Source of the DNA: Anaerolineales bacterium
GTDB lineage: Bacteria > Chloroflexota > Anaerolineae > Anaerolineales > RBG-16-64-43
DNA length: 33,759 nt
Direction: 5' to 3'
Assembly (NCBI GenBank): GCA_016932475.1
Contig: JAFGCU010000023.1
Span: 1 to 33,759, forward strand
Shown here piece after piece: positions 1 through 33,759 of this stretch (the stretch's first letter is position 1; each line of letters opens with the position of its first letter). A program made the translations under genes and the position numbers. Under the pieces are notes generated by a model. It saw only the letters and a list, made by a program, of their open reading frames with translations, was not told the origin of the DNA and did no database searches.

Positions 1-2
1 AA

Positions 3-1808
3 CCCGGCTGCTACCTGATGAAGGACGAAACCGGGAAGGTGATCTACGTCGGCAAGGCGGTCAACCTGCGCTCGCGGGTGCGCTCGTATTTCCAGTCCGG
101 CGCGGGTCACGACCCCAAGACCGAGAAACTCGTCCGCCGCATCGCGGACATCGAATGGATCCTGGTCGGCTCGGAGCTCGAGGCGCTGATCCTCGAGATG
201 AACCTGATCAAGCGCTACCGGCCGCACTACAACATCCGGCTCAAGGACGATAAGCGCTTTCCGTACATCCTCGTGCACTGGGCCGACCCGTTCCCCAAGG
301 TGACGATCACCCGGGCGATGGAACGGGACGGCCACCGTTACTTCGGCCCCTACACGTCGGTCTGGGCGGTGCACCAGACGCTCGACCTGCTGCGGCGGAT
401 TTTCCCCTACCTGACCTGCAACCGCGAGATCACCGGCGCCGACAGCCGCGCCTGCCTGTGGTACGACCTCAAGCTGTGCTCCGCGCCGTGCATCGGGGCG
501 ATCGGGCAGGAGGAATACCGGCGGATGATCGGCGATCTGTGCCGCTTCCTCGCCGGCGAGATCGACGCGGTGGTGGACGACGTCGAGAAGAAAATGAAGC
601 AGGCTTCCGTGGAAATGCATTATGAGCAGGCCGCCCGGATGCGCGACCGGCTGCAGGCGATCCACGCCGTGGTCGAGCGGCAGAAGATCATTTCCTCCAC
701 CCGGACCGATTCCGACGTGATCGCCCTGGCCCGCCAGGACGGAGATGCCTGCGTTCAGGTATTCATCATCCGCAGCGGGAAGCTGATCGGGCGCGAACAT
801 TTCGTCCTCGAGGGGACGCGCGATACCGGCGAGGCGGAAGTCCTGCGGCAGTTCCTGGTTCAGTTTTATGACGAGGCGGCTTTCATCCCGGCTGAAGTCC
901 TGCTCCCGACAGAAGTGGAAGAGGCGCGGATTGTTGAGGAATGGATGCGCTCCCGGCGCGGCGGGGAGAAGGTCCGGATCGCCGTCCCGCGCACGGGCGT
1001 GGACCGCGAGCTGGTGGGCATGGCGGTCGAGAACGCGGCGGAAACCCTCAAATCCCTGCGGGCGCAGTGGGACGCCGACAGCGCCCGCCAGGTGGAGGCG
1101 CTTGCGGAGGTACAAAAGTCATTGGACCTTCCCAATCCGCCGGCACGGGTGGAGTGTTATGATATCTCCAACATCCAGGGAACTGCGGTCGTGGCCAGCA
1201 TGGTGGTGTTCGATCAGGGGGTGCCGAACAAGGCGCATTACCGGCGCTTCCAGGTGCGGTGCGTGGAGGGCGCGCCTGATGATTTCGCCTCCATGCACGA
1301 GGTCCTGCACCGGCGGTTCGCCCGCTGGAAGGGGCCCGAGATCGAGCAGGTCGGGCGCAAGAAGGATCCCTCTTTTTCCGTCCTCCCGGACCTGCTCCTG
1401 GTGGACGGGGGCAAAGGCCAACTGGCGGAAGCGGTCAAGGTGCTAGAGGAGTTCGGATTGACCGACCGGGTGCCGGCGGCATCCCTGGCCAAGCAGGAAG
1501 AGGAAGTGTTCCGGCCGGGGAGGAAAAACTCGATCCGCCTGCCGCGGGATTCCAAGGGGATGTTCCTGTTGCAGCGGATCCGTGACGAGGCCCATCGCTT
1601 TGCGATCACGTATCACCGCAACGTGCGCGCCCGCAAGGGCCTGGCTTCGCGGCTGGATGCGATCGAGGGGATCGGCCCCGCGCGGCGGAAACAGCTGCTG
1701 ATGGCGTTCGGTTCGCTCGAAGCCATCCGCCGCGCGCCGGCGGAGGAATTGATGAAGATCAAGGGGATAACCCGCGAGTTGGCGCAGCGCCTGCGCGGAG
1801 AACTCTGA
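3..1808 (+). CDS. uvrC: UvrABC system protein C (5' end outside the window)
   Basis: UvrC makes the dual incisions around bulky DNA lesions after UvrA/UvrB recognition. The open frame already runs at nucleotide 3 as PGCYLMKD, which is internal to the GIY-YIG domain, so the ATG at 18 is not the real start and roughly ten residues are missing. Domains, numbered from the Met at 18: GIY-YIG nuclease (1-85, VIYVGKA); four cysteines at 134, 146, 154 and 158, whose spacing fits the [4Fe-4S] site reported for E. coli UvrC; a UVR motif (about 185-220) that contacts UvrB; an RNase H-like nuclease with ECYDISN and LLLVDGGKGQ; and C-terminal helix-hairpin-helix repeats (about 545-596). The stop overlaps the ribosome binding site of the next gene, so the two are probably co-transcribed. 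Confidence 0.97.
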   Translation, partial: PGCYLMKDETGKVIYVGKAVNLRSRVRSYFQSGAGHDPKTEKLVRRIADIEWILVGSELEALILEMNLIKRYRPHYNIRLKDDKRFPYILVHWADPFPKVTITRAMERDGHRYFGPYTSVWAVHQTLDLLRRIFPYLTCNREITGADSRACLWYDLKLCSAPCIGAIGQEEYRRMIGDLCRFLAGEIDAVVDDVEKKMKQASVEMHYEQAARMRDRLQAIHAVVERQKIISSTRTDSDVIALARQDGDACVQVFIIRSGKLIGREHFVLEGTRDTGEAEVLRQFLVQFYDEAAFIPAEVLLPTEVEEARIVEEWMRSRRGGEKVRIAVPRTGVDRELVGMAVENAAETLKSLRAQWDADSARQVEALAEVQKSLDLPNPPARVECYDISNIQGTAVVASMVVFDQGVPNKAHYRRFQVRCVEGAPDDFASMHEVLHRRFARWKGPEIEQVGRKKDPSFSVLPDLLLVDGGKGQLAEAVKVLEEFGLTDRVPAASLAKQEEEVFRPGRKNSIRLPRDSKGMFLLQRIRDEAHRFAITYHRNVRARKGLASRLDAIEGIGPARRKQLLMAFGSLEAIRRAPAEELMKIKGITRELAQRLRGEL

Positions 1809-1817
1809 GGACAGCGG

Positions 1818-2216
1818 ATGTATAAAGCCTGGATCATCGACGACGACGTGGACATGTGCAAGGCGGTGGGGCTGATGCTGGTGGTGGTCGGCGTCCAGGC
1901 CCGGTCGTTCTCGAGCCCGGTCGAGGCTGGCAAGGCGCTGCTCTCGCAGCCGCCGCCCGACGTCATCTTTCTAGACCTCAACATGCCCAAAGTGGACGGA
2001 GCGGAATTTTTGCGTTTTGTCCGCAGCCGTTACCCGAAGGAGAAGCTGCCGGTGATCATGCTCTCGGTGGAAAGCGCTGAGACGGCGGTGTATACTCTGC
2101 TCTCGGCCGGAGCCAACAGCTTCCTGGTCAAACCGCTGGATGTGGATGAATTGCGCAAGGCGCTGATAAAAGTCCTTCCGGGGCTTGCCGAGCAGAACCC
2201 GGACGACATCCTGTAA
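1818..2216 (+). CDS. Stand-alone CheY-like response regulator
   Basis: A 132-residue single receiver domain. The acidic pocket is IIDDDVD (residues 6-12), the phospho-acceptor is Asp53 in FLDLNMP, Ser83 replaces the usual Thr/Ser switch residue, and Lys105 lies in LVKPLD. No output domain is present, so it must act by protein contact or as a phosphorelay intermediate. The start is fixed by GAGG at 1807-1810, which overlaps the uvrC stop codon. No cognate kinase lies next to it, and its partner cannot be deduced. The signalling block at 10,347-20,161 is the nearest candidate source of phosphate, but that is speculation. Confidence 0.93.
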   Translation: MYKAWIIDDDVDMCKAVGLMLVVVGVQARSFSSPVEAGKALLSQPPPDVIFLDLNMPKVDGAEFLRFVRSRYPKEKLPVIMLSVESAETAVYTLLSAGANSFLVKPLDVDELRKALIKVLPGLAEQNPDDIL

Positions 2217-2237
2217 CCCACAGCTATTGGAGAAGAA

Positions 2238-2363
2238 ATGTACTCGAAAACACAAAAGCCTCAACCCAAGCGGCGTCGTCCGATCAACTGGACGTATATC
2301 CTGTTCGTGGTTTTCGGGCTGGTCATGGTGGTCGGCTTCATCATCACGGCCGTCGCGTTTTAA
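2238..2363 (+). CDS. 41-residue single-span membrane peptide
   Basis: A small frame with an ATG five bases after GGAG (2229-2232), 21 nt downstream of the response regulator stop. The peptide has a basic N-terminus (KPQPKRRRP, residues 7-15) followed by one hydrophobic segment (about 20-41) that runs to the last residue. The basic side followed by the hydrophobic segment predicts N-in topology with almost no extracytoplasmic tail. I do not recognise a family. Spacing, the good ribosome binding site and the coherent charge/hydrophobic pattern argue that it is translated. It may be the last gene of the uvrC operon. Confidence 0.6.
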   Translation: MYSKTQKPQPKRRRPINWTYILFVVFGLVMVVGFIITAVAF

Positions 2364-2439
2364 AACTCCCCCTATCGGGCTTAGGTTCCCCAAGAATCCG
2401 CGCAGCTCATTTCGGGAAGTGTTGGATTCCCCTCCCGGC

Positions 2440-2715
2440 CTATTCTTTCTCTCTGGGGTCTTCGGGCTTCCAGCGCGCCAAGATCTGCGCTCCCAGGGAG
2501 CGCGGCTTTTGGGATTCGGCCGAGGCGCGCGCGGAGCGGTACAATTTCCATCCCGCCCAAATGACCAGCAGCGCGCCGAGCGAGATCCCGATCCATTCCA
2601 CCGGCACCGCCTCCGGATCCCCGCGCAACGCCTGAACGACCGGGAACGCAAATAGCAGAAACGTCACCATCCCGACGGCGAGAAAGAAACATCCAAAGCG
2701 CTCTTGGAGACCCAT
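2440..2715 (-). CDS. Small two-span membrane protein, unknown function
   Basis: A 91-residue protein. It has two hydrophobic stretches (about 10-28, FFLAVGMVTFLLFAF, and 42-60, ISLGALLVIWAGWKLY) separated by a short acidic loop, then a polar charged tail from residue 61. Reading the minus strand, AAAGGA lies a few bases before the ATG, which supports this start. It converges on the preceding operon and stands alone. No catalytic motif is visible and no family is recognised. Confidence 0.6.
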   Translation of the reverse strand: MGLQERFGCFFLAVGMVTFLLFAFPVVQALRGDPEAVPVEWIGISLGALLVIWAGWKLYRSARASAESQKPRSLGAQILARWKPEDPREKE

Positions 2716-2822
2716 GATCAGAATCCTTTCCGAGATTCTATCATCCCTCCCGTAGGCGCGTCCCTCATTTATCCTCCCGCCACAGGTACATCCCCCATTT
2801 GCCGCGGAGAGTGAGCGTGCAA

Positions 2823-2942
2823 GTCATTCCGAGGCTGCTTAAGAAGCCTCGGAATCGGCAACGACCGGGTTTGGAAAGAATCGCATCCTAGAATTGGATG
2901 CCGATCCCTCGCCCTGCGCCGCCGGCTTGGGCTCGGGATGAC
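2823..2942. repeat. 120-bp palindromic element with terminal inverted repeats
   Basis: The element begins GTCATTCCGAG and ends CTCGGGATGAC; these termini are inverted repeats matching at 10 of 11 positions. Inside are a perfect hairpin with arms ATTCCGAGGCT (2826-2836) and its complement (2845-2855), and a smaller one with arms GCATCC/GGATGC. It fills most of the 290-bp gap before the DUF429 gene. No flanking target duplication is visible. The GTCATnCC ends resemble those of the other repeat families in this window. Confidence 0.6.
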
Positions 2943-3007
2943 AGTGTACCGGTCGGTTTTTATACGGCTGCTTGTTGTATACTCGTCACAGACGAGGACA
3001 TTTCAGC

Positions 3008-3772
3008 ATGGATCCGAATCGGGTGTTCGCGGGAATTGATCTTTCGACAAGCCGGCGCGGGCTGACGGTGGCGCTGCTTGCTCCGCGGCTGGATGTGCGT
3101 TCCCTGAAGCGGGAGTCGTTTGACGAAACGCTTGGGGAACTGGCGGAGTGTCCGCAGATCACCGTCGCGATCGGCGGTCCGTTGCGCCCGTGCGCGCCGT
3201 TCGCGGAGCCGGATCCTCCCGCGGAGGATGTGCGGCGGAAAGGCAATCCCCGGCGCACCCGCGCGGCGGACGGCGAACTGTCGCGAAGGGGAATCTCCGT
3301 CCGGCGGCCGCCGGGCCAGGCCGGCGACGCTCCCGTCTGGATGCGGTGCGGATTCGATCTGGCGCGGGAGCTCGCGGCGCGCGGTTTTGTCGAAGGCAAA
3401 GACGCCTGCGAAGAACCGCGCGTCCTGCTCGAGGCTCCTCCGACGGCGTGCGCCTCCGTCCTGCTCGGGAGGCAGCCCTACGCGAGGGAAATCCTCGAGG
3501 GCCGGATCCAACGCCAGCTTCTCCTGCTCCGTGAAAGGGTGGCGCTGCCGGATCCGATGGACGCGCTTGAGGAGCTCACCGCGCATCACATTCTATCCGG
3601 GCGGATGGATCTGAAAGGCATCCTCGGAGCGGGAGAATTGGATGCGCTGCTGGCGGCTTTCACCGCCTGGCGCGCGCATGCCCGCCCGGATGCGGTGACA
3701 TGGTTGGGGGATGACGCGGATGGATGGATTTGTTTGCCGGGGAAGGAATTGTTGGAAAAATATGCGAAGTGA
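3008..3772 (+). CDS. DUF429-like protein (predicted RNase H-fold nuclease family)
   Basis: A 254-residue protein. The N-terminus FAGIDLSTSRRG resembles the first strand and acidic residue of DUF429/RNase H-fold proteins. The C-terminus has the family-like pattern of a helical DAL-A-T-A segment (GELDALLAAFTAWRA) followed by GDDADGWICLPG. The middle is rich in Arg and Pro and poorly conserved to the eye. The start is the ATG at 3008 with GAGG at 2994-2997; a possible TATACT -10 box lies at 2978-2983. No biochemical role is established for most members. The family assignment rests on the two ends only. Confidence 0.7.
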   Translation: MDPNRVFAGIDLSTSRRGLTVALLAPRLDVRSLKRESFDETLGELAECPQITVAIGGPLRPCAPFAEPDPPAEDVRRKGNPRRTRAADGELSRRGISVRRPPGQAGDAPVWMRCGFDLARELAARGFVEGKDACEEPRVLLEAPPTACASVLLGRQPYAREILEGRIQRQLLLLRERVALPDPMDALEELTAHHILSGRMDLKGILGAGELDALLAAFTAWRAHARPDAVTWLGDDADGWICLPGKELLEKYAK

Positions 3773-3808
3773 AGGATAGTGCCTGTCATCTCGGCGGATT
3801 CAATCGGC

Positions 3809-4343
3809 CGTCATCCCGGCGTACGAAAACTCGTCATCCCGGCGCGATCTTAGCCGGGATCCAACTTGGAAGACATATTAATTCTATAAAGCAATTCCTG
3901 GATGCCGGCCAAGTACACGCCGGCATGACGAGCACTTCTGCGGGTCGTCATCCCGGCGGACGAAAACTCGTCATCCCGGCGCGATCTTAGCCGGGATCCA
4001 ACTTGGAAGACATAATAATTCTATAAGGCAATTCCTGGATGCCGGCCAAGTGCACGCCGGCATGACGAGCGCTTCTACGGGTCGTCCTCCCGGCGTACGA
4101 AAACTCGTCATCCCCGCGTGCTCGTAGCGGGGATCCAGCTTGAAAGGCATGATAATTTTATTAGTCAATTCCTGGATGCCGGCCAAGTACACGCCGGCAT
4201 GACGAGCACTTCTACGGGTCGTCATCCCGGCGTACGAAAACTCGTCATCCCGGCGCGATCTTAGCCGGGATCCGGCTTGAAAGGAATGATAATTTTATAA
4301 GTTAATTCCTGGATGCCGGCTTGGTACACGCCGGAATGACGAA
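3809..4343. repeat. Tandem array of a 137-bp repeat, about 3.9 copies
   Basis: The heptamer CGAAAAC recurs at 3824, 3961, 4098 and 4235, exactly 137 bp apart, and the surrounding sequence is nearly identical each time. Each unit contains two hairpins: CCCGGC/GCCGGG around a GCGATCTTA-type loop, and ATGCCGGC/GCCGGCAT around CAAGTACAC. The last unit is slightly degenerate and stops just before the GH94 stop codon. This array is the whole 575-bp gap between 3,773 and 4,348; no gene is visible in it. Confidence 0.9.
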
Positions 4344-4348
4344 TCGGT

Positions 4349-6757
4349 TTAGTCCCCGATTGTAACCTTCACGTGGATCGTCCGCCCGGCCGTGTCCGGC
4401 AGGGGAATAATCGTTCCATCCAGTTTCTTCCCGTCCGCTTCGAGCGTCACGCGGTTGCCTTTGCCGATCCGCCGGGCTTCGATCTTATAGGCGCTGCCGC
4501 GGAAGACTCGTTCGGCGGAAAAACCCTTCCACTGTTCCGGGATCACCGGAGCGATCTCCAAGCCCTGGAAGGTCGGCCGGATGCCGAGGATCCACTGCGT
4601 GCCGGCGACGTAGGTGTAGGAGGCGGTTCCGGTCAGCCAGGAGGTCCGCCCGCGGCCGTAGTGCCGGTGCCCGGGCGCGGCGATGTTCTGGCAGTACACG
4701 TAGGGTTCGGTCCGCAGCGTGTCCACATCCTTGCGCGCCAGCGGCAGGATCTGGCGGTAATACTGGTAGGCACGCTCCCCGTTTCCGAGTTTGGCCGCGG
4801 CGATGATCGCCCAGGTGTTGGCATGGCAGAAGATGCCGCCGTTTTCCTTCACGCCGGGCGGATAGGTGGTCGTGCCGCCGATACGATCCTGGACCCCGTC
4901 GTACGGCGGCCACATGATCCGCAACCCGAACGGGGTGTTCAGTTTTTCGTAGGCGCTCTCCATCGCGGCCGTGAGGCGCTCGGGCTCGCCGATCTCCCCC
5001 AACACCGCCCAGGTCTGGGAATTCAATCCGATCTTGTGTTTTTCCTCGCTGGCCACGCCGACCGGCAGGCCCTTGTCGTCGTAGGCGCGGGCGTACCAGG
5101 CGCCGTCCCAGCAGTTTTTCTGGATGATCGCGGCCATCTCGCGCTGGAGTTTTTCACAGCGCGCGGCGTCGGAATCCTTTCCGAGAAACCGGCTCAGGTC
5201 CGCCAGGTCCAGCATCGCCCGGCAGAACAGCTCGGCGGAAAACACGCTCTCGGCCTTGCCGCTGCCGTGATCCAGGTTCATCGTGTCGTCCCAGTCGGAA
5301 AACCCGAGCCGCGGCAGGCCGCGCGGACCGCGGTTGTCGAGCGTGAATTTCATCGCGCGCAGCAGATGATTCCAGACGGTATCCTCGCCGCCGTCGGAAT
5401 AGGAAATCTTCTGCTGCAGGTAGCCGAAATCCGCCGTCTCGCGCAGGTAGGCGCAGGTGGCGATGATCAGCCACAGGTGGTCGTCGGAGAACCATTGCGG
5501 CTTTTCCTTGTACTCCCCCGCCAGACCCGGCCCGCCTTCGCCGGTGAGCGGGAAGACCTGGTGCCAGGTATGGCCGTCCTGGAATTGCAGTTTCCAGATC
5601 ATCGTCAGCATCGCGCGCGCCTGGCGCGGCAGGTTGTGCAGCACGCCGAGCGTATCCTGGGCTGTGTCGCGCGTCCCCAGCCCGCGCCCGAGGCCGGTGT
5701 CGTAGGCCGAGACGAACCGCGACCAGTAAAGGTTGGCCCGGCACTGGATCGGGTTCCAGACGTTGAGCATCGCGTTGGTTTCCGGGTCCGGAGTCTCGAC
5801 GGTGAAGGACGCCAGATATTTGTCCCAATCCTCGTGCAGGGCGAGAAACGCCGCGCCCACTTCCTTGGGGTTGGTGAACCGCTTCACGACGGCGGGGATG
5901 CGTTCCGGCGTGTCGGTGATGCCGATCATGTAGACGATCGTTTTCTCCTCGCCCGGCTTGAGCGTGATAAGGTGCGAGAACGAACCGATGTTGTTGCCGC
6001 GCGGGGCGAGGGTGTTCCCGGGTTTTCCGTTTTCGACCGCCTGCGGATTGGAAAGGTCGCGCATCCGGCCGACGAATTCGTCGCGGTCGGTGTCGAACCC
6101 GGAGGGTTCGACCGAACTTGCGGCCCAGGTGGAAGTTTTGCGAAATTTGGTCCGGGCCTGGAGGATGCCGCCGGCTTCGCTCGAGAAAAAGATCTGCTGG
6201 CCCCAGTCGATATTCTGCTGATCGTTGACTGCGTCCCAGAACGAGTATTCCGCGTAAGAGAAAGTGCGAAGAACGCGTTTGCGTTTGGTCGTATTGCGCA
6301 GCGTCAGCACCCACAGTTCGCAGGGGCAGGTTTCCTCGGGCGGCGAGGGCGGGACGAAGTACAAGACGCTCGCGGCGATTCCTTTATACGCGGAAGAGAT
6401 GCGCGTATACCCGGCGCCGTGGCGGCATTCGTATGCCGTGTATTTGCGGCCCGGCACGGGCTGGACAGTCGGGCTCCAGAAGCCGCCGTCCTGCGTGTCG
6501 CGGATATATATGTAGCGGCCCGGCTGGTCGGCCGGGATGGTGTTGTAGCGGTAGCGTGTGACGCGCCGGTTGCGCGGATCGCGGTCGAAGGAAAACCCGC
6601 CGGCGGTGTTGGAGATGATCCCGCCGTAGCGGCCCTCGCCCAGGTAATTGATCCAGGGGGTCGGCGTGTCCGGCCGGGTGATCACGTATTCGCGGGCGTC
6701 GGCGTCGAAATACCCGTACGGATTGCTAATGCGCTTGGAGGGGGCGGTTCTCTTCAT
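4349..6757 (-). CDS. GH94 family disaccharide phosphorylase (cellobiose phosphorylase-like)
   Basis: An 802-residue protein, normal length for GH94. These enzymes split beta-linked disaccharides with phosphate, giving a sugar-1-phosphate and a free sugar. Family signatures include RYGGIISNTAGGFSF (43-57) in the N-terminal beta-sandwich, GLGTRDTAQD (359-368), HQVFPLTGEG (399-408), SDWDDTMN (487-494) in the (alpha/alpha)6 barrel where the general-acid Asp resides, and RTSWLTGTASYTY (704-716) in the phosphate-binding region. I chose the ATG at 6757 because a CAGGAG sequence lies eight bases upstream; the frame extends further but without a ribosome binding site. No signal peptide is seen, so it is cytoplasmic. 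Substrate (cellobiose, chitobiose, laminaribiose or other) cannot be read from sequence. It is monocistronic. Confidence 0.93.
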   Translation of the reverse strand: MKRTAPSKRISNPYGYFDADAREYVITRPDTPTPWINYLGEGRYGGIISNTAGGFSFDRDPRNRRVTRYRYNTIPADQPGRYIYIRDTQDGGFWSPTVQPVPGRKYTAYECRHGAGYTRISSAYKGIAASVLYFVPPSPPEETCPCELWVLTLRNTTKRKRVLRTFSYAEYSFWDAVNDQQNIDWGQQIFFSSEAGGILQARTKFRKTSTWAASSVEPSGFDTDRDEFVGRMRDLSNPQAVENGKPGNTLAPRGNNIGSFSHLITLKPGEEKTIVYMIGITDTPERIPAVVKRFTNPKEVGAAFLALHEDWDKYLASFTVETPDPETNAMLNVWNPIQCRANLYWSRFVSAYDTGLGRGLGTRDTAQDTLGVLHNLPRQARAMLTMIWKLQFQDGHTWHQVFPLTGEGGPGLAGEYKEKPQWFSDDHLWLIIATCAYLRETADFGYLQQKISYSDGGEDTVWNHLLRAMKFTLDNRGPRGLPRLGFSDWDDTMNLDHGSGKAESVFSAELFCRAMLDLADLSRFLGKDSDAARCEKLQREMAAIIQKNCWDGAWYARAYDDKGLPVGVASEEKHKIGLNSQTWAVLGEIGEPERLTAAMESAYEKLNTPFGLRIMWPPYDGVQDRIGGTTTYPPGVKENGGIFCHANTWAIIAAAKLGNGERAYQYYRQILPLARKDVDTLRTEPYVYCQNIAAPGHRHYGRGRTSWLTGTASYTYVAGTQWILGIRPTFQGLEIAPVIPEQWKGFSAERVFRGSAYKIEARRIGKGNRVTLEADGKKLDGTIIPLPDTAGRTIHVKVTIGD

Positions 6758-6823
6758 CAGTAATTCTCCTGAGGGGGTAATTGGTTCCGGCGTTGGCGGG
6801 CGGACCGTGCCCGCGTGGAGGGT

Positions 6824-6829
6824 ATTATA
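6824..6829 (-). promoter_or_regulatory. -10 box of the GH94 gene
   Basis: Reading the minus strand, a consensus TATAAT lies about 67 bp before the GH94 start. The -35 region is T-rich (TTTTTC-like) and weak. Confidence 0.45.
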
Positions 6830-6850
6830 TCCAATAAATCCCTGAGAAAA

Positions 6851-7095
6851 ACCGACCATAGACCATGGACGAAGGAAATCCGGCCATCGACGATGGCCGT
6901 TAATCGCTCATGAAGGTTTTTCGTTTCCCGCTCCTGCATTTCTTCGATCGTTGAAGCAGTAAAGCCCTTGAATAAACAACGGCCATGGTTCATCGTCCAC
7001 GGTCTATCGTCGCTCTTCCTCCGGTATAATTGCTTCCAACTAACAAGGGTTCCAGAGCATAATTCGGCCGATGGTCGATCGTCGCTCGTCATCCA
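6851..7095. repeat. Clustered short CCATCG/CATGGTC-type repeats
   Basis: The gap between GH94 and the next gene is built from degenerate copies of a short motif on both strands, such as GACCATAGACCATGG, CGGCCATCG-A-CGATGGCCG (a perfect 19-bp palindrome at 6881-6899), GGCCATGGTTCATCGTCC and CGATGGTCGATCGTCG. The same motifs recur at 7680-7826. No gene is seen in the gap. Confidence 0.65.
7025..7030 (+). promoter_or_regulatory. -10 box before the B-box/DUF4190 gene
   Basis: A consensus TATAAT lies 85 bp upstream of the start at 7115, inside the short-repeat cluster. No clear -35 hexamer at the usual spacing. Confidence 0.4.
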
Positions 7096-7114
7096 TCCCC
7101 CCAAAGGAGCATCC

Positions 7115-7588
7115 ATGAACTGCTACATTCATCCGGATCGGGAAGCCGCGGGCACTTGTGTCGGTTGCGGAAAATTCACATGCACGGAATGCACAACCGT
7201 CGTGATGGATAAGAACTACTGCCCCCAATGCGTGGCGAAAGGAATTCCCTATCAAAGCACCACGCAGACCAATGCGCTGGCCATCACCAGCCTGATCCTC
7301 GGCATCGTCTCCCTTCCCACGGCTTTCTGCTACGGATGCGGGATGATATTTGCCATCGTCGCCATCGTTCTCGGGTTTGTTGCCCGGAACCAGATCAAGC
7401 AAAGCGGCGGACGCCAAACCGGGGATGGGCTGGCCCTGACGGGATTGATCCTTGGCAGCGTCGTTGCCGGGCTGGTTGTCATCGGCGGCTTATGCTATCT
7501 GGCGTTCATCGTGATCATGCTTCTGATCCCCTCCGGTTCGGATTATTCGCTGCTTCCCGGGTTGTTGAATCTCCGGTTTTTGATATAG
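7115..7588 (+). CDS. B-box zinc-finger/DUF4190 membrane protein
   Basis: A 157-residue protein. The N-terminus carries a small zinc-ribbon of the B-box type with ligands in MNCYIHPDRE, CVGCGKFTCTEC and NYCPQC (residues 3-42). Two hydrophobic segments follow (about 50-80 and 100-130) with a GLALTGLILG motif of the DUF4190 type. Such proteins sit in the cytoplasmic membrane with the zinc domain inside; their role is not established. The ATG follows AAAGGAG by five bases. A strong terminator follows the gene, so it is monocistronic. Confidence 0.85.
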   Translation: MNCYIHPDREAAGTCVGCGKFTCTECTTVVMDKNYCPQCVAKGIPYQSTTQTNALAITSLILGIVSLPTAFCYGCGMIFAIVAIVLGFVARNQIKQSGGRQTGDGLALTGLILGSVVAGLVVIGGLCYLAFIVIMLLIPSGSDYSLLPGLLNLRFLI

Positions 7589-7603
7589 CGCGTCGGAGCA
7601 TAT

Positions 7604-7640
7604 AAAACGGCCGCCTTCCATCCCGGAAGGCGGCCGTTTT
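7604..7640 (+). terminator. Rho-independent terminator after the DUF4190 gene
   Basis: Perfect 16-bp stem (AAAACGGCCGCCTTCC and its complement) around a 5-nt loop, ending in TTTTCGTTTTC. The A-tract on the other side means it could work in both directions and also stop glmS transcripts. Confidence 0.9.
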
Positions 7641-7679
7641 CGTTTTCTTCTTGGTTGCGCGTAGTCATTCACTCATAAC

Positions 7680-7826
7680 AATCGTCCATGGCCCATCGTT
7701 CATGGTCTGCCGCCTGGTTTTTCGATGGTCGATCGTCGGTAGTCGATGGTAAAACCTTAGTTTAGCGCGCGACGGAACATGAACGATTATTGGCCATCGC
7801 CCATCGTCGATGGTCTATGGTCGGTC
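7680..7826. repeat. Second cluster of CCATCG/CATGGTC-type short repeats
   Basis: The gap after the terminator contains CGTCCATGGCCCATCG, TTCATGGTC, CGATGGTCGATCGTCGG, AGTCGATGG, GGCCATCGCCCATCG and TCGATGGTCTATGGTC, the same motif family as 6851-7095. The two clusters bracket the B-box/DUF4190 gene. No coding sequence is apparent. Confidence 0.65.
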
Positions 7827-7829
7827 TCT

Positions 7830-9671
<1,842 letters not shown>

Positions 9672-9832
9672 GTTGAAAAGTCCTCCCAGAGTCCGATCCC
9701 GGGCCGCCGGATACGCGCGCCCGCGTTCGGGCGGCGGCGTCTCATCCGGGCGCGGAGCCGGATGGCACCGCCGGCCGGACGGATACGGACCGGAAAAGTA
9801 AATTATCTTCGGTTGGGCAAGAGGCCAGTCCG

Positions 9833-10045
9833 CCGGAATTGTTTTCCCGGTCACCCGGGAGGTTTCAGCCGGAGAACGGCAGGAGAATCCTGCTTTTTGG
9901 GGGGAAGAGAACGGGCAATGGCATGCCCGGAGGGTATCCGCTGATCCTTCGATTTTCTCCCGGAGAAAATTTCCGGGATTAGCCCGGCGTCGAAGCCGGG
10001 AGCCCTCACCTCGTCAACCGGCCCCCTTCCGGTCCATGCGCTGTT
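9833..10045 (-). ncRNA. glmS ribozyme (glucosamine-6-phosphate-activated self-cleaving leader)
   Basis: Reading the minus strand upstream of glmS, the conserved blocks of the glmS ribozyme occur in order. They are AGCGC (predicted cleavage between A10042 and G10041); a small hairpin ACCGG/CCGGT; GTTGACGAGG; GAGGG pairing later with CCCTC; AATCGA; GCGGATACCCTCCGGG; a CGGGCA/TGCCCG hairpin; and the P4-like block CCCGGGTGACCGGGAAAACAA. Extra hairpins sit between the core blocks (CCCGGC/GCCGGG, TTTTCTCC/GGAGAAAA and GCAGGA/TCCTGC). The RNA would cut its own mRNA when GlcN6P, the product of the encoded enzyme, accumulates. It is about 160 nt upstream of the glmS start. The ordered blocks, the pairings and the position before glmS together make this a strong call, although it was not checked against a covariance model. 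Confidence 0.85.
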
Positions 10046-10090
10046 CTTCCCGAAAGTTTGTTCCACCTCCTTGCTTGTGAAGATAAAAAA

Positions 10091-10099
10091 ATTCTACCA
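10091..10099 (-). promoter_or_regulatory. Extended -10 promoter of glmS
   Basis: On the minus strand TGGTAGAAT is an extended -10 element (TGnTAGAAT). It is placed so that transcription would begin about 40 nt before the ribozyme cleavage site. No good -35 box is seen. Confidence 0.45.
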
Positions 10100-10275
10100 C
10101 GGTTGCGGACCGCGCCATCCGGGCGATTATTCCGCCGGGATTTTGGAAATCGCAAGATTCATTCCCTGACGAAAAAACTTGGTTTTCTTTGAAATCCTGT
10201 TTTCCCCGGGATTTTTCGCCATTTTTATCCCCTTCTTACGGTTTTCCAGCGGGCGCAAAGTTAACATTGATTGTT

Positions 10276-10298
10276 GATTTATTGCGGCGCAATAAATC
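10276..10298. promoter_or_regulatory. Perfect AT-rich inverted repeat in the divergent region
   Basis: Arms GATTTATTGC and GCAATAAATC, 10 bp each, around a 3-nt GGC centre, 49 bp upstream of the HD-GYP gene. The AT-rich arms and central symmetry suit an operator for a dimeric regulator rather than a terminator. Confidence 0.45.
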
Positions 10299-10346
10299 CG
10301 GTTTTTCATGTCCCTCCTTAAGCCGGTTGCAGGATGCAAGGGTAAT

Positions 10347-12698
10347 ATGGCGATTCCTCTGCGGTTATTGATCGTTGAAGACTCCCCGGATGATGCGGAA
10401 CTGCTTTTGCGCGAACTGCGCCGGGCCGGGTATGACGTGGAGGCCAGCCGGGTGGAGGACGAGGAACACTTCCTCGCCGGGCTCCACGACCTGCCGCAGA
10501 TCATCCTCATGGATTACCGCCTCCCCGAATTCAGCGCCCTGCGCGGGCTGGCCATTTTACGCGAGCGCTCTCTCAATATTCCCTGCATTGTCATCAGCGG
10601 CATCCTGAGCGATGAAACCGCGGTCGAATGCATCCGCCAGGGAGCCGCGGATTACCTGCTCAAGGACCGATTGGCCCGGCTGGGCGCGGCCGTCGAGCGC
10701 GCGATCACGGAGAAGGAGGTCAAGGCCGATAAACACCGGACGGAACAGGCGCTGCACGAGAGCGAAGCGCAATTCCTGCGCCTGACGGAAAACGCCGCCG
10801 ACATCATCCTGCGTTACCGGAGGGGCGCCGATCCCTGCTTCCTGTACATCAACCCCTCGGTCCGGAAAATAACCGGTTTCTCGCAGGAGGAATTCTACGC
10901 GGCGCCGCAGCTGTGGGCGGAACGGGTCTCGGTCGACGGGCAGGGGGAGGCGCTTGAGGCCGAGAGCGACCGCACCGGCATCGCGCTGGTCCAACTCGGC
11001 CCGAAACTGCGATTCCTGCGCAAAGACGGCACCACCGCATGGCTGGAGCAGCGCGTGGTGACGGTCCAAAACGGTTCGGAGGATGCCGATACCGTGGAAG
11101 GCGTCATCCGCGATATCACCGAAAACGAGCAGCGCGACCGCGAACTTAAGGCGATCGCTTCGGTGGCCAGCGCGATGCGCTCCGCCCCGACCCGCACCGA
11201 TATTTACCCCATCGTGCTGCAACAATTAATGGATCTGCTCCAGGCCGACGGAGTCGCCCTGGCGATGAAGGACGGCGCCAACGACGATATGGTCGTCGAG
11301 CTGGCGATCGGCGTGTGGGCCGACCGGACCGGAAAGCGGATCGGTCATGCCTTTTCCAACAGCGGGGGCATCACCCAGCCGGTGCGCGACGCGCGGGGAA
11401 TGATGAACGGGCTGGCGGATGTGGTGTGCGTCCCCATGATTTCGCAGGGACAGACGATCGGAGTGCTGTGGGCGGGATGCAACGCCGAAATCAGCGACGA
11501 GGAAGTCCGCATTCTGAGCGCCGTGGCCGACATCGCCGCCAACGCGCTGCGCCGGGCGGCCCTCCACGAACAGACCCAGCGCCGGTTGCAGCACATCACC
11601 GCCCTGCGCGCGATCGATATGGCGATCACCTCGAGCCTGGATTTGCGCGTCACGTTGAATTTTTTCCTCGACCAGGTGACCATCCGGCTCGGGATTCACG
11701 CCGCCTCGGTCCTGCTCCTGGACCCGCGCACCCAGATCCTGCAATTCACCGCCGGGCGGGGGTTCCACACCCAGGCGCTGCACCACACCAAGCTGCGCCT
11801 GGGCGAAGGGGTGGCCGGGCGGGCGGCGCTCGAACGGCGGATGATCCACATTCCGGATCTGACGAAATCCTCCGAGGCCTTCCGCCGGGCGCCGATGCTG
11901 ACGGAGGAAGGGTTCGTCTCATATTTTGCCGCGCCGCTGATGGCCAAAGGCCAGGTCAAGGGCGTGCTGGAGATTTTCCACCGCGCGCCGCTCGAGCCCG
12001 ATAACGAATGGCTGGAATTCCTCGATACGCTCGCGGTCCAGGCCGCCATCGCGATCGACAATGCCGGCCTGTTCGAGGGGCTGCAGCGCTCGAACCTGGA
12101 GCTCGCGATGGCGTATGACGCCACCATCGAAGGCTGGTCGCGCGCACTGGATCTGCGCGACCGGGAGACCGAAGGCCACACCCTCCGGGTGACGGATATG
12201 ACCCTGCGGCTGGCGCGGTCGATGGGCGTGACCGAGGAGGAACTGGTGCACATGCGGCGCGGCGCCCTGCTGCACGACATCGGCAAGATGGGCATCCCCG
12301 ACAACATCCTCCTCAAGCCGGGCCCGCTGACGGACGAGGAGTGGCTCGTGATGCGCCGCCATCCGGAGTACGCGTATGAATTGCTGTCGCTGGTTAATTA
12401 CCTGCGCCCGGCGCTGCTGATACCCTATTGTCATCATGAGAAATGGGACGGCACGGGCTATCCGCGCGGGTTGCGCGAAGAGGCGATCCCGCTCGCGGCG
12501 CGTTTGTTCGCCGTCGTGGACGTCTGGGACGCGCTGCGCTCGGAGCGCCCGTACCGGCAGGCGTGGCCGGCCGATAAGGTCCGCGGATATTTAATGGAGC
12601 AATCGGGGAAGCATTTCGATCCCCAGGCGCTTTCCATGTTTATAAAATTGCTGGATCAGGAGGAAGCCGCCGGAGTGCCGGCGGAGAGGCGGAATTAA
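10347..12698 (+). CDS. REC-PAS-GAF-GAF-HD-GYP protein, predicted c-di-GMP phosphodiesterase
   Basis: A 783-residue multi-domain regulator. It has a receiver domain (1-120, phospho-acceptor Asp56 in LMDYRLP), a PAS domain (138-260), GAF 1 (about 265-405), GAF 2 (about 415-575), and a C-terminal HD-GYP domain (about 590-765) with LLHDIGKMGIP and DGTGYPRGL. HD-GYP domains hydrolyse cyclic di-GMP; both the HD pair and the GYP triad are intact, so activity is expected. I chose the ATG at 10347 (MAIPLRLLIVED) with AAGGG just upstream over an ATG at 10308 that lacks a ribosome binding site. Its stop overlaps that of the convergent CheY gene. No GGDEF partner is in the window. Confidence 0.92.
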   Translation: MAIPLRLLIVEDSPDDAELLLRELRRAGYDVEASRVEDEEHFLAGLHDLPQIILMDYRLPEFSALRGLAILRERSLNIPCIVISGILSDETAVECIRQGAADYLLKDRLARLGAAVERAITEKEVKADKHRTEQALHESEAQFLRLTENAADIILRYRRGADPCFLYINPSVRKITGFSQEEFYAAPQLWAERVSVDGQGEALEAESDRTGIALVQLGPKLRFLRKDGTTAWLEQRVVTVQNGSEDADTVEGVIRDITENEQRDRELKAIASVASAMRSAPTRTDIYPIVLQQLMDLLQADGVALAMKDGANDDMVVELAIGVWADRTGKRIGHAFSNSGGITQPVRDARGMMNGLADVVCVPMISQGQTIGVLWAGCNAEISDEEVRILSAVADIAANALRRAALHEQTQRRLQHITALRAIDMAITSSLDLRVTLNFFLDQVTIRLGIHAASVLLLDPRTQILQFTAGRGFHTQALHHTKLRLGEGVAGRAALERRMIHIPDLTKSSEAFRRAPMLTEEGFVSYFAAPLMAKGQVKGVLEIFHRAPLEPDNEWLEFLDTLAVQAAIAIDNAGLFEGLQRSNLELAMAYDATIEGWSRALDLRDRETEGHTLRVTDMTLRLARSMGVTEEELVHMRRGALLHDIGKMGIPDNILLKPGPLTDEEWLVMRRHPEYAYELLSLVNYLRPALLIPYCHHEKWDGTGYPRGLREEAIPLAARLFAVVDVWDALRSERPYRQAWPADKVRGYLMEQSGKHFDPQALSMFIKLLDQEEAAGVPAERRN

Positions 12699-13060
12699 AG
12701 CGCTATCCCCAATATTTTGTGTATGACCCCGAGGATCCGTTCCTTCTCGACGGGCTTGATGACGAAATCCTTCGCGCCCGCCCGGATGGCCTGCAACACC
12801 AGTGTTTCCTGCCCCAAGGAAGAAAGCATGACAACCTTGGCGTCCGGTTGGGCCGCAAGGATTTCCTTCAGCGCAGCCAAGCCGTCTTTTTCCGGCATGG
12901 AAATGTCCATCAGGACGATATCCGGCTTTTCGGTCTGAAACAGCTCGACAGCCTTCCCGCCGTTATCGGCTTCCACAACGGAAAAGCCCTCGATGGCCAG
13001 CAGGCGGGCTGTTTGGACCCGAAGGAATTCGGCGTCATCCGCGATGAGGATTTTCGGCAT
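12695..13060 (-). CDS. CheY-like single-domain response regulator
   Basis: A 121-residue receiver domain: acidic pair in LIADDAEF, phospho-acceptor Asp52 in LMDISMPEKDG, Ser80 switch position and Lys102 in FVIKPVEK. The start is ATG 13060, with GGGAGGG five bases upstream. Its stop lies within a TTAA shared with the stop of the convergent HD-GYP gene, so the two 3' ends overlap by 4 bp. It has no output domain and probably acts on a partner protein. Confidence 0.93.
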   Translation of the reverse strand: MPKILIADDAEFLRVQTARLLAIEGFSVVEADNGGKAVELFQTEKPDIVLMDISMPEKDGLAALKEILAAQPDAKVVMLSSLGQETLVLQAIRAGAKDFVIKPVEKERILGVIHKILGIAL

Positions 13061-13285
13061 CCGATCCCTCCCTGCGTCTGGACCTGTCACCCTCCGCCCG
13101 GTCCGCATGCATGAACTCCGGGGGTGATGATTTTCGGATAGGATTTTATTCTAACGCATCCCGGGAAAAAACGCAGTGTGATTTTCTTCCGGTGCGCGGT
13201 TTGCCGGACCGGCGCGAAGCAAGGCGATGTTATCGTAAACGTCCGCAGGAATCCGCTGATCTGGCGGCGGGAGTCCGCCCCCGGA

Positions 13286-13320
13286 CCAATTGGGTTTTTA
13301 TTCCGCGGGAACCTAATTGG
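13286..13320 (+). promoter_or_regulatory. Hairpin adjoining a ribosome binding site
   Basis: Arms CCAATTGGGTT (13286-13296) and AACCTAATTGG (13310-13320) pair at 10 of 11 positions, the odd pair being a G-U in RNA, around a 13-nt loop. The last two bases of the 3' arm are the first bases of the GGGGAG ribosome binding site of the frame at 13330, so folding could limit its translation. Confidence 0.35.
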
Positions 13321-13329
13321 GGAGAGCGG

Positions 13330-13398
13330 ATGGCCTATTTCGATTGGAGCGTCAACCGGGTTGGGAACGGCGAAATCATCCCGGCGGCGCCAGACTGA
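13330..13398 (+). pseudogene. 22-residue frame resembling the N-terminus of bacteriohemerythrin
   Basis: ATG five bases after GGGGAG (13319-13324). The peptide MAYFDWSVNRVGNGEII resembles the hemerythrin start pattern F-x-W-S-x4-VG-x2-EID-x-QH, but the frame ends after PAAPD and no iron-ligand histidines follow in any frame. It may be a decayed hemerythrin gene, a regulatory peptide or chance. Apart from this and the hairpin before it, the 400-bp gap 13061-13460 shows nothing recognisable. Confidence 0.25.
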
Positions 13399-13460
13399 CC
13401 GGTGCTGTTACGGGCCTGGGGGGTGCGGAACGGGGCGCGGTCTGAAAAGCCGCCCGCGGA

Positions 13461-13736
13461 TTAATCCGACGGCGCCGGGGGCTGCGGTTCCTCCGGATCT
13501 TCCGACAACATGGTCCGCAATCCGTCCGGTCCGGGCGGTTCCGGCCGGAGAACCGGCGGTTCGACCAGTTGGGATTGTTGCTGGGTCGCGTCCAGCAGCT
13601 CGCTGCGCAGGATGGTCACTTCCCGGGGCGCGTCAATTCCCAATTTCACCTTCTCCCCCTCCACACCCAGCACGGTTATGGTGATGTTGCCGCCGATTAC
13701 GACACTCTCCTCGGTGCGTCGTGTCAGGACCAGCAC
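13461..13736 (-). CDS. csrA: CsrA translational regulator with a proline-rich tail
   Basis: A 91-residue protein. CsrA dimers bind GGA motifs in mRNA leaders and block or alter translation. The first 60 residues are a full CsrA domain: LVLTRRTEESVVIGG at the start and KLGIDAPREVTILRSE with the RNA-binding Arg near its end. About 30 residues rich in Pro and Glu (QLVEPPVLRPEPP and on) extend beyond the usual length of about 60. I place the start at GTG 13736, six bases after GGAGG, because the family begins at this Leu-Val-Leu-Thr. It lies downstream of the flhF-like gene on the same strand but after a terminator and with its own -10 box. Confidence 0.93.
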   Translation of the reverse strand: MLVLTRRTEESVVIGGNITITVLGVEGEKVKLGIDAPREVTILRSELLDATQQQSQLVEPPVLRPEPPGPDGLRTMLSEDPEEPQPPAPSD

Positions 13737-13775
13737 AATACACCTCCCTGTCTCCCATGGTTCCCTCGATCTTCC

Positions 13776-13781
13776 ATTATA
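13776..13781 (-). promoter_or_regulatory. -10 box of csrA
   Basis: On the minus strand a consensus TATAAT lies about 40 bp before the csrA GTG and after the upstream terminator, giving csrA its own promoter. The -35 hexamer is not obvious. Confidence 0.5.
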
Positions 13782-13793
13782 TATCAATGCGTC

Positions 13794-13830
13794 ACAAGAA
13801 AATCGCCCCGGGTGTGAGAGCCGGGGCGAT
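13794..13830 (-). terminator. Rho-independent terminator after the flhF-like gene
   Basis: Stem ATCGCCCCGG / CCGGGGCGAT with an 8-10 nt loop, followed on the minus strand by TTTTCTTGT. It separates flhF from csrA transcription. Confidence 0.75.
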
Positions 13831-13898
13831 GAGTTGAGCTTATCGCGGTCTATGACCGGGTGCGCGCGGTGGAACGGCGCTGCGCGCGAGGTTGTGAA

Positions 13899-15044
13899 TC
13901 AGAAGGGCTTCTCTCCCATCAGGTGATTCACCAGCAGAGACGTTTCCCCGGTGTGCAGGTCGCCCTGGATCCGCGGTCCGTGAGAAAGGAAGGCCACCGG
14001 CAGCTGGCTTTGATGGAGGAAGTTGAACAGCTCGCCGAGGCTCCGGGTTTCGTCCAGCCGCGTGATGACGACGCCGCCGATCCCCAGATGGGAGTATGCG
14101 GCGTACATCTCGCGCAGGTCGGATTCCTTCGCGGTGGCCGGGGCCACCCAGAGGATGTGCCGGTCCGGGATTTGCGCCATAAGAGCGTCGAGCTCGCCGA
14201 GCTCCGCCTTGCGGTACGGGTTGCATCCGGGGGTATCCACAAGCGATATCTCGGATTCGGAATCCCGGCGCAGGAGAGACGGCAGTTCCTCCGGCCGGTA
14301 GGTGAGGTGCAGCGGAATGCCGAGCGGGGCGGTGAACGCCTGGGCTTTCGCAATGGCACCCGCCCGGGTGGTGTCCGAGGAGATCCAGTGCACCTGTTTT
14401 CCGAGAGCCCGCATCGCATAGGAGGCGATTTTCGCGCAGGCGCTGGTTTTCCCGCAGCCGCTCGGGCCGATCAGGAAAATGACTTTCCGGCGGATCAGGC
14501 AGGTTCCCCCGTCGGAGCGCAGCCGCCGCAGCAATTCCTGCCGGACGAGTTCGCGGCTCAAACCTTCATCGCCGAGGATCCGGTCGTTCGAACCGTCGCG
14601 GATGGTTTGCATGATCTGCGACAGCCAAACGGGATCCACGCCCTCGGATTTCAGATGGTCGTGCGCCAGGGCCAGGGCGTGCGGGAGGCTGGGCGGTGCG
14701 GATGCCGCCGGCTTCGTTTCCGATCCGGGCGCGGTCTTCACCTCCGGCTTGCCGGAGGCGCCGCCGGGGATCGCGGCCGGGGAGGGAATGCCGCCCTGAT
14801 CCTCCCGGGTGGATTGTGCCTCCTGCACTTCGCCGGCGGAGGCCGGTTCATCCGGGTCGGAATACAACGCATCCACCGCGGACGGCATGGCCACCACCTC
14901 GATCCCGGAGCGGCGCCACAATTGCCACGACGGCCCGGCGGGGATCGGGTGGACGGAGACGATCAGCGCCCGGGTTCCGAGCGCTTTCTCGACGGCGGCC
15001 AGCGCCGCAGGCATTGTCTTCGCGCGGAAGGCGCGGGGCATCAT
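13899..15044 (-). CDS. flhF: FlhF-like SRP-family GTPase
   Basis: A 381-residue protein. FlhF is an SRP-type GTPase that places and numbers polar flagella. The N-terminus RAFRAKTMPAALAAVEKALG is the usual FlhF basic region; a Pro/Ser-rich linker covers about 64-120. The NG domain has GPSGCGKT (P-loop, 193-200), DTTRAGA (224-230), DTPGCN (270-275) and TRLDE (328-332). DTPG replaces the DTAG usual in the family. The start at ATG 15044 is preferred because of GGGGAAG just upstream and the match to family N-termini; the frame stays open to 15128. No other flagellar gene is in the window, so a role in another polar or surface structure is possible. Confidence 0.82.
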   Translation of the reverse strand: MMPRAFRAKTMPAALAAVEKALGTRALIVSVHPIPAGPSWQLWRRSGIEVVAMPSAVDALYSDPDEPASAGEVQEAQSTREDQGGIPSPAAIPGGASGKPEVKTAPGSETKPAASAPPSLPHALALAHDHLKSEGVDPVWLSQIMQTIRDGSNDRILGDEGLSRELVRQELLRRLRSDGGTCLIRRKVIFLIGPSGCGKTSACAKIASYAMRALGKQVHWISSDTTRAGAIAKAQAFTAPLGIPLHLTYRPEELPSLLRRDSESEISLVDTPGCNPYRKAELGELDALMAQIPDRHILWVAPATAKESDLREMYAAYSHLGIGGVVITRLDETRSLGELFNFLHQSQLPVAFLSHGPRIQGDLHTGETSLLVNHLMGEKPF

Positions 15045-15749
15045 GCGTCTTCCCCGGGCGGCGGATTTATCGTTCACGTTCATTCCATGCACTGACATGC
15101 TCCATCCCGGTCGAAAAACCTGTCGCAAGAATCATATGAGTTTTGGATCCGAAGGATGCGGAATCCAATCTGAAATACAATACTGTCAGCATATCCGCCC
15201 GCCACTCCGAATACCGTAAAAGGCCGGTGAACAGCCGATGAATTCCCGATAAATTGGGTGAAAAAAGGGGATCGGCTTTTTTATGGGTTCCCTTCTCCCC
15301 CGCCGGCCGGACGGCCGGTCCCGGCGTTGGGTTTACGACTTACTTATGACACGCCCGGAACAATCCGGCACCCGCCCGCGCCCCCTTGTATTCGCGGCAT
15401 TTCCTTGGCAAACAAAAAGCGGACCACTCGCAGGGATGGCGGGACTCTTTACTACTGGGACTTAATGGGAATTTTATGGCCGGGTTTTTTTTACAAACTT
15501 ACTATAAGGATAACCAACTCCCCCTCAGTATCGGCCAATCCCAGCGGTATCTTCCACGAATTTGCCTGCGCGGATTGATCGATGCGTTTTGAGCGGGATA
15601 TTTGTCTGCGTCGGTATGGCCGGACGGCAGGCCGCGCCGGACAGGCTGCTTTGGAAAATTAATATTCCGCAGGATAGATCTGCCACGGAGAAAAAAATGG
15701 TTTCCGTTCCATCCGGGCGAATTCGCATACGCGGGGGTTGGATGACGGC
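15045..15749. other. Gene-poor stretch between flhF and the hybrid kinase
   Basis: About 700 bp without a convincing gene. It contains a 16-bp palindrome (CCGGCCG/CGGCCGG at 15303-15318), an AAAAAAG/CTTTTTT pairing near 15264-15282, and a T8 tract at about 15483-15491. Open frames here lack ribosome binding sites and recognisable proteins. It must hold the promoters of the two divergent transcription units, but no clear -35/-10 pair was found. Confidence 0.5.
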
Positions 15750-17351
15750 ATGACCGACGCCACCAGCCGTCCGGTTTCGCATTTTATCGGCGCGGACCAT
15801 GGCGAAGGCCGTTCCGGCGAAACCGGCGATTCCCCGCCGCCGCAGGCGAAGGTCCGCGTGCTGCTGGTGGACGACGATATTAATTATTCCTCGCTCGTCA
15901 AGGACGTCCTGGGATTTGCGGAAAATTATTCGATGGACCGGGCCGCCAACCTGCGGGAAATGTGGTCGCTCCTCGAACGCGGCGCGTACGATGTGCTGCT
16001 CTTGGATTACAGTTTCCCGGACGGCACGGGGCTGGATGCGCTGAACAAGATGGTGGAACAGAAGCGTCAGATCCCCATCATCATCGTTACCGGGCGCGGC
16101 GATGAACGCGTCGCCGCCCAGGCGATCCAGCAGGGGGCGATCGACTATCTGGTCAAGAGCCCGGAGACCGTGTTTGAGCTTCCGGTCCTGATCAACAAAG
16201 CGGTCCGCAATTATGCCTACCAAATCGAGCGGATCCGGTCGCTGGAAAAAATCCGCTATCAGGCGCTGCTGCTGGACAACGTCCGGGACGCCGTGGTGGT
16301 CTGGGATTCGGACGGAAAAATCACCTTTTGGAATCCCGCCGCCGAACGGCTCTACGGCTGGCCGGCTTCGCAAATGATCGGGCGCGGGGTGGGGGAGGTT
16401 TATGCCGTCCTGTTCTCGCCGCCGCCGGTGCTGATGCCCGCGGACGCCGGCTCGCCGGTCGAGGTGGAGCGTTCCGCGCGCACCAATCACGGGGAAACCA
16501 TTTGGATCGGATCGCGGATCACCGAGCTGCGCGACGAATATTCCGGGAACCCGTTCCTGGGTTTCATCGATGTGACCCGCGACATCACGATCCGCAAGCA
16601 GGCCGAGGAGCAGATCCGGGCCGCGCAATCGAGCCTGGTGGAGAACGCCCGCCTGGCCGCGCTCGGCGAATTGGCCTCCGGAGTAGCGCATCAGATCAAC
16701 AACCCCCTGACGGCGATCATCGCCGAAGCGCAGATCCTCGGCCGCCAGCTGGCGCCCGACTCGCCGGCGCGGGAAAGCACCGCGATCATCGAACAGGCCG
16801 GCTGGAAGGCCCAGCAGGCGGTGCAGGATCTGCTGGAATTTTCGCGCGCCAGCCCCGATACGCTGCAGAGCGTGTCGGTCAACGAAACCATCCAAAAAGC
16901 GGTGCGCATGGTCGGCGCCCCGATCCAGGCCGGCGGGGGCGGATTGGAAATTCAGCTCGCGGAAGATCTCCCGACCGTGCAGGGCTACCCCGCACGGCTG
17001 GAAGACATGTGGGTCAACCTGCTGCTTCTGGCCCGCGACGCCATTGCCGACGGGTCGCCGCACCGGATCTTCGTCCGGTCCAGCGCGCGCGCGGATAAAT
17101 CGGTGATCGTGGAAGTGGGCGACGACGGCCGGGAAATTCCCGCCCATGAACTCGACACGCTGTTCGAGCCGCATTTCGCCGGCGCCGTGGCGGGGCGCGG
17201 AAACGGGATGGAGTTCAGCATTTGCAGGGAGATCGCGCGCCAGCATGGAGGCCAGATCCGCGCAACCTCCATGGCGGATTTTGGTACAATCGTCGCAGTC
17301 GAGCTTCCCACGGAGGTCGGCAATGGATTTGGCGAACATCCTGGTCATTGA
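15750..17351 (+). CDS. Receiver-PAS-histidine kinase hybrid with degenerate ATP-binding motifs
   Basis: A 533-residue protein. Domains: receiver (34-155; Asp86 in LLLDYSFPDG), PAS (about 165-285; ITFWNPAAERLYGW), HisKA with phospho-acceptor His314 in GVAHQINNPLTA, and a HATPase_c-like domain (about 385-520). In that domain the N box reads WVNLLLLARDA, with Leu427 where the second Asn is expected. The G1 box reads GDDGREI (Glu462 for the second Gly), and G2 reads GRGNGMEFS (Glu488 for Gly). The neighbouring kinase has all three intact. ATP binding may be lost or altered, making this a possible pseudokinase or regulatory partner. ATG 15750 is my start; a TTG at 15738 is an alternative. It overlaps the next gene by 29 bp. 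Confidence 0.9.
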   Translation: MTDATSRPVSHFIGADHGEGRSGETGDSPPPQAKVRVLLVDDDINYSSLVKDVLGFAENYSMDRAANLREMWSLLERGAYDVLLLDYSFPDGTGLDALNKMVEQKRQIPIIIVTGRGDERVAAQAIQQGAIDYLVKSPETVFELPVLINKAVRNYAYQIERIRSLEKIRYQALLLDNVRDAVVVWDSDGKITFWNPAAERLYGWPASQMIGRGVGEVYAVLFSPPPVLMPADAGSPVEVERSARTNHGETIWIGSRITELRDEYSGNPFLGFIDVTRDITIRKQAEEQIRAAQSSLVENARLAALGELASGVAHQINNPLTAIIAEAQILGRQLAPDSPARESTAIIEQAGWKAQQAVQDLLEFSRASPDTLQSVSVNETIQKAVRMVGAPIQAGGGGLEIQLAEDLPTVQGYPARLEDMWVNLLLLARDAIADGSPHRIFVRSSARADKSVIVEVGDDGREIPAHELDTLFEPHFAGAVAGRGNGMEFSICREIARQHGGQIRATSMADFGTIVAVELPTEVGNGFGEHPGH

Positions 17352-18042
17352 AGACGATGATATTGTCGCCCGGACGATCGAACGCAGCCTCCGTGGCGAG
17401 GAGTTCAGGGTGGATCTGGCCTCCAGCGGAGTGGAAGGCCTCAAGGCCGCCCGCCGCAACCGGCCGGACCTGATCATCCTCGACGTCATCATGCCGGGCA
17501 TGGACGGCTACGCGGTGTGCCGGGAAATCCGCGCCGATCCGGTCCTGACCCATATCCCGGTCCTGTTCCTGACGGCCAAGATCAAGGACGAAGACAAGAT
17601 CACCGGGTTCAACGCCGGGGCCGACGATTACCTCTGCAAACCGTTCAACATCGACGAATTAATTCTGCGGGTGCGCGCCATCCTGCGCCGGACCCAGCGC
17701 CAGGCGGCCGCGCAGGCTCCCTCGGGAACTGCGGTGAAGGTGGGGGATTACACCCTCGATACCGCGACCTTCGAACTGCAGACGCCGCACCGCGGCAAGG
17801 TCCGCCTGACCCCGGTGCAGTACGACCTCCTGTACCACCTCATGAGTCACCCCGGACAGATCTATTCCCCCATGCGGCTCCTGAACGAAGTCTGGGATTA
17901 TCCGACCGACACGGGCTCGCCGGATCTGGTCCGCGTGCATGTAAAGAATTTGCGCGAACTTGTGGAACTCGATCCGCGCACGCCGACATTCATCCGCACC
18001 GTTCCCGGTTACGGATATACGGTCACCACCGATCCCGCGTAG
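17323..18042 (+). CDS. OmpR-family response regulator
   Basis: A 239-residue transcription factor. Receiver domain (1-120): acidic pair in VIEDDD, phospho-acceptor Asp54 in ILDVIMPGMDG, Thr in LTAK, Lys in CKPF. A winged-helix DNA-binding domain follows (about 140-235; RLTPVQYDLLYHLM, HVKNLRELVE, RTVPGYGYTV). The ATG at 17323 follows CGGAGG by six bases and lies inside the 3' end of the preceding kinase gene (29-bp overlap), so translation is probably coupled. It is followed ten bases later by a second kinase, which makes it the likely common target of both. Confidence 0.95.
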   Translation: MDLANILVIEDDDIVARTIERSLRGEEFRVDLASSGVEGLKAARRNRPDLIILDVIMPGMDGYAVCREIRADPVLTHIPVLFLTAKIKDEDKITGFNAGADDYLCKPFNIDELILRVRAILRRTQRQAAAQAPSGTAVKVGDYTLDTATFELQTPHRGKVRLTPVQYDLLYHLMSHPGQIYSPMRLLNEVWDYPTDTGSPDLVRVHVKNLRELVELDPRTPTFIRTVPGYGYTVTTDPA

Positions 18043-18052
18043 GCAGTCACCG

Positions 18053-20161
18053 ATGCGGACCAAAAGTAAAGAACCCAGGACTGTCCGGCCGGCACGGGCC
18101 CGGACAACCACAAGCGATTCGCCGCCCGCGGCGGCAGGCGCGACGGCCGCGCCGGCGGCCGGTGAGACGGGCGGTTTGTATGCCGCAGCCCAGGAATCGC
18201 TGGATTACATTCTGCAGACCGTCGGCCGCGCGGGCGGCGCCGTCCTCGTCCAGCCCGAGGAGGGCGGAGAGCCGCTGCGGATCGCCGTGCGGAACGCCCC
18301 CGCGCCTTGGAAAGGGTTCACGGAAAATCCGGACCATCCCCTGCGCAAGATCGCCCGGCGGGTGCTCAAGACCGGCGCGGAAGAACCCCCCGACCCGAAA
18401 TTGAATCTCGCGGCCGCCATCCCGCTCCTGGCCCGCTCTTCGAAGCAGGGGGTATTGCTTGTGGCGGGAGAGCCGTTCGCGCCCCCGGCCCGTGCGCGGC
18501 TGGTGGAATTGGCGCATGTCGCCGGCCGGACTCTGCGGATATCCCGTTCGATGGAATCCATGCAGGCGGCCGATAAGGAACTGGCGTCGCTGCATATGAT
18601 CGCCAGCATCCTCTCCTCGGACCTCGAACTGGACGATATTCAAAAGGCGATGCTGGCCGGAGTCCGCCAGATAATGGATTGCGAATTCGGCTGCCTGATT
18701 CTGGTCGGAGACGGACAGGCGGCCTTCGAACGGAAAATTCTCGGCGAAGGATCGGAGTGGATGCGCAGGGAAGTCGTGCCGATGGAAGGCAGCGTGGTCG
18801 CCGAATGCCTGCGCAATTCCCGGCCCGTCCGCTGCGACGATCCCGGGACGAACCCGCGCCTGGCCGCGGAGGCGGAGCGCCTGCTCGGGTCTGTGCCGAG
18901 CTCCTACCTGTGCGCGCCCCTGCGTTCGGGCGACGAGTCGATCGGCATGCTCGACATGTTCAACAAACGCGGCGGACCATTCACCCCGTATGACCAGGAG
19001 CTGATCAGCCTGCTGGCCACTTCGATGGCCGACGCAATCTACAACAAACGGCTGATCCTGCAGACCAAGCAGGTCAACCTGGATCTGAAGGCCAACCGCG
19101 AGGAACTCCTGAATTCGCGCAACACGCTCCGCGCGCTGTTCGACAATCTCCCCGCCTCGCTCTACATCGTGGACCGCGCCTACGCCCTGCGGGCAATCAA
19201 TCGCAGCCGCGCCCAGCGCGCCGCTTCCCGCCCGAACCTGCTGGTGGGGCGCTGCTGTTACGAGGCGCTGTTCCACCGGATCAGCCCGTGCCCCGATTGC
19301 CGGGTGGCGGAAACGCTGGAAAAAGGCAAAAGCACGGCGCGCGCGCTGCGGCTGGTGGAAACCGCCGGCGATGCAAAGGAGTGGGAGATCAGCACCTATC
19401 CGATCCTGGACGAAGCCGGCGCGGTGGTGCAGGTCGTTCTCTTCGAGGAGGATGTGACGGAGCGGCGCCATCTGGAGGCCAACCTCGCGCAATCCGAGAA
19501 GCTGGCGGCCGTCGGCCAGTTGGCCGCGGGCGTGGCGCACGAGATCAACAACCCCCTCACCGCCGTGATCGCCAATGCCCAGCTGATGCAGCGTTCGCTG
19601 GCGCCCGACAGCGAGATGCAGGAATCGGTCGAGTTGATCCTGATCGCCGGCAGCCGCGCGGCCCAGGTGGTCCGCAACCTGCTGGACTTTGCCCGCAAGG
19701 AGCAGTACCGGTTCGACCGGACGGAGATCAACGAAACCATCCGCAAAACCCTCGAACTGGTCCAGCACGAGGTTTTATCCCGGTCGATCGTGGTGAAGTT
19801 CGATCCGGATCCGGACCTGCCGCGCGTCATGGCCAGCGGCGACCATCTTCAGGGGGTATGGCTTAACCTGATCCTCAACGCGTTCGACGCGCTCAGCGGC
19901 ATGCCCGGAGAGATCTGGCTGACGACCCGGGTTCACGACCGTGAGGTGCAGGTGGTGATCGAGGACACCGGCAAGGGCATCCCGGCTGAAATCCTGCCGC
20001 GGATTTTCGAGCCGTTCTTTACGACCAAACTGCCCGGCCAGGGGACCGGCCTCGGACTCTCGGTCTGCCACCAGATCATCAAACAGCACGGCGGCACGAT
20101 CCTGGCCGAGAGCGAGGCCGGCCACGGAACGCGCTTTACCGTTTCCCTGCCGATTCCGTAG
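18053..20161 (+). CDS. GAF-PAS sensor histidine kinase
   Basis: A 702-residue soluble sensor kinase. It has a disordered Ala/Pro/Thr-rich N-terminus (1-42), a GAF-like region (about 43-165), a GAF domain (about 175-330), and a PAS domain (about 355-470) containing a Cys-Pro-Asp-Cys pair (413-416) that could bind metal or sense redox state. The HisKA domain has His496 in GVAHEINNPLTA. The complete HATPase domain has N box WLNLILNAFDA (603-613), G1 DTGKG (638-642) and G2 GQGTGLGLS (662-670). All catalytic motifs are intact, unlike those of the kinase two genes upstream. The ATG at 18053 lies ten bases after the OmpR-type regulator stop. No membrane segments, so it senses cytoplasmic signals. 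Confidence 0.93.
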   Translation: MRTKSKEPRTVRPARARTTTSDSPPAAAGATAAPAAGETGGLYAAAQESLDYILQTVGRAGGAVLVQPEEGGEPLRIAVRNAPAPWKGFTENPDHPLRKIARRVLKTGAEEPPDPKLNLAAAIPLLARSSKQGVLLVAGEPFAPPARARLVELAHVAGRTLRISRSMESMQAADKELASLHMIASILSSDLELDDIQKAMLAGVRQIMDCEFGCLILVGDGQAAFERKILGEGSEWMRREVVPMEGSVVAECLRNSRPVRCDDPGTNPRLAAEAERLLGSVPSSYLCAPLRSGDESIGMLDMFNKRGGPFTPYDQELISLLATSMADAIYNKRLILQTKQVNLDLKANREELLNSRNTLRALFDNLPASLYIVDRAYALRAINRSRAQRAASRPNLLVGRCCYEALFHRISPCPDCRVAETLEKGKSTARALRLVETAGDAKEWEISTYPILDEAGAVVQVVLFEEDVTERRHLEANLAQSEKLAAVGQLAAGVAHEINNPLTAVIANAQLMQRSLAPDSEMQESVELILIAGSRAAQVVRNLLDFARKEQYRFDRTEINETIRKTLELVQHEVLSRSIVVKFDPDPDLPRVMASGDHLQGVWLNLILNAFDALSGMPGEIWLTTRVHDREVQVVIEDTGKGIPAEILPRIFEPFFTTKLPGQGTGLGLSVCHQIIKQHGGTILAESEAGHGTRFTVSLPIP

Positions 20162-20206
20162 ACCTTTTTACCGCAAAGCCGCAAAGGACGGGAAGTCTTC
20201 ATCCTT

Positions 20207-20540
20207 GTCATGCCCGCGCGCACATCGCGGGCATCCATTTGGAACGTCATGCCCGCGTGCTTTAAGCGGGCATCCAGCGTCTTTCTCCAACGGTCACTGG
20301 ACCCCGGCTGAGGTCACCCCCGCTTCGCATTCATGTTGCCATCCAAGTACAAGAACGATGGCAACATGCTCCGCGGGGGCAGGCGCGGGGGTGACGATCA
20401 CTGCTCGTCATGCCCGCGCGCACATCGCGGGCATCCATTTGGAACGTCATGCCCGCGCGCTCGTAGCGGGCATCCAGCGGCTTTCTCCGACAGTCACTGG
20501 ACCCCTGCTAAGATCGCCCTTGCGAAGCGCGGGGTGACGA
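20207..20540. repeat. 200-bp period direct repeat with nested hairpins
   Basis: GTCATGCCCGCGCGCACATC begins at 20207 and again at 20407, exactly 200 bp apart, and similarity continues for about 110 bp through TCACTGGACCCC. Each copy contains GTCATGCCCGC / GCGGGCATCC hairpins. The first copy carries an inserted stem: arms CATGTTGCCATC (20332-20343) and complement (20357-20368), a 13-nt loop, flanked by GTCACCCCCGC and GCGGGGGTGAC. This fills the gap 20162-20548; no gene is seen there. Confidence 0.85.
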
Positions 20541-20548
20541 AGGGTTTG

Positions 20549-22153
20549 TCATGCCAGCGCGTTCCTCCCCCGCCGGATCCGGCGGATGATGCGCCAGCCG
20601 GCAAACCCCAGCGCAACGAGGAAAAGCACTCCTGTTCCGAGCAGGACCTTCGCCAGCAGCGGAAAGCTCATCGCCGGTTTGAATTCCATCGGCAGATAGG
20701 TGTATAGGGAGTCGTCGGCCGCGCCGGTGTCGAAGAAGCTGGTCAGCAGCTGCCGGGCGGCGCCGCGCTGGAAACTCCAAAAATCACTGACATGGCCCTG
20801 TTCGGCGATGACCACGTGCCTTCCCCTGGTTAACGAAGGCAGCAGTTCCTGCTCGGCGAATTGGGCCGGGGTGGAGAAATCGACGCTGCCGCTGATCAGC
20901 AGGGTTTCGATATCGCTCGTGTGGACCGAGCGATATTCTTCGGGCATGCGGGTGGACGGCCAGTTGCCGGGGGCCGTCCCCCAGATCAATTCCGACAACG
21001 GCGCTCCGAGGATGGAGCCGGCGGGGGTCAATTCGCTCCGGTAGTCCCGGCCGGGTTCATCGTCGGCGCTGCTGCCGATCGCCAAGAATTCGCCCCAGGT
21101 CATCATATTCGGCAGTGTGAAATCATAGGCCAGCGACATCAGCGCCAACCCGCTCGGATCGCCTTTCTCCGCCGCAAGATAAGCATCGAAGGCGATCGGC
21201 GCGGTGGTCCGGTGAAACAGCAGGAAGTTGGCAAACAGGCGGACCTTGCCGGAGTCGATCGGAATGCCCATCCAGCTGGCCGGCATGGAATTATTGACCG
21301 TGCGCATGGCGGCGGCCAGATCCGAAGTGCGGGCGCGGCATGCGGAATCCTGCTGGCACAGTTCGGCATATTGCCCGATCTGGGAGTCGAGGGTGGCCGG
21401 CAACCAGAGGAAGTGCCCGGGGGGATTGACGCCGATCATCGCGATCCGCTTCAGGTTCCGCGGGTGCTTGTAGGCGTAGATTTGCGCGACCCGCGTTCCG
21501 TAGCTTTCACTGAGCAGGTTGACGCGTTCGTATCCCAACTTGGACCGCACCGCCTCCAGATCTTCGACAACTTCCGGGATCGTGTACCCGCGCAGGTCTA
21601 CTCCCTTGGATTGAAGCGCTGACGCGCATGCGGCCGCCGCTTCGCCGATTCGATCCAGCGATTCCGGACTGAGCAAGTCATCCCCGTATCCCCGCGCTGC
21701 GTCGGCGAAATTAGGGCAATCCAGCTTCGGGGTTCCGTCCACGCCGCGATAGCCGACTTTCACGTAATCATGATTATCCAGCAGCCAGGCCGGCGGATCC
21801 GCGCTCATGTTGCTGGTTCCGGGGCCGCCGCTCAGGTAGAAAATGGGCTCGGCGGGATTTTGGGCGGGCGAATGGATCCGCTGGACGGGCAGGGCGATCA
21901 ACCGCGCGGCGGGATCTCCGCGATACTCGGGAACGACCAGCGTCCCGCAGTCGGCCGCGTATTCGATTTTCCCGATCTTGACGGTGCAGGGTTCGAGCAA
22001 CAGGTCGCCCGCCTTTGCCCCCGGCGGGACCGTGGCTGCTTTCGAGGGCGAGGGACGCAGCCAAAACGCAGCCGCTCCCGCCATAACGGCAAGGATCATG
22101 AAGATTGAAAAGTAAATCATGTTGCGCCTCCCGGTGTTTCGGTTCGGGGTCAC
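20549..22153 (-). CDS. Membrane-anchored alpha/beta hydrolase, TAP-like peptidase family
   Basis: A 534-residue protein. It has one hydrophobic segment at the N-terminus (12-31) and one at the C-terminus (about 496-519) with a basic tail, so the catalytic body is probably outside the cytoplasm. Oxyanion loop YLSGGPG (106-112); nucleophile Ser217 in SESYGTR; Asp425 in GSVDFSTPAQ; His454 in EQGHVSDF. This arrangement fits tripeptidyl aminopeptidase/prolyl aminopeptidase-like hydrolases. Both the GTG at 22153 (AAGGAG six bases before) and the ATG at 22120 (GGGAGG before) have good ribosome binding sites; I report the longer form. It follows the padR gene on the same strand, so PadR control is likely. 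Substrate unknown. Confidence 0.88.
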   Translation of the reverse strand: MTPNRNTGRRNMIYFSIFMILAVMAGAAAFWLRPSPSKAATVPPGAKAGDLLLEPCTVKIGKIEYAADCGTLVVPEYRGDPAARLIALPVQRIHSPAQNPAEPIFYLSGGPGTSNMSADPPAWLLDNHDYVKVGYRGVDGTPKLDCPNFADAARGYGDDLLSPESLDRIGEAAAACASALQSKGVDLRGYTIPEVVEDLEAVRSKLGYERVNLLSESYGTRVAQIYAYKHPRNLKRIAMIGVNPPGHFLWLPATLDSQIGQYAELCQQDSACRARTSDLAAAMRTVNNSMPASWMGIPIDSGKVRLFANFLLFHRTTAPIAFDAYLAAEKGDPSGLALMSLAYDFTLPNMMTWGEFLAIGSSADDEPGRDYRSELTPAGSILGAPLSELIWGTAPGNWPSTRMPEEYRSVHTSDIETLLISGSVDFSTPAQFAEQELLPSLTRGRHVVIAEQGHVSDFWSFQRGAARQLLTSFFDTGAADDSLYTYLPMEFKPAMSFPLLAKVLLGTGVLFLVALGFAGWRIIRRIRRGRNALA

Positions 22154-22252
22154 GGTAATCTCCTTATTGGTTTATGAGACATGAATGAAAAGAAGGCCTT
22201 CGGCACGGGAAGCCGGTTTCTTCCGGAATCACAACCCTGGGTACTTCCCCTT

Positions 22253-22810
22253 TTATTTCCTGGGGACCTGCCCCTTCTTGATTTGGGCGATGATGTGTTC
22301 GGCCCATTCCAGATTGGCGCGCATGGTGCGTTTCCCCAGATCCAAGGTCGACCGCCAGAAGAAGGTCTCGCGCGGCGAACCGACGACCTGCGCGTATTCG
22401 TCGAGCTTTTCTGGCAGATCGTCATAAAGTTTCAGAATGCCGCGCATCATAAATGCGAACTCTTCGAATTTGGCCAGGATTTGTTTATCGGTGAGTTGGC
22501 CGGCAAAAAAGACCTGCACCAATGCGGCGCTGCGGGCCGGATCATTCGGCGGGGCGGTCGTCATCCAACCCACCAGCTCGCGGCGGCCTGCTTCGGTGAT
22601 GTGGTACACCTTGCGGTCCGGCCGGCTGGTCTGTTCGATCTTCTCCATCCGGATGCAGCCCTGTCCGGCGAGCCGGCCCAGCGTGCGGTAGATCTGGCTT
22701 TGATCGGCCGGCCAGAAGTGCCGGACGGTGGTGTCGAAGATCTTTTTCAAGTCGTATCCCGAAAACGGCTGGTAGTTCAGGAAACCCAGGATGGCGTGAT
22801 CGAGCGACAT
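22253..22810 (-). CDS. PadR-family transcriptional regulator
   Basis: A 185-residue protein. The N-terminal winged helix (1-85) has LDHAILGFLNYQPFSGYDLK, QIYRTLGRLAGQG and DRKVYHITEAGRREL, typical of PadR. The C-terminal part (about 93-180) is the helical dimerisation/effector domain of the long PadR subgroup. ATG 22810 follows AAGGAG by eight bases. The divergent region contains two direct GACATATA motifs 16 bp apart inside a strong plus-strand promoter, a plausible operator. It probably represses itself, the hydrolase behind it and the divergent unit. Confidence 0.94.
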   Translation of the reverse strand: MSLDHAILGFLNYQPFSGYDLKKIFDTTVRHFWPADQSQIYRTLGRLAGQGCIRMEKIEQTSRPDRKVYHITEAGRRELVGWMTTAPPNDPARSAALVQVFFAGQLTDKQILAKFEEFAFMMRGILKLYDDLPEKLDEYAQVVGSPRETFFWRSTLDLGKRTMRANLEWAEHIIAQIKKGQVPRK

Positions 22811-22834
22811 GCTGTATGCTCCTTAATATAAGAC

Positions 22835-22862
22835 TTGACATATATATTACAAGACATATAAT
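22835..22862 (+). promoter_or_regulatory. Consensus sigma-70 promoter overlapping a probable PadR operator
   Basis: TTGACA (22835-22840), a 16-bp spacer, and TATAAT (22857-22862): both hexamers match consensus fully. The repeated GACATATA (22837 and 22853) overlaps both boxes, so a bound repressor would block it. It points at the decayed hydrolase gene. Confidence 0.8.
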
Positions 22863-22936
22863 ACCGGTCCGTCGGCCGCTTGTCAATCCCCGGAAACCAA
22901 AACCTCCCGTGCGGGAGAGACGAGAGGATCGGAGGA

Positions 22937-23925
22937 GTGAGGTTGAAAAGGAGACTGCCCGTGCTGATCCTTCTTTTTTCGCTGCTATTCGTCTTGGGAG
23001 TGATCGTTTGCTGATTCGGCCCGGCGCCGCTTGCGGATCCGGGGACAGGGGGAATCAACGAATTGCGGCAGGTGAAATTGGGCGGGCGGTCCGGGAAGCG
23101 CCAATATCGCCAAGCTGAGGATTGAGTGCCCCGGCTTGGAAAAAGAATTCGTCGTGGTCGGCTGGGATCAGCGCGGATCGGGAAAAACCTACACTCTGCG
23201 GACGGGGGAAGGCGGCCTGACCCTGGATCAACTGCGTGAGGATGCCCGCCAATTGGTGACATACCTGCGGGGGCGATTCGGTGGAAAAAACCCACCGGAT
23301 GGGATTTTCCTGGGGGACGGCGCTGGGGTTGCGGACCGTGCGGGTTCATCCGGAGGATTTCCTCGGATACATCGGCGTAAGTCCGCTTGTGAATTATGCG
23401 GAGGGAAAAAGGTTGTCGCTGGAGCAAGTCCGGCGAATTGCGCGCGAAACGAACGATCGCAAAGCCGTGGAAGAATTGGCCGGCAACAATCCGGCCTGCC
23501 GGCCGGATTGTTGGCACGCCCAACTGATGCGGGAAAGAAGCTGGTTGCTGAAATTCGGCGGCGTATACCATACGGCCGACAACTACCGGCATGAGATGCG
23601 GATGCTGCTCGGCGCTTCCGAGTACTCGTTTCTGGATGTTGCCTGGCGGCCGATGGGGAGCGACCTGTCCCTTCGAACCTTGTGGCCGGAAATAATGCGG
23701 CTGGATTTTTTGGAAAGCGCGCCCCGGATCGACGTGCCGGTGGTTTTCCTTGCGGGGCGGTATGATTGCAATGCTCCGGCCGGGCTGACCCAGGCCTACT
23801 TCGATCGTCTTCAGGCGGCGTAGGGAAAACGGCTCATCGGGTTCGAAAAATCGGCGCACGATATCTTCTTCGATCAGCCGGATATGCTGATGGAAGAACT
23901 GATCCGGATGAAGCGGGGAGAATGA
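22937..23925 (+). pseudogene. Decayed alpha/beta hydrolase (proline iminopeptidase-like)
   Basis: The frame begins at GTG 22937 behind GGAGG with a signal-like segment (LPVLILLFSLLFVLG) but meets a stop at 23012. Homology then runs through three frames. INELRQVKLGG (frame of 22937) is followed by a gap where the HGGPG oxyanion loop is expected. Next come ANIAKLRIECPGLEKEF and GWDQRGSGKTY (second frame), then MGFSWGTALG (third frame, from about 23281) with the nucleophile Ser and the downstream body. A TAG at 23821 interrupts just before a tail with SAHDIFF, which would hold the catalytic His; the original stop is at 23923. At least two frame changes, one deletion and two stops make function unlikely. 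One shift is beside an A6 tract, where a sequencing error is possible. Confidence 0.85.
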
Positions 23926-23971
23926 TCCGGCGCCTCGTCGACGCCGGCCGAAAAGACAAGCCGGTCGGGGA

Positions 23972-23980
23972 TGTTACAAT
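23972..23980 (+). promoter_or_regulatory. Extended -10 element before the acylation operon
   Basis: TGTTACAAT is an extended -10 (TGnTACAAT) 76 bp before the lipoprotein start. The -35 region is poor. Confidence 0.35.
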
Positions 23981-24056
23981 TAAAATGAAGGCTGGCCCAA
24001 TCCCGCCGGCAGGTCCTCTGGTTTGGAGGTCCGAAGGCTTTAAGAAGAGAGACCGC

Positions 24057-24425
24057 ATGAAAAAACTTAGCCTGCTGCTCTTGCTGATCCTCGTCTCCTG
24101 CTCCGGCTCCTCGGACCCGGCGGCGGTTGTGGAGGAGTATTTCCGGGCCCTGGTGGAGAAAGACGCCACCAAAGCGGTGACCCTATCCTGCGCGGCCTGG
24201 GAAAGCGGCGCACGCACCGATGTCGATACCTTTGCCATGTATCCGGCGGAACTGCAGAATGTCGCCTGCCAGGATGCGGGGGCGGAAGGCGATGCCCGCC
24301 GCGTGAAGTGCACCGGCAAGGCCGTTCTCGATTACAACGGCGAAAAGCAGGAGATCGATCTCGCGGGCCGGGATTACACCGTCGTGCAGGAGGGCGGTGA
24401 ATGGCGGATGTGCGGCTATCGATGA
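24057..24425 (+). CDS. Small lipoprotein at the head of the acylation operon
   Basis: A 122-residue protein with a lipoprotein signal: MKKLSLLLLLILVSC, with the lipobox LVSC and lipidated Cys15. The mature part (AAVVEEYFRALVEKDATKAVTLS and following) has the alpha-beta layout of small DUF4878/NTF2-like extracytoplasmic domains, and carries three more cysteines that could form disulfides. ATG 24057 is the start that gives a complete signal; the ribosome binding site is a weak AAGAAGAGAG. Its TGA overlaps the ATG of the next micro-gene (ATGA), so the two are coupled. Its role in the operon is unknown; coupling suggests it works with the membrane acyltransferase. Confidence 0.8.
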   Translation: MKKLSLLLLLILVSCSGSSDPAAVVEEYFRALVEKDATKAVTLSCAAWESGARTDVDTFAMYPAELQNVACQDAGAEGDARRVKCTGKAVLDYNGEKQEIDLAGRDYTVVQEGGEWRMCGYR

Positions 24426-24556
24426 CGCCGGAAAAAATCCTCCGGGCGGTCCTTTCGCGGGAAAATCTCTGCGCCATCCTGGTGTGCGCGGCGCTGATCC
24501 TGTTCCTGATAGTCACGGCGGACCAGTCTCCGCAATGGATTTATCAGGGATTCTAA
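24422..24556 (+). CDS. DltX-like 44-residue membrane peptide ending WIYQGF
   Basis: A 44-residue frame that starts in the ATGA overlap with the lipoprotein gene and stops 31 bp before the MBOAT gene. It has a short polar basic N-terminus, one membrane span (about 17-33, CAILVCAALILFLIVTA) and the C-terminus PQWIYQGF. DltX of Gram-positive dlt operons is a small single-span protein next to the MBOAT DltB and ends in an FIYNEF-type motif whose Tyr is reported to take part in D-alanyl transfer. Size, single span, position beside an MBOAT and the [FW]-I-Y-x-x-F ending all match. This is pattern recognition, not an alignment result. If right, Tyr41 would be the acyl-accepting or substrate-mimicking residue on the outer face of the membrane. 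Confidence 0.68.
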   Translation: MTPEKILRAVLSRENLCAILVCAALILFLIVTADQSPQWIYQGF

Positions 24557-24587
24557 AAATCCGGCCGCGGCATCCCATCACCCCGTC

Positions 24588-26051
24588 ATGACCTTCTTCA
24601 ATATTCTTGTGTTTGCGGCGGTCTCCCTGGCGGCGGGCGCGCTCCCGCGCGCCCGCTCCTGGCTGCTGTGCATCGCCAGCGTGCTGGCCGTGTATTGGCT
24701 GCAGCCGGCCCTGCCGGTGCGCAATCTGGATTTCTGGCTCCCCACCGCGTCGATCACGCTGGCGGCGGCGGTGTGGATCGTCACCGCGCAGAAACGGGTC
24801 CCGGCCGGGGAAGCCGGCACGCCGGCGGGATCCGCCGGGAGCCGTCCAGCCCGCGAGGATTGGACCGCGCTGGCCGCCATTGGGCTGACGATCTCGGCAC
24901 TCGCGCTCACGCGGTATCTCGGCCCGGATCCCATCCTGACCCCCGCGCGTCCCCCGGAAATCGGCTGGGTGCTCTCCGGCCTGGTGATCGGAATGCTCAT
25001 CCTGGGCGGGTTGTGGATGCTTGCGCCCCGCCGTTGGCTGCCCGCTGCCGGAATTCTCGTCCTCCTCGCGCTGTTCGCCGCCATTAAAACGGACCCGTTC
25101 GCCCAGGCCGCGGCGGCGATGCTTCGCCGGCTCGCGGGGCAGTCCGCGCAGCTCGCCTCACCGCTGGATATCCGCTGGCTGGGATTTTCCTACCTCGCTT
25201 TCCGGCTGATCCACGCGCTCCGGGACCGGATGACGGGCAGGCTGCCGGATACCTCGCTGCGCGAGTTCATCACCTACGGGCTGTTCTTCCCGGCGGTGAC
25301 GGCCGGCCCAATCGACCGGCTGGAACGGTTTGTAAAGGACCTGCGCTCCAAACCGGGCGGGACGGCCGGGATGCTCACGCCGGGCGCGGAACGGGTCCTG
25401 GCCGGCGTATTCAAAAAATTCGTGCTGGCCGACGGATTGGCGATCCTCGCGCTCAACGCCGCGCTCGCGGCACGGGTCGCCGCCCCGCATTGGATGTGGT
25501 TCTTCCTGTACGCGTACGCCCTCCGGATTTATTTCGATTTTTCCGGATACACCGACATCGCGCTGGGGCTGGGGCGGTGGGCCGGGGTAACGCTCCCCGA
25601 AAATTTCAACCGCCCGTACCTGCAGCCGAACCTGACGGCGTTCTGGAATTCCTGGCACATCACGCTCGCGCAATGGTTCCGCTCCTACCTCTTCAATCCG
25701 CTGACCCGCGCGCTTCGGTCCGGCCCGAGGCCCTGGCCGATCGGGCTGGTCATCCTGGCGGGCCAGTTCGCGACGATGACGCTGATCGGGCTGTGGCACG
25801 GCGTCACCTGGAACTTTCTGATCTGGGGATGCTGGCACGGCTTCGGACTCTTCCTGCACAACCGGTGGGGCGAGCGGAGCCGCGCCTGGATGCCGCGCCT
25901 GGAAAAACGCCCGCTTCTGAAAAAAGCCTACACGGTGGCGTCCACGCTCGCGACCTTCCATTATGTCGTCCTCGGATGGGTGTGGTTCGCGCTGCCCACG
26001 GTCGAAAGTTCGTCGGCCGTCTTCCTGCGGCTGTTCGGCATTTCAAATTGA
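24588..26051 (+). CDS. MBOAT-family membrane O-acyltransferase (DltB/AlgI-like)
   Basis: A 487-residue multi-span membrane protein. Membrane-bound O-acyltransferases move an acyl group from a cytoplasmic donor to an acceptor at or beyond the membrane. Family motifs: PAVTAGPIDRLERF (235-248), YFDFSGYTDIALGLGR (315-330), FWNSWHITLAQWFRSYLF (352-369) and GLWHGVTWNFLIWGCWHG (401-418), in which His404 is the predicted catalytic His. The N-terminal 190 residues hold more predicted spans than DltB. No strong ribosome binding site precedes ATG 24588. Its neighbours (carrier protein, AMP ligase, SGNH proteins, DltX-like peptide) point to a Dlt-type pathway rather than alginate acetylation, where acetyl-CoA would suffice. 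Confidence 0.93.
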   Translation: MTFFNILVFAAVSLAAGALPRARSWLLCIASVLAVYWLQPALPVRNLDFWLPTASITLAAAVWIVTAQKRVPAGEAGTPAGSAGSRPAREDWTALAAIGLTISALALTRYLGPDPILTPARPPEIGWVLSGLVIGMLILGGLWMLAPRRWLPAAGILVLLALFAAIKTDPFAQAAAAMLRRLAGQSAQLASPLDIRWLGFSYLAFRLIHALRDRMTGRLPDTSLREFITYGLFFPAVTAGPIDRLERFVKDLRSKPGGTAGMLTPGAERVLAGVFKKFVLADGLAILALNAALAARVAAPHWMWFFLYAYALRIYFDFSGYTDIALGLGRWAGVTLPENFNRPYLQPNLTAFWNSWHITLAQWFRSYLFNPLTRALRSGPRPWPIGLVILAGQFATMTLIGLWHGVTWNFLIWGCWHGFGLFLHNRWGERSRAWMPRLEKRPLLKKAYTVASTLATFHYVVLGWVWFALPTVESSSAVFLRLFGISN

Positions 26052-26063
26052 CGGGGATGACGG

Positions 26064-27176
26064 GTGAGCATGACTGACCGAAGCCGGTTTTTCCGCAACG
26101 TCCTCATCAAAGCGCTGATCCTGTTCGCCGCGGTCAACGGCGTGTTCGCGGCGGTGGACCTCATGCCCGCGCTCGGGCGCGTTTCCATTTACAACACGCT
26201 GATCCCGGGCCGGGTCCGGCTGCCCTACGGCGAAGACGCGCAGGCGGATTACAACCTCAGCCTGTTCAGCCTGGAGGCGATGTTCGCCTCGCATGAAGCC
26301 GCCGCCCGGCCGGAACCCGGACCGCTGCGCGTGATGCTGATCGGGGATTCCGCCACCTGGGGTTTCCTGCTCCAGCCGCAAGAGACGCTGGCCTCGATCC
26401 TCAACCGGAATTCCGGGGGCGCCGTCCGAACCTACAACTTCGGGTATCCGACGATGACGGTCACCAAGGACCTGCTGATGCTTTCGCATGCGGTGCAGTA
26501 CGAACCGGATCTGATCATCTGGCTCGTCACGCTCGAATCCATGCCGCAAGCCAAACAGCTGGATTCGCCGATCCTGCAGAACAACGCCGACGCGGTTCGC
26601 GCGCTGATCGCCGGGTACCGCCTGCACTCGGATCCGCAGGACCCGCGGTTGAAATCTCCGACGTTTTGGAATCGGACGATGGTCGGCGGACGAAGGGCGC
26701 TCGCGGACCTGATCCGCCTGCAGATGTACGGCTTCCTGTGGGCGGCGACCGGGGTGGACCAGGCCATTCCGGCGGAGTATGATCCGCCGCAATCGGACCT
26801 CGAGGCGGACGAGGGTTTTCACGGGCTTCTTCCGCCCGTATTACTGGAAGAGGATCTTGCCTTCGACGTGCTTTCCGCCGGGCGGGAAATGGCGGGGGAT
26901 ATTCCGGTGTGGATCGTCAATGAACCGGTCTTCCTCAGCAGCGGTTTGAACAGCGCCATTCGATATAATTTTTTCTACCCGCGCTGGGCCTACGATCAAT
27001 ACCGTTCCATGCTGGCGGATTGGTGCCGCCGGCAGGCGGTCGTGTGCCATGATTTCTGGGATCTGGTTCCGGCGGAAGAGTTTTCCAACAGCGCGATCCA
27101 CCGGACCCCGCGCGGAGAAGCCATGCTGGCGGACGCATTGGGGGCGTTGATCGCGGAGGAATGCCATGGGCGGTAA
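26064..27176 (+). CDS. Membrane-anchored SGNH hydrolase-like protein (DltD/AlgJ-like role)
   Basis: A 370-residue protein with an N-terminal membrane anchor (about 13-31) and an extracytoplasmic SGNH-type domain. Block I is LIGDSATWG (92-100, nucleophile Ser96); block II is NFGYPTMT (125-132); block V is IHRTPRGEAML (345-355, His346). The usual DxxH of block V reads SxxH here, so the Asp of the triad is missing at its normal place. In dlt and alginate systems proteins of this fold transfer or remove acyl groups at the surface. Start: GTG 26064 with GGGGA six bases before; ATG 26070 is equally possible. It overlaps the next gene by 11 bp. Confidence 0.87.
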   Translation: MSMTDRSRFFRNVLIKALILFAAVNGVFAAVDLMPALGRVSIYNTLIPGRVRLPYGEDAQADYNLSLFSLEAMFASHEAAARPEPGPLRVMLIGDSATWGFLLQPQETLASILNRNSGGAVRTYNFGYPTMTVTKDLLMLSHAVQYEPDLIIWLVTLESMPQAKQLDSPILQNNADAVRALIAGYRLHSDPQDPRLKSPTFWNRTMVGGRRALADLIRLQMYGFLWAATGVDQAIPAEYDPPQSDLEADEGFHGLLPPVLLEEDLAFDVLSAGREMAGDIPVWIVNEPVFLSSGLNSAIRYNFFYPRWAYDQYRSMLADWCRRQAVVCHDFWDLVPAEEFSNSAIHRTPRGEAMLADALGALIAEECHGR

Positions 27177-28155
27177 TCGAAAATCCGGGATGCTGGCCGG
27201 CGCAAGCCTGGCGTTGCTGCTTTGCGCATGCGGCGACGCGGCCACCCCCGAGGCAACCGGCCTCCCGGAGACCCCCGCGGTTGTACTGAGCACCGGCGGC
27301 ACCTTCGCTCCGACCGGACAGGCAGCCACCGATCCGGTGGAAACTCCCAGCGCCGGGCCGCGCCCGACACCCGGCGCGGAGGATTGGATGACGCTGCCGG
27401 TGGTTCCGGCCTTCGGCGGCCGGGCCGCGGAAATCTTCCAGAAAGGGATATCCATGGGGCGGGATTTTCACGCTTTCTCCAAGATCGGCGACTGCCAGAA
27501 CATCACCACCTACTTCCTGGCGGATTTCGATCAGCAGGATAAATACCGTCTGGGGGAATACGCCGACCTTCAGGTAACAATCGACTGGTTTCGGGGATAC
27601 TTCGGCCGCAAAAGCCTGGCGGTCCGGGGAGGCCTGAACGTGGCGTCGGTCATGAATCCGCTGATGGCCGATCGGGAATCCTGCTTGTCGGGCGAAAGCC
27701 CGCTGGTATGCGAACTGCGGGCCAACAACCCCAGCCTGGCGCTGATCAGCTTCGAGGAAGCCTGGGACGGAGACGTGGAAAAATACGAAACCTACCTGCG
27801 CCGGGTGATCGAGTACGTGATCGCGCAGGATGTGGTCCCGGTGGTGGCGACCAAGGCGGATAATCTGGAGGGCGGGCACCGGATCAACGCGCTTGTCGCC
27901 CGGCTGGCCTGGGAATACGGCATCCCGCTGTGGAATTTTTGGGCGGCCGTCCAGCCCTTGCGTTCCCACGGGCTGACCGAGGACGGCTTTCACCTCACCC
28001 AGACCGCCGATTATCACAATTTCTATTTCGATCTGCGCCGTTCCCGTTGGAGCGGGTGGATGGCGCGCAACCTATCCGCGCTGCAGGTGCTGGACGCCGC
28101 GCGGGAGGAACTGATCGCCCCGGCGGTCACCGGACAGAGGAGCAACCATGAGTGA
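27166..28155 (+). CDS. SGNH/GDSL-type lipoprotein with Cys in place of the nucleophile Ser
   Basis: A 329-residue protein. A lipoprotein signal (GASLALLLCAC, predicted lipidated Cys22) is followed by a Thr/Pro-rich linker (about 27-70) typical of surface lipoproteins, then a globular domain. Block I reads SKIGDCQN (106-112): GDC replaces GDS, so Cys110 sits at the nucleophile position. Block V reads DGFHLT (273-278) with Asp273 and His276 both present. The expected GxND block is not recognisable (ISFEEAW at 194-200). I recall this as a lipoprotein family of Chloroflexota genomes, which I cannot verify here. ATG 27166 follows GGAGGA by five bases. The Cys could act as nucleophile or form a disulfide. 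Confidence 0.82.
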   Translation: MGGNRKSGMLAGASLALLLCACGDAATPEATGLPETPAVVLSTGGTFAPTGQAATDPVETPSAGPRPTPGAEDWMTLPVVPAFGGRAAEIFQKGISMGRDFHAFSKIGDCQNITTYFLADFDQQDKYRLGEYADLQVTIDWFRGYFGRKSLAVRGGLNVASVMNPLMADRESCLSGESPLVCELRANNPSLALISFEEAWDGDVEKYETYLRRVIEYVIAQDVVPVVATKADNLEGGHRINALVARLAWEYGIPLWNFWAAVQPLRSHGLTEDGFHLTQTADYHNFYFDLRRSRWSGWMARNLSALQVLDAAREELIAPAVTGQRSNHE

Positions 28156-28393
28156 TGATATCGAAGCCAAGGTTTCAGAATACATCGCCGGCACAATTCT
28201 CAAACAGCCGGATCGGGCGATCGACCCGCAGGAGAAACTGATCTCGTCGGGCCTGATCGATTCCTTCCATTTGGTGGACCTTTCCCTGTACGTCGAGGAT
28301 ACATTCGGGGTCCATCTGGACGACACGGAGCTGAACGCGGAGAGTTTCGACACGCTCGCGGCGCTGGCGGCGATCATCCGGTCCCGGCAGTGA
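28148..28393 (+). CDS. Acyl carrier protein (DltC-like)
   Basis: An 81-residue acidic four-helix carrier protein. The phosphopantetheine attachment site is Ser39 in SSGLIDSFHLVDL. It starts at an ATG within the 3' end of the SGNH lipoprotein gene (8-bp overlap) with GAGGAG five bases upstream, and its TGA overlaps the GTG of the ligase. It would hold the acyl group activated by the ligase and present it to the MBOAT. It is a dedicated carrier rather than the fatty-acid synthesis ACP, judged by its operon position. Confidence 0.93.
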   Translation: MSDDIEAKVSEYIAGTILKQPDRAIDPQEKLISSGLIDSFHLVDLSLYVEDTFGVHLDDTELNAESFDTLAALAAIIRSRQ

Positions 28394-30099
28394 CCCCCGT
28401 GACCACCTTCTTTTCCCGCCTTCAGCATTTGTACGAAACGGATCCGGAGCGGACGGCCATCATCTGGATGCACGCGCGGGAGCCCGAGCATCCGATGACG
28501 CGCCGCGACCTCATCCGCCAGGCGGCGGGGTATGCCGCCGCGCTCGCGGCGGCGGGAGTGAGGCCGGGGGAGGTGGTGATCCTCATCTTGCAGCATTCCG
28601 AATCGCTGGCGGCCGCCTTTTTCGGCGCCGTGCTGCATGGGGCGATACCGAGCATCATGCCGTTCCTGACCGAAAAACTTGCGCCGGATTCCTACCGGCG
28701 TTCGCTGAAATCGCTGTTCGAGGTGACGCATCCGGCGGCGGTCGTCACGTATCCGGAATTTGCCGCGGAATTGCAGGATGCCATCCCCGCCGGCGGTTCC
28801 GTCCGCAGCGTGCTTCTGTCTTCGGAAGTTGCGCCGGTGCCGGAGCCGGATTTTCCCGCGCTGCGCGGGTCGGAACGGCTGCCCGGGGATGTCGTCCTCC
28901 TGCAGCATTCCTCCGGCACGACCGGCCTGCAGAAGGGCGTTGCGCTTTCGCACGAGGCCGTCTTCCGCCAGCTGGCGAGCTACGGCAAGGCTATCCGCCT
29001 CGCGCCGGACGATGTGGTCGTCTCCTGGCTGCCCCTTTACCACGACATGGGGCTGATCGCCGGATTCCTGATGCCGCTCCTCTCGGGAATTCCGCTGGTG
29101 CTCATGTCGCCCTTCGATTGGGTCCGCGCGCCATACAAACTCATGCAGGCGGTTTCGCAGCATCGCGGGACTCTTACCTGGCTGCCAAACTTCGCCTTTA
29201 ACTTCTGCGCCCAAAAAATCCGCGACCGGAATCTGGAAGGGGTGGATCTCGCTTCGTGGCGGGCGGTGATCAACTGCTCCGAACCGATGCATTACCAGAG
29301 TCACCGGTTGTTCTACGAACGGTTCCGCGCCCACGGGCTGCGCGAATCGGCGCTGGCGACCAGTTACGCGATGGCCGAGAATGTGTTCGCCGTCACCCAG
29401 GGCGGGATCGACCGGGCGGTCACGGTCGATACGATCAGCCAGCGCGGATTGCTCATCGACCGGGTTGCGCGCGCGGCGGCGGACGGCGAGGAGACGATGC
29501 GGATGCTCTCCTGCGGCGCCCCGCTCCCGAACGTCGAAGTCCGGGTGGTCGACGACGCGCGCGGGGATCTCCCCGAACGGCATCTGGGCGAGGTCATGCT
29601 TCGCAGCGACTGCATGCTCACAGGATATTACCGGCGCGACGACCTGACCGAAAAAGCATTCCACAACGGCTGGTACCTCACCGGCGACCTCGGATACATG
29701 GCGGACGGAGAGGTGTACATCACCGGCCGCAAGAAGGACCTCATCATCGTCGGCGGGAAGAATGTGTATCCGCAGGACCTCGAAAGCCTGGCCTCGGAAG
29801 TGCCTGGAATTCATCCCGGGCGGGTGGTCGCCTTCGGCGTCTACAACGAGGAAATGGGAACCGAGGAAGTGGTGATCGTCGCCGAGAAGGACGCCGAGGC
29901 GGAGTATCCCGCCGGCGCCGGCCCCGAAGCCCTATCCAACGAGATCCGCGCGCGGGTCACCCGCGGGTCCGACATCGCGCTGCGGCAGGTCGCGGTGGTC
30001 GAGCGCGGATGGCTGCTCAAGACGAGTTCGGGCAAAATCGCGCGGAGCGCCAACCGAGACAAATTCCTCGCCGGGAAAGCGGTGACGGCGGGGGGATAG
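28390..30099 (+). CDS. AMP-forming acyl ligase (fatty-acyl-AMP ligase/DltA-like role)
   Basis: A 569-residue ANL-superfamily enzyme. Motifs: the P-loop LQHSSGTTGLQKGV (171-184), LPLYHDMGLIAGF (214-226) and TSYAMAEN (324-331). Further on are WYLTGDLGYM (428-437), GRKKDLIIVGGKNVYPQDLE (446-465) and the C-terminal lysine in KTSSGKI (Lys549). The overall style is closer to fatty-acyl-AMP ligases that load carrier proteins than to DltA. The GTG start overlaps the carrier-protein stop (GTGA), and this strict coupling suggests equimolar synthesis. It is expected to activate a carboxylic acid with ATP and load it on the adjacent carrier. Whether the acid is D-alanine, acetate or a longer acid is not evident. 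It is the last gene of the operon. Confidence 0.92.
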   Translation: MTPVTTFFSRLQHLYETDPERTAIIWMHAREPEHPMTRRDLIRQAAGYAAALAAAGVRPGEVVILILQHSESLAAAFFGAVLHGAIPSIMPFLTEKLAPDSYRRSLKSLFEVTHPAAVVTYPEFAAELQDAIPAGGSVRSVLLSSEVAPVPEPDFPALRGSERLPGDVVLLQHSSGTTGLQKGVALSHEAVFRQLASYGKAIRLAPDDVVVSWLPLYHDMGLIAGFLMPLLSGIPLVLMSPFDWVRAPYKLMQAVSQHRGTLTWLPNFAFNFCAQKIRDRNLEGVDLASWRAVINCSEPMHYQSHRLFYERFRAHGLRESALATSYAMAENVFAVTQGGIDRAVTVDTISQRGLLIDRVARAAADGEETMRMLSCGAPLPNVEVRVVDDARGDLPERHLGEVMLRSDCMLTGYYRRDDLTEKAFHNGWYLTGDLGYMADGEVYITGRKKDLIIVGGKNVYPQDLESLASEVPGIHPGRVVAFGVYNEEMGTEEVVIVAEKDAEAEYPAGAGPEALSNEIRARVTRGSDIALRQVAVVERGWLLKTSSGKIARSANRDKFLAGKAVTAGG

Positions 30100-30304
30100 G
30101 CATCCCAGGCCATTCCGGCGGCAAGGACCCCGGTTGGCATCCCTCAAAAAGTGTCCGGCTTCCAAGAATTAAGTAAAAAAAAAATTATCTCCTCAGCCTT
30201 TACTGTCCTAACCCCCACGCCCCCCTTTACCTCTTACGGGAGGCGTCATGCGAGTACCTTCTACGTGCGATATTCATGAAGCCGCCGCATCTGCCGGCGG
30301 CAAT

Positions 30305-30465
30305 TCACTGGAATCCGGCCAAGTTAACCCCCGCTCTGCATTCATCCCGGCTCATGAACCAGAAGCGAGCCGGGATGCGTCCCCCGCTCGCGAGAACTTC
30401 GCACCGGGAAACCGCCGGTGCTCATCGCTCGGAGGACAGGCGCGGGGGCAGGTGCCGGCATGACG
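30305..30465. repeat. Dispersed hairpin repeat related to the element at 20294
   Basis: The 41 bp at 30305-30345 match 20294-20334 at 33 positions with no gaps. A stem then follows in both copies with a 13-nt loop, but with different arm sequences: here CATCCCGGCTC (30343-30353) and its exact complement (30367-30377). The right part contains GGCGCGGGGGCAGG, also shared. It lies in the 900-bp gap 30100-30998, whose first half shows no gene. Confidence 0.75.
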
Positions 30466-30711
30466 ATTGACAGGCTGAGTAGTCAGTAAAAATAAATCAA
30501 AGAACCCATCCGGAATGTGAATATGAAAAACATGGACAAGGCAGACAGGCGAGCTTGATACGACGAACTCGTTGGCGGGAGCGGCGGCATGGCAGCTGAC
30601 GGATCCGGGCGGCTTCTGGGATGAAAGGAAGCAAACCGGATAAAACGTATCGTATTCCGGATTCGGCGAATTCCGGCAAACTGACGGCGGGGAATGCCCT
30701 CGGTCATTTCC

Positions 30712-30740
30712 TTGACATCATCCAAGGGGGGGAGTATATT
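30712..30740 (+). promoter_or_regulatory. Sigma-70 promoter of the MgtE-like gene
   Basis: TTGACA (30712-30717), a 17-bp spacer, and TATATT (30735-30740). It is the best promoter in this gap and lies about 258 bp before the MgtE-N/CBS gene, so the transcript has a long leader. Confidence 0.75.
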
Positions 30741-30804
30741 CGCAAAAGCAGTGATTTTCCCGGGCCGGGAGTGTTTGCCCGCCATTCAAACCCATAACGG
30801 CATC

Positions 30805-30879
30805 ATGGATACCGACCTAACGCTTGATCCGGATCATTTACACAACGCCCGAATGCAGATCCCACCTGCCGTTCGTTGA
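30805..30879 (+). CDS. Possible Asp/Pro-rich leader peptide
   Basis: A 24-residue frame beginning MDTDLTLDPDHLH and ending MQIPPAVR, inside the leader of the MgtE-like gene and 33 bp before the terminator. Alternating acidic residues and proline near the N-terminus recall the MgtL leader peptide of enterobacterial mgtA, where such residues destabilise ribosomes at low magnesium. The ribosome binding site is weak, which lowers confidence that it is translated. Confidence 0.3.
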   Translation: MDTDLTLDPDHLHNARMQIPPAVR

Positions 30880-30912
30880 GACGTTAACCGGGGTGTGAAC
30901 CGACCGCCTGCC

Positions 30913-30940
30913 CCCCGCGTCCCAAGGACGCGGGGTTTTT
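30913..30940 (+). terminator. Intrinsic terminator/attenuator in the MgtE-like leader
   Basis: Perfect 10-bp GC stem CCCCGCGTCC / GGACGCGGGG with a CAA loop and a TTTTTATTT tract, 58 bp before the start codon. No gene ends just upstream, so it terminates the leader itself. Confidence 0.85.
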
Positions 30941-30998
30941 ATTTCCCTGGCCTCGCCCGGCGAAGCCGGGACAAGGCTCAACCGCAGGAGAATACCGC

Positions 30999-32240
30999 AT
31001 GGCGTATGTCCGCGAATTGCTGGGCCGCCCGGTCGCCGATGTCAGCGGCAAGCAGATCGGCACGCTGGCCGATCTGATCGCCACCACCCAGAACCCGATC
31101 GTCCACCCGCGGGTGGTGGCCATGGCCGTCCGCTGCAACGGGAACCAGGTTTTGATCCCGGTTTCCGCCGCGACGGTGCTGATCGCCCCCGCCATCCCGC
31201 TTAAATACCGGATGAAGGACCTGCCGGCATACGAACCCGCCAAGGACGACCTGTTCCTGGCGCGCGACGTCCTGGATAAGCCCGTCATCGACATTAACGG
31301 AGTCCGGGCGGTGCGGGTGAAGGATGTGGAATTGACGCGGGTCGACAACGACATTTACATCGCCAATGTCACCGTCTGTGAAAGCGGCAGGCGCGGGCTG
31401 GCGCGGACCCTGTTCGGCCGCGGCGTGCCGAACCCCACTGCTGGGGTTATCTCCTGGGAGAACATCGAAATGCTGCCGGGGGAAAGCCCGATGCGCCTGA
31501 AGGTCGCCGGCGACAAACTGGCCGACCTGCATCCGGCCGACCTGGCCGACATCGTCAGCGATCTGACCCGTCATAAGAGCAGCGGTCAGCTGCTCGACCG
31601 GATGGTCGTGGAAACCCTGGCCGACGTGCTGGAGGAAACCGAGCCGGAGGTGCAGGCGGATCTGGTGGAGCACATGCCGGACGAAAAAGTGGCGGATGTG
31701 CTCGAGGAGATGGCGCCCGACGAAGCGGCCGACTTGCTGGCCGAACTTCCGAAGGACCGCTCCGAGGATCTGCTGGACCTGATGGACCGCGAAGAGGCCG
31801 AGGATGTCCGGAAGCTGCTGACCTATTCGGTGGATTCCGCCGGCGGATTGATGAACACCGACTTTCTGGCCGTCCGGCCGGCTCTGACCGCGGCCGAGGC
31901 GATCGCCGAACTGCGCCGCGAAGGCCCGAAGATCCAGAACCTCTTCTATATCTACGTAACGGATGAGGAGGGGCGTCTGTTGGGGGTATTCTCCCTGCGG
32001 GATCTGGTGCTGGCGGATCCGGACACGAACGTGACGGCATTCATGCGCGCGCGCGTTTTCACGGTCCGCCCGGAGGACAGCCAGGACGATGCGGCGCACG
32101 CCGTCTCCAAATACAACCTCCAGGCCGTGCCGGTGGTGGACGATGAAAACCGCCTGCAGGGGATCATCACGGCGGACGACGCGCTGGATAAGATCATCCC
32201 CACCGCCTGGAAAAAACGCATGCCGCGCCTGCACCGGTAA
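30999..32240 (+). CDS. MgtE-N/CBS domain protein with PRC-barrel N-terminus, no membrane part
   Basis: A 413-residue soluble protein. The N-terminus (about 1-75) resembles a PRC barrel (LLGRPVADVSGKQIGTLADL), with a second similar region to about 160. The MgtE-N superhelix follows (about 170-275; DLHPADLADIVSDL, MAPDEAADLLAELP), then a CBS pair (about 276-395; VPVVDDENRLQGIIT). In MgtE the N and CBS domains sense magnesium and gate the channel; here the transmembrane channel is absent and the protein ends after the CBS pair. It may regulate a separate transporter. The ATG follows CAGGAG by eight bases. It is convergent with a corA gene, consistent with a magnesium-related role. Confidence 0.88.
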   Translation: MAYVRELLGRPVADVSGKQIGTLADLIATTQNPIVHPRVVAMAVRCNGNQVLIPVSAATVLIAPAIPLKYRMKDLPAYEPAKDDLFLARDVLDKPVIDINGVRAVRVKDVELTRVDNDIYIANVTVCESGRRGLARTLFGRGVPNPTAGVISWENIEMLPGESPMRLKVAGDKLADLHPADLADIVSDLTRHKSSGQLLDRMVVETLADVLEETEPEVQADLVEHMPDEKVADVLEEMAPDEAADLLAELPKDRSEDLLDLMDREEAEDVRKLLTYSVDSAGGLMNTDFLAVRPALTAAEAIAELRREGPKIQNLFYIYVTDEEGRLLGVFSLRDLVLADPDTNVTAFMRARVFTVRPEDSQDDAAHAVSKYNLQAVPVVDDENRLQGIITADDALDKIIPTAWKKRMPRLHR

Positions 32241-32320
32241 AGAAGTAGACCCATGGGAGATGGCAGGGCCGCACGGCAGTACGCCCCCGATGGATAGGGG
32301 AGAGGATCTGTACGAGATCC

Positions 32321-32347
32321 GCAAGGGCGACCCAATGGGCCGCCCCT
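32321..32347. repeat. Short repeat GGGCGACCC-nATG-GGCCGCCCC, copy 1
   Basis: GCAAGGGCGACCCAATGGGC and the following GCCCCT form a small hairpin between the convergent MgtE-like and corA genes. The same sequence recurs at 33455-33482 beside tRNA-Cys. Confidence 0.55.
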
Positions 32348-32348
32348 C

Positions 32349-33278
32349 CTAGAACCAATCCAGCTTCTTCAAAATAATCACCACCGCCAACGACAATGCC
32401 AGCGATATCCCCAGGATGATCGGGAATGCCGCGGGATTCGCCGCCAACGGCAGGGGTACATTCATGCCGTACAACGCCGCCACCAGCGCCGGGAAGCTGA
32501 GCACGATCGTGGTCGAGGTCAGCAGTTTCATCACCTGGTTGAGGTTGTTGGAAATGATCGAGGCGAACGCGTCCATCATCCCCGAGAGGATGTTGCTTTC
32601 GATGCTGGTCATTTCGATCGCCTGCATCGTTTCGGTGAGGGCGTCGTCGAGCAAATCGGCGTCGTCCGGATACTTCTGGAACAGCTGGCTTTTCTGCAGG
32701 CGTTCCATCATCAGCGCATTGGCCTTGAGCGCGGTGGTGAAGTAGGTCAGGCTCTTCTGGTAGCGGAGCAGCTCCAAGACCTCCTGGTTGCGGATGCTCT
32801 GCTGCAGCCGGTCTTCGAGCGCCTCGACCACCCGGCTGATTTCGCGCAGGTAGGAAAGGTAACGGACGGAAGTGTTCAGCAGTAGCCGCAGCACGAATCG
32901 GTTGTGTTTGGCGGTGGAAAACTCGCGCACCCGTCCGGCGGCGAACTCCTGCAGGACGTCGTTGTTCATTCCGCAGACCGTGGCGAGGTGATTGGGATTG
33001 AACAGCACGCCGAGCGGCACGGTGGCGTACGGCACATCGTCCACTTCGCCCCGGAAATAGGGCACGCGCATCAGGACCAGCCAGTCATCGCCGGTGTGCT
33101 CCACGCGCGGCCGTTCGTCCGGATCGAGCGCGTAGGCGATATTGTCGCCGGAGAATCCGATCGCGGTCAGCTGCGCGATCTCCGCCGGAGACGGATCGAC
33201 CGCGTGCAGCCAGCAGCCGATGACCGGCTCGGATAGTGTTTTCAGGCCCAGCTCATCATTGCGGAAGATGGTCAGCAT
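32349..33278 (-). CDS. corA: CorA-family divalent cation transporter
   Basis: A 309-residue protein of the CorA family (magnesium, cobalt or nickel uptake, homopentamer). It has an N-terminal cytoplasmic alpha/beta domain, a long helix (about 125-250) and two C-terminal membrane spans (about 245-267 and 280-303). The signature GMN occurs in ALYGMNVPLP at the end of the first span. The loop between spans (PLPLAANPAAF) lacks the acidic MPEL-type motif of classical CorA, so ion selectivity is uncertain. The protein ends in a basic KKLDWF. ATG 33278 follows GAGGG by six bases. It converges on the MgtE-N/CBS gene. Confidence 0.93.
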   Translation of the reverse strand: MLTIFRNDELGLKTLSEPVIGCWLHAVDPSPAEIAQLTAIGFSGDNIAYALDPDERPRVEHTGDDWLVLMRVPYFRGEVDDVPYATVPLGVLFNPNHLATVCGMNNDVLQEFAAGRVREFSTAKHNRFVLRLLLNTSVRYLSYLREISRVVEALEDRLQQSIRNQEVLELLRYQKSLTYFTTALKANALMMERLQKSQLFQKYPDDADLLDDALTETMQAIEMTSIESNILSGMMDAFASIISNNLNQVMKLLTSTTIVLSFPALVAALYGMNVPLPLAANPAAFPIILGISLALSLAVVIILKKLDWF

Positions 33279-33359
33279 GGTAGACCCTCGCGCGATCCCG
33301 GATTTCCAATTTGCCGCAAGCCTGCTTCCTGCCGATGAATTTTACTCCTGAACATGATT

Positions 33360-33391
33360 AAAAAAACGCCCCGGGAGGAAAGGGAGGGCGG
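33360..33391 (-). terminator. Terminator of the tRNA cluster
   Basis: On the minus strand CGCCCT pairs with GGGGCG (one G-U) across a 12-nt loop and is followed by TTTTTTT. It ends the tRNA transcript before corA. Confidence 0.6.
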
Positions 33392-33400
33392 CCCCTGCCG

Positions 33401-33446
33401 AGGCGACGGCGGGATTCGAAACCACGGCGGGGGTTTTACAGATCCC
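33401..33446 (-). pseudogene. Truncated duplicate of the tRNA-Cys gene (3' part)
   Basis: The 46 bp at 33401-33446 repeat the 3' acceptor strand, T arm and anticodon region of tRNA-Cys, offset by 86 bp, with several substitutions. The GATTCGAA core is kept (GATTCGAAACC against GATTCGAACCC). The anticodon position reads GTA instead of GCA on the minus strand. The 5' half is absent, so it cannot make a tRNA. Confidence 0.8.
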
Positions 33447-33454
33447 TTAAAAAA

Positions 33455-33482
33455 GCAAAGGGCGACCCTATGGGCCGCCCCT
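33455..33482. repeat. Short repeat GGGCGACCC-nATG-GGCCGCCCC, copy 2
   Basis: Near-identical to 32321-32347 (GGGCGACCCTATGGGCCGCC). It sits between the tRNA-Cys gene and its truncated duplicate. Confidence 0.55.
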
Positions 33483-33486
33483 GCAG

Positions 33487-33557
<71 letters not shown>

Positions 33558-33561
33558 CGGG

Positions 33562-33590
33562 AAAAATTCGCCCCGTTTCCGGGGCGTTTG
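33562..33590 (-). terminator. Terminator-like hairpin between tRNA-Gly and tRNA-Cys
   Basis: On the minus strand CGCCCCG-GAAA-CGGGGCG is followed by AATTTTT, ending only five bases before the tRNA-Cys 5' end. It has all features of an intrinsic terminator with a GNRA loop. Confidence 0.6.
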
Positions 33591-33595
33591 TTCAG

Positions 33596-33667
<72 letters not shown>

Positions 33668-33688
33668 AATTGTCCGCTTCCGCGGAGG

Positions 33689-33759
33689 TGCCGAGACCCA
33701 GGATCGAACTGGGGACACCGCGATTTTCAGTCGCGTGCTCTACCAACTGAGCTATCTCG
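33689..33759 (-). tRNA. tRNA-Phe (GAA), 5' end cut by the window
   Basis: Minus strand: CGAGA-TAGCTCAGTTGGTAGAGC, anticodon stem CGCGA/TCGCG with loop CTGAAAA (anticodon GAA), T arm CCCAG-TTCGATC-CTGGG, 3' strand TCTCGGC and discriminator A. Pairing with the 3' strand shows that only the first two bases are missing. Confidence 0.95.

Follow-up and report, generated by a model that had tools for sequence, protein, structure and literature searches.

A conserved gene block in Anaerolineae with the parts of a Dlt-like acyl relay and a FAAL-type ligase

A block of seven genes in an Anaerolineae genome has a list of parts much like that of the Dlt pathway, by which Gram-positive bacteria attach D-alanine to their surface, and raises the question of which acyl group such a set of proteins would move and onto which surface acceptor. 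It lies in the window, by which we mean the whole analyzed stretch of 33,759 nucleotides. The gene calls, the conservation of the block, the families and folds of its products and the loci of its relatives were considered together.

Gene layout and conservation in Anaerolineae

All seven genes lie on the plus strand between 24057 and 30099, and adjoining boundaries either overlap or leave 12-31 bases (Table 1). The original prediction of six genes and one micro-gene, in the order X-B-D-D'-C-A, was borne out at this place, and its Dlt-like logic was supported. C and A share a GTGA overlap. For X a longer frame of 51 aa exists (24401-24556). However, the ATG at 24422, whose ATGA overlaps the L stop, is the likelier start and the product is probably 44 aa long, so that the micro-gene was confirmed and its length corrected. 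Scans against Pfam and NCBIfam gave an MBOAT match of 72.7 bits, a PP-binding match of 29.7 and an AMP-binding match of 180.7, together with GDSL-like domain matches in D1 and D2 that were both below the cut-off; for L no family scored above the cut-off. The closest named relatives of B were Anaerolineae and other Chloroflexota records and the close relative loci were Anaerolineae records, which supports the predicted origin of the DNA in the Chloroflexota. One relative locus, L031 (Anaerolineae bacterium fen_1073), is apparently the same contig as one in G003, a genome of the window's own family.

Table 1. Genes of the block, with positions counted from the first letter of the window.
Gene	Position	Strand	Product and features
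L	24057..24425	+	small conserved lipoprotein, lipobox LVSC, putative accessory
X	24422..24556	+	DltX-like one-TM microprotein, probably 44 aa, C-terminal WIYQGF (putative acyl-shuttle motif)
B	24588..26051	+	DltB-like MBOAT, His357/His404, no C-terminal shuttle motif
D1	26064..27176	+	membrane-anchored SGNH protein, DltD-like fold (model), invariant GDS and His
D2	27166..28155	+	SGNH-like lipoprotein, invariant GDC, second conserved Cys pair
C	28148..28393	+	acyl carrier protein, GLIDS phosphopantetheine site
A	28390..30099	+	FAAL-type (fatty acyl-AMP ligase) adenylating enzyme

In relatives, the genes were mostly ordered L-X-B-D1-D2-C-A or as a subset thereof. Among 55 distinct X loci, some of which lie on contigs that end early, the directly adjoining pairs X-B, B-D1 and C-A, in this order, were seen in 48, 41 and 25, respectively, and L adjoined X in 32. 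The genes stayed together in relatives, and the separation that would have spoken against the original prediction was not seen. Of 396 Anaerolineae genomes, 95 had X, 98 had A and 94 had D1. Counted without regard to shared ancestry, X and A occurred together in 88 of these genomes (23.5 expected), and X, A and D1 were all present in 84 of the 107 genomes holding any of them; D1 was present in 89 of the 95 X-bearing genomes. Among 301 sampled Chloroflexota genomes, X occurred in 26, all of one class, the Anaerolineae. The copy number of D2 ranged from 0 to 4 across relatives, C and A were unlinked from X and B in some genomes (G051, G018), and a search of G041 gave no strong A. Two unusual frames were also inspected. 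In G554 a single frame joins D1 and C (L121), and a 661-aa frame in G558 that looked like an A-X fusion was rejected as such, because X there follows A in a different frame.

The C-terminal hexapeptide of X was near invariant over the 55 loci. Two loci had F in the first position (FIYQGF), and the other exceptions were V, A or N at other positions, in single loci only. The codons of the hexapeptide differed at third bases among loci and, as the motif is constant while its codons vary synonymously, what is conserved is the protein and not the DNA. The recurrence of the gene set, this near-invariant hexapeptide with synonymous variation and the co-occurrence of X, A and D1 exclude chance; the gene block is a conserved system.

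Ligase, carrier, MBOAT, shuttle peptide and SGNH proteins

A is homologous to FAALs over the whole protein, aligning to EcFAAL (3pbk) and other FAALs in one unbroken alignment (6e-67), whereas CoA ligases such as 4CL aligned only in split stretches. The best single family model was PRK07768 (348 bits), which is named a CoA ligase, with the FAAL model PRK09192 close at 346 bits. The DltA model TIGR01734 reached 31.5 bits over 106 positions against a cut-off of 559.85. To judge from these matches, A is a FAAL-type enzyme and not DltA, in agreement with the earlier reading of the ligase, and D-alanine is an unlikely substrate. FAALs load holo-ACP, not CoA (PMC8460268), and C is a carrier with an invariant DS at the phosphopantetheine site that scored below the DltC equivalog cut-off. 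The family of A suggests a fatty or related acid, with the caveat that FAAL families do not let the substrate be predicted from sequence.

In a profile search B matched solved DltB at 2.2e-64. Its two invariant histidines, H357 and H404, aligned with H289 and H336 of the DltB structure 6bug, which are the named key residues of DltB (PMC11035591). B thus has the histidine pair of a DltB-type MBOAT, though its score of 210 bits to the DltB model TIGR04091 is below the equivalog cut-off of 375. The MBOATs of the operon stop shortly past a conserved G-W-V-W-F stretch and lack a tyrosine motif; in contrast, F-x-Y-x-x-F forms the C-terminus of MBOAT paralogues from these and related genomes, and reads FLYGNF in an example from the window's own genome (L072). 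X has a single hydrophobic segment (residues 15-33) and ends in a hexapeptide of this type. Judged by these C-termini, X supplies the FxYxxF shuttle motif that B is without. This is the distinction described in PMC12148441, with the motif split in DltB/DltX and fused to the MBOAT in PatA and AlgI. X had no Pfam DltX match and a sequence search of solved structures returned nothing useful for it; as a separate microprotein with an FxYxxF-type C-terminus it would be an analogue of DltX in function only. With an MBOAT, an SGNH protein and a terminal aromatic-x-Y-x-x-F, the operon falls within the broad class of MBOAT-SGNH tyrosine-shuttle systems.

The AlphaFold model of D1 (pLDDT 93.5) showed an N-terminal helix followed by an SGNH domain and matched DltD structures with Z of 14.1-14.4 over 271-280 residues. 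Esterases and thioesterases matched at similar Z over shorter stretches, which for small thioesterases were ∼170 residues, and given these matches the fold alone would be compatible with D1 being a hydrolase. The likeness to DltD came from this fold comparison: at E<=1 there was no match to the DltD sequence family (PF04914/TIGR04092), and a sequence search of solved structures gave nothing useful. The original prediction of two SGNH-type proteins holds for D1; D2 has an SGNH-like fold in its model, and it is not a plain SGNH enzyme, as Cys replaced the catalytic Ser at the nucleophile position in 24/24 aligned copies. The His was absent from some D2 copies. Nearby paralogues, mostly on the opposite strand, have GDS and keep the other two cysteines. 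In four loci (L042, L044, L045 and L046) the L domain is fused as the front of D2, and L and D2 therefore probably act together outside the cell.

Proposed relay, its acceptor and the alternatives

We consider it likely that the operon encodes a carrier-dependent transmembrane O-acylation machine that relays an acyl group, fatty or of a related kind, onto an envelope glycan. Gene content, synteny, co-occurrence, motifs, the D1 fold and the families of A and B are observed; from them we infer the chemistry of the individual steps, the identity of the acyl group and the glycan nature of the acceptor. A would adenylate a carboxylic acid and load it onto the phosphopantetheine of C; the most likely substrate is a fatty acid or a related acid other than an amino acid. 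B would then use its conserved His pair to move the acyl group from C to the Tyr in WIYQGF, the extracytoplasmic C-terminus of X. From X it would go on to the catalytic Ser of D1, and this membrane-anchored protein would esterify the envelope glycan with it. The lipoproteins L and D2 may be accessory proteins that act outside, on or near the acceptor. The DltB route serves D-alanine, and the relay proposed here would need B to pass an acyl chain that is possibly long.

Several genomes that have A and lack X were inspected, and in three of them A and C adjoin MBOATs that carry the motif themselves. L140 has two MBOATs, with the C-termini FVYQGF and FVYQSF, upstream of C and A. The MBOAT that comes after A in L143 ends in FIYFEF, and in L141 the frame immediately upstream of C, which is truncated at the edge of the contig, ends in FVYLGF. 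These exceptions fit the relay. L142 and L144 have C and A with no recognizable MBOAT. A glycan acceptor is pointed to by the context of L140 and L141 only, where glycosyltransferase and PMT_2 genes surround A and C; L140 also has a polysaccharide deacetylase, and its glycosyltransferase cluster holds two MBOATs and two GDS/GSS-motif proteins. The flanks of the operon itself had no recurrent acceptor-synthesis genes, their clusters being mainly shadow ORFs and the real neighbors varied, and flanking genes were rejected as a guide to the acceptor. With three LytR-CpsA-Psr genes and no PF04464 teichoic acid polymerase in the window's own genome, an LCP-attached or other glycan is a fair guess.

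The identical list of parts, the bit score of B to the DltB model and the match of D1 to DltD folds would also be expected of a true Dlt pathway, that is, teichoic acid D-alanylation with diverged parts. Chloroflexi have further been described as monoderm, and a genome announcement reports teichoic acid genes in one isolate (PMC8793728), which disputes the earlier statement that this lineage is not known for teichoic acids. The lack of PF04464 in the window's own genome sides with that statement and, together with the short, partial DltA match of an enzyme that FAAL models fit far better, a B below its equivalog cut-off and a D1 outside the DltD sequence family, makes D-alanylation very improbable. 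The same relay could, however, carry a short, hydroxy, branched or aromatic acyl group and not an ordinary long fatty acid. Chain length is not fixed by FAAL membership, and in a cousin locus of the same class (L077) a fused-motif MBOAT is accompanied by a carrier-like gene and by an enzyme resembling acetate-CoA ligases; as the families nearest to A are long-chain FAALs, we regard such a cargo as possible, if rather unlikely.

The usual role of FAALs is in PKS/NRPS and mycobacterial lipid pathways (PMC11837247), and in some genomes C and A are not linked to X and B, as might be the case if the FAAL and its carrier served lipid or polyketide synthesis and were mere neighbors of an acetyl-CoA-using MBOAT-SGNH pair. 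The co-occurrence of A and X speaks against this, the operon has no PKS, and A and C keep to MBOATs even where X is missing and did not group with the unrelated pathway that had been named as a possible outcome; we therefore hold this explanation to be improbable. Least probable of all is that X itself is the product, an acyl-peptide made by B with no shuttle involved. A small, near-invariant protein adjoining B would suit such a role, but paralogous MBOATs have the identical motif as a fused shuttle, a form in which it could not be released as a peptide, and nearly all X-bearing genomes have the DltD-like D1. Within the carrier-dependent relay that we prefer, we tentatively suggest that the Dlt design has been put to use a second time, independently: a fatty or other non-amino acyl group would pass via the microprotein Tyr to an Anaerolineae surface glycan and D2, as a Cys-based SGNH-like lipoprotein, would extend the relay to the final acceptor.

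Comparison with known systems

The operon shares with DltXABCD a ligase, a carrier, an MBOAT with the same two His, a separate one-TM microprotein ending in aromatic-x-Y-x-x-F and a membrane-anchored SGNH protein with a DltD-like fold. It differs in that the ligase is of the FAAL type, X has no Pfam DltX match and mostly Trp as the first motif residue, D1 is outside the DltD sequence family, L and D2 are extra lipoproteins and the genome has no teichoic acid polymerase that could be found. Because both the ligase and the DltD-family comparison set it apart from Dlt, the operon is classed as a variant of the MBOAT-SGNH tyrosine-shuttle systems. PatA/PatB, AlgI/AlgJ/AlgX and other fused-motif systems likewise combine an MBOAT-SGNH pair with a C-terminal acyl-Tyr shuttle, and alginate acetylation also has more than one SGNH protein. 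According to PMC12148441, these systems draw on acetyl-CoA and have the motif as part of the MBOAT, whereas in the operon a separate peptide bears it and the acyl group would come from the ligase and the carrier. MBOAT-SGNH pathways other than Dlt are stated to have no carrier protein and no DltX-like microprotein (PMC12148441); in contrast, the operon has both, plus a fatty-acid-type ligase. Within the literature that was searched, there was no paper joining an MBOAT with a fatty acyl-AMP ligase, nor one joining MBOAT, SGNH and ACP.

The FAAL-ACP pairs of PKS/NRPS and mycobacterial lipid pathways (EcFAAL 3pbk, FadD32) have the same ligase family and a free-standing carrier, but the pair of the operon is tied to a membrane transfer machine and not to a synthase. 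The presence of both a carrier and a DltX-like microprotein beside a fatty-acid-type ligase suggests that the Dlt architecture is perhaps a general route for exporting carrier-bound acyl groups, and predicts a lipid-like ester decoration on the surfaces of Anaerolineae; the envelope chemistry of the Chloroflexota is poorly known. The loci L140 and L143 have the same ligase and carrier families and are expected to use the same motif chemistry, differing in that the motif is fused to the MBOAT. Such cousins, which share the ligase and the carrier but have a fused motif, constitute a natural experiment on the splitting and joining of shuttle peptide and MBOAT.

MBOAT systems in the window's own genome

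Besides the operon, the genome from which the window derives (locus L072, contig C23) encodes a separate MBOAT with the F-x-Y-x-x-F shuttle motif fused to its C-terminus, and an AlgX-like SGNH gene adjoins it. The genome therefore holds both kinds of system, split (motif on the separate microprotein X) and fused.

Upstream of the window's operon, the family scan returned only a weak Hydrolase_4 match for two overlapping frames.

Coordinates of the features
Locus	Position	Feature
L072	9370-12017	MBOAT, fused motif FLYGNF, with the adjoining AlgX-like SGNH gene
Window	23136-23823	Pair of overlapping frames resembling a single broken alpha/beta-hydrolase-type gene
L121 (G554)	12112-13548	One open frame from second D1 directly into ACP
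L135 (Leptolinea sp. HRD-7, plasmid AP024711.1)	7911-9020	D1-like protein, 49% identity, annotated hypothetical
L077 (G029)	9313-15222	Whole arrangement
L077	within 9313-15222	MBOAT, fused motif FMYVEF
L077	within 9313-15222	Two proteins with GDS/GSS motifs, one a weak DHHW match
L077	within 9313-15222	Acetate-CoA-ligase-like enzyme
L077	within 9313-15222	Carrier-like gene, 78 aa

Carrier loading and D1 variants

The operon of relative G041 (L070) consists of X, B, D1, D2 and C. The ligase A was absent beside it, as was a strong A match from the G041 genome; either the carrier must be loaded by another agent or the system is in decay.

The D1-ACP frame of L121, either a fusion or a lost stop, is odd as to topology. 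The D1-like gene of L135 is solitary, with none of the remaining operon genes near it on the plasmid.

A third arrangement

The carrier-like gene of L077 gave no match in the family scan. This locus, also from Anaerolineae, represents a third arrangement, apart from the split-X operon and the fused-motif FAAL loci.
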